The notes beneath the pieces were generated by a model. It was given only the letters and a program-made list of their open reading frames with translations. It was not told the origin of the DNA and did no database searches. The position numbers and the translations under genes were made by a program. DNA of 64,000 bases, taken from assembly GCA_016185015.1 (NCBI GenBank), contig JACPOI010000005.1, forward strand, positions 1 through 64,000, written 5' to 3'. Shown piece after piece: positions 1-64,000 of the stretch. Positions within the stretch are counted from its first letter, which is position 1; each line of letters begins with the position of its first letter. Source of the DNA: Burkholderiales bacterium. Lineage in GTDB: Bacteria > Pseudomonadota > Gammaproteobacteria > Burkholderiales > Burkholderiaceae_C.

Positions 1-171
1 CTTGACAGTGAACGGGATGAGGACCACCACCTCGTCCCGATTGAGCTTGGAGGTAGCGACGCGCTATCCAACCGGGTTCTGCTGCACAGGGTCTGCCACA
101 AGCGTGTCCACGCCCTTGGCTTGAAGGTTGTCAAGCCGGTCACCAGCCCGGGGGCCTTTAATCTGGTGTGA
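1..171 (+). CDS. C-terminal end of a group II intron-encoded maturase/reverse transcriptase (HNH endonuclease domain), truncated by the window edge
   Basis: Frame 1 reads LDSERDEDHHLVPIELGGSDALSNRVLLHRVCHKRVHALGLKVVKPVTSPGAFNLV*, an HNH signature (DHH..P..LGGSD...NRVLLHxxCHxxVH), directly followed by group II domain V. Confidence 0.8.
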   Translation, partial: LDSERDEDHHLVPIELGGSDALSNRVLLHRVCHKRVHALGLKVVKPVTSPGAFNLV

Positions 172-289
172 TGGACGAGGGTTGCTCCCTTAGACTCCAT
201 CTCAACAGTGGTCGTGCGTGAGCCGTATGCTGGGAAACTAGCACGTACGGTTCTTTGGGGGGGATATCATCGCAAGATGGTGTCCCTAC
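1..289 (+). mobile_element. 3' end of a group II intron (maturase tail, domain V, domain VI)
   Basis: Domain V at 220-253: GAGCCGTATGCTGGGAAACTAGCACGTACGGTTC (34 nt, AGC triad, GAAA tetraloop, complementary arms). Domain VI-like hairpin at 262-285: GGATATCATC-GCAA-GATGGTGTCC, followed by CCTAC. Confidence 0.85.
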
Positions 290-1858
290 CCTCCACTTGC
301 GCAGCATATGGCTCTTGAAGATTGTTCCCCTCGACTCGCGCCATTCGACCAAATTGTTGTCTTTTAAGCGGTGCTTGGACTGATCCGGCAGAGCGGATAA
401 ATCGACCCAGCGAGCGATGAAGCGCTTCATGCCATCCCGCATGCTTGCGGAGTCCATTGCACCAAGCACGGTGGTTTTGAGGGGCAGAGTTGCGCCTACA
501 CCTCCATGAAATAGCAATCTAGTCGTCCGTGCACAGTCCCGCCATGGCACGTGTAGCCGGTTCAAAAGGCGCAGGGCACGGACCGGCAATGGTTCTTCTT
601 GCGATCCTTGGGGCCGCATGCCAAGCACCCAATCCATCTCCCGAGGCAAACCTTTCTCGGTTTTGCTCATGACCGTGCGGATGATGAATACTTCATAAAG
701 GCCAGTGGCCGTGGACTCGACGCGAACTCCTTTCGGTAATCCAGTCGACACATCGAGTCCCGCCTCAATGCCCAGCAACTCGCTGATTCGCATGCCGGAC
801 ATCCCCTGGATGCTCAGTGCGCAGGCCTCGCGTACCGCTTCGAACAGGACTCGAGCTTCCACTAGGGGCGTATCCCCGTCGCGCTCAAAGGCTGAGTCCA
901 GCGGGGCATGCCACGGATTTGTCTCGTTGGGGAGCAAACTGAACTTGAATTCTGCAAGGAAGCGTTTGGCGCGCTTAATCCGGGCAACTTTCCCATCACC
1001 GGCCATCTGCGCGCGGATGCCTGTCTTTGAGTTGAGCGTCGCAACTTCGATTTCCGCCCCCGCCAGCGGGTCCTGCACATACTCCAGCAGCCGAATCACG
1101 TCCTCAGCCGGCTGGCCGAGCCACCACGCGACCTCGTTGAAGAGCGGGATCGCGACTTCATCGGGCAGAGGGGGAATCCAACCGACCAATTTAGTCGCAA
1201 TTGCTTGACCGTAATAATAAATCCCGTGATGGCGGAATGGATCTTCGGTGAGGCTGGACACGCCCCACTTGTTCAGCAAGCGACGCTCGGACCAGAAATA
1301 GGGGATTATGTGAAGGGCCAGCCTAACCTGCGCTTCAGTGGTGTCCCTATCATCCCCATTCGCTTCTGCAATGTAGCGCGGCAGGTCCTCGATGTACTCG
1401 CTCGGATTCAATTCGCCGGGGGTATGGATGCATCGATCCACCATCCAACTGATGAGCCATTTGAATCCCATTTGGAACGCTGGCATCGACCCTGCTGCGG
1501 GTGATTCCCCCTTGGATGGGGCATGCAGGAGCAGCGCCATCAACTTTTTTGCCCAGCCCTGCCTCTTTGCATGCTCAGGATCGTTGAGGCAACTGCCGTT
1601 GAAGAGTTCCATGGACCAGTTCAATCGACAATGCGTCTGTCTCCCACCTATCGTGATCACAGGTAGATTCCATACCGGATCCCCAGCTTTGCTCAATGGC
1701 GTGACAGCATACTCGGCAAACTCATCTGGGGTCAGTTCCCATATCGGGCGATGCCCGCCGCCGGGTGAGTCTTCCAGCAGCGGAAGATCTATGTCCGCGG
1801 TGGGTGTGTTTGGTGTGAATGTGGGGTTCATGTGTGGCCTCGGAGCTTTAGCCAACAT
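290..1858 (-). pseudogene. Third tyrosine recombinase of the trio, truncated at its 3' end by the antisense group II intron
   Basis: Box I-like SGMRISELLGI and box II-like SHMLRKW present; homology stops 2-3 codons later at the intron boundary, so the catalytic Tyr region is missing. Start ATG at 1858 or 1831. Confidence 0.75.
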
Positions 1859-3836
1859 CGGGCAGTTCGATGCATAGCGAGCGAGATCGATCAAGAACAG
1901 CGGGCTGGACATCCTTGAGCAGGGCATCAAGCGCAACAACCACGGGCACCCAGCGTTGCTGCCATACGGGGGATGTCACACGCGTAATACTGCGGTAAAC
2001 GGCCCGCCGCAGTGCCTCGTACAGCATGACGTTGCGAGGATTTTCCGGACGAGCAGCTGCCAACGGACAGTCAGGACACTCGCCATAGGCGGTGCACAGT
2101 CGGTTTTTCCGCTGGTTCGGACGCGGCGAGTCGTACGGGTCCAGACACAGCCAGCCGGGTGTCGCGCAGCCCTTGTTGGTCGATTCCCGGTGCTGGCGGG
2201 GATCGAGCTTCCCGCCTGAGTCAAGCCAGCGTTCCCGCACCATAAGGGTCTCGCCGGTCGCTTCCTGCAGCAATCGCTTCACAAGATCGCTGGTGTAGTG
2301 GGTCCATGTGGTCAGCCGACTTCCGTGATTACCCACCTTCTGGGCCGCCTCAAGATCACCCCGGTTGAAGAGCTGCACGAAGTCGAGGAGCGTTGCGCGG
2401 AGGGTCTTGAGGTTAAAGTCGGGCAGCTTGTGATCAGCGATGAAACTGTCCAGCGCATTCTTCCAAACATCGTCACCAGACCCAGCTTGTGTTGAATTCC
2501 CAAAGCCCTTGGGTTGCTTTGGGCCGTTCTTTTGAACAAAGAGAAACACGCGATCGCGATACTCGGGTGCAACAACGTGCGGACGGATGCGCGATGTCAG
2601 CGCGGCCAGCAGATCCAGAACCAGATTCAGGCTCACTTGCGCGGGACGACTCGCCTTCGGGTCTAGTAGGCGCACCAGTTGGCGCTTCGCGCGAGGCTTG
2701 TCTCCGGTGATTCGTACCAGAGGGACTTTGGCGGGGTCATCAGGCTCGACATCTTCAGCCTTATCCTCCCTCTCCTCGTGGTCACCCTCCCGAAAATCGA
2801 ACTGCACCGCGTCGTTGCCCAGGCGATCCACATTTCGATCGATCTCTTGCCACTTCAGCCGCATCACGGTTTCCGAATTGAAGACGGTCGCGAACGCAAT
2901 GCACAGGGCTAGCGGCACCAGATCGCGGCTACTGGCATAGAAGTAACTCGTCGCAATCGACTGCCCGAGCGCGAACTCAATCGTCGCCCCGAGCCTCGGG
3001 TCGCGAGTTTTAATATCGACGAGGTCGGGAATCACGCCCGGGTAGCGCTTGTCCAGCATCGCCACAGCAAGGGCCAAATTCGGCTCTAAAAGGGACTTTG
3101 GATTCTTGCCCTTTTTCTTGCCCGGATTGCTTTCCAATTCGGCCCCTTGCTCCAGAAGTTCATGCCCCAGTTTGAAGAGGCGCTGCCCCTTATCCCATCG
3201 GTCGCGCAAGGCCAGAACTTCCTCTTCTGCGCCGGCCATGATCTGCAGCAATTGATCGAACTGCAGCACCTCTGTGGGTTTAGTCTTGCGCATCGCGCCG
3301 CGCGGTCCTGCTGGAACAAGGTCGCGCAACGCCTCTGAACCCGGAGCGTTTTCTAGTACGTTGCGCAAGGCACCAATAGCTTTCCTGATAGTGTTCGGGT
3401 GAAGTGGCTGACCGTCAATTTTGCGTTTCTGATACAGCCACGCGACGAACCCTGCCATGACTTGCTCGTCTAGCCTCTCGGGCGGGATGTCGCGCAGACG
3501 GCTCCCAGACAGGTACTCAAACCAGTATCCCCGCAGTTCACCGCAACGAGTTATCCGCGACTTCGGGTCAAGTGATTTGCCCCACTGCAGCAGCCCCTCA
3601 GCAAAGAGTTCTGCCAACAAGGGGAAGTCGAGCAGGAAGCTCAAATCCAGGAGGTGCGGCTCGCCGCCCCCTTTCACGGGAAAGACGGCCGTAAGTGTGG
3701 GCTTGCCGTCGGTAGTGCCTCGCTCTAGGCGTGTCGTCGGCAGGACGTGGACGTTTCCCTGCTCTTGATTGAGGCGACGTGCTCGGGCAACCACCTTCTG
3801 TGCAACGCTGACGCGGACCTTTTTCATTTCTCTCAT
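1848..3836 (-). CDS. Second tyrosine-recombinase-like protein of the trio (662 aa, TnpB-like size, Cys-rich C-terminus)
   Basis: LKTLRATLLDFVQLFNRGDLEAAQKVGNHGSRLTTWTHYTSD resembles box II plus Tyr region; C-terminal Cys cluster CATPGWLC...CTAYGECPDC; starts 1 nt after the upstream stop. Confidence 0.75.
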   Translation of the reverse strand: MREMKKVRVSVAQKVVARARRLNQEQGNVHVLPTTRLERGTTDGKPTLTAVFPVKGGGEPHLLDLSFLLDFPLLAELFAEGLLQWGKSLDPKSRITRCGELRGYWFEYLSGSRLRDIPPERLDEQVMAGFVAWLYQKRKIDGQPLHPNTIRKAIGALRNVLENAPGSEALRDLVPAGPRGAMRKTKPTEVLQFDQLLQIMAGAEEEVLALRDRWDKGQRLFKLGHELLEQGAELESNPGKKKGKNPKSLLEPNLALAVAMLDKRYPGVIPDLVDIKTRDPRLGATIEFALGQSIATSYFYASSRDLVPLALCIAFATVFNSETVMRLKWQEIDRNVDRLGNDAVQFDFREGDHEEREDKAEDVEPDDPAKVPLVRITGDKPRAKRQLVRLLDPKASRPAQVSLNLVLDLLAALTSRIRPHVVAPEYRDRVFLFVQKNGPKQPKGFGNSTQAGSGDDVWKNALDSFIADHKLPDFNLKTLRATLLDFVQLFNRGDLEAAQKVGNHGSRLTTWTHYTSDLVKRLLQEATGETLMVRERWLDSGGKLDPRQHRESTNKGCATPGWLCLDPYDSPRPNQRKNRLCTAYGECPDCPLAAARPENPRNVMLYEALRRAVYRSITRVTSPVWQQRWVPVVVALDALLKDVQPAVLDRSRSLCIELPDVG

Positions 3837-3837
3837 C

Positions 3838-4842
3838 CTAAAGGCCGATCAAACGTCGGATGTCGGTCAGGCCCTGCTTCTCTCCAAATATTTCGACGTG
3901 AGCGAGATAGGTATCCATGGTGACCTTGACGCTCTTGTGGCCGAGCTTGACCTGCACTATCTTCCAGGGCTCTGGGTTGCCGTTGGCCTTTTCCGCGTGG
4001 TAGGTGAGCACGGCACAGTTGTGGCGCAAGTCGTGAAACGAGTGCGCCGCCACAGTCTTGATGTGCGTCTTACCTGTCTCGAGGTCCGCAACCTCAAACT
4101 CTTCGACGATGCCGCTCTGCCGACAGGCAAGCTCAAACATCTTCTGCACAGCAGACCGGCTTATGGGCTTCCCGGCCGCCTTGCTTCCAGGATGGCCCAG
4201 GAAGAGCGCTGTGGTGGGCTTGGCCCCTCGCTTCTTCTTGCCCCGGCGCTCACTCTCCACGCGCTCGCCAGCGATGTTCAGCAACTTGCGCACTTGAGCA
4301 AGTTGCAGTGGCCTCACCACGACGTTCCGGCCCACTTTCCGCAGCAGCGGATCCTTTTCTTTCGTAGTCCCGGTGGTCCGCGTGTGGGCCAGCGCATCCT
4401 CATCAAGGGGTCGATTGCCTACCCGCCATTCTTCACGCGATCTGCCGATGTCACGGTGGTACCAGCCCTCATTGCGGCAAAAGTCATAGAAGCGCCTCGC
4501 GATCGTGAGTTTGCGGTTGATTGTTTTCGCATCACTTGCGGAGGCTGCATAGTCGTCTGCGAACTGTTGGCGATCCGCCTCTGTGGCATCGCGCCAGTCG
4601 ATGCCCGTGAGCTGACACCACTGAAACCAGGTCAGTAAGTCGTAGCCAGCGGCTTCCCAAGTGTGCTTGCTCGGCGCCCTCCCGACTGCGACGAGCTTTT
4701 CATGCAGGAAGATGGTTGGCTCTTCGAAGACAGCGAGTTGATCACTCCAATATTGAAAGAGCAATGGCTGACCCAGCTCGACCTCCCCAACCGACTCGCA
4801 CGCCTTCACAAGCCTCAGTTCGCATGACAAAAAATTGTTCAT
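3838..4842 (-). CDS. First tyrosine recombinase/integrase of the trio (334 aa)
   Basis: HSFHDLRHNCAVLTYHA...VQVKLGHKSVKVTMDTYLAH is a classic HxxR...GHxxxxxTxxxY phage-integrase C-terminus. Confidence 0.85.
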   Translation of the reverse strand: MNNFLSCELRLVKACESVGEVELGQPLLFQYWSDQLAVFEEPTIFLHEKLVAVGRAPSKHTWEAAGYDLLTWFQWCQLTGIDWRDATEADRQQFADDYAASASDAKTINRKLTIARRFYDFCRNEGWYHRDIGRSREEWRVGNRPLDEDALAHTRTTGTTKEKDPLLRKVGRNVVVRPLQLAQVRKLLNIAGERVESERRGKKKRGAKPTTALFLGHPGSKAAGKPISRSAVQKMFELACRQSGIVEEFEVADLETGKTHIKTVAAHSFHDLRHNCAVLTYHAEKANGNPEPWKIVQVKLGHKSVKVTMDTYLAHVEIFGEKQGLTDIRRLIGL

Positions 4843-5036
4843 GATCCAAAAAACTTAGCCGTGGCATTGAGAACAGAATTTCCTACAGAGATTCGATTTT
4901 TGCTTTATTTGCTGTAATTAAAGTCAATCGATAACATTTTTAAGACTCTTAGCATATCTATTTGAACAAGCTAATGGAAGGCGGGTATACCCCTCCTTAC
5001 AGGGGGTTGGCTGTTGTGCAAGGAATTCCACATAAC
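4843..5036. mobile_element. AT-rich terminal region of the genomic island, ending at the junction with the radical SAM gene
   Basis: Sharp drop in GC; includes palindrome GGGTATACCC and the inverted pair ACCCCT...AGGGGGT; homology of the flanking gene begins at about 5037. Confidence 0.65.
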
Positions 5037-5291
5037 ATGCTCGCAACCGCGGTAGGGGTTGATGGACTGGTCGAAGGCGATGTCGGGTGAGTCGTTGCTG
5101 ACCAGCGCGCTGCGCGCGTCCTCCCAGCGGACTTCCGTCTGCAGTTTCGGCGCCTCCACCGACAAAGCCTCGTCCCAGGTTGCCCAGCCATCGTCAAACG
5201 CCGCGCGCGCATCCTGCTCGAAGCGGTGAGCGTTGCGCGTGGCCGCCCCCCGCCCTTTGAGGGTCTGCAGCGGGATCTTGAAGTCAGCCAT
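5037..5291 (-). pseudogene. PA0069-family radical SAM protein, N-terminal fragment disrupted by island insertion
   Basis: MADFKIPLQTLKGRGAATRNAHRFE...SPDIAFDQSINPYRGCEH, then unrelated VMWNSLHN...; the family continues GCxYCxARP. Confidence 0.8.
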
Positions 5292-5401
5292 GGTCAGGCC
5301 TGCCCTGCGGCCTGAGCACGCGCGGGTAAGTCCCGAGCGGGCCTGCCCACCGGCTCGTTAGAGTGACGGACCGTCGCGTCAGAACTTGCCCTGAAACATA
5401 A

Positions 5402-5417
5402 CTGTACATAAATACAG
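5402..5417. promoter_or_regulatory. LexA (SOS) box
   Basis: CTGTACATAAATACAG matches CTGT-N8-ACAG exactly; lies between the divergent radical SAM gene and dgkA. Confidence 0.75.
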
Positions 5418-5436
5418 TATAGAACGACCCCGCCCC

Positions 5437-5814
5437 ATGCACCAGCCCTTCAGCTTCACCGCGCGCCTGCACAGCTTTCGTTACGCACTGGCCGGCCTGC
5501 GCACCCTGCTGCTGACCCAGCACAACGCATGGCTGCACGCCGCGGCCACGGTCGTGGTGGTGGTCGCGGGTCTGGTCCTGGGCCTGTCGCGGACTGAATG
5601 GTGCTGGCTGGTGCTGGCCATGACGCTGGTCTGGATGGCCGAGGCCCTCAACACCGCGCTGGAGTTCCTGGCCGATGCCGTCACACAGGAATTCCACCCC
5701 CTGATCCTGCAGGCCAAGGACGTGGCCGCAGCCGCCGTGCTGATCGCCGCCATCGGGGCCCTGGTGATCGGGCTGCTGGTCTTCGGGCCCCATGTCTGGC
5801 CGCGGTTCGCCTGA
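5437..5814 (+). CDS. dgkA: Diacylglycerol kinase
   Basis: 125 aa membrane protein with the conserved MAEALNTALEFLAD motif. Confidence 0.9.
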   Translation: MHQPFSFTARLHSFRYALAGLRTLLLTQHNAWLHAAATVVVVVAGLVLGLSRTEWCWLVLAMTLVWMAEALNTALEFLADAVTQEFHPLILQAKDVAAAAVLIAAIGALVIGLLVFGPHVWPRFA

Positions 5815-5946
5815 ACCGGTATCGCGCCCGCGCCACAAAGCCACGCCGCCTGTCGCGTCCATGCGGCAATCCGTCGCGCCAGGGTCCGGCGCAGGGCCAC
5901 CCAGCCGCATGGCTCGGTATAGTGAATCGCGACCACGGAGTACCCC

Positions 5947-6384
5947 ATGTCCCAGACCTTTGCCACCGTTTCCCCCTCACCGCCGCTGCGCCTGCTGGCC
6001 GGCTGGCTCTGCGCCGTGGTCCTGCTGGCCCTGGCCGGCTGCAGCAGCACGCCCAAGTCCGGCAGCGGTGGCGGTGCATCCGCAGCCAGCGGGCACAGCG
6101 AAACGGGCCAGGCTTCTTATTACGGCAATGAGTTCCACGGCCGCAAGACCGCCAATGGCGAGCTGTTCGACCAGGCCAAGCTGACGGCAGCACACCGCAC
6201 CCTGCCCTTTGGCACGCGGCTCAAGGTCACCAACACGCAGACCGGCAAAAGCGTGCAGGTGCGCGTGAACGACCGCGGGCCTTTCGTGAAGGGCCGCATC
6301 ATCGACCTCTCCAGTTCGGCCTTCAAGGCCATTGCCAGCATCAACGCCGGCGTGGCGCCGGTGCGCATCCAGGTCGTTGAATAG
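5947..6384 (+). CDS. rlpA: Septal ring lytic transglycosylase RlpA family lipoprotein
   Basis: Lipobox LAGC; GQASYYGNEFHGRKTANGELFD...AAHRTLPFGTRLKVTN...VRVNDRGPF. Confidence 0.85.
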   Translation: MSQTFATVSPSPPLRLLAGWLCAVVLLALAGCSSTPKSGSGGGASAASGHSETGQASYYGNEFHGRKTANGELFDQAKLTAAHRTLPFGTRLKVTNTQTGKSVQVRVNDRGPFVKGRIIDLSSSAFKAIASINAGVAPVRIQVVE

Positions 6385-6415
6385 ATCGCGCCAGGAGGAT
6401 GCGCATAATTGGCGC

Positions 6416-7420
6416 ATGACTTTCCAGCACCTGCCCTACCCGGGCGCCATCACCGACGTGGCCGGCATCGAAGTCGGCCATGACTCCGATCCACGTCGTC
6501 CCACCGGCTGCAGCGTCGTGATCGCACGTGAGGGTGCCATCGGCGGCGTGGACGTGCGAGGCGCCGCGCCCGGCACGCGCGAAACCGATCTGCTGCATCC
6601 CGGCAACCTGGTGCCCCACGTCCACGCCGTGCTGCTGGCCGGCGGCAGCGCCTGGGGCCTGGACGCCGCTGGCGGCGTGATGCGCTGGCTGGAAGAAAAC
6701 GGGATCGGCCTGGACACCGGCCACGGCCTGGTGCCCATCGTGCCGGCGGCCGTGGTGTTCGACCTGGGCGTGGGCGATGGGCGCCTCCGCCCCGACGCCT
6801 CATCCGGTCACCGCGCCTGTCTGGCCGCCAGCCGCAGCGCACCGGCCCAGGGCAATGTGGGCGCAGGCAGCGGCGCGCTGGTGGGCAAGCTGCTGGGCAT
6901 GGCGCGCGCCATGAAAGGCGGCGTGGGCACGGCCTCGGTCAGCGCGAGCGGTTTCACCGTGGGCGCGCTGGTGGTCTGCAATGCCGTGGGCGATGTGCTG
7001 GACCCGGCCACCGGGCAGGTGATCGCCGGCGCCCGCACGGCCGACGGCCACGCCCTGCAGAACACGCGCGACGCCCTGCTGGACGGGCACATGCCGCAAC
7101 ACCTGCTGGCGGGCAAGAACACCACCATCGGCGTGATCGCCACCGACGCCGTGCTGAGCAAAACCCAGGCCCAGCGCCTGGCCCAGGTGGCGCACGACGG
7201 GTTGGCGCGCAGCATCAACCCCGTGCACACCATGCTCGACGGCGACACACTGTTTGCGCTGGGCACCGGGACCAGCGGCAAGGAAGCCGACATGCTGCTG
7301 CTGGCCACCCTGGCGGCCGAGGCGACGGCACGCGCCGTGGTCAATGCGGTGCATGCCGCACAGGGCCTGACGGTCGGCGAACAGCACTGGCCCAGTGCGG
7401 CCGAGCTCGCGGCCAGCTGA
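6416..7420 (+). CDS. P1 family peptidase (DmpA/BapA-type, S58)
   Basis: ITDVAGIEVGHDSD...GGSAWGLDAAGGVMRWLEE...GNVGAGSGA; in-frame ATG at 6416 preferred over 6332. Confidence 0.85.
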   Translation: MTFQHLPYPGAITDVAGIEVGHDSDPRRPTGCSVVIAREGAIGGVDVRGAAPGTRETDLLHPGNLVPHVHAVLLAGGSAWGLDAAGGVMRWLEENGIGLDTGHGLVPIVPAAVVFDLGVGDGRLRPDASSGHRACLAASRSAPAQGNVGAGSGALVGKLLGMARAMKGGVGTASVSASGFTVGALVVCNAVGDVLDPATGQVIAGARTADGHALQNTRDALLDGHMPQHLLAGKNTTIGVIATDAVLSKTQAQRLAQVAHDGLARSINPVHTMLDGDTLFALGTGTSGKEADMLLLATLAAEATARAVVNAVHAAQGLTVGEQHWPSAAELAAS

Positions 7421-7429
7421 AGCAAGCCC

Positions 7430-8746
7430 ATGCCTGCTGCCCTGCGCCACACCCTGCTCTCGCTGCGCGACCTCTGGGCCTCGGCCGCGCCCTTTGTGCT
7501 GCTGGCTATCCTGCTGCTCACGCTGGCCTACTGGTGGCTGGACCCGATGCCGCCGAAGCGCATCACGCTGGCCACCGGGCCCGCGCAAAGTGCCTATGAC
7601 GAGCTGGGCAAGCGTTATGCCCAGTCCCTGGCGGCCTATGGCATCCAGGTCCAGCTCAAGCCCAGCCAGGGCGCAGCGGACAACCTGGCCCTGCTGCGCG
7701 CGGGCGAGGTGGACATCGGCTTCGTGCAAGGCGGCACGGCCACGCCAAGCGAAGACGACGAACTCGAATCGCTGGGCAGCCTGTTCGTCGAGCCGGTCTG
7801 GCTGTTCTACCGGGCCGACGCCGCGCGCAAGGTGAACCGCCAGGGCAAGCTGACCGCGCTGGGTGAACTCAAGGGCCTGCGCCTGAACCTGGGCGCCGAG
7901 GGCAGCGGCGTGCCGCGCCTGATGGAGCGGCTGTTCGAGGCCAACCGCATCGACCCGGCCGGCATGCGGCTCTCGCGCCTGGACCAGACCCCGGCGGTGA
8001 TGGCACTGCTGGCCGGCGAGGTCGACGCACTGGTGCTGGCCTCGGCACCCGAGTCGCTGATGGTGCAGATGCTGCTGCAGACCCCGGACGTGCGGCTGAT
8101 GGACTTCAGCCAGAGTGAGGCCTATGCGCGCCGCTTCGCCTTTCTGACACCGGTCACCTTGCCGCGTGGCGTGGTCGACCTGGCGAAGGACATTCCGGCC
8201 CAGGATGTGCACCTGATCGCCACCACCACCACCCTGCTGGCCACGCCCGACGTGCACCCGGCCCTGCTGCAGCTGTTCTCGCAAGCGGCGCTCAAGCTGC
8301 ATGGACCGGCCGGCTGGTTCAACCGGGCCCGCGAATTCCCGAACGCCGGGCAGACCGAGTTTCCGCTGGCCCAGGAAGCCGAGCGCACGCTCAAGAACGG
8401 CGCGCCGCTGCTGCAGCGTTACCTGTCCTTCACGCTGGCCAATCTGCTGGAACGCATGTGGCTGGCACTGGGCATCATCATCGCCATCCTGCTGCCGCTG
8501 AGCCGCATCGTGCCGCCGCTGTACGAATTCCGCATCCGCTCACGCGTGTTCCGCTGGTACGGGCAGCTGCGCCAGATCGAGGAACGCATGCAGTCCGGCG
8601 ACGGCAGCCGCGAGGAGCTGCTGCAGGCGCTGAACCAGCTGGAAGGGCGCGCAACCAGGGTGAAGGTGCCTTTGTCGTACGCCGACGAGCTCTACGCGCT
8701 GCGCAACTATATCGAGATGGTACGCAGCCGCCTGCAGCACGGCTGA
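7430..8746 (+). CDS. TAXI family TRAP transporter solute-binding protein with an N-terminal anchor
   Basis: ITLATGPAQSAYDELGKRYAQSLAAYGIQVQLKPSQGAADNLALLRAGEVDIGFVQGG. Confidence 0.8.
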   Translation: MPAALRHTLLSLRDLWASAAPFVLLAILLLTLAYWWLDPMPPKRITLATGPAQSAYDELGKRYAQSLAAYGIQVQLKPSQGAADNLALLRAGEVDIGFVQGGTATPSEDDELESLGSLFVEPVWLFYRADAARKVNRQGKLTALGELKGLRLNLGAEGSGVPRLMERLFEANRIDPAGMRLSRLDQTPAVMALLAGEVDALVLASAPESLMVQMLLQTPDVRLMDFSQSEAYARRFAFLTPVTLPRGVVDLAKDIPAQDVHLIATTTTLLATPDVHPALLQLFSQAALKLHGPAGWFNRAREFPNAGQTEFPLAQEAERTLKNGAPLLQRYLSFTLANLLERMWLALGIIIAILLPLSRIVPPLYEFRIRSRVFRWYGQLRQIEERMQSGDGSREELLQALNQLEGRATRVKVPLSYADELYALRNYIEMVRSRLQHG

Positions 8747-8756
8747 AGCGAGGACC

Positions 8757-10910
8757 TCAGGCCGAGGGTGGATCGGCCTGGATATCCATGTAGACGCTGT
8801 TGCGCATGGCCAGTTCGGCCACGGCATCGAAGGCGCGCTCGACCACGGGCCCCTGCGCCACCAGACGCAGATGCTCCCGCACGACCAGGCGGTCGAACAT
8901 GCGTCGAGTCATGGAGTGGTTGGAGCCACCCGCGCTGGAAAACAGGCACAGGTTCGCGTTGTCGCTCAGCCAGGCCAGTTGCAGGCGCATCCACTGCCCG
9001 CTGACCAGCAACTCGACCCAGCTCCCCGGCTGCAGCTGGTCCAGCGAGAGCGCCGGCAGCACCGATGCCGGCGCCTCGTCGGGCAACACCTGGCCGTCAT
9101 CGCTCTCCCCTGCCACCAGGCCCATGGGCTCGGTCGCCGGGAATTCGGCCGGGAACTCTGCCGGTACCGTGGCGGAAAAATCGGGAGCTTCTTCTGCCCC
9201 CAGGTCGTCCATGAAACCGGAATCGCGTGCCTCTTCGGGCGCCAGCCAGGTCTTGGCCACGGGTGGGGTGGCTGGCTTCGGGCTGCGGGCGGCGGACCCG
9301 CTGTCCAGGCCGCCCTGGTGCAGGGCGAACAGCTGATCGAGAAACTGCTGCAGCTGCTCGGGCGGGTAATGGATGCTCTGCAGCCCCTGGCGCAGGCCCT
9401 GCACCAGTTGCGGAATGATCTTGACCAGTTGCCCCGGCTGCTGGCGCACCTGGTCAGGGCGCACGCTCCAGAACAGGTCTTCGAGCAGGGCCACGTGATC
9501 GGGTGCGCCGGGCTGCCCGACCTTGCCCTCGATCTGGGCCTGCGCCATGACCTGGGCCCAGGGACCGCAGGCGAAGTCCACCACGAGGTCGGGCACCAGC
9601 ACCGTGCCCGGCTGCTTGCGGATGTGCTCGGCAATCTGGCGCGCCAGCTGGTTGCGCTTCTCGGCCTGTTGCAGGGCCTGCACCGCGGCCTGCTGCTGCA
9701 CCCGGCGACGTTGCTCGGCCTGCGACCAGATATGGCGCAGGCGCACCAGCACGCGCTCGAAGGTCTCGGACGCACCGGCGGCCGGGTTCAGGCGAGCGAG
9801 CGTGTCGCGCATGTCGGCCAGGAACTCGGCGAAACCCTCGGCCTCGACCCGGTCGTACGCAAAACTGTGCTGCGCCAGTTCCTCGAGCAGCTGGCGGGCC
9901 GGATGCTGCTTGTCGCTGAAGAAATGCAGGTCGCTGCGGGCCAGCTGCAGCAAGGCCGGCTTGAGCCCGGCAATGAGCTCGCGCACCGGTGGCAGGATGC
10001 GCTCATCGCCGGTGATGCTGGCGAGGATGAGCTTGACCACTTCCTGCACCAGCTGGTCGGCATCTGGCGTCGCACCGGAGACCAGGCCGTGCAACTGCTG
10101 CACGGTCAGCTGGCCGGCATAGACCTGCTGCGCGAGTCCGCCCTGCGACGGCGGCATCGGTGCCGGCCCGCTCGCTAGGGCACCCCGGGCGGACGAGCCC
10201 TGGCTGGGCGCCTGCCCTCCGACGGGAGCGCCGGAAAAGGCCGTCCGCTGGATGGCATACCCCACCGGTTGGACCTTCTGCATCTTCAGATAGGCCAGCA
10301 GCTCCTGGTAGACCGGACGCAGGCCCTTGCCCAGCAGGGGCAACATGACCTGACGGCACTGTGTCTGCGCGGCGCTGTCGCCCTGCATCTCGCTGATCAG
10401 GCCCTGCAGGGCATCGACATAGACCTCGGGCCGGAAGGGGTTGCGCTCCGGTCGCACCTGGTCGAAACCCAGGAGGGCACTGACCAGGGTGTTGAGTTCG
10501 GTCAGCTCATGCTCGGAGTCCAGCAGCGCCTGCTGCAGGCCGCGCACCGCGCTGATGCGCATCTGTACGTCCCGCTCGTCCATCAGTTCCAGCTGCTCGA
10601 ACTTGATGCTGACAGGGCCCGCGTCCAGGGTGGTGGTCACGGGGTTGTCGCCCAGTTCACGCTCGAAGGCGCGTTGCAGGGTCTCGGGGAAACGCGCGCG
10701 CATCTCCGGCGCGGACTGCACCAGGGCCGAGACCACGCGAGCGCGGGCATCGCGCGCCAGCAGGTCGCGCGTCTGGTCGATCTGCTGCTTCAGGGTCTCG
10801 CGCGTCTGGCGCAGCACGCCATCCATGATGTCCAGCCCCCGGCGCGAGGCTTCGCGCATCAGGCCGTCGAGCTGGGCACTGCGGGCGACCGCTTGTGGAC
10901 GTGTGCTCAT
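8757..10910 (-). CDS. DUF1631 family protein
   Basis: Long minus ORF similar in layout to the protein at 12668-14965; ATG at 10910. Confidence 0.75.
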   Translation of the reverse strand: MSTRPQAVARSAQLDGLMREASRRGLDIMDGVLRQTRETLKQQIDQTRDLLARDARARVVSALVQSAPEMRARFPETLQRAFERELGDNPVTTTLDAGPVSIKFEQLELMDERDVQMRISAVRGLQQALLDSEHELTELNTLVSALLGFDQVRPERNPFRPEVYVDALQGLISEMQGDSAAQTQCRQVMLPLLGKGLRPVYQELLAYLKMQKVQPVGYAIQRTAFSGAPVGGQAPSQGSSARGALASGPAPMPPSQGGLAQQVYAGQLTVQQLHGLVSGATPDADQLVQEVVKLILASITGDERILPPVRELIAGLKPALLQLARSDLHFFSDKQHPARQLLEELAQHSFAYDRVEAEGFAEFLADMRDTLARLNPAAGASETFERVLVRLRHIWSQAEQRRRVQQQAAVQALQQAEKRNQLARQIAEHIRKQPGTVLVPDLVVDFACGPWAQVMAQAQIEGKVGQPGAPDHVALLEDLFWSVRPDQVRQQPGQLVKIIPQLVQGLRQGLQSIHYPPEQLQQFLDQLFALHQGGLDSGSAARSPKPATPPVAKTWLAPEEARDSGFMDDLGAEEAPDFSATVPAEFPAEFPATEPMGLVAGESDDGQVLPDEAPASVLPALSLDQLQPGSWVELLVSGQWMRLQLAWLSDNANLCLFSSAGGSNHSMTRRMFDRLVVREHLRLVAQGPVVERAFDAVAELAMRNSVYMDIQADPPSA

Positions 10911-10950
10911 GTGTGCCGCTCCCGCAGATGGACGATGCCCGCTCGGCACC

Positions 10951-12612
<1,662 letters not shown>

Positions 12613-12667
12613 GGACGGTGGATTCTGCGGGGGTAAAACCCGCATTATCCCCGCCTGCCGGGCTCCC

Positions 12668-14965
12668 TCAGGTTTTGGACTGGTTGCGGGCGTTGAGCAG
12701 CGCCGTCTGGGCCACGGCGTCCAGCGCGTTGTCCACCATGTGGCGCTCGGACACGATGCGCATGAGGCCGCGCGTGCGCAGCTGCTCCATGGTGCGGCGC
12801 GACATGGAATGCGCCAGCCCCTTGCCCGAGATGAACATGAAAAGGGTGCCGTGCGGGCTGGCCCAGGTCAGCTGGGCGCGCACCCACTCACCCTTGAGCT
12901 GCAACTCGACCCAGCAACCGATGGCCAGCTCGGCGGCGTTCCAGGCGCCGGACACCGGTGCGCCGGCAGGCGCCGCACCCGGCATGACATCGCCTTCGGG
13001 CAGGTAACCGGCCTCGTCGGCCTCGTGGCCGGCCATCCAGATCTGGTCGGCGGCGGCCTCGATCACGCCGAAACCGGTGCTTTCCTCCCCCGCCTCCTGC
13101 GAAAACTCCTGGGGCAGCTCGTCGGGAAAGCCATCGAGTTCGGTGACTTCCAGGCCTTCGACCGGACCGCCCAGCTCCTCGGGCAGCACCATGGGCTGAG
13201 CCGGTGGGGCGGATGAGGTCGGCGCAGGCGTCGGGGCCGGGGCGGGCTGGACCTTGGGCGGCTCGAAGGCTTTCTCGTGCAGGGCGATCAGCTGGTCCAG
13301 GAAACGCGGGATGCGCTCGGGCGGGTATTCGATGAGCAACAGGCCATGGCGCAGCTTGACCAGCAGATTGGGCACCAACTGCACCAGGCGGTCGCGGTTG
13401 CGTCGCGCCAGCTTGCCCTGCACGCTCCAAATCAGGTCATCCACCAGGTCCAGATAGCCCTGGCCGTCGGTCGTGCCGTCGGCGTTGCGCAGCTGCGATT
13501 CGGCCACCACCTGGGCCCAGGGGCCGCACAGGAAGGCGGCCACGAAATCCGGGACCTTCTTGTCGCGCAGGCGCTCCTGGAAGTCTGCCGAGAGCCGCTG
13601 CGCCAGCATGTTGCGCTGCTCGGCGTGCATCAGCGCGCGCGCCGCATCTTCCTGCTTGGCCCGCAGCGCCAGGTCCACCCGCGACCACTGGGCATCGAGC
13701 ATGGTCAGCGCGCGGGCAAAGGACTCGGGGTGACCGTCGCTGCCCAGCAGTTCGAGCACCGACGATGACACCATCTTGAGAAAGCGCTGGAAACGCTCGT
13801 CGTTCTCGGTCTTGTAACCCAGGCTCTGGTGCGTGATGCGGTCCAGGAACTGGCGCGCCGGGTGCTTGCGCTCGCTGAAGAAACGCGGGTCGGCCTGGGC
13901 CAGGCGCAAGAGCAGCGGCTCCAGTTCCTTGACCTGGGCCCGCACCGGCGGCAACAGGCGCTGATCCTTGCCCAGGTTGTCCATCATGAGACGCACGACC
14001 TCCTCGCCCAGTTGCTGGCCGAGCTCGCGGTTCATATTGGTGCTCTTGCCCTTGGCCGCGGCCTTGGCGTCCTTGAGGGCACGTTCACTCAGGCGCTTGA
14101 TCATGGGCTCGACCATGCGCATGTCCTCCAGCGCCACCATGGAGGCCGGCACCGTGTGCAGGAAATCCTTGCCCCGGTTGGCCCCGCCGCTGAGATCGAT
14201 CTCCGTCGTCAGCAGGCGACGCAGCTTGTCCAGCGTGAGCATGGTGCGGGTGACCGGGTGCTCGACCGGCGTGCCGCCCGGCGCCGGCGCGGCGGATGTC
14301 AGCAGCGGCACCACGGGCTCGATCCCCTGCGAACGCAGCCAGTCGCCCAGCTCCTTGTAGAGCGTGCGCAGGCTGTGGCCCAGGATGCCGGCGGCCGGGG
14401 TGATCAGCGCGGTGCGCGCCTGCTCGCTGGGCACGTGCTGCAGCAGGGTCTCGCGCAGGGCGCGGGCAAAAGTCTCGGGGCGCAGGGGGTTGAGGTGGGC
14501 CTGCACCGACATCCAGCCCATCAGGCTGCTGATCAGGGCATTGAGCGGCGGCATCACCTCGTCCACCGCCATCTGGATCTCCTGCTGCGCCATGGCGAAC
14601 TCGATGTTGGCGTCGAGCTGGCCTTCGTCGAGCAGCTGGATGTCCTCGAAGCGCACCAGCGCCTCCGGGTCGCTGGCATGGCTGCCGCTGCGATAGATCG
14701 CCAGGCGCAGCTGCACGCCGAAGGTGGCGCGCACGGCCTCGGCCTGGCGGCGCAATTCCTCGACGATGGGCAGGCTCAGGCCGCGTTCGTTGACCTTGGA
14801 GACCTTGCCGCCGACCTGATGCATGGCCAGGTCCAGGCCCTTGATCACGTCGTCGATCAGCGGGCCGGACTGCTCCAGCACCGCCTCGATGCAATCGTGC
14901 AGGGACGGCTTCTCGAGGGTCGGATCATCCGACACGCCCAGACGCCGCATGCGAAACTTTTTCAT
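12668..14965 (-). CDS. DUF1631 family protein (paralog of 8757-10910)
   Basis: Shared segments: RFFSERKHPARQFLDRI vs HFFSDKQHPARQLLEEL, and the C-terminal WVELxxxGxWxRxQLxW...HSMxRRxxxxL. Confidence 0.75.
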   Translation of the reverse strand: MKKFRMRRLGVSDDPTLEKPSLHDCIEAVLEQSGPLIDDVIKGLDLAMHQVGGKVSKVNERGLSLPIVEELRRQAEAVRATFGVQLRLAIYRSGSHASDPEALVRFEDIQLLDEGQLDANIEFAMAQQEIQMAVDEVMPPLNALISSLMGWMSVQAHLNPLRPETFARALRETLLQHVPSEQARTALITPAAGILGHSLRTLYKELGDWLRSQGIEPVVPLLTSAAPAPGGTPVEHPVTRTMLTLDKLRRLLTTEIDLSGGANRGKDFLHTVPASMVALEDMRMVEPMIKRLSERALKDAKAAAKGKSTNMNRELGQQLGEEVVRLMMDNLGKDQRLLPPVRAQVKELEPLLLRLAQADPRFFSERKHPARQFLDRITHQSLGYKTENDERFQRFLKMVSSSVLELLGSDGHPESFARALTMLDAQWSRVDLALRAKQEDAARALMHAEQRNMLAQRLSADFQERLRDKKVPDFVAAFLCGPWAQVVAESQLRNADGTTDGQGYLDLVDDLIWSVQGKLARRNRDRLVQLVPNLLVKLRHGLLLIEYPPERIPRFLDQLIALHEKAFEPPKVQPAPAPTPAPTSSAPPAQPMVLPEELGGPVEGLEVTELDGFPDELPQEFSQEAGEESTGFGVIEAAADQIWMAGHEADEAGYLPEGDVMPGAAPAGAPVSGAWNAAELAIGCWVELQLKGEWVRAQLTWASPHGTLFMFISGKGLAHSMSRRTMEQLRTRGLMRIVSERHMVDNALDAVAQTALLNARNQSKT

Positions 14966-15316
14966 GGGTTCAGTTGCTCTTTGCCCGGGCTAGTGCTCGG
15001 TGCTTGTTACATTTTCTACCGAGTCGATGACAGCGCCCACACCTTGACAACATTTTGTTACGGGTATGACAAAAATGGCGAGAAGGAACAATTTCCGTCA
15101 AATAACGTCGCTCGGCAAGCACCATTGACCGAAGCATGCGACAATGTTGTCCGTTGCCGTTCAGTTGCGCGCAACATCAGCACACTGCTGGGGGCTTTGT
15201 CACCGCGTCCCGCGGACCGACGGTCTCACCCTTGAACCCTATCTGCCTTTGACTGGCCAGGTACCCCAGGTACCTGTACTGGCCGATATCCCAGCGCCCG
15301 GATGGGCGCCATCTAC

Positions 15317-16984
15317 ATGAACTTTGAAGATCTGAAACTGGCTCCGGCCATCCTGAAGGCTGTGCGCGAGCAGGGCTATGAGACCCCCACGGCCATCCAG
15401 GCCCAGGCGATTCCGCTGGTGCTCGAGGGCCACGACCTGCTCGGCGGCGCCCAGACCGGCACCGGCAAGACCGCCGCCTTCACCCTGCCCCTGCTGCATC
15501 GCCTGACCATGAGCCGCAGCGCGCAGAACAAATGGGGCGGCACCGGCATCCGTGCCCTGGTGCTCACCCCCACGCGCGAGCTGGCCGCCCAGGTCGAGGA
15601 ATCGGTCCAGACCTATGGCAAATACCTGCAACTGAGCTCCACCGTCGTCTTCGGCGGTGTCGGCATGAACCCGCAGATCAGCCGCCTGAAAAAGGGCGTC
15701 GACATCCTGGTGGCCACCCCGGGCCGCCTGCTGGACCTGCAGCAACAGGGTTTCCTGGACCTGTCCACCGTGCAGACCCTGGTGCTGGACGAAGCCGACC
15801 GCATGCTCGACATGGGCTTCATCCATGACGTGAAGAAGGTGCTGGCCCTGGTGCCCAAGGACAAGCAGAGCCTGCTGTTCTCGGCCACCTTCAGCGACGA
15901 GATCCGCGAGCTGGCCAACGGCCTGCTCAAGAACCCGCAGAGCGTGCAGGTCACGCCGCGCAACACCACGGTGCAGCGCATCACCCAGGTCATCCACCCG
16001 GTGGGCCGCGGCAAGAAGAAGGCCCTGCTGGCCCACATCATCCAGCAGCACAACTGGAGCCAGGTGCTGGTCTTCGTGCGTACCAAGTTCGGCGCCAACA
16101 ACGTGGCCGAGTACCTGGAAAAGAACGGCATCACCGCCATGGCCCTGCACGGCAACAAGAGCCAGGGTGCCCGCACCCAGGCGCTGGCCGGCTTCAAGAG
16201 CGGCGACGTCCGCGCCCTGGTGGCGACCGACATCGCCGCGCGCGGCATCGACATCGACGAGCTGCCGCACGTGGTGAACTACGAGATCCCAAACGTCAGC
16301 GAAGACTACGTGCACCGCATCGGCCGCACCGGTCGCGCCGGTGCCGACGGCGCTGCCGTCAACCTGGTCTGCCTGGACGAGGAAGGCTTCATGGCCGACA
16401 TCGAGCGCTTCACCAAGCAGAAGATCGAAGTGCAAGTGGTCGAAGGCTTCGGCCCCGAGCCGGGCGAGCGCGCCGAACCCATCGCCATGGGTCGCCAGAC
16501 CATCTGGGGTGGCGCCGGCAAGCCGCCGAGCCGCGAAGTCATGGCCGCAGCCGCCAAGGCGGCGCGCAGCGAGATGCTGCAGCGCATGCGCGACAACAAG
16601 GCCGGCCAGGGCGAACGCAGCAAGGGCGGCAGCCAGGGTCAGGGTCAGCGCAGCGGCGGCGGACAGAACCAGCCGCGTGGCGGCCAGGCCAAACCCCAGG
16701 GTCAGCGCGCACAAGGCCAGGGACAAGGTCAGGGCCAGGGTCGCAACAGCGAGCCGCGCCGCAGCAGCAACGGCCCGCGCGGCCAGGGCCAGGGCGGTGG
16801 CAACGGCGGCCAGCCTGATCCGCTGCGCACGGGTACCGATGCGCTGAGCCAGGGCGGACGTCGTCGTGGCGGCGCAGGCGGCGGCGGTGGACGCGGCCGT
16901 TCGGGCGGTGGTCAGGGCAGCGGCGGTGGCGGTGGTGGTGGCGTCGATCCGCTGCGCACCAACTACGGCCGCATCAGCCACTGA
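15317..16984 (+). CDS. rhlE: DEAD-box RNA helicase, RhlE type, with a long G/Q/R-rich low-complexity tail
   Basis: [37 protein letters not shown] motifs; tail rich in GQGQ and RGG. Confidence 0.9.
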
Positions 16985-17004
16985 AGCGCGCCGACATCCG
17001 GTAC

Positions 17005-17032
17005 AAAAAACGGCCCTGCGGGGCCGTTTTTT
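17005..17032 (+). terminator. Rho-independent terminator
   Basis: AAAAAACGGCCC-TGCG-GGGCCGTTTTTT just after the helicase stop codon. Confidence 0.9.
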
Positions 17033-17114
17033 CTGGGCGGCCGCCAGCGCGGCACCAGCGCAGGCGCCAGGCGCTGGACGACACCGCCCGGGTTCAGGGC
17101 CTGCTAACGCTGGC

Positions 17115-17498
17115 TCAGCCGCGCACGAACAGCGTCACCAGCGGGTCCGGGCCGACCTGGCGGCTCCAGTGGCCGTGCACGGCCGGATCGAAGGTGGCGC
17201 CTTCGGGCAGCAGATCGGCCGAGTAAAAGTGCTGGCCGGGACCGAAGACACGCGACACACCACCCTGCAAACCGATTTCCATCTGCCCCTGCAGGATGAA
17301 ACACCACTGCGGTGCCCCGGTGCAGTGAAAGCTGCTGCGAAAACCCACCGGGCTGTGGCGCAACTGGTAACCGCCCGAGGCAAACACCTCGGACAACATG
17401 GATTGCGGTGCGCCTTGTCCCAACGGCAGCTGCTCCTCGCGGAAACGGGCGCGGCCGTCGGTGTCGGTATAGAGGATGACTTGGGTGAAGGTGGCCAT
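17115..17498 (-). CDS. Cupin domain protein
   Basis: 127 aa: MATFTQVILYTDTDGRARF...FILQGQMEIGLQGGVSRVFGPGQHFYSADLLPEG. Confidence 0.65.
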   Translation of the reverse strand: MATFTQVILYTDTDGRARFREEQLPLGQGAPQSMLSEVFASGGYQLRHSPVGFRSSFHCTGAPQWCFILQGQMEIGLQGGVSRVFGPGQHFYSADLLPEGATFDPAVHGHWSRQVGPDPLVTLFVRG

Positions 17499-17603
17499 GT
17501 AGATTTCCGCTGATCTGTCCGTTCGCCGATTATTCCCCAGCGGCGCAGCTGAATCCGGGAAGCGGTATGCTCCATGCCGTTTCAACCCCGCTACACCACT
17601 GCC

Positions 17604-17990
17604 ATGAGATTCCTGCACACCATGCTGCGCGTCGGCGACATGCAACGCTCCATCGACTTCTACACCCGCGTCATGGGCATGAAGCTGCTGCGCACGACCG
17701 ACCGGCCCGAACAGAAATACTCGCTGGCTTTCGTGGGTTATGGCAGCAACCCCGAGCAGGCTGAGCTCGAGCTGACCTACAACTACGGCGTTGACACCTA
17801 TGAGATGGGCGGGGCCTACGGCCACGTGGCCCTGGGCGTGGACGACATCTACGCCTTCTGCGAACAGGTCCGATCCAAGGGCGGCAACATCACACGCGAA
17901 CCCGGCCCGGTCAAGGGCGGCAACACGCTGATCGCCTTCATCACCGACCCGGACGGCTACAAGATCGAGCTGATCCAGCGCGACGCCTGA
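17604..17990 (+). CDS. gloA: Lactoylglutathione lyase (glyoxalase I)
   Basis: [33 protein letters not shown]...[26 protein letters not shown]. Confidence 0.95.
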
Positions 17991-18088
17991 ACCCGTCGCG
18001 GCCACCCCCGACGCGGGGCGTGACTTTTCCGTCATAAGTCGCGAAACATCCGGCCCGCGCCCGCCGGCCAGGACCAACACACGCTAGG

Positions 18089-20137
18089 ATGCAGTCAAGC
18101 GGGCCGGTCGGTCCGCGTCGACGTGCCCACTCCCCAGCGAGGTCCTGTACCTTGAGACTGTTTGCGAAGCTGCGAGGCCTGCTCTCCTCCACGTCGGTGG
18201 AGCCTGAAGTGCTGCACGACTGGCGCGCCCGCATCCTCTCGACCATCCTGATGTTCATCGCCGTGCTGGGCGCCCTGACGGCCGTGCCCAGCATCTGGCT
18301 GGCCCTGCAGCGCGAGCTGTGGGCCATCGCCTGGATCGACATGGCGGCCCTGGCCTGGGTACTGGTCCTGTGGCGCCGCAAGAGCCTGCCCTACCGCTTC
18401 CGTGCCTGGAACCTGCTGGCCCTGATCTACCTGCTGGGTGTCTGGTTCCTGATGCACATCGGGCCGGTCAGCCAGATCTACCTGATGGCCTTCCCCGTCA
18501 TGGCTGCGCTGCTGCTCGGCCTGCGTCCGGCCCTGCTGGCGCTGGTGCTGAATGCCCTGACCCTGATGAGCGTGGGTTACCTGGCGAACGCCGACCTGCA
18601 TGTGCCGGGCTTCGAGACCCGCCCCTTCGTCGAGTGGGTCGTCATCACGATCAACTTCGTCTTCATCAACGCCATCATCACGATCTCCTGCGCCGTGCTG
18701 CTCAACCAGCTCGAACGTTCGCTCGAACACCAGCTGGTCATTTCGCACTCGCTGGCGCAAGGACAGGAGGACCTCAAGCGCGTCAACGAGGAGTTGCAGC
18801 GCACCGCCTCCGCACTCAACCGCCTGGCCTATTTCGACGAGCTCACCGGCCTGCCCAACCGCCGCATGCTGATGGACCGCCTGGGCCAGGCCCTGGCCGC
18901 GGCGCGGCGCAGCCCGATGAGCGGCGTGCTGCTCTACCTGGACCTGGACCGTTTCAAGAACATCAACGACGCACGCGGTCACGCCGCCGGCGATGCCCTG
19001 CTGCTGGCCGTGGCGCAGCGCCTGGCCAGCCTGATGCGCGAAGAAGACACCGTGGCCCGCCTGGGCGGCGACGAGTTCGTGATCCTCTCGACCCGCCCGG
19101 CGCAGGAACACGACAGCGATGCGCGCGCCGCCAGGGTCGTGGCGGCCAAGGTGCGCGAAGCCTTCGAGCAGCCCTTCATCCTCGACGGCCAGCCTTACAG
19201 CGCCAGTGCCAGCATCGGCGTGGTCGTGCTGGGGCCGACCCCGCAGGGCACCGAGGACCTGCTGCGCAACGCGGATACGGCCATGTACCGGGCCAAGGCT
19301 GCGGGCCGCAACCGTGTCGCCTTCTTCGAAGCGGCGATGCAGCAGGCGGTGGAAGCGCAACTGGCGCTGGAGAGCGAACTGGCGCTGGCCATCGACCGGG
19401 AGCAGCTGGCGCTGCACCTGCAGTCCCAGGTGGACGCAGGCGGCACGGTGGTCGGGGTGGAAGTGCTGCTGCGCTGGACGCACCCGCTGCACGGGGCGGT
19501 ATCGCCGGCGCGCTTCATCCCCATCGCCGAGGAGAGCAGCCTGATCCTGCGCCTGGGCCATTGGGTGCTGGAACAGGCCTGCCTCACCCAGCGACAGTTG
19601 CTGGCCGCAGGCCACGCCATCCCCATCTCGCTCAACGTCAGCCCGCGCCAGTTCCACCAGGCCGATTTTGTCGAGCAGGTCCTGGCGGTGCTCGAACGCA
19701 GCGGTGCCCGGGCCGACCTGCTGGTCTTCGAGGTCACCGAAGGCCTGCTGCTGGAGAACCTGGAGCACACCATCCCGCGCATGGACGCGCTGGCCGCGCG
19801 CGGCATCCGCTTCTCGGTCGACGACTTCGGCACCGGCTACTCCAGCCTCGCCTACCTGAAGCGCCTGCCGCTGCACGAACTCAAGATCGACCGCAGTTTC
19901 ATCCAGGACACGCCGCACGACCCGGGCGACACTGCCATCGTCGAGATGATCCTCTCCATGGCCCAGCACCTGGGCCTCAAGGTGGTGGCCGAGGGTGTGG
20001 AAACGCGTGCGCAGGCCGACTTCCTGGCCGCCCGCGGCTGCCACGCCATGCAGGGCTTCCTCTACTCGCATCCGCAAGCCCTGGACACGTGGTTGCGGGT
20101 CACGCCGCGCAGCTCCAGCCTCTTCGGCCCCTTGTGA
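18089..20137 (+). CDS. Membrane-anchored GGDEF-EAL protein
   Basis: GGDEF in ARLGGDEFVIL; EAL-domain motifs VEVLLRW and DDFGTGYSSLAYLKRLPLHELKIDRSFI. Confidence 0.9.
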   Translation: MQSSGPVGPRRRAHSPARSCTLRLFAKLRGLLSSTSVEPEVLHDWRARILSTILMFIAVLGALTAVPSIWLALQRELWAIAWIDMAALAWVLVLWRRKSLPYRFRAWNLLALIYLLGVWFLMHIGPVSQIYLMAFPVMAALLLGLRPALLALVLNALTLMSVGYLANADLHVPGFETRPFVEWVVITINFVFINAIITISCAVLLNQLERSLEHQLVISHSLAQGQEDLKRVNEELQRTASALNRLAYFDELTGLPNRRMLMDRLGQALAAARRSPMSGVLLYLDLDRFKNINDARGHAAGDALLLAVAQRLASLMREEDTVARLGGDEFVILSTRPAQEHDSDARAARVVAAKVREAFEQPFILDGQPYSASASIGVVVLGPTPQGTEDLLRNADTAMYRAKAAGRNRVAFFEAAMQQAVEAQLALESELALAIDREQLALHLQSQVDAGGTVVGVEVLLRWTHPLHGAVSPARFIPIAEESSLILRLGHWVLEQACLTQRQLLAAGHAIPISLNVSPRQFHQADFVEQVLAVLERSGARADLLVFEVTEGLLLENLEHTIPRMDALAARGIRFSVDDFGTGYSSLAYLKRLPLHELKIDRSFIQDTPHDPGDTAIVEMILSMAQHLGLKVVAEGVETRAQADFLAARGCHAMQGFLYSHPQALDTWLRVTPRSSSLFGPL

Positions 20138-20181
20138 ACCCGACCTTCAAGCTCCCCCCGCCCCTGCGTGATCCAGCCCCC

Positions 20182-20745
20182 ATGCTGGCCACCACGCTGA
20201 GCCAGTGGGGCGGCCACGGCGATCTCTGGATCTTCGGCTACGCCTCGCTCATCTGGCGGCCCGACTTCGATTTCGAGGAACGGCGGCCGGCCCATGTACG
20301 CGGCTGGCACCGTGCGCTCAAGATGTGGAGCCGCGTGAACCGCGGCACGCCGGACAACCCCGGCCTGGTCTTCGGCCTGCTCACGGGCGGCAGCTGCCAC
20401 GGTGTGGTGTTCCGGGTGCACCGGCAGCAGGCCCCGGCCGTGCTGGGCACGCTGTGGGAGCGCGAAATGCCCACGGGCGTCTACGACCCGCGCTGGCTGC
20501 GCTGCGAGACGCCGCACGGCCCCGTTTCAGCCCTGGCCTTCACGCTGTCGCGCCGCAGCCCCAACTACACCGGGGCGCTGAGCCCGGAACAGTACCGCCA
20601 GATCTTTGCGCAGGCCTGCGGCCGTTACGGCAGCACGCACGACTATGCCCACCAGACCTATGTGAGCCTGCGGGCCCACGGCATCCACGACCGCGAACTC
20701 GAACGGCTGCTGGCCCACCACGCGCCGGACCCCACGCGCCGCTGA
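20182..20745 (+). CDS. Gamma-glutamylcyclotransferase, ChaC-like
   Basis: DLWIFGYASLIWRPDFDFEERRPAHVRGWHRALKMWS. Confidence 0.85.
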   Translation: MLATTLSQWGGHGDLWIFGYASLIWRPDFDFEERRPAHVRGWHRALKMWSRVNRGTPDNPGLVFGLLTGGSCHGVVFRVHRQQAPAVLGTLWEREMPTGVYDPRWLRCETPHGPVSALAFTLSRRSPNYTGALSPEQYRQIFAQACGRYGSTHDYAHQTYVSLRAHGIHDRELERLLAHHAPDPTRR

Positions 20746-20856
20746 GGCCCGGCCCCAGAGCCTGTGATGTCAGCAGGGTCAGGCCCACGGCGGGCAGCGC
20801 CATGTCGACCCCAGGGTTAGAGTGACCCGAGCCTTTCAACACAACGGAGACACCCC

Positions 20857-21381
20857 ATGACGCGAACCCTTCCTTTCCTGGCCCTGGCCCTGGCCCTGGC
20901 GGCCATCCTGGCCGGCTGCGCCACGCCCGCCGGCCCCATGGCCAGCGCCCAGCTCCAGCCCACGCGCGGCAGCAGCACCAGCGGTGAGGTGCGCTTCGTC
21001 CAGCAAGGCGGCAAGGTGATGGTCAGCGGCGAAGTGCGCGGGCTCAAGCCTGGCGCCGAGCATGGTTTTCACGTGCACGACAAGGGCGACTGTTCCAGCG
21101 GCGATGGCATGAGCACCGGTGGCCATTTCAACCCCGGCGGCCTCAAGCATGGCGCGCATGGGGGCGCCGAGCACCATGTCGGTGACCTGCCCAGCCTGAA
21201 AGCCGACGCCATGGGCGTGGCGCGCTTCAGCTTCGAGTCCGGCAGCATCGCGGTGGGCAGCGGCAACGCCGACATCGTCGGCCGCGGCCTGATCGTGCAC
21301 CGCGACCCGGACGACTACACGACCCAGCCCACCGGCAACGCCGGCCCGCGCCTGGCCTGCGCAGTGATCGCGCGCCAGTGA
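20857..21381 (+). CDS. sodC: Cu/Zn superoxide dismutase
   Basis: GFHVHDKGDCSSGDGMSTGGHFNP...HVGDLPSL...GRGLIVHRDPDDY. Confidence 0.9.
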   Translation: MTRTLPFLALALALAAILAGCATPAGPMASAQLQPTRGSSTSGEVRFVQQGGKVMVSGEVRGLKPGAEHGFHVHDKGDCSSGDGMSTGGHFNPGGLKHGAHGGAEHHVGDLPSLKADAMGVARFSFESGSIAVGSGNADIVGRGLIVHRDPDDYTTQPTGNAGPRLACAVIARQ

Positions 21382-21388
21382 TCCAGGC

Positions 21389-21925
21389 TCAGGGAGCGCT
21401 GCGTGAGCGCAGGAGTTGCTGCGCCTGCGCCAGCTCCTGCACGGTATCGACATCCATCACACAGCCTGGGTCGTCCACCTCGACGGTCCACAGTCGGTGG
21501 CGACGCACCACGGCCGCCGCACCCTGCTCACCGCCAAGCGCCATCAGCGCCTGAGCACCGTCAGGACCAAAACGCACGGGATGGCCGTGCCGGCCCTGGT
21601 AGACCGGTCGCACCACCGTCTGCTCGTGCGGTGCGTCAGCAATACGGCGCAGCGTTTCAGGCAGCAGCAGGGGAAGATCGGCCGGCAGGATGAGCCAGCC
21701 TTCGGCATCAGCCGTGGCCCGCACGGCCGCGGCAATCGAGTCGCCCATGCCGGGGTGCGGCGCGTCCTCCAGGTGCCAGGGCAGGCCGCTGGCACGCACG
21801 GCGTCCAGCGTGTGCTGCAGCACGGTCTTGTCACCCAGCTGGGCCTGCAGCTTGTGCGTGCTGCCGCCGGAAGCCAGGAAGCGCTCGCCCCGGCCCGAAG
21901 CCAGCACCAGCACCACGGGTTTCAT
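21389..21925 (-). CDS. MobA-like nucleotidyltransferase (molybdenum cofactor)
   Basis: VVLVLASGRGERFLASGG...LPADLPLL...YQGRHGHPVRF. Confidence 0.8.
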   Translation of the reverse strand: MKPVVLVLASGRGERFLASGGSTHKLQAQLGDKTVLQHTLDAVRASGLPWHLEDAPHPGMGDSIAAAVRATADAEGWLILPADLPLLLPETLRRIADAPHEQTVVRPVYQGRHGHPVRFGPDGAQALMALGGEQGAAAVVRRHRLWTVEVDDPGCVMDVDTVQELAQAQQLLRSRSAP

Positions 21926-22923
21926 GCCGTGATGCAGCCCGGTGTAGGGGCCAAACGCAGCCTGGCCGCATTCTTGACCTGCACGATCTCGGCGAGGATG
22001 GAAACCGCGATCTCGGCCGGCGTGCGCCCGCCGATGTCCAGGCCCACCGGTCCGTGCAGGCGGGCCAGCTCTTCGGCGCTGAGGTCGAAGTGCTCAGCCA
22101 GGCGCTGCTTGCGCGTGGCCTGGTTACGGCGGGAGCCGAGCGCACCGACGTAGAAGGCCGCCGACTTGAGGGCTTCGAGCAACGCCATGTCATCGAGCTT
22201 GGGATCGTGCGTGAGCGCGACGATGGCGGTGTGCGCATCGGGCAGCATCTCGCGCACCACGTCGTCGGGCATGCCCGGCACGCGCTGCACGCCCGCCAGG
22301 TCCAGCGTGGCCGCGTATTCCTCACGCGGGTCGCAGACCAGCACCTCGAAATCGAGCAGGCTGGCCATGCTGGCCACCGCCTGCGAAAGCTGGCCGGCAC
22401 CAATCAGCAGCAGTCGCCACTTGGGGCCGAACACGGTGCTCAGGGTCGCCTCGTCAAAGACCATGGACTGGCCGCGCACGGCATCGGCCAGCGTCACGCG
22501 GCCCGTGGCCAGGTCCAGCGTGCGCGCGACCAGGCGGTGCTCGGCGGTCTGCGCCAGCAGCTGTTCGACCCAGGCGGTCTCCTGCAGGGGCTCCTGCACC
22601 AGGCGCAGGGTACCGCCGCAGGGCAGGCCGAAACGCGCCGCCTCGTCCTTGTTCACACCATAGACGATCAGGGAAGGTCTGGCCGCGGCCGGGTCCTGCC
22701 GGCCTGCGGCCAGAGCCGCCTTGGCGCGGGCGATCAGGTCGTCCTCGACACACCCCCCCGAGACCGAGCCGCTGACCACGCCATCCTCGCGCACAGCCAG
22801 CAGCGCCCCGGGCGGGCGCGGCGCGCTGCCCCAGGTCTGCACCACCGTGACCAGAGACACCGCATGGCCGGCGCGTTTCCAGGCCAGCGCATCGGCCAGC
22901 ACGCGCAGATCGAGACTTTCCAT
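21922..22923 (-). CDS. XdhC family protein
   Basis: VQTWGSAPRPPGALLAVREDGVVSGSVSGGCVEDDL; overlaps the downstream gene. Confidence 0.9.
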   Translation of the reverse strand: MESLDLRVLADALAWKRAGHAVSLVTVVQTWGSAPRPPGALLAVREDGVVSGSVSGGCVEDDLIARAKAALAAGRQDPAAARPSLIVYGVNKDEAARFGLPCGGTLRLVQEPLQETAWVEQLLAQTAEHRLVARTLDLATGRVTLADAVRGQSMVFDEATLSTVFGPKWRLLLIGAGQLSQAVASMASLLDFEVLVCDPREEYAATLDLAGVQRVPGMPDDVVREMLPDAHTAIVALTHDPKLDDMALLEALKSAAFYVGALGSRRNQATRKQRLAEHFDLSAEELARLHGPVGLDIGGRTPAEIAVSILAEIVQVKNAARLRLAPTPGCITA

Positions 22924-22948
22924 CGTGTTCCTCTTCTCTGTACCGCCC

Positions 22949-25087
22949 TCAGGCCGCGCGGATCGCCTCTGGGGTCAGAGGCAGCTTGCGCACGCGCTTG
23001 CCGGTGGCGGCTGCCACGGCGTTCGCGATGGCCGGCACCACCAGGGCGGTGGCCGGCTCACCGATGCCGCCGGGTTTTTCCTTGCTCGGAACCAGCACGA
23101 TATCAATCTTCGGCGACTCGTGCATGCGCACCACCGGATAGTTGTTGTAATTGGTCTGCTGCACCCGGCCCTTGTCCAGGGTGATTTCCTGCATCAGGCC
23201 GGCCGACATGCCGAACACGATGCTGGACTGGATCTGGGCTTCCACCGTGTCCGGATTGACCATGCGGCCCAGATCGGCCGCCACGGTCACGCGGTGCACC
23301 TTGACCACGCCATCCTTGACCGACACCTCGGCCACCTGGGCCATATAGGTGTCGTAGCCCTCCATCAGCGCGATGCCGAGCGCACGCCCCTTGGGCAGTG
23401 GCTTGCCCCAGCCGGCCTTGTCGGCCGCGAGCTTGAGCACACGCGCAAAACGCGGCTTGTCCTTCAGCAGCGCCATGCGGTACTGGTAAGGGTCCTTGCC
23501 GGCGGAGGCGGCCAGCTCGTCCATGAAGCTCTCGTTGGCAAAGGCGTTCATGTTGTGGCTCACCGCGCGCCAGTAACCCACGCGCATGCCGCTGTCGTGG
23601 ATGACCAGGTCGTGCTGCGTGTTGGCGATGGCATAGGGTCCCACAGCGGCCTCGGCCATGAAAGGATCCAGCGTCTCCTTGGGCAGGCCGAAGGCGCGCT
23701 GCGTGATGGACTGCGAGGTGACCTTGTGCGACAGCGCCACCGGCATGCCCTTGGCGTCCAGGCCGGCCTGCAACTGGTTCAGGCCCAGGGGACGGTAGTA
23801 GTCGTGGGTCATGTCGTCTTCGCGCGTCCACAGCAGCTTGACAGGCTTGCCCACGGCCTTGGAGATCTGCGCGGCCTGGACCACGAAGTCCAGCTCCAGG
23901 CGGCGGCCAAAGCCGCCCCCGAGGAAGGTGGTCTTGAGCGTGACGTCCTCGGGCTTGAGCCCCAGCGCGCCGGCCACGGCACCGTGCGCGCCCTGCTGGA
24001 ACTGGGTCGGGCCGATCAGCAGGATCTTGCCGTTCTCGAAGCTGGCCGTGAAGTTCATGGGTTCCAGCGGTGCATGCGCCTGCATGGGCGTGATGTACTC
24101 GGCCTTGATCACCTTGGCCGCGCCCTTCATGGCATCGGCCACATTGCCGGTGGGCTTGGCGATGGGCAACACCTTGCCGCTGTCGGCCGCCGCGCGCGTG
24201 CTGGCCAGCACCTTGTTGTGGTCCAGCGCGGCCCCGGCCCCTTCGTCCCACACCACGCTCAGGGCCTGGCGCGCCTTGACCGCATGCCAGTAACTGTCGG
24301 CCACCACGGCCACGCCGTCGCTGATCTGCACCACGTCGATCACGCCCGGCATGCCCTTGGCCTTCGCGGCGTCAAAGCTCTTGACCGTGCCGCCGATCAC
24401 GGGGCACTGCTCCAGGCTGGCGTAGACCATGCCCGGCAGCTTGACATCGATGCCGAACTCCGCCGTGCCGTTCACCTTGGCCGGTGTGTCCAGGCGCTTG
24501 ACGCGCTTGCCGACGATCTTGAAGTCCTTCGGGTCCTTGAGCGCCACCTTCTCGGGCACCGGCAGCGTGGCTGCGGCCGCAGCAAGCTCGCCATACGTCG
24601 CCTTCCTGCCCTTGGGGCCCAGCACCATGCCGTTCTCTGCCTTGAGCAGGTCGCGGTCCACAGCCCATTGGTTGGCGGCGGCCGTGATCAGCATCTCGCG
24701 CACCTGGGCACCGCCCACGCGCAGCTTCTCCCAGCCGTCACGCACCGAGGTCGAGCCGCCGGTGATCTGCGCACCCAGCAGGGCGTTGACGTAGACAGCG
24801 GCCGGCGGCGCGATGTCGACCTTGATCTGCTTGATGTCGACGTTGAGCTCCTCGGCGATCAGCATGGGCATGGAGGTGTAGACCCCCTGGCCCATTTCGG
24901 AACGCGCCGAGATCAGCGTGATGGTGTTGTCGTCAGCGATGTGCACCCAGGCATTGGGCGTGTAGACGGTGCCGGCAGCCTGGGCCTCGATCTTGGCGCC
25001 GGGCAGGGCAAAACCCATCAGCAGGCCGCCGGTGGCCAGCGTGGTGGTCTTCAGGAAATCACGACGGGAGGTTTGGTTCGTGCTCAT
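22949..25087 (-). CDS. Xanthine dehydrogenase family molybdopterin-binding subunit (isoquinoline 1-oxidoreductase-like)
   Basis: MSTNQTSRRDFLKTT Tat-like start; LGGGFGRRLELDFVVQAAQISKAVGKPVKLLWTREDD. Confidence 0.85.
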   Translation of the reverse strand: MSTNQTSRRDFLKTTTLATGGLLMGFALPGAKIEAQAAGTVYTPNAWVHIADDNTITLISARSEMGQGVYTSMPMLIAEELNVDIKQIKVDIAPPAAVYVNALLGAQITGGSTSVRDGWEKLRVGGAQVREMLITAAANQWAVDRDLLKAENGMVLGPKGRKATYGELAAAAATLPVPEKVALKDPKDFKIVGKRVKRLDTPAKVNGTAEFGIDVKLPGMVYASLEQCPVIGGTVKSFDAAKAKGMPGVIDVVQISDGVAVVADSYWHAVKARQALSVVWDEGAGAALDHNKVLASTRAAADSGKVLPIAKPTGNVADAMKGAAKVIKAEYITPMQAHAPLEPMNFTASFENGKILLIGPTQFQQGAHGAVAGALGLKPEDVTLKTTFLGGGFGRRLELDFVVQAAQISKAVGKPVKLLWTREDDMTHDYYRPLGLNQLQAGLDAKGMPVALSHKVTSQSITQRAFGLPKETLDPFMAEAAVGPYAIANTQHDLVIHDSGMRVGYWRAVSHNMNAFANESFMDELAASAGKDPYQYRMALLKDKPRFARVLKLAADKAGWGKPLPKGRALGIALMEGYDTYMAQVAEVSVKDGVVKVHRVTVAADLGRMVNPDTVEAQIQSSIVFGMSAGLMQEITLDKGRVQQTNYNNYPVVRMHESPKIDIVLVPSKEKPGGIGEPATALVVPAIANAVAAATGKRVRKLPLTPEAIRAA

Positions 25088-25098
25088 GGTGTGTCTCC

Positions 25099-25566
25099 TC
25101 AGACGGTCTTGCGCATGGTGGCAGCGGCATCCTTGATGGCGGCCTTGATGCGGGGGTAGGTACCGCAGCGGCAGATGTTGCCGCTCATGGCGGCATCGAT
25201 GTCCGCGTCGCTGGGGTTCTTGTTCTTGGTCAGCAAAGCGGCCGCGCTCATGAGCTGACCGGACTGGCAATAGCCGCACTGCGGCACGTCGTGCTTGATC
25301 CAGGCCTTCTGCAACGGATGGCTGTTGTTCTTCGAGAGGCTCTCCACCGTGGCGACCTTCTTGCCGGCCACCGATGCCACCGGCGTCTGGCAGGAGCGCA
25401 CCGGCTGGCCGTTGACGTGCACGGTGCAGGCGCCACACAGCGCCGCGCCGCATCCGAACTTGGTACCGCTCAGGCCCAGTTCATCGCGGATCACCCACAG
25501 CAGGGGGGTATCGGGCTCGGACCGGGCGGTGACCGCCTTGCCGTTGACGTTCATCGTGGTGCTCAT
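25099..25566 (-). CDS. (2Fe-2S)-binding small subunit of the molybdenum hydroxylase
   Basis: [26 protein letters not shown]...CGYCQSGQ...CRCGTY. Confidence 0.9.
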
Positions 25567-25755
25567 CTTCAGGCTCCTCTATATAAGCCGGACATGAAGC
25601 GTGCCGGCCGTGTTGGAATGACAGCGTTCCAGCGTAGTCACATGCCACCGCGCCACCATGCGGGTTAGCCCTAGGCTGGCGCGGGATAGTTGCAATTTGC
25701 GACAAGGCCGGTGACCGGCCAGCCCCGACCGGGGTCCTGCCTATACTGTGTCCCT

Positions 25756-26394
25756 ATGTCCTCGATTGCCAATCTCCGCAAAAGCTACGAACGTGCCGAA
25801 CTCAGCGAAGCCGCCTCGCACGCCGACCCGCTGCAGCAGTTCGACCAGTGGCTGCACGAAGCGATCAAGACCGAAGTCCCCGAGCCCAATGCCATGACCG
25901 TGGCCACTGTCGGCAGCGACCTGCGGCCCTCCACGCGGGTGGTCTTGATCAAGGGTTATGACGCGCGCGGGATCGTCTGGTACAGCAACTACGAGAGCCG
26001 CAAGGGCCGCGAGCTGGCCGGCAACCCGTTTGCCGCGCTGCAGTTTCATTGGGTGGAGCTGGAGCGCGTGGTGCGCATCGAAGGCCGGGTGGAGCGGGTG
26101 AGTGCCGAGGAAAGCGACGAATACTTCCACAGCCGCCCGCTCGATTCGCGCATCGGCGCCTGGGCCAGCCCGCAGAGCCAGGTCATCAGCGGCCGCGGTG
26201 TGCTGGTGGCGAATGCCGCGAAGTACGCAGCGCAGTTCCTGCTGCAACCGCCGCGACCGCCGCACTGGGGCGGCTTCCGGCTGGCGCCCGAGCGCTGGGA
26301 GTTCTGGCAGGGCCGGCCCAGCCGCCTGCACGACCGGCTGCGCTACCTGCCCGATGAAAAGGGTGGATGGACCCGCGAGCGCCTGGCCCCCTGA
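25756..26394 (+). CDS. pdxH: Pyridoxamine 5'-phosphate oxidase
   Basis: [34 protein letters not shown]...[30 protein letters not shown]. Confidence 0.95.
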
Positions 26395-26403
26395 GCCCTC
26401 AGT

Positions 26404-27342
26404 TCAGAGTAGACCGACCAGCCACATCACCAGCGGCAAGGTCAGCAGCGCCACCGCGTTGGAAACGATGACACTGGCCGTCACCAGCTCTTCCGCCACG
26501 GCGTAACGCTGCGAGAACAGGAAGACGTTGGCCCCCATGGGCAGCGCAGCCGTCACGATCATGACCACCAGGGGCAGGCCCGACAGGCCCATGAGCAGGC
26601 CCAGGCCCGCCACCAGGGCCGGCATCAACAGGTTCTTCACCAGCGTGAGGCTCAGCGCACCACGCAGATGCGGGCCCACAGTGGTACCCGCCAGCGTCAC
26701 GCCCACCAGCAGCAGGGCCAGCGGACCAAACGCATTGCCCAGCCACTGCAGGGGCCGGTCCACCACCTCGGGGATGGCCCAGCCGGTCTGCGCGAACAGC
26801 AGGCCGGCAATGATGGGCAGGGGCACCGGATGGATCACGGCATTGCGCACGGCACTCAGCACCGTGCGCCACATGGCACGGGGTTCGGCCACGGCGGCCT
26901 CACGCGCCACCGCCAGTTCCAGGATCACGGTGCCGGCGGTCAGCAGCACCACGGCGTGCAGGGACAGCAGTGCCAGCAGCACCACCAGACCCGCCTCGCC
27001 GTAGGCCAGGCCGATGAAGGCAATGCCGATCATCACCGTGTTGCTGAAGGTGGAAGCCAGGGCCAGCACGGCGGCACGCCGGTTGAGCCCTTGCCACAGC
27101 AGGTTCAGACCGAAGAGTATGAACACCGCCACAAAGTAGGTGGCCAGCGGCAACAGCTCCAGCTGCTTCACATCCACCTTGCCCATGGTGCGGAACATCA
27201 GCGCCGGCGTCAGGACCAGAAAAACGAGGTTGGAAAGGTCCTTGACCGAGTCAGCGCGCATCCAGCGCAGGCGACCGGCAACATAACCCAGGGCCACCAG
27301 CAGGACGACGGGGATCAGGGCGGAGAAGACTGGGTGATTCAT
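26404..27342 (-). CDS. AEC family transporter (auxin efflux carrier-like)
   Basis: MNHPVFSALIPVVLLVALGYVAGRLRWMRADSVKDLSNLVFLVLTPALMFRTM. Confidence 0.85.
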   Translation of the reverse strand: MNHPVFSALIPVVLLVALGYVAGRLRWMRADSVKDLSNLVFLVLTPALMFRTMGKVDVKQLELLPLATYFVAVFILFGLNLLWQGLNRRAAVLALASTFSNTVMIGIAFIGLAYGEAGLVVLLALLSLHAVVLLTAGTVILELAVAREAAVAEPRAMWRTVLSAVRNAVIHPVPLPIIAGLLFAQTGWAIPEVVDRPLQWLGNAFGPLALLLVGVTLAGTTVGPHLRGALSLTLVKNLLMPALVAGLGLLMGLSGLPLVVMIVTAALPMGANVFLFSQRYAVAEELVTASVIVSNAVALLTLPLVMWLVGLL

Positions 27343-27391
27343 AGGTGCTCTATCGTAGAGCATGGCTTTTCTTTTTCTGCGCTCTTGCACT

Positions 27392-27919
27392 CGTGGCAAG
27401 CCGGGTCTCGCCCCGGCGGGCGACTCACTTTCTCTTGCTTCGCCAAGAGAAAGTAAGCAAAGAGAAGGCGAGCCGGGTGCGTCGTCCCTGCGCTGCGCTA
27501 CGGGCACGCTGCGTTGCTCGGCCAGTGCGGGAAGTGCAGAAACTCGCTGCGCTCAAACATCTGCACTTCTTTTTCCGCCCTGGCCTGCGCTACTCGCCTC
27601 CGCACACGGCAATGGGAAGCCGAATACCAAACGCAAAGACAACAAGGACGCGCCATGGCGCGTCCTTGTGGGGTTAGGATGTTGGGTCTCTGGCTGTTCG
27701 GTCCCTCATGCCGTGTGGCAGGGCTGAGCAGCGCAGCAGCGGGCGGATCAGGGCGGGCGTTGTTTGAGCGCAGCGAGTTCAGCCCGACCCCGCACGATGC
27801 GAGCAGCGCAAGGAACCGCGCAGCGGCCCTGACTTCGGCTCGCCTTTCTTTTGGGTACTTTTCTTTGGCGAAGCAAAGAAAAGTACCTCGCCCGCCGGGG
27901 CGAGACCCGGCTTGCCACG
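27392..27919. repeat. ~528 bp giant imperfect palindrome built of concentric inverted repeats
   Basis: Perfect 32 bp IR 27392-27423/27888-27919; IR GGCTCGCCTT-type 27459-27474/27837-27852; perfect 19 bp IR 27541-27559/27761-27779; IR CACACGGCA/TGCCGTGTG 27603-27611/27709-27717; central 28 bp perfect palindrome 27642-27669. Midpoints all fall at 27655-27660. Confidence 0.85.
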
Positions 27920-27980
27920 CGGGCAAACGAACTACCCGACAGGAAGGGCTAGTCTCCACCCCGTCGGGCAAGCGCTTCAC

Positions 27981-29996
27981 TCAGAAGCTCAACTGCAACC
28001 CCACCTTCAAACTCCGCCCCGGCAAGGGCACCCTCCCCGGTGCCGTCTGCGTCAAGATCGACGACGACGAATACGCCAGCGTGTTGCCGATGTTGTCCAC
28101 CCGCGCATACCAGAGCGCCGGCAATCCACTCACCTTGTCGCGCAAACTCAGCGCTGCATTCCACAGCGTGTAGCCCTCGGTGGCGAGCTGCCCGTCGGGC
28201 ACGCGGTCCTGCCCCGCATACCGGTCCACCCCCAGGCGCGCCCCCCAGGCCGCGCGGCTCCACACCAGCGTGGCACCCACGCGGTGCGGCGCGATGCGCG
28301 GCAGGGGCTGGCCGGTGCTGGTGTTCTCGGCCCGCACGGTGTCGGCACGCAGGGTCAGGTCCAGCTTGTGCTGTGCGTCCAGCACGCGCACGTTGCCGCT
28401 GGCCTCGGCACCGATGAAACGCGCCTGCACCTGGGTGTAGGTGTACTGCGGCGGCGAGGTCGTGAGGTCGGTCCCTTCGAGCGAAATGTAGTTGCTGAAC
28501 TGGTGCTGGAACAACTGCAGCTGCGCACGGTGGGCCCCGCGTTTCCAGGCGGCCCCCAGGTCGAAGTTGGTCGAGCGTTCCTTGCCCAGTTCCGGATTGC
28601 CGATCTCCTCGGCCTTGGTCGCCACATGCTCGCCGTTGGCGTAGAGCTCGTAGTGCTTGGGGGCGCGCTCGTTCCACGACAGGTTGGACGTGAGCTGCCA
28701 CTCCGGGGCCACGCTCCACAGCGCCCCCAGGGCATAACTGCCCGGGTTGAAGCTACGCGTTGCCGGCGTAAAACGCGCCACACCGGGCGTGCCGAAGGAC
28801 TCGACCTGCACCGCCTCCAACCGCGCCCCGGCACTGAGCTTGCCCCAGGTCGTGGCCAGCTCCTCGTGCGTGAAGACCGCGCTGCTGCGCGTGCGGCTGT
28901 AGGGTGCGTAGGCTTCCGTGCCGTCGGCCGAGAACTCGCTGTCATCGAACTGCAGGCCGAGCACACCGTCCAGCGCACCCAGGCGGGCATGGCGGGCCTG
29001 CAGGCGCAGGTCGTTGCCCTGGGTCTTGAAAAGCGTGCCGGGCACGCCGGCGTTGAACTCGGTGTGCTGGTAGTCGTTGCGGCTGAACTGGGCCTTGAGG
29101 CTTTGCAGCCACCCGCCCAGTTCGCGCAGCTCGCCTTCCAGCGCGAGGCGGCTGGAGCGCATGCGGATGTCCACCTCGTCTTCTGCCACCGAACCGTAGC
29201 GGGTGTCGTATGTGGAGAGCGAGGCGCCCAGGTAACCGCGATCGAAAAACAGCGTGCCCCCCAGCGCTCCGCCGCTGCTCTCGCTGGCCGAGTTGCAGAT
29301 GCGGCGCGCCGTGCTCGTGACGCCGCCGCGCGTGCAGGACAGATCGATGGGCACGGCCACGTCCTCGGTCTTGCGCGACATGGCGTCGACGTGCAGGGTG
29401 TAGCGTTCGTTGCCGCCGTCCAGCAGCACGGTGCCGCCCCGCTCCTGGTTGCCGGTGGCGAAACCGGCGTCGAGCTTGCCGGCCACGCCACCCTTCGCGT
29501 CGAACAGCGGCTCACGGTGGATGCGCCCGTCGATCACATTGACCACGCCGCCCACGGCACTGCCGCCGTACTGCAGCACGCCTGGGCCACGCAGCACTTC
29601 GACCCGTTCGATCAGCAGCGGATCCAGCGTCACCGCGTGGTCGTAGCTCAGGCTGGACAGGTCCTCGCTGGCCCCGCCGTTGTTGAGGATACGGATGCGG
29701 TCGCCGTCCAGGCCGCGGATCACGGGCCGGCTCGCGTTGGGGCCGAAGTAGGTGCTGCTCACTCCGGGCAGGCCGTTAAGGGTCTCGCCCAGGGTGGGCT
29801 GGCTGCGCAACAGCAGCTCGGTGCCCGAGAGCTGTTCGGTCGGAGCGATCAGCTCGGTGGCACCCAGCGGGTTGCCGGTCACCACCACGGGCGCCAGCGT
29901 GGCGTTTTCATGGGCCCAGGCACTGCAGGCCAGGAGCGTCAGCGTCGCCAGCGTGCTGCGGCGGAAAAAATCAAGGGTCTTGTGTTTGTATTTCAT
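27981..29996 (-). CDS. TonB-dependent outer membrane receptor, ZnuD-like
   Basis: PVVVTGNPLGATELIAPTEQLSG...SRPVIRGLDGDRIRILNNGGASEDLSSLSYDHAVTLDPLLIERVEVLRGPGVLQYGGSAVGGVVNVID. Confidence 0.85.
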   Translation of the reverse strand: MKYKHKTLDFFRRSTLATLTLLACSAWAHENATLAPVVVTGNPLGATELIAPTEQLSGTELLLRSQPTLGETLNGLPGVSSTYFGPNASRPVIRGLDGDRIRILNNGGASEDLSSLSYDHAVTLDPLLIERVEVLRGPGVLQYGGSAVGGVVNVIDGRIHREPLFDAKGGVAGKLDAGFATGNQERGGTVLLDGGNERYTLHVDAMSRKTEDVAVPIDLSCTRGGVTSTARRICNSASESSGGALGGTLFFDRGYLGASLSTYDTRYGSVAEDEVDIRMRSSRLALEGELRELGGWLQSLKAQFSRNDYQHTEFNAGVPGTLFKTQGNDLRLQARHARLGALDGVLGLQFDDSEFSADGTEAYAPYSRTRSSAVFTHEELATTWGKLSAGARLEAVQVESFGTPGVARFTPATRSFNPGSYALGALWSVAPEWQLTSNLSWNERAPKHYELYANGEHVATKAEEIGNPELGKERSTNFDLGAAWKRGAHRAQLQLFQHQFSNYISLEGTDLTTSPPQYTYTQVQARFIGAEASGNVRVLDAQHKLDLTLRADTVRAENTSTGQPLPRIAPHRVGATLVWSRAAWGARLGVDRYAGQDRVPDGQLATEGYTLWNAALSLRDKVSGLPALWYARVDNIGNTLAYSSSSILTQTAPGRVPLPGRSLKVGLQLSF

Positions 29997-30067
29997 CGTC
30001 GTCTCGTTGCATCCAACAGAAAACACCGCGCAGCCCCAGGGCGACGCGGCGGATCAGCTACGGAGAT

Positions 30068-30445
30068 TCAGCGGGACGTGGGGGGTGCGCGCGCCGCGAA
30101 GGCGGCGCAGGGGCGCTGCTGCAGCGACTGCAGCACGACCCAGGCCGGCACCAGCGGCAGGGCCAGGGCCGGCGCTGCCAGCACCGGCAATAGCGGGCCA
30201 CCCTGACCCAGCTGGTCATACAGGCGGCACTCGCTTTCGTCGCTGGCCGGGGCCAGCAAGTGCGCCAGCAGATCCTGCGCGGGCTGGGCCTGCGCCCCGA
30301 CGGCCAGGCTGCTGTGCGTCACATGGGCATGCAGGACACCGTGCGCCAGCCCCAGCAGCTGGGCCCACAGCAGCGCCAGCACGAGCAACATCACGCCCGG
30401 CAGGGACCGGAGCGCAGGACGATGCTGAGAGTAGGCGCGTGACAT
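30068..30445 (-). CDS. Small conserved membrane/secreted protein in the metal-uptake operon
   Basis: 125 aa with N-terminal hydrophobic segment and HGVLHAHVTHS; collinear with the TonB receptor and DUF3299 genes. Confidence 0.6.
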   Translation of the reverse strand: MSRAYSQHRPALRSLPGVMLLVLALLWAQLLGLAHGVLHAHVTHSSLAVGAQAQPAQDLLAHLLAPASDESECRLYDQLGQGGPLLPVLAAPALALPLVPAWVVLQSLQQRPCAAFAARAPPTSR

Positions 30446-30468
30446 GGGAGGGTTGGGCTGAGGAGTGA

Positions 30469-30972
30469 TTATTTCACCGGGATGGCATCGGTGATGCGGT
30501 AGTACATACCGTATTGGTCATCGTGCAAGACAGCCAGGCGGCCCTGCACCACCAGGGGCTCCATGCCGTAGCGGATTGGCGTTTTCGTTTTCACCTCGAT
30601 CATGCTCTCGGGTCCGCCGGGCAGGCAGAAGGAGCAGGACAGCGGCACCGAACTAAGCAGGAAGTGCGACTGTTTCTCACCCGGCTCCAGCGGCATCATG
30701 AAACCCTGCACGCGCTGCGGTTTGCCGTCCAGCACCAGAATCTCGGGCGGGAACACCGGCAACACGCGGTTCTTCTCGACCTTGGTCTTGACGTTGGTCA
30801 GGAAAGACCAGGGCAGCACGTCGGCGCGCTCCTTCAGGGGCGCAATCGGGCTGTCTGGGCTGTGCACGCCGGCACCGCTGCCGCTGGGGATGCCGCCAGC
30901 GATGGGCGCAGCCAGCTGGGCCTGTGCCACGGAAGCCAGCGAGAGAACAAGGACCAGGAAAAGCTTGCGCAT
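30469..30972 (-). CDS. DUF3299 domain protein
   Basis: Signal peptide; LDGKPQRVQGFMMPLEPGEKQSHFLLSSVPLSCSFCLPGGPESMIEVKTKTPI. Confidence 0.75.
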   Translation of the reverse strand: MRKLFLVLVLSLASVAQAQLAAPIAGGIPSGSGAGVHSPDSPIAPLKERADVLPWSFLTNVKTKVEKNRVLPVFPPEILVLDGKPQRVQGFMMPLEPGEKQSHFLLSSVPLSCSFCLPGGPESMIEVKTKTPIRYGMEPLVVQGRLAVLHDDQYGMYYRITDAIPVK

Positions 30973-30975
30973 GAT

Positions 30976-32187
30976 TTATCTCGAATTCAAGAGTTGTCCC
31001 GCTTCCATGCGGTAGGCACCCAGCGCCGGCAGCAAGGCCGCCAGCACCGCCACGGTCAGAGCCAGGGCGGGCACCCAGAGTTCCACACCCAGCCAGAGCC
31101 AGCCCGTCATGGGCAGGGATTGCTCGGCCGCCAGCAGATAGCCTAGCAGGCTTGTCAAGCCATGCCCGCCCAACAGGCCCAGCCCGGTGGCCAGCGCGGC
31201 CAGCCAGAACGCCTCGCACAGCAGCAGCGCGGCCAGGCGACGCGGTGGCGCCCCCAGCATGCGCAGCAGGGCCAGGTCCTCGCGCCGTTCGCGCACCGCG
31301 CTCCACAGGGCGATGAAGACACTCAGGCCCGCCGACAGCAGCAGGACCAGCGCAAAACCGCGCAGCACATCGGTGCCCACGCCCACCATGCGCAGCAAGC
31401 GCGTGATCTCCAGCGCGGGTGCCGCCGCCTGCATATTGGTTTGGGTGTTCACATAACGCGGGAAGGTGGCCGCGGCCAGCGGGCTGCGGTAGCGCACCAG
31501 GGCCAGCGTGATTTCGCGCTTCTCGTCCTCGTGCGCCGCGTCATGGTCGTCGTCCTTGCCGTGGGCCACCTCGTGCACTTCCCAGACCGATTCGGTGGCC
31601 GTCAGCAGCAGCCGGTCCAGCACGCAGGCGCACGGCGCCAGCACCCCGCTGACCACATAGGGGTGCGCGGCATGCGTCGCCGCAGCGCCCCCATCGGCCA
31701 GGCCGTGCGCCCCGGCAAAAGGCTGGCCCGGCTGCAGGCCGGTGGCCTGCGCCGCCTGATGGCCCAGGACCACCTCCATGGGCTGTTGCCAGAGCCGCCC
31801 CTGCGCCAGTTGCGCGCCGTAATGCGCAGGGTAGTCGTGCGTGGTGCCGACGATGCGAAAGCCGCGGTAGCTGTCGCCCAGGCTCAGGGGGATGAGCTGG
31901 GCCACGCGCGCGTCCTTGGCCAGGGCCTGGGCATCGCGCAACAGGATGTTGCCCGGCGGCACGTCCAGGTGGAACACCCCCGAGAGGATGAGCTGCAGCG
32001 GGCTGCCCTTGGCCCCGACCACGGCGTCGATGCCGGCCAGGTCACGCTCGAAGGCGCGGTCGAGCTGCGCCCGTGTCAGCAGCACCAGGGTGATGGCGGC
32101 CAGGCCCAGCGTGAGCAGGAGCAGGTTGAGCACCGTGGCCAGCGGCCGGGCCCACAGGTAGCGCCAGGAGAGTTGCAGCAAGGTCAT
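30976..32187 (-). CDS. ABC transporter permease (FtsX/MacB type) with a His/Asp-rich loop
   Basis: Terminal membrane segments; periplasmic insert HEVAHGKDDDHDAAHEDEKRE. Confidence 0.85.
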   Translation of the reverse strand: MTLLQLSWRYLWARPLATVLNLLLLTLGLAAITLVLLTRAQLDRAFERDLAGIDAVVGAKGSPLQLILSGVFHLDVPPGNILLRDAQALAKDARVAQLIPLSLGDSYRGFRIVGTTHDYPAHYGAQLAQGRLWQQPMEVVLGHQAAQATGLQPGQPFAGAHGLADGGAAATHAAHPYVVSGVLAPCACVLDRLLLTATESVWEVHEVAHGKDDDHDAAHEDEKREITLALVRYRSPLAAATFPRYVNTQTNMQAAAPALEITRLLRMVGVGTDVLRGFALVLLLSAGLSVFIALWSAVRERREDLALLRMLGAPPRRLAALLLCEAFWLAALATGLGLLGGHGLTSLLGYLLAAEQSLPMTGWLWLGVELWVPALALTVAVLAALLPALGAYRMEAGQLLNSR

Positions 32188-32840
32188 GCGGTGGCCTCCG
32201 GCAGCCGGTCCAGGTCCAGCACCCGCGCCTGCGGCATGGCCACGACCACGCGCGCATCGTGCGTGGCGATCACCAGCGTGGCGCCGCAGCCTTGCGCCGT
32301 GCCCAGCAGCAGGGCCAGCGCCTCACGCGCGGCCACATCGTCCAGGCTGGCCGTGGGCTCGTCGGCCAGGATGACCTGGGGGTTGAGCAGGATGGCACGC
32401 GCCAGCGCCACGCGCTGGGCCTGCCCGCCCGACAGTTGCCGCGGCCGGCGCTCGGCCAGTTCGGCCACGCCCAGGGCCAGCAAGGCGGCGGCGATGGCGG
32501 CGCGATCCACCGGCAGGCCGGCGGCAAAGTAGACCAGTTCCAGGTTGCCCGTCACGGTGAGTGCCGCGCTCAGGTGCAGTTTCTGCGGCAGGAAACCGAG
32601 GTGGCGCGCGCGCCAGGCATCACGCTGCACCGGGCTGAGTGTGCGCAGGGCCTGGCCGGCCACCGCGATCTCGCCGGCGCTGGGTGCCAGCAGGCCGGCG
32701 GCCAGCGCCAGCCAGCTTGACTTGCCGCTGCCCGAGCGACCGCGCAGCAGCAGGGTGCCGCCCTGGGGCACGGCCACATCGGGGAAGCGCAGCGCAGCGC
32801 CGCCGGGGTACTGGCAGGCCAGGCCCCGCGTGACGATCAC
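32184..32840 (-). CDS. ABC transporter ATP-binding protein (LolD-like), GTG start
   Basis: LRGRSGSGKSSWLALAAGLL; RQLSGGQAQRVALARAILLNPQVILADEPTASLD. Confidence 0.9.
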   Translation of the reverse strand: MIVTRGLACQYPGGAALRFPDVAVPQGGTLLLRGRSGSGKSSWLALAAGLLAPSAGEIAVAGQALRTLSPVQRDAWRARHLGFLPQKLHLSAALTVTGNLELVYFAAGLPVDRAAIAAALLALGVAELAERRPRQLSGGQAQRVALARAILLNPQVILADEPTASLDDVAAREALALLLGTAQGCGATLVIATHDARVVVAMPQARVLDLDRLPEATA

Positions 32841-33391
32841 GCGCCGGCCCCCGGCTTGAGCAGTTCGCTGAACTGCTTGCGGAACTTGGCCACCTTGGGG
32901 CCGACCACATAGGCGCAGTAGCCTTGGTCGGGATGCTGCGCGTAATAGTCTTGGTGGTAGGCCTCGGCCGGCCAGTAGTTGGCCAGCGGCAGCACCTCGG
33001 TGACGATGGGCCCCTTGAAGATCGCGCCCTGTTCGAGCTCGGCGATCAGCAGGCGGGCCTCCTGCTCCTGCGCCGGCGTCGTGAAATACACGGCGCTGCG
33101 GTACTGGGTGCCCACGTCATTGCCCTGACGGTTCAGGCTGGTCGGGTCGTGTGTGGCAAAGAAGATACCCAACAGTTGGCGCACGCTCACCTGTGCTGGA
33201 TCGTAGACCAGGCGCACGACCTCGTTGTGCCCGGTGCTGCCGCTGCAGACCTGCTCGTAGCTGGGCCGCTGCACATGACCGTTGCTGTAGCCGCTCTCGA
33301 CGTCGAGCACACCACGCACCCGGTCGAACACCGCCTCGGTGCACCAGAAACAGCCGCCGCCAAGGACAAGAATGGGATGATCGAGGGACAT
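32837..33391 (-). CDS. msrA: Peptide-methionine (S)-S-oxide reductase
   Basis: ILVLGGGCFWCTEAVFDRVRGVLDVESGYSNG...YWPAEAYHQDYY; stop overlaps the GTG start of the ABC gene. Confidence 0.95.
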   Translation of the reverse strand: MSLDHPILVLGGGCFWCTEAVFDRVRGVLDVESGYSNGHVQRPSYEQVCSGSTGHNEVVRLVYDPAQVSVRQLLGIFFATHDPTSLNRQGNDVGTQYRSAVYFTTPAQEQEARLLIAELEQGAIFKGPIVTEVLPLANYWPAEAYHQDYYAQHPDQGYCAYVVGPKVAKFRKQFSELLKPGAGA

Positions 33392-33533
33392 GGCACTCAC
33401 AGGCTAGGAAGAGCCTGCATCTTAATCAAGGCGCCCTGCCCCGCCCTTTACTCCGGCTTTACCCATTCCGGGGCCCCGCCTCACTTGGCCAGGGCAGGAT
33501 GCGGCTTGACGGACCCGGCCTTGCGGGATTACA

Positions 33534-33555
33534 TTAATAACCCGTCAGTCATTAA
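33534..33555. promoter_or_regulatory. Probable TetR operator overlapping the promoter of the efflux operon
   Basis: Dyad TTAAT-N12-ATTAA directly after -35 TTGACG (33506) and -10 TTACAT (33529), 17 bp spacing. Confidence 0.45.
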
Positions 33556-33564
33556 CTCCTGTTC

Positions 33565-34257
33565 ATGATCACCAAGCTGCTTTCCGACACCTGCGCCAAG
33601 GTGCAAGCCAAACGCGAACGGCGCAAGGAAGCCCGTCCGGGCGAGTTGCTGGCCGCCGCGCTGGAGCTCTTCGTCGAGAAGGGTTATGCAGCGACGCGCT
33701 CCGAGGAAGTGGCGCGCCGCGCCGGCGTCTCCAAGGGCACGCTGTTTCTCTACTTCGCCAGCAAGGAAGAGCTGTTCAAGGCCGTGGTGCGCGAGAACCT
33801 GGCCGGCCGCTTCGCCGAGTGGAACGCCGAGTTCGACACCTTCCCCGGCAGCACCCCCGACATGCTGCGCTACGCCCTGATGATGTGGTGGCAGCGCGTG
33901 GGCAATACACCGGCGGCGGGTATCACCAAGCTCATGATGAGCGAGGCCAGCAATTTCCCCGAACTCGCGGCCTTCTACCAGCAGGAAGTCATCGAACCGG
34001 GCCATGAGCTGGTCCGGCGCATCCTGCAGCGCGGCGTGGACCGCGGCGAGTTCCGCCCCGTCGACATGGAGCACGCCATCTATATGGTGCTGGCCCCCAT
34101 CATCTTCCTGATGTCCTGGAAGCACTCCTTCGGCGCCTGCGCCAGCCCTTCGGTCATCCTGGACCCTGAGAAATACCTCGAACTGCAGGTGCAGACCCTG
34201 CTGTACGGCCTGTGCCCGACCGGTGCCGCCGCCAACCCACTTGTGAATGGAAAGTAG
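33565..34257 (+). CDS. TetR/AcrR family transcriptional regulator
   Basis: ELLAAALELFVEKGYAATRSEEVARRAGVSKGTLFLYFASKEELFKAVV. Confidence 0.9.
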   Translation: MITKLLSDTCAKVQAKRERRKEARPGELLAAALELFVEKGYAATRSEEVARRAGVSKGTLFLYFASKEELFKAVVRENLAGRFAEWNAEFDTFPGSTPDMLRYALMMWWQRVGNTPAAGITKLMMSEASNFPELAAFYQQEVIEPGHELVRRILQRGVDRGEFRPVDMEHAIYMVLAPIIFLMSWKHSFGACASPSVILDPEKYLELQVQTLLYGLCPTGAAANPLVNGK

Positions 34258-34263
34258 AACACG

Positions 34264-35418
34264 ATGAAACGCTGGATCAAATGGGGCCTGGTGGCCCTGG
34301 TCGTGGCCCTGCTGGCCATCGCCGTGCTGCGCGCCCTGGGCGCACGCAAGGTCCAGCAGACGGCACTGGCTGAACAGACCGCGCGCGGAACGCAGACCGT
34401 GATCGAGCTGGCTGCGGGCGACCTGCTGCCGCTGCAGATGCAGGACCTGCAACGCGGCCTGCCGGTCTCGGGCACGCTCAAGGCGGCCAACACGGCCTTT
34501 GTGAAGGCCCGCGTGCCGGGCGAGCTGCAGGGCCTGAGCGTGCGCGAGGGTGACGCCGTGAAAGCCGGCCAGGTCATCGCACGCATCGACCCGGCCGAGT
34601 ACGCGGCCCGGCTGCGCCAGGCCCAGTTGCAGGCCGATGCGGCCAGGGCGCAGATCGACATCGCGCAGCGCCAGTACGACAACAACAAGGCCCTGGTCGA
34701 CCAGGGCTTCATCTCCAAGACCGCGCTGGACACCTCCCTGGCCAACCTGAACGGCGCGCGCGCCAGCTTCGAAGCGGCCGGGGCGGCCGCCGATGTGGCG
34801 CGCAAGAGCATGGCCGACACCGTGCTCAAGGCCCCCATGGCCGGTTTCATCTCGCAGCGCCTGGCCCAGCCGGGCGAGCGGGTGGCGGTGGACACGCGCA
34901 TCGTCGAGATCGTGGACCTCTCGCGCATGGAGATCGAGGCCGCGCTGAGCGCCGCCGATTCGGTGGGCGTGCGCGTGGGCCAGCAGGCCCTGCTGCAGGT
35001 CGAAGGCCATGCCCAACCGGTGCCGGCACGCGTGGCACGCATCAACCCCAGCACCCAGGCCGGCAGCCGCAGCGTGCTGGTCTACCTGCAGCTCAAGCCG
35101 GTGCCCGGCCTGCGCCAGGGCCTGTTCGTGCAGGGTTCGCTGGGCACCGAGAAGCTCAAGACGCTGGCCGTGCCGCTGCAGGCCGTGCGCAGCGACAAAC
35201 CCCAGCCCTACGTGCAGGTGGTCGAGAACCAGCAGGTACGCCACGTCAGCGTGACGCTGGGTGCGCGCGGCCAGGCCGGCGGCCAGGACATGGTGGCGAT
35301 CACCGGTCTGGCCGAAGGCAGCAGGGTGCTGGCGGGCGCGGTCGGCCCCTTGCGTGAGGGCACGGCGGTGCGCACCACGTCGGCAGCACCGGCCGCTGCC
35401 AGCAGCCAGGGACGCTGA
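34264..35418 (+). CDS. RND efflux periplasmic adaptor subunit
   Basis: Membrane fusion protein pattern: VSGTLKAANTAFVKARVPGELQGLSVREGDAVKAGQVIARIDPAEY. Confidence 0.9.
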   Translation: MKRWIKWGLVALVVALLAIAVLRALGARKVQQTALAEQTARGTQTVIELAAGDLLPLQMQDLQRGLPVSGTLKAANTAFVKARVPGELQGLSVREGDAVKAGQVIARIDPAEYAARLRQAQLQADAARAQIDIAQRQYDNNKALVDQGFISKTALDTSLANLNGARASFEAAGAAADVARKSMADTVLKAPMAGFISQRLAQPGERVAVDTRIVEIVDLSRMEIEAALSAADSVGVRVGQQALLQVEGHAQPVPARVARINPSTQAGSRSVLVYLQLKPVPGLRQGLFVQGSLGTEKLKTLAVPLQAVRSDKPQPYVQVVENQQVRHVSVTLGARGQAGGQDMVAITGLAEGSRVLAGAVGPLREGTAVRTTSAAPAAASSQGR

Positions 35419-35421
35419 GCC

Positions 35422-38400
35422 ATGTGGTTCACCCAAGTCAGTCTCAAGAACCCGGTCTTCGCCACCATGGTCATGCTGGCCTTCGTGGTGCTGGGCCTGT
35501 TCTCCTACCAGCGCCTGCAGGTCGACCAGTTCCCCAACGTCGACTTTCCGGTGGTGGTGATCAGCACAGAGTACCCCGGCGCCTCGCCCGAGATCGTGGA
35601 GAGCGAGGTCACCAAGAAAATCGAGGAAGGCGTCAACTCCATCGCCGGCATCAATGCCCTGACCTCGCGCAGCTACGAGAACCAGTCGCTGGTCATCATC
35701 GAATTCCAGCTGCACATCGACGGCCGCAAGGCGGCCGAGGACGTGCGCGAGAAGGTGGCCTCCATCCGCCCCAGCCTGCGCACCGAAGTCAAGGAGCCGC
35801 GCGTGCTGCGTTTCGACCCGGCCAGCCGCGCCATCTGGTCACTGGCCGTGCTGCCCGATGACCAGGCAGGCAAGGCGCTCAGCGCCGTGGAGCTGACCAG
35901 CTGGGCCGACCAGGTGCTCAAGAAGCGCCTGGAAAACGTGCGCGGCGTCGGCGCCGTGACCCTGGTGGGTGCGACCAAACGCGAGATCAACCTCTACCTG
36001 CGCCCCGAGGCGCTGGAGGCCTACGGCATCACGCCCGAGCAGGTGGTGGCCGCCGTGAGGAGCGAGAACCAGGAACTGCCGGTGGGCGCGGTGCGCTCCA
36101 GCGCGCAGGAACTGGTGGTGCAGATCGATGCGCGCATGCAGCGCCCCGAGGATTTCGGCCGCATCATCGTCACGCGCAAGGGCAACACGCCCATCCGCCT
36201 GGCCCAGGTCGCCACGGTGCAGGATGGCCCGCAGGAAGTCGAGACCCTGGCACTGCACAACGGCCAGCGCACGCTGCTCATGTCGGTGCAGAAGGCGCAG
36301 GACGAGAACACCATCGCCGTCATCGACGGCCTGACGCGCACCGTGGCCGAGCTGAAGAACCAGCTGCCGGCCGGCGTGCGGCTGGAACCCATCTTCGACG
36401 GCTCGCGCCCGATCCGCGTGGCGGTGGACAACGTGCGCCGCACCCTGATCGAGGGCGCCCTGCTAACCGTGCTGATCGTCTTCCTGTTCCTGAACTCCTG
36501 GCGCTCCACCGTCATCACCGGACTGACGCTGCCCATCGCGCTGATCGGCACCTTCCTGTTCATGTACTGGTTCGGCTTCACCATCAACATGATCACGCTG
36601 ATGGCGCTCTCCCTGTGCGTGGGCCTGCTGATCGACGACGCGATCGTGGTGCGCGAGAACATCGTGCGCCATGTGCAGATGGGCAAGGCGCCCTACCAGG
36701 CCTCGCTGGACGGCACGCAGGAGATCGGCCTGGCCGTGCTGGCCACCACCTTCTCCATCGTCGCGGTGTTCATGCCCATCGGTTTCATGGGCGGCATCAT
36801 CGGCAAGTTCTTCCACGAGTTCGGCATCACCATCGTGGCGGCGGTGCTGATCTCCATGTTCGTGAGCTTCACGCTCGACCCCATGCTCTCCAGCCTGTGG
36901 CACGACCCCAGCATCCACGCGCATGGCCAGAAGACCGAACCCCGCAACCTCTATGACAAGACCATCGGCCGCGTAACCGGCTGGTTCGACCAGGCCACCG
37001 AGAGCCTGGCCGAGAGCTACCAGTCCATCCTGCGCTGGTCACTGGCCCACAAACTGGCCACGCTGGGCATCGCCTTCGCGATCTTCGTGCTCAGCATTGT
37101 GATGGTGCCGCTGCTGGGCACCGAGTTCGTGCCCAAGGCCGACTTCTCGGAAACCACCGTCAGCTTCTACACGCCGGTGGGCTCCTCCATCGAAGCCACC
37201 GAAACCAAGGCGCGCCAGGTGCAGGACATCCTGCGCACCTTCCCCGAAGTGCGCTACTCGCTGGCCACGCTCAACACCGGCAACGCGCTGGGCAAGAACT
37301 ACGCAAGCGTCTACGTGCGCCTGGTCGATCGCAAGGACCGGCAACGCAACGTCGACGAGATGTCCGCTGTCTTGCGCGAGCGCCTGCGCCAGGTGCCGGG
37401 TTTGACCGTGACGCACGTGGGCCTGCTCGACCCCGTGGGCGGGCAGAAGCAGATCGAGTTCTCGCTGCAGGGCAACGACCTGCAGGAACTCGAACGACTC
37501 AGCCTCATAGTCATGGAGAAGATCCGGGGAATTCCTGGCCTGGTCGACCTCGATTCCAGCGTCAAGCCGGGCAAACCGACCATCGCCGTGCAGGTCAAGC
37601 GCGAGGCGGCTGCCGACCTGGGCCTGAACGTGAACCAGATCGCCACCTCGCTGCGCACCCTGGTGGCCGGGCAGACCGTAGGCAACTGGCGCGCCAGTGA
37701 CGACCAGACCTACGACGTCAATGTGCGCCTGGCGCCCGAGTCGCGCAACAGCATGGACGACCTGGAGCGCCTGCCCTTCGCGCTGGGGGCCAACACCGAC
37801 GGCAGTTCGCGCGTGATCCGGCTGAACCAGGTCGCCGCGCTGGTCGAGGACACCGGCTCCACCCAGATCAACCGGCGCGACCTGATGCGCGAGGTGGCCA
37901 TCAACGCCAACGTCTACAACCGCTCGGCCGGCGAGATCTCGGGCGACATCCGCAAGGCGCTGGACAGCATCGCCTTCCCGCCGGGTTACCGCTACCAGTT
38001 CGGCGGCTCGACCAAGAACATGCAGGAGTCCTTCGGTTACGCGATCTCGGCGCTGGCCATGGCCGTCATCTTCATCTACATGATCCTGGCCAGCCAGTTC
38101 AAGAGCTTCTTCCAGCCGCTGGCGCTCATGACCTCGCTGCCGCTCACGCTGATCGGCGTGGTGCTGGCGCTACTGATGTTCCGCTCCACCCTCTCGATGT
38201 TCTCCATCATCGGCGTGGTGATGCTCATGGGCCTGGTGACCAAGAACGCCATCCTGCTGGTGGACTTTGCCATCCGGGCCAGGGAGGAAGGCATGGAGCG
38301 CGCCGAGGCCCTGCTGATGGCGGCGCGGGTGCGCCTGCGCCCCATCCTGATGACCACCCTGGCCATGATCTTCGGCATGGTGCCGCTGGCCTTTGCCCTG

Positions 38401-38568
38401 ACCGAAGGCTCCGAGCAGCGCGCCCCGATGGGCCAGGCGGTGATCGGCGGCGTCATCACCTCCTCCCTGCTGACGCTGGTGGTGGTGCCTGTGGTCTACT
38501 GCTATATGGACGACTTCAGCCAGTGGCTGCTAAGGCGCTGGCGCGGCGAAAAGACGCCCGCCAAGTAA
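35422..38568 (+). CDS. RND efflux permease (HAE1 family)
   Basis: 1048 aa; [50 protein letters not shown]. Confidence 0.95.
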
Positions 38569-38610
38569 AATTTTCCAGGATCCCCTACAATACCCCATGG
38601 AGTATAAGAA

Positions 38611-39276
38611 ATGAACTTCGAACAAGCCCGTTTCAACATGATCGAGCAGCAGATCCGCCCCTGGAACGTGCTCGATGCCGCTGTGCTGGACATCCTCTCC
38701 GTCGTGCGCCGCGAAGACTTTGTGCCCGTTGCCCACAAGGCCCTGGCGTTCGCCGACATGGAGCTGCCCCTGCGCAACGGCGGCGAAGCTGGCCAGTGCA
38801 TGCTGGCGCCCAAGGTCGAAGCCCGCATGCTGCAGGACCTGGCCGTGCAGAAACATGAAAAGGTGCTGGAGATCGGCACCGGCTCCGGCTACATGGCCGC
38901 CCTGCTGGCACAGCGCGCCCAGCGCGTGATTTCGCTGGAAATCGACCCCGAACTGGCCACCCTGGCGCGCGCCAATCTGCAGAAAGCCGGCATCTCCAAC
39001 GTGGAAGTGCGCCAGGCCGACGGCGCCAAGGGCCTGCCGGTCGAGGCCCCCTTCGACGTCATCGTGCTCAGCGGCTCGGTCGCCGAGGTGCCGCACAAGC
39101 TGCTGGAGCTGCTCAAGACCGGCGGCCGCCTGATGGCGATCGTGGGTGACGCGCCGGTGATGCGTGCCACGCTGATCCAGCGCACCAGCGCCGTCGAGTA
39201 CCTGACCAGCCAGGGCTGGGACACGCTGGCGCCGCGCCTGCTGAGCTTCCCCGAACATTCCCGCTTCAACTTCTGA
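38611..39276 (+). CDS. Protein-L-isoaspartate O-methyltransferase family protein
   Basis: EKVLEIGTGSGYMAALLAQRAQRVISLEIDPELA. Confidence 0.9.
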   Translation: MNFEQARFNMIEQQIRPWNVLDAAVLDILSVVRREDFVPVAHKALAFADMELPLRNGGEAGQCMLAPKVEARMLQDLAVQKHEKVLEIGTGSGYMAALLAQRAQRVISLEIDPELATLARANLQKAGISNVEVRQADGAKGLPVEAPFDVIVLSGSVAEVPHKLLELLKTGGRLMAIVGDAPVMRATLIQRTSAVEYLTSQGWDTLAPRLLSFPEHSRFNF

Positions 39277-39299
39277 GGCGCCCGCTGGCGACAAGCACC

Positions 39300-39644
39300 A
39301 TGATCGAACACATCCACCCCGGCGATCTCCAGGACTGGGTCGCCAAGGCCCAGGCCCATGGGCGCCCGCTCATCCTGGATGTGCGTGAACCGTCCGAACT
39401 GCAACACGCCAGCATCAAGCCGGACGCGTCCTACGATCTGGTGGCCATCCCCATGGGGGTGATTCCGCCGCGGCTCCATGAACTCGACCCGTCGCGCCCG
39501 GTGGCCTGCCTGTGCCATCACGGCGGGCGCAGCATGCGCGTGGCCCAGTTCCTGGAACACCAGGGGTTCAAGCAGGTGGCCAACATCAGCGGCGGCATCA
39601 ATGCCTGGTCGCTGCAGGTCGACCCGACCGTGCCGCGCTACTGA
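39300..39644 (+). CDS. Rhodanese-like domain protein
   Basis: LILDVREPSELQHASI...VACLCHHGGRSMRVAQFLEHQGFKQVANISGGINAW. Confidence 0.9.
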   Translation: MIEHIHPGDLQDWVAKAQAHGRPLILDVREPSELQHASIKPDASYDLVAIPMGVIPPRLHELDPSRPVACLCHHGGRSMRVAQFLEHQGFKQVANISGGINAWSLQVDPTVPRY

Positions 39645-39687
39645 GCCCCACCGCCTTTCCCGCCTATCCCCCGGAGTACCCGTCACC

Positions 39688-41079
39688 ATGAAAACCTACC
39701 GACTGCTGCCCCTGACCGTGGCCATCGGCGCCGCGCTGGCCTTGCCCGTGCGCGCCCAGAGCCTGCTGGAACTCTACGACGCGGCACGCGGCCATGACGC
39801 GGCCTACCAGGCGGCCAAATCGCAGTACGAAGCCAATCTGTCCAAGGCCGACCAGGCCAAGGCCGCCCTGCTGCCCACGGTCAACCTCACTGCGGGCGCG
39901 TCCACCACGCAGCTGCGCACCGAGGCCGCCGGCACAACGAGCGACCGCAGCTTCGAGAACCAGAACGTCGGCGTCAACGCCACCCAGCCGCTGTACCGCG
40001 CGGCCAACTTCGCCAGCTACCAGCAGGGCACGCTTCAGACCGATCTGGCCGAAGCCCAGCTGCTCACCGCCGAGCAGGACCTGATCGTGCGCGTCAGCCA
40101 GGCCTACTTCGACGTGCTGGCTGCGCAGGACAGTCTGGCCTTCGTGCAGGCGCAAAAGACCGCCGTGGCCGAGCAGCTGGCCTCAGCCCGCCGCAACTTC
40201 GAGGTGGGCACCGCCACCATCACAGACACACGCGAGGCACAGGCCCGCTTCGACCTGGTCACGGCCCAGGAGATCGCCGCCGACAACGACCTGCGCGTGA
40301 AGAAGCTGGCCCTGAACCAGCTGGTGGGCAAGGTCGACACGGTGCCCTACCCGCTGGCCCCGGCCACGACCCTGCCCACGCTGGCGCCCGACGACCTGAA
40401 CACCTGGGTGCAGCAGAGCCAGGACCAGCATCCGGCGATCCGCCAGGCGCGTATCGGCCTGGAAGTGGCCACCCTGGAGACCGACAAGGCCAAGGCCGGC
40501 CACAAGCCCACGCTGGACCTCACGGCCAGCCATAGCGTGAACCGCAACGTCGGCGGCACGGCCCTGTCGTCGACCGATTCGCGAACCTACAACACGACGG
40601 TGGGCGTCCAGTTCGTCCTGCCGCTGTTTGCCGGTTTCGCCACGCAGAACCGCCTGAAGGAAACGCTGGCCCTGGAAGACAAGGCCCGTGCCGACCTGGA
40701 TGCCGCCCAGCGCAACGTGGCGCAGGGCACGCGCGCTTCCTATTTCGGTGTGGTCTCGGGCCTGGGCCAGGTCAAGGCGCTGGAAGCGGCCGAGGCCTCC
40801 AGCCAGAGCGCACTGGACGCCAACAAGCTGGGATACCAGGTGGGCGTGCGCATCAACATCGATGTGCTGAACTCGCAGAGCCAGTTGTTCGACACCAAGG
40901 CCAAGCTGGCCAAGGCGCGCTACGACGTGCTGGTGGGTGGGCTCAAGCTGCGCCAGGCCAGCGGCACCCTCAAGAGCGAAGACCTGCAAGGGGTGAATGC
41001 CCTGCTGGCACCGGTGGCCCCCGCCACCACGGCACCGACACCGGCACCGGCTGCTCCCGCAAGCACTCAGCCCAGGTAA
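39688..41079 (+). CDS. tolC: TolC family outer membrane protein
   Basis: SLLELYDAARGHDAAYQAAKSQYEANLSKADQAKAALLPTVNLTAG; repeated TolC halves. Confidence 0.95.
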   Translation: MKTYRLLPLTVAIGAALALPVRAQSLLELYDAARGHDAAYQAAKSQYEANLSKADQAKAALLPTVNLTAGASTTQLRTEAAGTTSDRSFENQNVGVNATQPLYRAANFASYQQGTLQTDLAEAQLLTAEQDLIVRVSQAYFDVLAAQDSLAFVQAQKTAVAEQLASARRNFEVGTATITDTREAQARFDLVTAQEIAADNDLRVKKLALNQLVGKVDTVPYPLAPATTLPTLAPDDLNTWVQQSQDQHPAIRQARIGLEVATLETDKAKAGHKPTLDLTASHSVNRNVGGTALSSTDSRTYNTTVGVQFVLPLFAGFATQNRLKETLALEDKARADLDAAQRNVAQGTRASYFGVVSGLGQVKALEAAEASSQSALDANKLGYQVGVRINIDVLNSQSQLFDTKAKLAKARYDVLVGGLKLRQASGTLKSEDLQGVNALLAPVAPATTAPTPAPAAPASTQPR

Positions 41080-42341
41080 ACCGCCAGCGCCTCTCGTGTG
41101 CGCAGGGCTGCGCCACGGTGCGCCTTGGCGAATCGGCTGGCCTCGCGCGCCATGGCCTGCTGGCGCAGGGGCTGCTGCACCAGCTGCTGCGCGGCCGCCA
41201 CGGCGGCCGCCAGGTCGCTGCAGCGCTGGGCCGCACCGGCTTCCTGCGCCAGGCTGGCGGCCTCGTCGAAATTGAAGGTGTGCGGGCCCATGAAGACCGG
41301 GCAGGCACAGGCGGCGGCCTCGATCAGGTTCTGCCCGCCCAGCGGCGCGAAGCTGCCCCCCAGCAAGGCCGCATCGCTCAGGCCGTAGTACAGCGCCATC
41401 TCGCCCAGCGTGTCGCCCAGCCAGACATCGGTCGACATCTCGACCAGACCCGGTGCGCTGCCCCACTGGCTGCGCCGCGCGAGGCTGAAGCCGTGGCGGG
41501 TGATCAGCTCGGCCACCTCGTCGAAGCGCTGCGGATGCCGTGGCACGATCAGCCACTGGATCGCGCGCGCGGCCTCACCGGCCTGCCGCAGGCATTGCAG
41601 CAATTCAGCCTCCTCACCCTCACGCGAACTGGCGAACATGACGACCGGGCGGCCCAGCGCCGTGCGCCAGGCCTGGCCGCGGGCCATCTGCCCAGCATCC
41701 GGCGTGGCATCGAATTTCAGGTTGCCGAACACCCCCTGCACCGGCGCACCGATGGCGGCCAGGCGCGTCGCGTCGTCCTGCGTCTGCGCCCACACCGCGG
41801 CGAGGCTGCGGTAGACCGGCACGGACAGCCAGGCCAGTCGCTGAGCCTTGCGCAGCGATTTTTCACTCAGGCGCGCATTGGCCAGCACCAGCGGCACACC
41901 GGCGCGTTCGCAGCCAGCCGCCAGATTGGGCCAGACCTCGGTCTCCAGCAGGATGCCCAGGCGCGGATGGAAATGGTCGAGAAAAGACTGCACGGCCGTA
42001 GACGTGTCCCAGGGCAACCAGACCTGCACATCGCCTTCGCGCAGCAGGCCCACACCCTCGGCGCGGCCGGTAGCCGTGCCGTGCGTGAGCAGCAGGCGAT
42101 AGGCCGGCCACTGCGCGCGCAGCGTGGCCAGCAGCACGGCCGCAGCACGTGTCTCGCCCAGCGAGACCGCATGCACCCAGAGCGTGCGGCCATCGTCCGG
42201 CAAGGCCGGCATGGCGTACTGCCCGAAGCGCTCCTCCACGGCGACCAGATAACCCGGCTCCTGGCGGCCGCGGCGCATCAGCTTGCGCCGCAGCAGGGGC
42301 TGCACCAGCCAGGCCAGCAGGGAATAGAGCCAGCGCGCCAT
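41067..42341 (-). CDS. waaA: 3-deoxy-D-manno-octulosonic acid transferase
   Basis: LWVHAVSLGETRAAAVLLATLRAQWPAYRLLLTHGTATGR...GGSFAPLGGQNLIEAAACACPVFMGPHTFNF. Confidence 0.95.
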   Translation of the reverse strand: MARWLYSLLAWLVQPLLRRKLMRRGRQEPGYLVAVEERFGQYAMPALPDDGRTLWVHAVSLGETRAAAVLLATLRAQWPAYRLLLTHGTATGRAEGVGLLREGDVQVWLPWDTSTAVQSFLDHFHPRLGILLETEVWPNLAAGCERAGVPLVLANARLSEKSLRKAQRLAWLSVPVYRSLAAVWAQTQDDATRLAAIGAPVQGVFGNLKFDATPDAGQMARGQAWRTALGRPVVMFASSREGEEAELLQCLRQAGEAARAIQWLIVPRHPQRFDEVAELITRHGFSLARRSQWGSAPGLVEMSTDVWLGDTLGEMALYYGLSDAALLGGSFAPLGGQNLIEAAACACPVFMGPHTFNFDEAASLAQEAGAAQRCSDLAAAVAAAQQLVQQPLRQQAMAREASRFAKAHRGAALRTREALAVYLG

Positions 42342-43354
42342 CAGGCGGTCCCGCCCGATGGCTGCACCTGGGCCCAGGCCAGCCAGACCGCCTCCACCGT
42401 GGGCGTGGGCTGCGCATAAACGCAACGCTGGCGGGCGCGGTCGATGGGCCCGGTGCGCCAGGCGGTATCGAAGTTGTAGATCTGCACGTGGGACAGGTCC
42501 AGCGCCACGGCGATGTGGCTCAGCCCGCTGTCCACTCCGATCACGCCGGCGCAGCTGGCCAGGGCATCGGTCAAGGCGTCCAGCGCCAGGCGCGGCCAGA
42601 CCACGGCATGGGACATCCCACGCGCCAGGGCCTCGCTGCGGCGCTGCTCTTCGTCAGTGCCGTGTAGCAGGGCCACGTCATAACCAGCGGCGTCCAGCCG
42701 CTGTGCCAGTTGCAGCCAGTGCGCGGCCGGCCACTGCTTGTCGGCGCGCGAGGTGCCGTGCACCAGGGCCACGCAGGGGCGTGCCGAAAGCATGCCGATG
42801 GCGATCTTTTCAGGCGCAATCTCACCCTGCCCCTGATGCGGCTGCAGGCCGAAGATTTCCTGCGTCGGCACGCTGTAGCCCAGCGCCCGGGCGCACAGTT
42901 CACGCGAGCGCTGCACCGCGTGAACATGCGGTTCGATGCGGATGGCCACGTCGGCCACCCAGCGCGTCGGCGCCTCGTAGCCCGAACCCTCGGTGCGGTT
43001 GGCCAGGGCGTAACGCCGTCCGGCGGGCGCCAGGCGTGCCAGCCAGGCCACCAGGGCCGATTTGGTCAAACCCTGCAGGTCGATCACGGCGTCGTAGGCT
43101 TCGCGCTGCAGCTCGCTCTTGAACGCGGCCCATTCGGCACGCGTGGTCGTCGCAAACGGTGCCTTGCGCCAGCGTCGCAGTTCACAGGGGATCACACGCC
43201 GCACACCGGCACAGCGCTGCACCAGCGGCGCGAAGCTTTTCTCCACCACCCAGTCGATCTGCGCCTGCGGCAGCGCACGGCGGATGTCCTGCACCGCCGG
43301 CATGGTGTGCACCACATCCCCCAGCGAAGAGAGCTTGACGATCAGGATGTTCAA
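42341..43354 (-). CDS. waaC: Lipopolysaccharide heptosyltransferase I (possible TTG start)
   Basis: LNILIVKLSSLGDVVHTMPAVQDIRRALPQAQIDWVVE; LVHGTSRADKQWP; GVDSGLSHIAVALD. Confidence 0.9.
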   Translation of the reverse strand: MNILIVKLSSLGDVVHTMPAVQDIRRALPQAQIDWVVEKSFAPLVQRCAGVRRVIPCELRRWRKAPFATTTRAEWAAFKSELQREAYDAVIDLQGLTKSALVAWLARLAPAGRRYALANRTEGSGYEAPTRWVADVAIRIEPHVHAVQRSRELCARALGYSVPTQEIFGLQPHQGQGEIAPEKIAIGMLSARPCVALVHGTSRADKQWPAAHWLQLAQRLDAAGYDVALLHGTDEEQRRSEALARGMSHAVVWPRLALDALTDALASCAGVIGVDSGLSHIAVALDLSHVQIYNFDTAWRTGPIDRARQRCVYAQPTPTVEAVWLAWAQVQPSGGTA

Positions 43355-43373
43355 GACCTGGGTCCTGCCCGGT

Positions 43374-44756
43374 TCAATGTGCCGCTTCGGCAAAAGACGC
43401 ATCGGGCTTGACGGTGCGCAGCAGGGTCAACATCTCGCCCTCGATGCGCTGCAGCGCCGCGGCCGTATGGCCTTCGAAACGCAGCACCAGCACCGGCGTG
43501 GTGTTGGAGGCGCGGATCAGGCCGAAACCGTCGGGCCAGTCCACGCGCACGCCATCGATGGTGTTGACCTTTGCGGGGGGGGCGAACGAGGCCTTGGCCA
43601 CCAGTTCGGCCACCAACCGGTGCGGCTCGCCCTCGACGCACTTGACGTTGAGCTCAGGCGTGGAATAGCTGGTGGGCAAGGCGTTGAGCACGGCGCTGGC
43701 GTCCTTCGAGCGGCTCAGGATCTCCAGCAGGCGGCAGGCGGCGTAGGTGCCGTCGTCGAAACCGAACCAGCGTTCCTTGAAGAAGATGTGGCCGCTCATC
43801 TCGCCACCCAGCGGGGAATCAATCTCCTTCATCCTGGCCTTGATCAGCGAGTGGCCGGTCTTGAACATCAGGGGCTGGCCACCTGCGGCTTCAATCGCCG
43901 GCGCCAGGCGCTGCGAGCACTTGACGTCGTAGACGATGGTGCCACCGGGCACGCGCGAGAGCACGTCCTGTGCGAACAGCATCATCTGGCGGTCCGGGTA
44001 GATGTTGCTGCCGTCCTTGGTCACGATGCCCAGGCGGTCGCCGTCGCCATCAAAAGCCAGGCCCAGCTCGGCATCGCCGCTCCTGAGCGCAGCAATCACG
44101 TCACGCAGGTTCTCGGGCTTGCTCGGGTCGGGATGGTGATTCGGGAAGGTGCCGTCGACCTCACTGTGCAGTTCGGTGACCACGCAGCCCAGCGCGCGCA
44201 GGATGGCCGGTGCCGACGCGCCGGCCACGCCGTTGCCGGAGTCCACCACAATCTTCATGGGGCGCGCCAGCTTCACGTCGCCGATGATGCGGTCGCGATA
44301 AGGTGCATAGACATTGAGATTGCGCACGGAGCCGCCGGCCTGCAACGTCCAGGACTCCTCTTCCATGCAACGACGCAGGCCCTGGATTTCCTCGCCATAA
44401 ATGGCACGCCCAGCCAGCACCATCTTGAAGCCGTTGTAGTCGGCCGGGTTGTGGCTGCCGGTCACCTGGATGCCGCTGCTGCACACGGTGCTGGCGGCGA
44501 AATACAGCATGGGTGTGGTGACCATGCCGACGTCGATGACCTCGATGCCAGCGTCCATCAAGCCGCGGATCAGCGCGGCACTCAGAACCGGGCCACTGAG
44601 GCGGCCGTCGCGCCCCACGGCCACACGGGTTTCACCAGCCCGGCGCGCGGCGCTGCCGAAGGCACGGCCCAGGGCCAGGGCCAGGTTTTCATCGAGGGTG
44701 GACGGCACGATGCCGCGGATGTCATAGGCCTTGAAGATCGAGGCAGAAACTTGCAT
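43374..44756 (-). CDS. Phosphomannomutase/phosphoglucomutase
   Basis: FKAYDIRGIVPSTLDENLALALGRAFGS; VTGSHNPADYNGFKMV; FDGDGDRLGIV. Confidence 0.95.
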   Translation of the reverse strand: MQVSASIFKAYDIRGIVPSTLDENLALALGRAFGSAARRAGETRVAVGRDGRLSGPVLSAALIRGLMDAGIEVIDVGMVTTPMLYFAASTVCSSGIQVTGSHNPADYNGFKMVLAGRAIYGEEIQGLRRCMEEESWTLQAGGSVRNLNVYAPYRDRIIGDVKLARPMKIVVDSGNGVAGASAPAILRALGCVVTELHSEVDGTFPNHHPDPSKPENLRDVIAALRSGDAELGLAFDGDGDRLGIVTKDGSNIYPDRQMMLFAQDVLSRVPGGTIVYDVKCSQRLAPAIEAAGGQPLMFKTGHSLIKARMKEIDSPLGGEMSGHIFFKERWFGFDDGTYAACRLLEILSRSKDASAVLNALPTSYSTPELNVKCVEGEPHRLVAELVAKASFAPPAKVNTIDGVRVDWPDGFGLIRASNTTPVLVLRFEGHTAAALQRIEGEMLTLLRTVKPDASFAEAAH

Positions 44757-44880
44757 GGTGGGTCAGGAGGTACGCAACGGGCGCCCCCTCGAACAGGGGG
44801 GCGGGACACAGGTGGGCCATTGTAGGCGGCCAGGGGGACCGCCGCGATAATGGCAACTGATTGCCCACAGGGGCCTGTCC

Positions 44881-45042
44881 ATGAACTCCGCCCGCAAGAC
44901 CAAACTCAAGCTCAAGCAGCACAAGCCGCGCAACCCGCTGGTGGCGCCTACCCTGCAACGCAAGGCGGGTTCACACCGGAAATCGCACAAGAGCGAGCGC
45001 CAGGCTCAGCAACGCGCACTGAAACGTGAACTGAGCGCCTGA
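44881..45042 (+). CDS. 53-aa highly basic small protein
   Basis: MNSARKTKLKLKQHKPRNPLVAPTLQRKAGSHRKSHKSERQAQQRALKRELSA; below the 60-aa cutoff of the supplied track. Confidence 0.6.
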   Translation: MNSARKTKLKLKQHKPRNPLVAPTLQRKAGSHRKSHKSERQAQQRALKRELSA

Positions 45043-45049
45043 GCGCTGC

Positions 45050-45967
45050 TCACAGGACCGGCTGCTGCCACCACCAGGCCAGCCAGCCCAGGGCCCCGAA
45101 AAACACCCCCAGCTGGCCGACGGCCATCCAGAGGAAACGCCGAGCCAGCTTGTCGGGTTCGTGGTTGCTGATGAGGTAGAGGCTGGAGGGCGCGCCCTCG
45201 ACCAAGTGCAGCTCGGGCTGGCGCCGCAATTCGCGGTGGCGTTTCTCGACCTCGCCGCGTGCCAGCCGTCGTGCCAGCCCCCACTCGCGCTCGTCCAGCT
45301 GGCCGTCGCGATCGAGATCGAAGCGACGCAGCAGGCCCGTCTGGTCCGTCTTCCACTCCGCCAGCAGCTCGCGCACGTCGGCACCGGCATCGAGGCCCTG
45401 GCTGGGATGGCGCGTCAGGAAATTGCCGAGCACGTAGATGCGGTCCCGCTGCTGTAGCGTCCACTCCACATAGCGGTAGTCACCCTCGTTCCAGCGCCGG
45501 CAATGCCGCGTCACGATCTCGGCGCCCTCGGGATCGACCAGGCACTGGCCGCTGCCGTCGTCGAGCACGAAGCTGGTGTGGCTCTCGGCCTGCTCGACCG
45601 TCTCCCATTTGTCCTCATTGGTCTTGTGCTCGACCTGGTAGCGGTACCAGAGGCAGGGCGCACCACTCAGCGGTGAATGCAGGGGGTTGAGGTCCAGCGG
45701 CCAGCCCTGGCCATGCAGTTCCACATAACCCTGGGCCGCGCTGGCGATGCGCGAGGTCGGCATGCCCGTGATGGCATGGCGCCGCCGCAGGGCGCCCACC
45801 CAGCCCAGCAGAGACAACAGCGCGATACCGGCCAGCGCGCCCAGCCAGACCTCGCGTCGACCGGTATGGAAACCCACGACGAGCAGCATGAACTGCCCGA
45901 AGGCCAGGCCGGCATGCAGCGAGCCGCCGAAGCGGCCAAAGGACATAGGCCAGCGCATGGCAGCCAA
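45050..45967 (-). CDS. GIDE-type membrane protein with an EF-hand-like loop
   Basis: GIDE-like middle region (PLSGAPCLWYRYQVEHKT...SHTSFVLDDGSGQCLVDPEGAEI); DLDRDGQLDERE. Confidence 0.7.
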   Translation of the reverse strand: MAAMRWPMSFGRFGGSLHAGLAFGQFMLLVVGFHTGRREVWLGALAGIALLSLLGWVGALRRRHAITGMPTSRIASAAQGYVELHGQGWPLDLNPLHSPLSGAPCLWYRYQVEHKTNEDKWETVEQAESHTSFVLDDGSGQCLVDPEGAEIVTRHCRRWNEGDYRYVEWTLQQRDRIYVLGNFLTRHPSQGLDAGADVRELLAEWKTDQTGLLRRFDLDRDGQLDEREWGLARRLARGEVEKRHRELRRQPELHLVEGAPSSLYLISNHEPDKLARRFLWMAVGQLGVFFGALGWLAWWWQQPVL

Positions 45968-45981
45968 CGGCGCTCGGCGTC

Positions 45982-46557
45982 TCAGCTGTTGAAGAGCTGG
46001 CGCACGTCGACGTCGGCCTTTTCGTGGTCGGCGAATTCGAGCAGCGGATGGTGCTTGAAGTTGAAGATGCGCGCGACCAGCGCGTCGGGGAAGGAATCGA
46101 CCCGCACATTGTTCAGGTTGACCGACTCGTTGTAGAGCTCGCGGCGGTCGGAGATCAGGCTCTCCAGCGAGCTGATGCGCTGCTGCAGCTGCATGAAGTG
46201 CTCGTTGGCCTTGAGTTCGGGGTAGGCCTCGGCCACGGCGAAGATCTGGCCCAGGCCGGTGCGCAGCGCGCCTTCGGCCCGGCTGAGCGCCGGCACGTCG
46301 TGCGCCTCGCGCGCGCTCTGCACGCGGCTGCGCGCCTCGATCACAGCCTGCAGGGTGGCCTGCTCGAACTGCTTGTACTGCTTGCAGACCTCGACCAGCT
46401 TGGGCAGCTCGTCATGGCGCTGCTTGAGCGACACGTCGATATTGGCCCAGGCCTTGGCCACGTTGTGCTTGAGCTGCACCAGGCCGTTGTAGAGCATGAC
46501 GACGTACACGCCGACGACCACCACCACGCCCCAGAAGATCGCGGAACCGATAGACAT
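45982..46557 (-). CDS. lemA: LemA family protein
   Basis: VVVVGVYVVMLYNGLVQLKHNVAKAWANIDVSLKQRHDELPKLVEVCKQY...ESLISDRRELYNESVNLNNVRVDSFPD. Confidence 0.95.
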   Translation of the reverse strand: MSIGSAIFWGVVVVVGVYVVMLYNGLVQLKHNVAKAWANIDVSLKQRHDELPKLVEVCKQYKQFEQATLQAVIEARSRVQSAREAHDVPALSRAEGALRTGLGQIFAVAEAYPELKANEHFMQLQQRISSLESLISDRRELYNESVNLNNVRVDSFPDALVARIFNFKHHPLLEFADHEKADVDVRQLFNS

Positions 46558-46625
46558 GAACTGCCCTCCACTTTTGTTGGCAGGCCATCATAAGAGCAGC
46601 CACCAGCAGCTGGACTGGCGCCCAT

Positions 46626-46662
46626 GAAAAAAGGGACAGTGCCGCTTGGCCTGTCCCTTTTT
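46626..46662 (-). terminator. Rho-independent, possibly bidirectional terminator downstream of ahpF
   Basis: AAAAAAGGGACAG-loop-CTGTCCCTTTTT. Confidence 0.8.
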
Positions 46663-46680
46663 GGCGACGCGGGGCTCTGC

Positions 46681-48258
46681 TCAGGCCGCGACGGCTTCCG
46701 CCACCGGGGTGCGGATCAGGTGGTCGAAGGCGCTCAGTGCGGCCTTGGCCCCATCCCCCGCGGCGATCACGATCTGCTTGTAGGGCACGGTCGTGCAGTC
46801 GCCGGCAGCGAACACACCCGCCACATTGGTGTGGCCCTTGGCGTCGACCACGATCTCGCCGTAGCGGCTGAGTTCCAGCGTGCCCTTGAGCCACTCGGTG
46901 TTGGGCACCAGGCCGATCTGCACGAACACGCCTTCGAGTTCCACGTGTTTCACTTCACCACTCACGCGGTCCTTGTAGCCCAGGCCGTTGACACGTGCGC
47001 CGTCACCGGTGATCTCGGTGGTCTGCGCATTGAGGTGGATGCTCACATTGGGCAGGCTCTTGAGCTTGCTCACCAGCACGGCATCGGCCTTGAGCGCGTC
47101 GGCAAACTCGATCAGCGTCACGTGCTGCACGATGCCGGCCAGGTCGATGGCCGCTTCCACGCCCGAATTGCCGCCGCCGATCACGGCCACGCGCTTGCCC
47201 TTGAAGAGCGGGCCATCGCAGTGCGGGCAATAGGCCACGCCGCGGTTCTTGTACTCCTGCTCACCCGGCACGTTGACGTTGCGCCAGCGCGCGCCGGTGG
47301 AGAGGATGACGCTCTTGGCCTTGAGCACGCCCCCATTGGCCATCTGCACTTCGACCAGGCCACCCGGCTCCTCGGCCGGGATCAGCTTGTCGGCGCGTTG
47401 CAGGTTCATGATGTCCACTTCGTAATGGCGCACCTGGGCTTCCAGCGCCGCGGCGAACTTGGGGCCGTCGGTCTCCAGCACCGAGATGTAGTTCTCGATG
47501 GCCATGGTGTCGTTGACCTGGCCGCCGAAACGCTCGGCCGCCACACCCACGCGGATGCCCTTGCGCGCGGCGTACACGGCAGCGGCCGCACCGGCCGGGC
47601 CACCGCCGACGATCAGCACGTCATAAGGGTCCTTGGCCGACAGCTTGGCGGCCTCGCGCGCTTCGGATTTCACGTCGAGCTTGGCGACGATCTCCTCCAC
47701 CGTCATGCGGCCGGAGGCGAAGACCTGGCCGTTGAGGTAGGTCATGGGCACGGCCATGATCTGGCGCTCGTCCACTTCCGCCTGGAACAGGGCGCCATCG
47801 ATCACCGTGGTCTGCACGCGCGGGTTCAGGATGGCCATCAGGCTGGCGGCCTGCACCACGTCCGGGCAGTTGTGGCAGCTCAGAGACATGTAGACCTCGA
47901 ACTTGAAGTCGCCGTCCAGGGCCTTGATCTGTTCGATGACGTCAGCCTCGACCTTCGGTGGGTGGCCGCCAGTCCACAGCAGGGCCAGCACCAGGGAGGT
48001 GAACTCGTGGCCCAGGGGGATGCCGGCAAAACGCACGCCGGTGCTCTCGCCTTCGCGGGCGATCACGAAAGAAGGCTTGCGCGCATCGCTGCCGCTCTCG
48101 TCGAAGCTCACCTGGTCCGACAGGCTGGCGATGTCCTGCAGCAGGGCACGCAGTTCGGCCGAGCTGGCACCGTCGTCCAGCGAGGCGATCAGGCGGATCG
48201 GGCGCTGCAGCTTGCCCAGGTAGGCCTGCAGCTGTTGCTTCATGGTGTCGTCGAGCAT
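46681..48258 (-). CDS. ahpF: Alkyl hydroperoxide reductase subunit F
   Basis: [87 protein letters not shown]. Confidence 0.95.
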
Positions 48259-48361
48259 GGGGTTCTCCAGGTGGGGGTGGGGCAGGCAATGCCGCTGTGG
48301 GATGGGCCGGGGTCCGTGCGGGACCGCGGCCCATCGGGCTGCGGTACTGTCAGCTGAACGA

Positions 48362-48925
48362 TCAGATCTTGCCGACCAGGTCCAGGGACGGGGTCAGGGT
48401 CTTGGCGCCTTCGTTCCACTTGGCGGGGCAGACCTGGCCGGGGTTCTTGGCCACGTACTGGGCGGCCTTGAGCTTGCGCAGGGTTTCCTTGACGTCGCGG
48501 GCGATGGCGTTGTCATGCACTTCGGCGGTCTTGATCTGGCCTTCGGGATTGATGATGAAGGTGCCGCGCAGGGCCAGGCCTTCTTCTTCGATGTGCACGC
48601 CGAAAGCGCGGGTCAGCTGGTGCGTCGGGTCGCCGACCAGGGGGAACTTGGCCTTGCCCACGGCGGGAGAGGTCTCGTGCCACACCTTGTGGGCGAAGTG
48701 GGTGTCGGTGGTGACGATGTAGACCTCGGCGCCGGCCTTCTGGAACTCGGCGTAGTTGTCGGCAGCGTCTTCCACTTCGGTAGGGCAGTTGAAGGTGAAG
48801 GCAGCCGGCATGAAAATCAGCACGGACCACTCGCCCTTGAGCGTCTCATTGCTGACCTGCACGAAGCGGCCGTTGTGGAAGGCTTCGGCCTTGAAGGGCT
48901 GGACTTGGGTGTTGATCAGGGACAT
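48362..48925 (-). CDS. ahpC: Alkyl hydroperoxide reductase subunit C (peroxiredoxin)
   Basis: [58 protein letters not shown]. Confidence 0.95.
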
Positions 48926-49006
48926 GAATTAACTCCTGTTGATTGATAAAGGGGATGTATGAAATCGACCGGTTTTTTGAACCGATGGCGAGATTGTAGT
49001 CTTTAT

Positions 49007-49046
49007 CTATCGAAATTTATTATTGATTTAACAATACTAACGATAG
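49007..49046. promoter_or_regulatory. Candidate regulatory dyad upstream of ahpC (possible OxyR site)
   Basis: CTATCG-N28-CGATAG with inner ATTG-N6-CAAT in an AT-rich region upstream of ahpC. Confidence 0.3.
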
Positions 49047-49127
49047 GGAAACTTTATTGCGCCGCACCAAAAGGGGCGGTCCGGGTGGGGGCCCGGGAGG
49101 GAGGGGGGTTAAAAAGCGAGCCCAGGC

Positions 49128-50477
49128 TCAGGCGCCAGCACTCTTGAGTACCAGGCCCAGCAAGGCGCACACGCCGATGACGTGCATGACATTGCGCTGG
49201 TAGCGCAGCAGGGCGACGGCCGCCGCCAGGGCAATCGCCGCCGACACCAGGTCGAAACGACCGGCCAGGCCCTGCGGCCAGAGCACGTGGTAACCGAAGA
49301 AGAGCGCCAGGTTCAGCACCACGCCCACCACGGCCGCCGTGATGGCGGTCAGCGGCGCGGTGAACTTCAGGTCATCGTGGGTGGACTCCACCAGCGGCCC
49401 ACCAGCCAGGATGAACAGGAAGGACGGCAGGAAGGTGAACCAGGTCACCAGCACGGCCGCCAGGGCGCCGGCCAGGAACAGGGCGTCCGGCCCCAGCAGG
49501 GCCTGGCCGTAGGCGCCAACGAAGCCCACAAAGGCCACCACCATGATCAACGGCCCGGGGGTGGTCTCCCCCAGCGCCAGACCGTCGATCATCTGCTCGG
49601 GGGTGAGCCAGCCGTAATGGCCCACTGCCCCCTGGTAGACATAGGGCAGGACCGCGTAGGCACCGCCGAAGGTCAGCAAGGCTGCCTTGGTGAAGAACCA
49701 GCCCATCTGCGTGTAACCATGGTCCCAGCCCCAGACGGCCGTGAGCAGCGCCATGGGCACGATCCACAGCAGACCGGCCACCCCCAGCACCCGCAACAGG
49801 TGGGGCCAGCGAAAACGCGCATGCGCCGGGGTGGGCGTGTCATCGTCGATGAGGGCCGGCCCATAGGACTTCTGTTGACCGCCGTGCCCGCCTCCCGTGC
49901 GAAAACGCGCTGGCGCCAGGCGCCCGCCGAGGTAGCCGATCAGGGCCGCCGCCGCGACGATGGCGGGAAACGGAACGTTCAGCGCAAAGATCGCCACGAA
50001 AGACGCCGCGGCGATGGCCCACAGCGCGCCGTTCTTCAGCGCACGCGAGCCGATGCGCCAGGCCGCCTGCAGCACGATGGCCGTGACCGCCGGCTTGATG
50101 CCGTAGAACAGGCCCGCGACCAGCGGCATCTGCCCGAACGCGATGTAGATCCAGGACAGCGCGGTCAGGATGAACAGCGAAGGCAGCACGAACAGCACGC
50201 CGGCCACGATGCCACCCCAGGTGCGGTGCATCAGCCAGCCCAGGTAGGTGGCCAGCTGCTGGGCTTCGGGGCCGGGCAGCACCATGCAGTAGTTCAAGGC
50301 ATGCAGGAATCGCCGCTCGGAGATCCAGCGCCGCCGCTCCACCAGCTCCTCGTGCATGATGGCAATCTGCCCGGCCGGGCCGCCGAAGCTGATGAAACCC
50401 AGCTTGAACCAGAAACGCAGGGCCTGCCAGAAACTCACGGGCGACGGGGCGCTATCCTCGGTGACTGCTTTGCTCAT
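49128..50477 (-). CDS. chrA: Chromate efflux transporter
   Basis: FWFKLGFISFGGPAGQIAIMHEELVERRRWISERRFLHALNYCMVLPGPEAQQLATYLGW; second half FGGAYAVLPYVYQ...ALGETTPGPLIMV. Confidence 0.95.
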   Translation of the reverse strand: MSKAVTEDSAPSPVSFWQALRFWFKLGFISFGGPAGQIAIMHEELVERRRWISERRFLHALNYCMVLPGPEAQQLATYLGWLMHRTWGGIVAGVLFVLPSLFILTALSWIYIAFGQMPLVAGLFYGIKPAVTAIVLQAAWRIGSRALKNGALWAIAAASFVAIFALNVPFPAIVAAAALIGYLGGRLAPARFRTGGGHGGQQKSYGPALIDDDTPTPAHARFRWPHLLRVLGVAGLLWIVPMALLTAVWGWDHGYTQMGWFFTKAALLTFGGAYAVLPYVYQGAVGHYGWLTPEQMIDGLALGETTPGPLIMVVAFVGFVGAYGQALLGPDALFLAGALAAVLVTWFTFLPSFLFILAGGPLVESTHDDLKFTAPLTAITAAVVGVVLNLALFFGYHVLWPQGLAGRFDLVSAAIALAAAVALLRYQRNVMHVIGVCALLGLVLKSAGA

Positions 50478-50509
50478 CGCACGATCATAGCCACCACCTC
50501 ACCAGCCCC

Positions 50510-51277
50510 ATGTTCGTTCTCGCCAAATTGCTCGCCTTCCTCACCCAGCCCCTGGCCTGGGTCGTCGCCCTGCTTGCGCTGGGCCTGCTCCTGCAAGGCC
50601 GCTGGCGCCGCAGCGCCACCGCCATGCTGTGGAGTGCGCTGGCCGTGTTGCTGCTGCAGGGCTGGACACCGCTGCCCGATGCGCTGCTGCGCCGCCTGGA
50701 AGCGCAGTACCCGGCCCCGGTCGACATCGACCTGCAACGTTATGCCGGCGTCATCGTGCTGGGCGGCGCCACGGAGCCGTCCTATGTCTGGCAAGGCCAC
50801 ACGCAGCCCGCGCTCAATGACGCCGCCGAACGCCTGACCGCTGCGCTGCCCATGCTGCAGCGGGCGCCACAGCTCAAGCTGCTCTACACCGGTGGCGAGG
50901 GCGAATTGATCTTCAAGGGGTTGACCGAGGCCGAGCGCGCACGCCGCTTCTACGACAGCATGGGCGTGCCCGCAACGCGGCTGATCCTGGAGTCGGCCTC
51001 GCGCACCACTTATGAGAATGCCGTGCTCAGCGCCGCCGTCCCGGGCGTGGACAAGACGCGCCCCTGGCTGCTGCTGACCTCGGCCTGGCACATGCCGCGC
51101 TCCATGGCCACCTTCGAGAAGGCCGGCTGGAACGTCACGCCCTGGCCGGCGGACTACCGCGCCGGCCAGGCCACCCCCTGGGCCCAGTACGGGCTGGCCG
51201 ATGGTGCCGCCCGCTGGCACACCGTCCTGCATGAAATCCTGGGCCTGTGGGTCTACCGGCTCACCGGGCGCGCCTGA
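50510..51277 (+). CDS. YdcF family protein (DUF218)
   Basis: GVIVLGGATEPSYVW...LLYTGGEGELIFKG...ESASRTTYENA...LLLTSAWHMPRSMATFEKAGW. Confidence 0.85.
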   Translation: MFVLAKLLAFLTQPLAWVVALLALGLLLQGRWRRSATAMLWSALAVLLLQGWTPLPDALLRRLEAQYPAPVDIDLQRYAGVIVLGGATEPSYVWQGHTQPALNDAAERLTAALPMLQRAPQLKLLYTGGEGELIFKGLTEAERARRFYDSMGVPATRLILESASRTTYENAVLSAAVPGVDKTRPWLLLTSAWHMPRSMATFEKAGWNVTPWPADYRAGQATPWAQYGLADGAARWHTVLHEILGLWVYRLTGRA

Positions 51278-51339
51278 TACAAATCTGCTACATCTGCTCT
51301 CTACAATCGCGCCGGTGTCAACGACCTCGGAGCCTTGAG

Positions 51340-51798
51340 ATGAACCACAACAACGCCGCCTGGTGGATCCGCTACCTGCTGGTGATCGTCGTCACCCTGG
51401 TCCTGGGTGCGGCCCTCGGTGAGCTGGCTTTCTTCCAGAAGACCAGCCTGCCCGCGCTCAAGCTCACCGCCGCCAATCTGGTGCGCTTCCTGGGCTATGG
51501 CAGCGCCCTGCTACTGCTCTGGCTGCTCAGCCGGCGCGCCGCGCATGAACTGGACAGGCAGGGAGGCTGGCAAGTGCAGGCCAGCCGCTTCGTGCTGCCG
51601 CTGGCCACCGTCGTCATCGTGCCCGCGGCCCATCCGGTGTTGCTGCTGCTGCTCGGTGGCCTGCTCGGCGCTGAGCTGCGCAAGATCTACGACTGGCTCT
51701 TCATCCTGGGCACACTGGCGGCGGCGATCTGGCTCGTGCTGTCCCTGTACCAGCACCTGGAGTTGCTCCTCGAAAGCCTGCGCAAGCCCTCCGACTGA
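51340..51798 (+). CDS. Hypothetical multi-pass membrane protein
   Basis: 152 aa, several hydrophobic segments, in-frame ATG at 51340. Confidence 0.55.
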   Translation: MNHNNAAWWIRYLLVIVVTLVLGAALGELAFFQKTSLPALKLTAANLVRFLGYGSALLLLWLLSRRAAHELDRQGGWQVQASRFVLPLATVVIVPAAHPVLLLLLGGLLGAELRKIYDWLFILGTLAAAIWLVLSLYQHLELLLESLRKPSD

Positions 51799-51972
51799 GC
51801 GGAACGGAGTAACGGGCCAGCGCCGGCGTGTCGCCCGGGACACGCCCTATACTTTGACCATGCAGCCGTCTCCTGCCCCACGCCACCGGTTTGCCGGTCC
51901 CGCCTGCACCAAGACGGCCACCTGCACCAGGGCGACTTCCGCCCGGCGGGGTCGCTGAACGCCACCGAGGCC

Positions 51973-53577
51973 ATGTCCTGCTCCCCCGAAGAACTCCTGA
52001 AACGCAGCACGGCCCTGGCGGCCGGCTGGCAGGCCTTCCTGGCCGCGCCCGGCACCGACCCGCTGCTTGAGTTTGCCGTCTCCCTCTCCAGCTTCACCGA
52101 GTTCCTGCACGGCAAGGGCCTGTCGGGGCTGAACCAGGTCTCGCGCAGCCTGGAGCAGCAGACGCTCGCCCTGCTCGACATCGGCCCCGATGCCACCATC
52201 GCGCCGGCGACCCTGGCCGACCTGGACCAGCGTGTGCAGGAACTCGGGGTACGGGTGAGCGACTTCATCGACAGTCAACGCCGTCCCGTCATGGAGCGCC
52301 GCGCCCAGACCGTCGACCCGTCCATGCGGGACGTCGCCCCGCTGCATCGCGTCTGGCTGGTCGGCAGCAGCGGCGCGGCCTGGCAGGAACTGGCGCTGCA
52401 ACTGGGCTACTTCAACATCGACGCCGAGTTCCACCAGATCCGCAACCTGCCCGGACACGGCGAAGAGCCGGCCATCGTCCTGCTCAACGCCGGCGGCCTG
52501 AGCAGCCGGCAAACGGTCGAACAGGTCCAGCAACTGCGCGAGCGCTTTGCCGCCAGCACCCTGCTGGTGCATGAACTCGCGGGCGATTTCGACAGCCTGC
52601 GCGCGGCGCTATCGGCGGGCAGCGACTTCTGCTTCCCGGCGGGAACCGCCCAGCCATTGATCCTGGCCAAGCTCATTGAACTGTGCAGCGGCAAGCAGGA
52701 AGCCCCCTACCGGGCGCTGGTGGTGGAAGACTCCATCACCGCCAGCAAATCGATCCAGCGCACCCTGGCCATGTGCGACATCGAGACCCATGCCATCGCC
52801 AACCCGCATGAGGTGCTGGATTGCCTGGCGCAGTTCCAGCCCGACCTGATCCTGATGGACATGTTCATGCCAGGCTGCACCGGGGTCGAGGCGGCCCGGG
52901 TGATACGCCAGCACCCGGAGTTCCTCTCCATCCCCATCGTCTACCTGTCGGGCGACACGAATGTGCCGCTGCAGATCGAGGCGCTGCGCCTCGGGGGCGA
53001 CCACTTCCTCACCAAGCCCTACAACCCGGTGGTGCTCAACGCCATTGTGCAGAGCAAGATCGAACGTTACCGAGAGCTGCGCCGGGCCATGGAGCGCGAC
53101 AGCCTCACGGGCCTGTACAACCACCGCACGTCCAAGGACAAACTGGCCACGGCCATCCAGCAGGCGCGCAGCACCCAACAAGCCCTGGCGGTGGCGATGA
53201 TCGACATCGATCATTTCAAGAAGATCAACGACGGCTACGGCCACCCCATGGGCGACCAGGTGATCCGCAGCCTGTCCTGGTTCCTCAGCCAGCGCCTGCG
53301 CAAGACCGACATCATCGGCCGCTACGGTGGCGAAGAGTTCCTGGTGGTGCTGCCGGCAGCGGACACACCGCGGGCCGTGGAAGTGCTGGACCGCATCCGC
53401 CACGACTTCGGCCAGATCAAGCATCCCTTCAATGAAACCTGGTGCACCGCCACGCTCTCTGCCGGCGTGACCCAGCTGCACGAAACGGACGACGCGCAGG
53501 CGCTGATCAAGCAGGCCGACGAGGCGCTCTATTCCGCCAAGCGCGCCGGACGCAACCGCATCGTCAGCTGGGAGTGA
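51973..53577 (+). CDS. Response-regulator diguanylate cyclase (Hpt-like, degenerate REC, REC, GGDEF)
   Basis: ALVVEDSITASKS...LILMDMFMPGCTG...LTKPYNP REC motifs; RYGGEEFLVVLP GGEEF motif. Confidence 0.85.
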   Translation: MSCSPEELLKRSTALAAGWQAFLAAPGTDPLLEFAVSLSSFTEFLHGKGLSGLNQVSRSLEQQTLALLDIGPDATIAPATLADLDQRVQELGVRVSDFIDSQRRPVMERRAQTVDPSMRDVAPLHRVWLVGSSGAAWQELALQLGYFNIDAEFHQIRNLPGHGEEPAIVLLNAGGLSSRQTVEQVQQLRERFAASTLLVHELAGDFDSLRAALSAGSDFCFPAGTAQPLILAKLIELCSGKQEAPYRALVVEDSITASKSIQRTLAMCDIETHAIANPHEVLDCLAQFQPDLILMDMFMPGCTGVEAARVIRQHPEFLSIPIVYLSGDTNVPLQIEALRLGGDHFLTKPYNPVVLNAIVQSKIERYRELRRAMERDSLTGLYNHRTSKDKLATAIQQARSTQQALAVAMIDIDHFKKINDGYGHPMGDQVIRSLSWFLSQRLRKTDIIGRYGGEEFLVVLPAADTPRAVEVLDRIRHDFGQIKHPFNETWCTATLSAGVTQLHETDDAQALIKQADEALYSAKRAGRNRIVSWE

Positions 53578-53616
53578 GCAGGGGACCTGCGTCACTCGCA
53601 CCGTGCGCGGCGCGCG

Positions 53617-54915
53617 TTATTCGGAGGGGCCCACCGGCCGGGCCAGCACCTTGTCGATGCGCCGACCGTCCAGGTCGACCACCTCGAACTCCCAGCCGGC
53701 GCAGACGATGCGCTCGCCGGTGTGGGGCAGGTGGCCGCTGACGGACAGCAGCAGGCCGGCCACCGTGTTGTAGCGCCCGCGCTCCTCGTCGGGCAGGTCC
53801 CGGATCTCCAGGCGGCTCTTGAGTTCGTCCACCGGAATCATGCCGTCGAGCAGCCAGGTGCCGTCATCGCGCTCGGTGGCCCAGGCATCGACCTGCGCCA
53901 CCGGCTGCAACTCGCCGGTGATGGCTTCCAGCAGATCGCCCGGCGTCAGCAGGCCCTGCACCACGCCGTACTCGTCGACCACGAAGACCATGCGCCCGGA
54001 ACGTTGCCGGAACTGCTCCAGCAGCTCCATGCCCGAGAGCGTCTCGGGCACGAAGACGGCAGGCTGTGCATGCGCCTCGATCGTGCCCTCGGTCGCCGGC
54101 CCCAGCGCCAGCAGCTTGCCCACGCTGATCACGCCCACCACGTCTTCGAGCGACCAGCGGCACACCGGGTACCAGGAATGCGCGCCGCTCTGGCCGGCCT
54201 GGCCCACGTGCTGCAGGCTCTGCGCCACGCTGTGCGAGGCGTCCAGCCAGTCGATGTCGGCACGCGGCACCATCAGCGAGGTCAGCGGGCGGTCGTCCAG
54301 GCGGAAGACGTTGCGCACCATCTGGTGCTCCTGCTGCTCGATCACGCCCGCGTCCACGCCCTCCTCCAGGTTGTGGCGGATTTCCTCTTCCGTCATGCTG
54401 CGCGTGACGTTCGTGGGGATGCCCAGCAAGCGCAGCACGCCTTGCGTGGTGGCCGCCAGCAGCTTGACGAAGGGTTTGGCGCCGATGGCCAGCCAGTGCA
54501 TGGGGCGCGACATCCAGCGCGCCACCGTCTCGGGATAGAGCTGGCCGATGCGCTTGGGCACCAGTTCACCGAAGATGATGGTGAGGAAGGTGATGATGGC
54601 CACCACCAGCGCCGTGGCCGTGATGCCCGCCGCGCGCTCGGTCGCGCCCATCTCCTCCAGCCAGACGGCCAGGTCGATGCTGAAGGCAGCCTCGCCGACG
54701 ATGCCGTTGAGCACGCCGATGGAGGTGATGCCCACCTGCACCGTGGAGAGAAACTGGTTGGGGTTGTCCAGCAGTTCCAGCGCCTTCTGGGCACCGCCAT
54801 CCCCGGCTTCGGCCATGGCCAGCAGGCGGGCCTTGCGGCTGGCGGCCAGCGCCAGTTCCGACATGGCGAACAGACCGTTGAGGACGATCAGCAGCGCAAT
54901 CAGCAGGAATTCCAT
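53617..54915 (-). CDS. Hemolysin-family protein (CNNM, CBS, CorC_HlyC domains)
   Basis: LLIVLNGLFAMSELALAASRKARL; VDEYGVVQGLLTPGDLLEAITGEL. Confidence 0.9.
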   Translation of the reverse strand: MEFLLIALLIVLNGLFAMSELALAASRKARLLAMAEAGDGGAQKALELLDNPNQFLSTVQVGITSIGVLNGIVGEAAFSIDLAVWLEEMGATERAAGITATALVVAIITFLTIIFGELVPKRIGQLYPETVARWMSRPMHWLAIGAKPFVKLLAATTQGVLRLLGIPTNVTRSMTEEEIRHNLEEGVDAGVIEQQEHQMVRNVFRLDDRPLTSLMVPRADIDWLDASHSVAQSLQHVGQAGQSGAHSWYPVCRWSLEDVVGVISVGKLLALGPATEGTIEAHAQPAVFVPETLSGMELLEQFRQRSGRMVFVVDEYGVVQGLLTPGDLLEAITGELQPVAQVDAWATERDDGTWLLDGMIPVDELKSRLEIRDLPDEERGRYNTVAGLLLSVSGHLPHTGERIVCAGWEFEVVDLDGRRIDKVLARPVGPSE

Positions 54916-54960
54916 GGATCCCGTAACAAAGTGGAGATCCCCGGACTTTACCTTCCCCTG

Positions 54961-57570
54961 CTACGGCGCCCCCGGCACCGTGTCGGACCAGTCCTTGCCC
55001 GCACCCGGAGTCGCCGGCACCGTTGCCTCCCAGGCCGGCTTGGGCAGGGTGGCCGCGCACTGGCGCAGCGCCTCGGCCAGCTCGGCCCCGCTGGCGTAGC
55101 GCCCCTCGGGCGTCTTGGACAGGGCCTTGCCCAGAATGGCCACCAGGCAAGGCGGCAGATCGGCGCGCACGGTCAGGATGTCCGCCGGCGCCTCGTTGGC
55201 GATGCGGTACATCAGCTGGGCCATGGAGTCGCCATCGAAGGGCAGCCGTCCGCAGGCCAGCTGGTAGAGCATGACCCCCAGCGAAAAAAGATCGGAGGCG
55301 CCGCTCACCTTGTGCCCGGCCAGCTGCTCGGGCGACATATAGGACGGCGTGCCCATGACCATGCCGGTGCGGGTCTTGCTCGAATCGGTGATGCGCGCGA
55401 TGCCGAAGTCGGCCACCTTGACCGTGTCGGTCTCGGGGTCGTACATGATGTTGCCGGGCTTGATGTCGCGGTGCACCACGTTCTGCCTGTGCGCATAGTC
55501 CAACGCCTCGGCCACGCGCGCCACGATGCCCATCACAACCGGCAGGGGCAGCAGGGCCCCGGGTTTGATGTAGCCCACCAGATCCTTGCCCTTGAGGTAC
55601 TCCATGGCGATGTAGGCCAGGTCGTGCTCCTCACCGGCGTCGTACATGGTGACGATGTTCGGGTGGCTCAGGCGCCCGGCGGATTCCGCCTCGCTGAAGA
55701 AGCGCTGCTTGACCTCCTGCAGCACATCCGCATCGAACTCCTGCGCCAGGGCCAGGGTCTTGATGGCCACCAGGCGGCCGATCTTCGGGTCCTTGCCCAG
55801 ATAGACCACGCCCATGGCACCCTTGCCCAGTTCCTTCTCGATTTCGTAACGGCCCAGCATGGGCTTGGCCACACCGGGGCGGTCCAGCACCAGGGTGCTG
55901 TCGTTGCCGCGCGTGGCGCCCCCCAGGATCACGGTCTCGGCCATGGCCTTGGACTGGGCCAGCCGCGCTTCCAGGTCGCGGAACTTCGGCTGGTACTCTG
56001 CCATGCGCCGGAACACGGCCTCGGCCTTGTTGAACTGGCGCTTGCGCTCGAAATCCAGCGCGAGGTTGTAGAGCAGATCCATCAGGCCGTCATCCATCGG
56101 CACCTTGCTGAACTTCTCGAAAGCCATGTCCAGCAGGCCCTGCCCCTGGAAAGCCAGGCCCAGCATGCGGTTGCTTTCGGCGGACTCGGCATCGGACTTC
56201 TGCTTGCCCTCCTCGGCCAGCAGGAAGTGCTTGGTGGTCAGCAGGAGGTGGCCCACCAGCAGCAGCACGGCCGGCAACATCAGCGGCAGCCAGGTGGCGT
56301 ACATCGTCATCAAGCCGAAGTGCGCCAGCAGCAGGGCCACGAAGACTGCGCCCGTCACCAGCGCACCGGTGGCCGCGCTCAGGCGCGGCAGCAGCAGGAT
56401 GAGGTAGAGCGCCACGGCCAGGAAGATGCCCAGCTGCGCCAGCGTGCCCCAGGTCGGGGTGAGGAAATAGTCACCGTTGAGGATGCTGGAGACCGTGTGC
56501 GCCAGCGTCACCACCGAAGGCATGCTGGCCGCGATGGGGGTGACCTGCAGCGTGCCCACGCCCGCCGCCGAGGCGCCGATGAGCACGATCTTGTCGCGGT
56601 ACTTGCTGGCCGGGATCTTGCCGCTGAGCACATCGTAGAAGGAATCAACCTGGAAGGCCGGCCGGCCGCCAGCGTCCTTGTAGAAGAAGGTCTGCATGCG
56701 CAAGGTCGGATCGGTGCCGATGAAACGCTGGCCCAGTTGCACGCCACTGCCCAGCTGCACCCGGATGTCTTCTGCCTTGAGGTTCAGGCTGCGCGCCGCC
56801 AGGATCAGCGACAGCGCCGGGTAGTAGTCGCCGTAGTGGCCCATGACCAGCGGCTCGCTGCGCACGGCGCCATCGACGTCACGCGAGACATTCAGGTGCC
56901 CGATGGCCTGGGCCTGGCTGCCCAGCACGGGAATCGGCAGCAGCACGCCCACCGAGGGATCGGGCTGTGCACCAGAAGCCGCGGCCTGCACCTGGGTCAG
57001 CCGGTTGCGCAACACGAAGTCAGGCAGGGGCTTGTCGGGCTTGCCCTGCGGTTCGCCGGGTTCGAAGTACATGGCCAGCTCCACCCTGCCGCTGCGTCCC
57101 AGGCTCTCGCCGAGCTTGCGGTCGTTGTCGAGCTTGCGGCCGGCCTCCTCCAGCAGCGCCTCCAGGCGTGACACGTCGGCGCGGTGCGCCGGGTTGGCCG
57201 AACTGCGGATCGAGGACGCATCGAGCCAGCCGCTGACCTGGCCGACATAGGCCAGGCCGGCCTCGACCTGGGGCTCGGTGAACAGCACGGTATGGCCCAC
57301 CACCTTGGCCTGCCCTTCGGCCAGCAGGTCGATCAGGCGCGCATGGATCTCGCGCGGCCAGGGCCAGCGCCCCAGGTTGGCGATGCTCTGGTCGTCGATG
57401 GCGATGATGGCGACCTTGTCGCTGGGCACGCGCGTACTGGCCAGCACACCCAGGTCATAGGCCTTGCGCTCCAGGCTCTGCATCAGGTCGGTGCCGGCAC
57501 CCAGGAAAAGCACCACGGAGACCAGCAGGCCGACCAGCCAGTCCTTACGCCAAAACGACGCGTGTTTCAT
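54961..57570 (-). CDS. CHASE2-domain serine/threonine protein kinase
   Basis: N-terminal CHASE2 (VAIIAIDDQSIANLGRWPWPREIHARLIDLL), membrane segments, kinase motifs HRDIKPGNIMYD and DFGIARI. Confidence 0.9.
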   Translation of the reverse strand: MKHASFWRKDWLVGLLVSVVLFLGAGTDLMQSLERKAYDLGVLASTRVPSDKVAIIAIDDQSIANLGRWPWPREIHARLIDLLAEGQAKVVGHTVLFTEPQVEAGLAYVGQVSGWLDASSIRSSANPAHRADVSRLEALLEEAGRKLDNDRKLGESLGRSGRVELAMYFEPGEPQGKPDKPLPDFVLRNRLTQVQAAASGAQPDPSVGVLLPIPVLGSQAQAIGHLNVSRDVDGAVRSEPLVMGHYGDYYPALSLILAARSLNLKAEDIRVQLGSGVQLGQRFIGTDPTLRMQTFFYKDAGGRPAFQVDSFYDVLSGKIPASKYRDKIVLIGASAAGVGTLQVTPIAASMPSVVTLAHTVSSILNGDYFLTPTWGTLAQLGIFLAVALYLILLLPRLSAATGALVTGAVFVALLLAHFGLMTMYATWLPLMLPAVLLLVGHLLLTTKHFLLAEEGKQKSDAESAESNRMLGLAFQGQGLLDMAFEKFSKVPMDDGLMDLLYNLALDFERKRQFNKAEAVFRRMAEYQPKFRDLEARLAQSKAMAETVILGGATRGNDSTLVLDRPGVAKPMLGRYEIEKELGKGAMGVVYLGKDPKIGRLVAIKTLALAQEFDADVLQEVKQRFFSEAESAGRLSHPNIVTMYDAGEEHDLAYIAMEYLKGKDLVGYIKPGALLPLPVVMGIVARVAEALDYAHRQNVVHRDIKPGNIMYDPETDTVKVADFGIARITDSSKTRTGMVMGTPSYMSPEQLAGHKVSGASDLFSLGVMLYQLACGRLPFDGDSMAQLMYRIANEAPADILTVRADLPPCLVAILGKALSKTPEGRYASGAELAEALRQCAATLPKPAWEATVPATPGAGKDWSDTVPGAP

Positions 57571-57732
57571 GTCGTCCTCTGTGTTGTCTTTTTACATGCA
57601 AGCGCACGGCAGGCCTGGGGCTCAGGCAGCAGCGCACACCCTTGAGTCGACCCAGTCTAATGCAGCCGCCGGGCCCAGAACAGGGGCAGCACACGGAATG
57701 CGAAAATTCCTGTAACTCCACAGAAACACCCC

Positions 57733-58584
57733 ATGCCCCATTACCTGATCGGCGACGTGCAAGGCTGCGACGCTGCCCTGCAGCGCCTGCTGGAGGAGAT
57801 CGACTTCTCGCCCAGCCGCGACACGCTCTGGTTGCTGGGCGACCTGGTCAACCGCGGGCCGGATTCGGCCGGCGTGCTGCGCCGCCTCATGGGCTATGGC
57901 CAGGCCGCGCGCTGCCTGCTGGGCAACCATGACCTGCACCTGCTGGCCATCGCCCACGGCGTGCGGCCGCCGCATCGCAGCGACACCATCGCCGACGTGC
58001 TGCAGGCCCCCGACCGCCCCGCCCTGCTGGACTGGCTGCGCCGCCAGCCCCTGGCCTTGCGGGAGACTTTCGACGGCGAGGAGATCCTGATGGTGCACGC
58101 CGGCGTGTTGCCCTCCTGGAGCGCTACCAAAACAATAGCGCTCGCAGGCGAGCTGGAAGCCGTGCTGCGCGGCCCCGATCTGCCGGCCTTCCTGCACCGC
58201 ATGTACGGCAACGAACCGGCGCGCTGGGACGACAGCCTGCAGGGCGACGCACGGCTGCGCGTGATCGTCAACGCGCTCACAAGGCTGCGCTTCTGCTCAG
58301 ACGAAGGGGAGATGGAATTTGCCACCACGGAAGGCGCGGCTGGTGCGCCACCGGGTTATCGGCCCTGGTTCGAGGTGCCGGGAAGACAGACGGCGGGCAT
58401 CACCGTGGCCTTCGGCCACTGGTCCACGCTGGGCTGGTTGAATCGGCCCGACGTGCTGGCCCTGGACACGGGCTGTGTCTGGGGCGGTTGCCTCAGTACC
58501 GTGCGCCTGGGGGCTGCCCACACGCACGAACTGATCCAGGTGAAATGCGAGGCCGCGCAGAAGCCCGGCCCGCGCGCCGATTAA
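57733..58584 (+). CDS. apaH: Symmetrical bis(5'-nucleosyl)-tetraphosphatase
   Basis: HYLIGDVQGCDAALQRLLEEIDFSPSRDTLWLLGDLVNRGPDSAGVLR...LLGNHDLHLLA. Confidence 0.95.
   Translation: MPHYLIGDVQGCDAALQRLLEEIDFSPSRDTLWLLGDLVNRGPDSAGVLRRLMGYGQAARCLLGNHDLHLLAIAHGVRPPHRSDTIADVLQAPDRPALLDWLRRQPLALRETFDGEEILMVHAGVLPSWSATKTIALAGELEAVLRGPDLPAFLHRMYGNEPARWDDSLQGDARLRVIVNALTRLRFCSDEGEMEFATTEGAAGAPPGYRPWFEVPGRQTAGITVAFGHWSTLGWLNRPDVLALDTGCVWGGCLSTVRLGAAHTHELIQVKCEAAQKPGPRAD
58120..58142. repeat. Short inverted repeat inside apaH
   Basis: AGCGCTA-CCAAAACAA-TAGCGCT, AT-rich with codons unusual for this region (ACA ATA). Confidence 0.45.
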
Positions 58585-60047
58585 CTCGACGTTTCTTCAG
58601 TCTTGTTGAACAGCGCCGCCACCTTGCGCTTGGACCGGATATTGGCCGACACCACACGGCCGGCCGGCTTGGCCACCGCTTCCCACGGCGCCGGTTCGGC
58701 CGCAGCCTCCGTGCTTTCGTAGGGCTGGTTGAAGAAGGGGTCCTGCGGCGGGGCCGACGGACGACGGTTCTCGCGCGGGGCCGTGCGGCGCTCACCGCGC
58801 GGCTCGACGCGTTCTTCGGTCTGTTCGTAGAGGCGACGGCCTTCGTTGAAACGGCCCTGACGGCGGATATCGGGCTTGTCCTCGTCGTACTCGACGGGCT
58901 CCAGCTCGATCTTGGTCTTGATCAGCTTCTCGATGTCGGCCACCAGGCGGGCGTCCTTGGGCGAGACGAAGCTCACCGCCAGGCCCGAGGCGCCGGCACG
59001 ACCCGTGCGGCCGATGCGGTGCACGTAGTCTTCGGCATTGAAGGGCACGTCGAAGTTGAACACTGCCGGCACGTCCTTGATGTCCAGGCCGCGTGCGGCC
59101 ACATCGGTACAGACCAGCAGGTCGACTTCGCCCTTCTTGAAGGCGTCCAGCGCCTTGAGGCGCTCGTCCTGGCTCTTGTCGCCGTGCAGCGCCGTGGTCT
59201 TGAGGCCTTCACGCTCCAGCGAACGCGCCAGGCGGGCGCAGCCCAGCTTGCTGTTCACGAAGACAAAAGCCTGCTTCATGCCGCGCTGGCGCAGGATCTG
59301 GTGCAGGGCATGGCGCTTGTCGTCGTCGCCCACGCTGTAGAAATGCTGTTCCACGGTGGAGGCCGTGGCGTTGGAGCGCGCGACCTCGATGGTCACCGGG
59401 TCCTGCAGGTAGCTGCTGGCCAGGCGCTTGATCTCGGACGAGAAGGTGGCCGAGAACAGCAGTGTGGTGCGCTGTTTGGGCAGGTAGGACAGGATGCGCT
59501 GCAGGTCCGGCAGGAAACCGATGTCCAGCATGCGGTCGGCCTCGTCCAGCACCACGTACTCGACCTGGTTGAGCACGGCGTTCTTGGCCTCGATATGGTC
59601 CAGCAGGCGGCCGGGCGTGGCCACCAGCACTTCCACACCCTTTTTGAGCTCCAGGGTCTGGGGTTTCATGTCCATGCCGCCGAACACCACGGTACTGCGC
59701 AGATTGGTGTACTTGGCGTACATCTTGACCTGCTGGGCCACCTGGTCGGCCAGTTCGCGCGTGGGCAGCAGCACCAGGGCGCGCACGGGGTGGCGGGCCG
59801 GCGAGGTCGAGCTGTTTTCGTGCTTGAGCAGGCGCTGCAGCAGGGGCAGGGAGAAGGCGGCGGTCTTGCCAGTACCGGTTTGGGCGGCGCCCATGACGTC
59901 GCGGCCTTCCAGCACCACGGGAATGGCCTGGGCCTGGATCGGGGTCATGAACTCGTAGCCCATGTCGGCCACGGCGCGCCGCAGGGGCTCGGCCAGGGTC
60001 AGATCGGCATATCGCTGGGGCAGGGCTTCGGGGGAATCAGGAGTCAT
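58581..60047 (-). CDS. DEAD-box RNA helicase (RhlE-like)
   Basis: [51 protein letters not shown]. Confidence 0.95.
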   Translation of the reverse strand: MTPDSPEALPQRYADLTLAEPLRRAVADMGYEFMTPIQAQAIPVVLEGRDVMGAAQTGTGKTAAFSLPLLQRLLKHENSSTSPARHPVRALVLLPTRELADQVAQQVKMYAKYTNLRSTVVFGGMDMKPQTLELKKGVEVLVATPGRLLDHIEAKNAVLNQVEYVVLDEADRMLDIGFLPDLQRILSYLPKQRTTLLFSATFSSEIKRLASSYLQDPVTIEVARSNATASTVEQHFYSVGDDDKRHALHQILRQRGMKQAFVFVNSKLGCARLARSLEREGLKTTALHGDKSQDERLKALDAFKKGEVDLLVCTDVAARGLDIKDVPAVFNFDVPFNAEDYVHRIGRTGRAGASGLAVSFVSPKDARLVADIEKLIKTKIELEPVEYDEDKPDIRRQGRFNEGRRLYEQTEERVEPRGERRTAPRENRRPSAPPQDPFFNQPYESTEAAAEPAPWEAVAKPAGRVVSANIRSKRKVAALFNKTEETSS

Positions 60048-60192
60048 CGGGTCTCGGGAAAGATTGCCGTCGACGCGACGGCCTGCGCTGGGGCCCGTTC
60101 CGAACCGGCCCTCGTGCCCAAAATTTGGGCAGACCCGTATTATCCCTGATATCCCGTCCTGGGGCCTGGGTACGCAGCTACAGTGCCTGCCT

Positions 60193-61101
60193 ATGCCCGA
60201 GACCCTGCTCAGCCCGGCCCAGACCGCCGAACGCCTGCCCTACCCCGCCCTGGCGGCCGAAATCGCCGCCTTGCTGCAGGATCCGGCCGTGCAAGTCCCC
60301 GCACGGCTGGTCCAGCCCCTGCCCGGGGGCGGCAGCCTGTTCGTGATGCCGGCCCTGGACGGGCGCCTGGCCATCACCAAGCTCATCACCTACACCCCCG
60401 CCAATGCCGGCACCGGCCGCCCCGCCATCCAGGGCGACGTGGTGGTGTTCGACATGAGCACCGGCGAACGCCGCCTGGTGCTGGACGGCCCCACGGTCAC
60501 GGCCCGCCGTACGGCCGCCGTCTCCCTGCTGGCGGCCCAGACCCTGGCGCCCCATCCGGACGGCCCCCTGCTGATCGTCGGCGCCGGCGTGCAAGGCCGA
60601 GCCCACCTGGAAGCCTTTGCGGCGGGCCTGGGCGTGCAAGAGGTGGTCATCGCCTCGCGCAGCACCGCGAGCGCCGAAGCCCTGGCCACCCATGCCCGTA
60701 CGCTGGGTCTGCGAGCCGAAGTGATCGCCAACCCCAACACCGCGCTGGCCACCTGCCCGCTGGTCGTCACCTGCACCCCGGCCAGCAGCGTGGTGCTGCG
60801 GGCCGAGCCGCGGCCCGATGCCATCATCGCGGCGGTCGGCGCCTTCACGCCGCGCATGGTGGAGCTGGCGCCCGAACTCTGCCGCCACCTGGCGGAACTC
60901 GGAACGGTGGTGGTGGACACCCGCGATGCCGACCACGAGGCAGGCGACCTGCTGCAAGCCCGGCTGGACGTGAGCCGCTTTGCCAGCCTGCAGGATGTGC
61001 TGCGGAAAAAGGGAAACCGGCCGCCAGGGCCGGTTCTGTTCAAGAGCTGCGGCTGGGCCGGCTGGGATCTGGCGGCGGCGCGGCTGGCGCTGCCGGCATA
61101 A
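60193..61101 (+). CDS. Ornithine cyclodeaminase/delta1-pyrroline-2-carboxylate reductase family protein
   Basis: GPTVTARRTAAVSLLAAQTLAPHPDGPLLIVGAGVQGRAHLEAFAAGLGVQEVVIASRS. Confidence 0.85.
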   Translation: MPETLLSPAQTAERLPYPALAAEIAALLQDPAVQVPARLVQPLPGGGSLFVMPALDGRLAITKLITYTPANAGTGRPAIQGDVVVFDMSTGERRLVLDGPTVTARRTAAVSLLAAQTLAPHPDGPLLIVGAGVQGRAHLEAFAAGLGVQEVVIASRSTASAEALATHARTLGLRAEVIANPNTALATCPLVVTCTPASSVVLRAEPRPDAIIAAVGAFTPRMVELAPELCRHLAELGTVVVDTRDADHEAGDLLQARLDVSRFASLQDVLRKKGNRPPGPVLFKSCGWAGWDLAAARLALPA

Positions 61102-61106
61102 AAGCT

Positions 61107-61682
61107 TTACGTCTTCGGCAGGGTCACCCCGCGCTGCCCCTGGTACTTGCCGCCGCGGTCCTTGTAGCTGGTCTCGCACACATCGTCCTTGTCGCTCTCG
61201 AAGAACAGCACCTGGGCGCAGCCCTCGCCCGCGTAGATCTTGGCCGGCAGGGGGGTGGTGTTGGAGAACTCCAGCGTCACATACCCTTCCCACTCAGGCT
61301 CGAAGGGCGTGACGTTGACGATGATGCCGCAGCGCGCGTAGGTGCTCTTGCCCAGGCAGATGGTCAGCACATTGCGCGGGATGCGGAAGTACTCCATGGT
61401 GCGCGCCAGCGCGAAGCTGTTGGGCGGAATGACGCAGACGTCGCTCTCGATGTCCACGAAGCTCTTTTCGTCGAAGTTCTTCGGGTCCACCACCGTGCTG
61501 TAGATATTGGTGAAGACCTTGAACTCGGGCGCGCAGCGGATGTCGTAGCCGTAGCTGCTGGTGCCGTAGCTCACGATCTTGTTGCCGGCAGCGTCCTGCC
61601 GGATCTGGCCCGGCTCGAAGGGCTCGATCATGCCGTGCTGCTCGGCCATGCGGCGGATCCATTTGTCGCTCTTGATGCTCAT
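61107..61682 (-). CDS. dcd: dCTP deaminase
   Basis: [27 protein letters not shown]...[22 protein letters not shown]...[23 protein letters not shown]. Confidence 0.97.
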
Positions 61683-61723
61683 GGTGGTTTTCCTGGGAAT
61701 GCGGGAATTGTAGGGAGTCCGGG

Positions 61724-62632
61724 CTAGGTTTTGGCGAAGAGCTCGACCAGGGTCTCGCGCAGCCAGCGGTTGGCCGGGTCAGTCTCGAAACGGCGGCTCC
61801 AGTGCAGCGAGACCGTGAAGTCGCGCAGGGGAAAGGGCGGCTCGATCAGGGTGTAACCTCCGCCGGCCGCAAAACCCTGGGCAATGTTGCGCGGCATCAC
61901 CACGGCCAGGTCGGTGGCGCCCACGATGGCCGGCAGCACCATGAAGTGCTCGGCCGTCAGGCGAATGCGGTCTTCCAGCTTGAGCAGCTGCAGGATGCGC
62001 AGCGTGTCGGAGTGGGTGCGCCCGGCCACGAACTCCAGTTCGTGCAGCGACTCCAGCAAGCCTTTTCCCTTGCGCCGGCGCGTCGCCGCAGCAAAGGGAT
62101 GGCCCGCGCGCAGCATGACGATGTAGCGGTCCTGCAGCAGCTGCACGCGCTGCGTGTCCTTGACGGTGGGCAGGAAACCGAAGGCGAAGTCCACCTGCCC
62201 GCTGTCCAGCGCATCGGCGATGCCCGCCGCGGGCACGGGCAGGGTCTCGATGCGCACGCCGGGGGCGCGCTCACGCAACGCCACCATCAGGTCGGGCAGG
62301 AAACGGCCTTCGCCGATGTCGCTCATGTGGATGCGGAAGGTCTTGTTCGATTGCAGCGGGTCGAACTGCGCTGCCTCGCCCAGGGCCTGCTCCAGCGTGG
62401 CCAGGGCACTGCGCACGGCCGGCGCCAGGCGCTCGGCCCGCGGCGTGGGCAACACGCCACCCGCGGCACGCATGAAAAGCGGGTCGTTCAGCAGCAGGCG
62501 CAGGCGGGTCAGGCCCTGGCTCACGGCGGGCTGGGTCAGGTCCAGCATCTCGGCAGCCCGGCCCACCTTGCGCGCGCGGTAGACCGCGTCGAACACGCGC
62601 AGCAGGTTCAGGTCCAGATCCTTGATATGCAT
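61724..62632 (-). CDS. LysR family transcriptional regulator
   Basis: [55 protein letters not shown]. Confidence 0.95.
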
Positions 62633-62725
62633 ATATCTAATAAACGATAGTGGCGTTATTTTATTGATTAATGATCGACAGGCGAGGACACTCACCGGCT
62701 GCTCCCAAAACATCGAGGAAGACAC

Positions 62726-64000
62726 GTGGAAGTTTCATTCAGCCAGGAAATCAAGTCGCTGGCGCTGGGCCAGGGCCAGACCTTTCATGGCGAAGGCATC
62801 CTGGCCATCACCAAGGGCCTTCTGCAGTCGGGCGTGGCCTATGTGGGCGGCTACCAGGGCGCGCCGGTCTCGCACCTGCTGGACGTGATGGTGCAGGCCA
62901 AGTCCTATATGGACGAACTCGGCGTGCACGTCGAAGCCTGCTCCAACGAGGCCTCGGCCGCCGCCATGCTGGGCGCCTCCATCCACTACCCGCTGCGCGG
63001 CGCCGTGACCTGGAAGTCCATCGTCGGCACCAATGTCGCGGCCGACGCCTTGTCCAATCTCTCGTCCCCGGGTGTCACGGGCGGCGTGCTCATCGTCGTG
63101 GGCGAAGACTACGGCGAGGGCGCCAGCGTGATCCAGGAACGCACCCACGCCTACGCGCTCAAGTCCGGCATGGTGCTACTTGACCCGCGGCCTGATCTGG
63201 GCCGTATGGTCGACATGGTGGAGCATGGTTTCGCCCTGTCCGAGGCGTCCAATATGCCGGCCATCCTCGAACTACGCATCCGCGCCTGCCACGTGCGCGG
63301 CAGCTTCCAGGCCAAGGACAACCGCATCTCCAAGGTGTCCACGCGCGACCTGATGGAGGAACCCGCCAGCTTCAACTACGAGCGCCTGGCCCATCCGCCC
63401 GTGACCTTCCGCCACGAGAAGCTCAAGAGCGAACAACGTGTGCCGGCCGCGCGGCAGTACATCCGCGAACACAAGCTCAACGAATTGTTCGCCGGCAAGC
63501 ACAGCGACCTGGGCATCGTGGTGCAGGGTGGCCTGTACAACACGCTCATCCGCACCCTGCAGCAGTTCGGCCTGGCCGATGCCTTTGGCCAGACCGACAT
63601 CCCGCTGCTGGTGCTCAACGTGACCTACCCGCTGGTGCCCGAGGAGCTCAGCGAGTTCTGCATCGGCAAACGCGCCGTGCTCATGGTGGAAGAAGGCCAG
63701 CCCGAATACATCGAGCAGGAACTCGCCACGATGCTGCGCCGCGCCGACATCCAGACCCCGCTGCATGGCAAGGACATGCTGGCCCTGGCCGGCGAGTACT
63801 CGGCCGAGGTCATGGCCGGCGGTCTGGAGAAATTCCTGCGTCGCTACCGCTCCGAACTGCTGCCCGGCACTGTGCCGCAGTGGCTGCAGGGCAACCGTGA
63901 CCGCCGCGCGGCCATCGCCAACGAGATCACAAAAAACAGCGGCCAGCCCCTGCCGGCCCGTCCACCGGGCATGTGCATCGGCTGCCCAGAGCGCCCGGTG
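62726..64000 (+). CDS. Indolepyruvate ferredoxin oxidoreductase-type protein, GTG start, truncated by the window end
   Basis: Frame is open to the edge: MEVSFSQEIKSLALGQGQTFHGEGILAITKGLLQSGVAYVGGYQGAPVSHLLDV...MCIGCPERPV; divergent from the LysR gene; absent from the ATG-based ORF track. Confidence 0.8.
   Translation, partial: MEVSFSQEIKSLALGQGQTFHGEGILAITKGLLQSGVAYVGGYQGAPVSHLLDVMVQAKSYMDELGVHVEACSNEASAAAMLGASIHYPLRGAVTWKSIVGTNVAADALSNLSSPGVTGGVLIVVGEDYGEGASVIQERTHAYALKSGMVLLDPRPDLGRMVDMVEHGFALSEASNMPAILELRIRACHVRGSFQAKDNRISKVSTRDLMEEPASFNYERLAHPPVTFRHEKLKSEQRVPAARQYIREHKLNELFAGKHSDLGIVVQGGLYNTLIRTLQQFGLADAFGQTDIPLLVLNVTYPLVPEELSEFCIGKRAVLMVEEGQPEYIEQELATMLRRADIQTPLHGKDMLALAGEYSAEVMAGGLEKFLRRYRSELLPGTVPQWLQGNRDRRAAIANEITKNSGQPLPARPPGMCIGCPERPV

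Follow-up and report, generated by a model that had tools for sequence, protein, structure and literature searches.

What kind of element fills the space between two genes with a palindrome of 528 bp? The question is raised by positions 27392-27919 of a 64,000-nucleotide stretch of DNA from a Burkholderiales bacterium (the window, by which the whole stretch is meant). From the start of an AEC transporter gene (27342) to the stop of a TonB receptor gene (27981), the gap is filled by the palindrome alone. An earlier note, made from the sequence, described it as two units of about 260 nt placed head to head and raised the possibility of a partner transposase acting on the ends. Our analysis suggests that the palindrome probably belongs, as a copy without a load, to a dispersed family of hairpin-armed, terminator-insulated gene slots, whose contents are exchanged at fixed sites.

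Structure of the window copy

Re-examination of the sequence confirmed that the outer inverted repeat is a perfect 32 bp (27392-27423 / 27888-27919) and that the 28 bp central palindrome (27642-27669) is likewise perfect. The inner inverted repeats comprise a 19-nt AACTCGCTGCGCTCAAACA inverted pair and local hairpins at 27427-27454 and 27857-27884. When extended, the outer arms of this copy reach 91 nt with 82% complementarity. The predicted capability of the 528 bp element to form a giant hairpin holds as well: it folds at -201.5 kcal/mol as DNA (z -18.9), the RNA fold of the 528 nt gives -345.9 (z -19.9), and none of 100 shuffles is as stable. The parts of the element and its neighbours, the latter named after the earlier note, are as follows.

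26404-27342, minus strand: AEC family transporter gene, outside the element, its start codon 49 bp away
27392-27423, plus strand: left outer end, H0 module, a perfect inverted repeat of 27888-27919
27427-27454, plus strand: left end hairpin H1, ACTTTCTCTTGCTTCGCCAAGAGAAAGT; in other genomes, IS30-family insertions lie just inside its inner foot
27508-27597, plus strand: left long hairpin H2, with covarying stem (coordinates from the arm alignment)
27541-27559: AACTCGC..GCTCAAACA motif at the tip of the left H2 (from the arm alignment)
27642-27669, no strand: central palindrome P, ACAAGGACGCGCCATGGCGCGTCCTTGT, terminator-like on the minus strand
27724-27812, minus strand: right long hairpin H2, with the TGTTTGAGCGCAGCGAGTT motif at 27761-27779 (coordinates from the arm alignment)
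27857-27884, minus strand: right end hairpin H1, in a sequence version unlike the left H1
27888-27919, minus strand: right outer end, H0 module, a perfect inverted repeat of the left end
27981-30026, minus strand: TonB-dependent receptor gene, outside the element, in the same direction as the AEC gene

P is terminator-like in the direction of both neighbouring genes (minus strand), and a second terminator-like site on that strand is located at the right end, at 27906-27885. The description as two head-to-head units captures the giant inverted palindrome and its real paired arms, but the halves of the element are not duplicates of a single unit, and the description misses the role of container, which is empty here and holds a small gene elsewhere. 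Compared with its own reverse complement, the element matches at 70%. Open reading frames of 110-219 aa across the element were treated as translations of the repeat.

A dispersed repeat family

The repeat occurs in about 15 places of its own genome, a draft of 66 contigs, which excludes that the arms are unique; several of these copies are located at contig ends, and the true copy number may therefore exceed 15. Matches are present in 18 of 25 congeneric genomes, and in 12 of 36 genera over all 61 genomes searched. The same TonB receptor / AEC transporter site is occupied also in Curvibacter sp. PAE-UM, and the presence of the same element at the same site of an independent genome rules out misassembly. 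At this site the element is absent from G023 and from G018, where a 44-bp gap is found, while G005 retains just a hairpin of about 30 bp built from the two outermost ends.

The impression that such repeats are familiar from other proteobacteria proved correct, as the end-hairpin sequence is found across Beta- and Gammaproteobacteria. Searched for as a degenerate pattern in the species genomes, H1 yielded at least 119 stretches; the matches listed include Variovorax, Polaromonas, Acidovorax, Dechloromonas, Azonexus, Silvimonas, Thiobacillus, Gallionellaceae, Methylobacter, Rheinheimera, Aggregatibacter and others. The block CCAAAGAAAAGGCGACCC that follows H1 is almost invariant, and Pasteurella multocida carries an AT-rich version of the entire palindrome. 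In Variovorax paradoxus VAI-C (L381:1978-2450), a short gene annotated as HigB and a regulator gene directly adjoin a palindrome copy. Phage records searched for the hairpin sequence gave no match. At the gathering score, Rfam had no match in 12 related loci, and its matches in the window were all sub-threshold. No description of the family was found in open-licence papers; an earlier one may exist elsewhere, but the family is apparently undescribed.

When flanks of some 60 elements were mapped onto 1.2 Mb of G018, many sites turned out to be common to the genus, and some also to a second genus (G028). For two elements of G000 (L004 and L005, on contigs C64 and C31), the two flanks of each map to different G018 sites, which may reflect recombination between copies or a join in the draft assembly. 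Where Curvibacter PAE-UM has a hairpin-armed element, G018 has at one site (L277, C1 at about 2514480-2514745) a different inverted-repeat element, with GGGCCTGTTCACACTCATTTCTCAAG ends.

Mosaic arms with covarying hairpins

Alignment of the copies from the own genome revealed that versions of the end module (H0 and H1) combine differently on either side, i.e. the arms are mosaics. From copy to copy the end modules vary independently, a single element may carry different modules at its two ends, and terminal repeats in copies other than that of the window are imperfect or mixed. Orientation is strongly biased: among the matches listed, arm neighbours within 4 kb are convergent in 34 cases, divergent in two and point the same way in two.

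When 68 distinct arms of this genus and of G028 were aligned, the consensus fold consisted of H1 and a long H2, with the tip motif AACTCGC..GCTCAAACA well conserved. Both sides have changed in 22 of 39 pairs (7-11 in slid controls), and the covariation score is 0.412, compared with 0.138 after shuffling and 0.06-0.09 after sliding. As many as 95.7% of cells are paired (80% shuffled, 41-49% slid) and 423 cells are changed on both sides (14-52 in slid controls), where cells come from related sequences, hence are not independent events, and the structure is derived from the same alignment. Pairs altered on a single side are rare. G-U pairs account for just 109 of the 2640 cells, 65 of them in a single pair, which points to pairing at the level of DNA, or to template-switch correction, and not to RNA structure. 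Three closely related Ralstonia strains show joint changes on the two sides of an arm hairpin, with flanks almost identical.

Genes carried between the arms

Many convergent arm pairs in the genus enclose approximately 0.5-1.7 kb coding for one or two small proteins. The space between arms is occupied either by a lone terminator-like palindrome, as in the window copy, or by one to two small genes; most copies are empty. Loads recognised by Pfam and PADLOC include a GIY-YIG nuclease (PD-T4-3-like), MORN repeats, an M74 peptidase, DUF6998, DUF4826, an AlbA_2/HATPase protein, an Mrr endonuclease and a nucleotidyltransferase, and most carried proteins match nothing in Pfam or PADLOC. One interval of 2.7 kb with ordinary-looking genes (L096) may not be a single load. 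Apparent monomers were dismissed as a separate type, since several of them consist of the 3' arm, P and a load, the 5' arm being lost or diverged.

All-against-all comparison, supported by the mapping of flanks, demonstrated that orthologous sites hold different genes or an empty palindrome. At a site between FAD-oxidase-like and TctC-like genes (names given by eye), proteins of 125 and 184 aa are encoded in Curvibacter PAE-UM, 280 and 161 aa in G018 and G010, and 175 aa in Hylemonella, while G016 has an empty palindrome. Content varies similarly at two further orthologous sites. Homology at the FAD-oxidase-like / TctC-like site spans the 5' arm and leader and breaks off right at the carried start codon or shortly before it. 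It restarts just past the stop codon, where there is a strong palindrome that has a T-rich tail. A palindrome related to P follows the stop codon of the carried gene in loaded relatives. The leaders contain sigma-70-like motifs (by eye), and in several loads the leader includes a short, conserved reading frame that spans about 16 codons and has the end CACGTTAG or similar.

Traces of integrons

In the integron of Curvibacter PAE-UM, the stretch at the attI position is homologous to the leader (blastn E 8.5e-5; profile E 8.3e-6). A covariance model built from 18 attC sites of integrons of the family found a strong attC match directly 3' of the load in Polaromonas L218 (E = 8e-9). Two weaker matches, judged by position, lie directly 3' of both genes of L083 (E 0.11 and 0.81). 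On a 240 kb control the model gave nothing above 11.6 bits. Some loads are thus integron cassettes. The involvement of integrons is partial, as the same model finds no attC in most arm-bounded loads and most attI-like leaders are solitary, outside arms, several of them followed by attC. The latter also rules out arms as obligatory attI platforms. No integrase gene was found beside cassettes; of 26 congeneric genomes, 2 have one that scores above the cut-off, located elsewhere. The solitary units of attI-like leader and cassette, which have neither integrase nor arms (L365-L377, e.g. G018:C1:2196456, 2460814, 2760315) and several of which bear attC, are dispersed integron platforms.

Movement of the element and transposases at its ends

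The megaplasmid of Ralstonia RRA.1 carries about ten copies, and three related strains have one full copy each. At four of the RRA.1 sites, some within gene clusters such as hmgA-fahA, the gap in RS647 is shorter and the element absent. Target-site duplication was seen neither at the window site nor at these four sites, where flanks and gaps have diverged; in Ralstonia, the element-free gaps are too diverged for a duplication to be read. No exchange event was caught between close strains.

Neither the partner transposase envisaged at the outset nor another mobilising enzyme was found for the copies examined. The 1.1-kb genes beside copies, considered as candidates for an autonomous partner, are IS30-family insertions into the hairpin, the only transposons seen at the ends of these copies. 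There are six such insertions at the inner foot of H1, five in Curvibacter PAE-UM (L073-L077) and one in Polaromonas glacialis (L170), with a 3-bp duplication (AAG or CAC) wherever both junctions were read. As a target for IS elements, the inner foot of H1 is highly specific. One Y1_Tnp (RAYT-like) gene is present in each of the four genomes tested (L401-L404), with neither arms nor H1 (up to 6 substitutions) within 1.5 kb on either side. This RAYT-like gene adjoins a conserved glutamate-synthase-like gene in four species.

Alternative explanations

Could the element be a classical composite non-autonomous transposon? Its arms would be miniature inverted-repeat elements. Single arms, arm pairs and the enclosed DNA would be moved by a transposase provided in trans, as in TIME-COMP or integron mobilization units. 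This agrees with the inverted repeats at the termini, the convergent arms that enclose genes, the existence of single-arm copies, the unequal copy numbers of Ralstonia strains, and presence or absence at orthologous sites. We nevertheless hold it to be unlikely: sites are largely common across the genus, end modules differ between both ends of one element, target duplication is not seen at sites with diverged flanks, and no transposase gene with these ends was found beside the copies examined. Spread by the resident RAYT in the manner of REP and BIME, the genes between arms being incidental, is quite improbable, since the Y1_Tnp genes lack arms and H1 in their surroundings, the length of the arms far exceeds that of REPs (21-65 bases, PMC1525189) and loads are precisely bounded; the presence of one Y1_Tnp gene in all four genomes tested and the mosaic combination of hairpin modules are what speaks for it.

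Two further explanations dispense with mobility or function. A bidirectional transcription terminator or regulatory RNA element without mobility would suit the terminator-like sites at P and the right end, the intergenic position and the paired structure. The loads of small genes, presence or absence between species, and the scarcity of G-U pairs, unlike typical RNA covariation, make it highly improbable. Passive palindromes, whose covariation would stem solely from template-switch correction of quasi-palindromes, would explain the co-changed hairpin sides in close Ralstonia strains and the rarity of one-sided changes, but hardly the orientation bias, the precise load boundaries or the end-module sequence kept across Beta- and Gammaproteobacteria, and this reading seems to us extremely improbable.

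Proposed mechanism

We therefore return to the exchangeable gene slot. A full element consists of two convergent arms, each composed of an end module (H0, H1) and a long hairpin, H2, whose pairing has been maintained in evolution. The slot between them, with terminator-like P, is empty or carries one or two small genes; what it carries changes over time, while its chromosomal place stays. P may end the transcript of the carried gene and shield the neighbours; some Ralstonia copies sit between seemingly co-transcribed genes, which fits poorly with strong termination. Genes might be exchanged mainly when similar arms recombine, for example following the uptake of DNA; some cassettes would be supplied by integron integrase, and the arms themselves could spread through some activity acting on hairpins. 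A bolder and rather doubtful version is that of an integrase-less gene-capture platform: H1 and H2 at fixed intergenic sites would be recognised as folded single strands by a trans-acting recombinase, which would load and unload small genes ready for expression, integron cassettes and defence-like genes among them.

Relation to known systems

Minimal mobile elements of Neisseria hold different genes at the same site in different strains, and NIMEs form mosaic intergenic repeats. The gene slots differ from both in that the variable gene is flanked on each side by the hairpin repeat itself. TIME-COMP and the integron mobilization unit (IMU) are based on Tn3-derived miniature elements with target-site duplications of 5-6 bp (PMC13367494). 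There too, two inverted copies of a short non-coding element bound genes, including integron fragments without integrase, and terminal inverted repeats, a perfect 32 bp in the window copy, are a further likeness to TIME-COMP and MITEs. In contrast, no Tn3-type ends stood out in the hairpin-armed element, 5-bp duplications were not seen next to its diverged flanks, and its arms are covarying hairpin mosaics at conserved chromosomal sites, mostly empty. CALINs and integron gene cassettes (PMC8618304) are resembled by the attC-bearing small genes far from integrase in some loads and by the attI-like leader, whereas the slots are bounded by hairpin arms, most loads lack attC, and slots without integron traces are common. 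With REP/BIME and RAYT (PMC1525189, PMC2817692) the family shares multi-copy extragenic palindromes, mosaic combinations and their use as IS insertion targets, but its arms measure 200-270 nt with two to three hairpins each, a gene slot is added, and the resident RAYT gene is not flanked by hairpin arms. TIME-COMP/IMU, CALIN and REP mosaics are the nearest in design, and the features tested set the family apart from all three.

Conclusions

A repeat family distributed across Beta- and Gammaproteobacteria marks places where small, mostly unknown genes are exchanged. Mobile orphan genes, some of them nuclease- or restriction-like, could be catalogued by searching for H1 hairpins that converge, and the slots offer a way to study how cassettes get out of integrons. 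For a DNA repeat, the Watson-Crick covariation is unusually clean and provides a test case for distinguishing selection on hairpins from template-switch correction.
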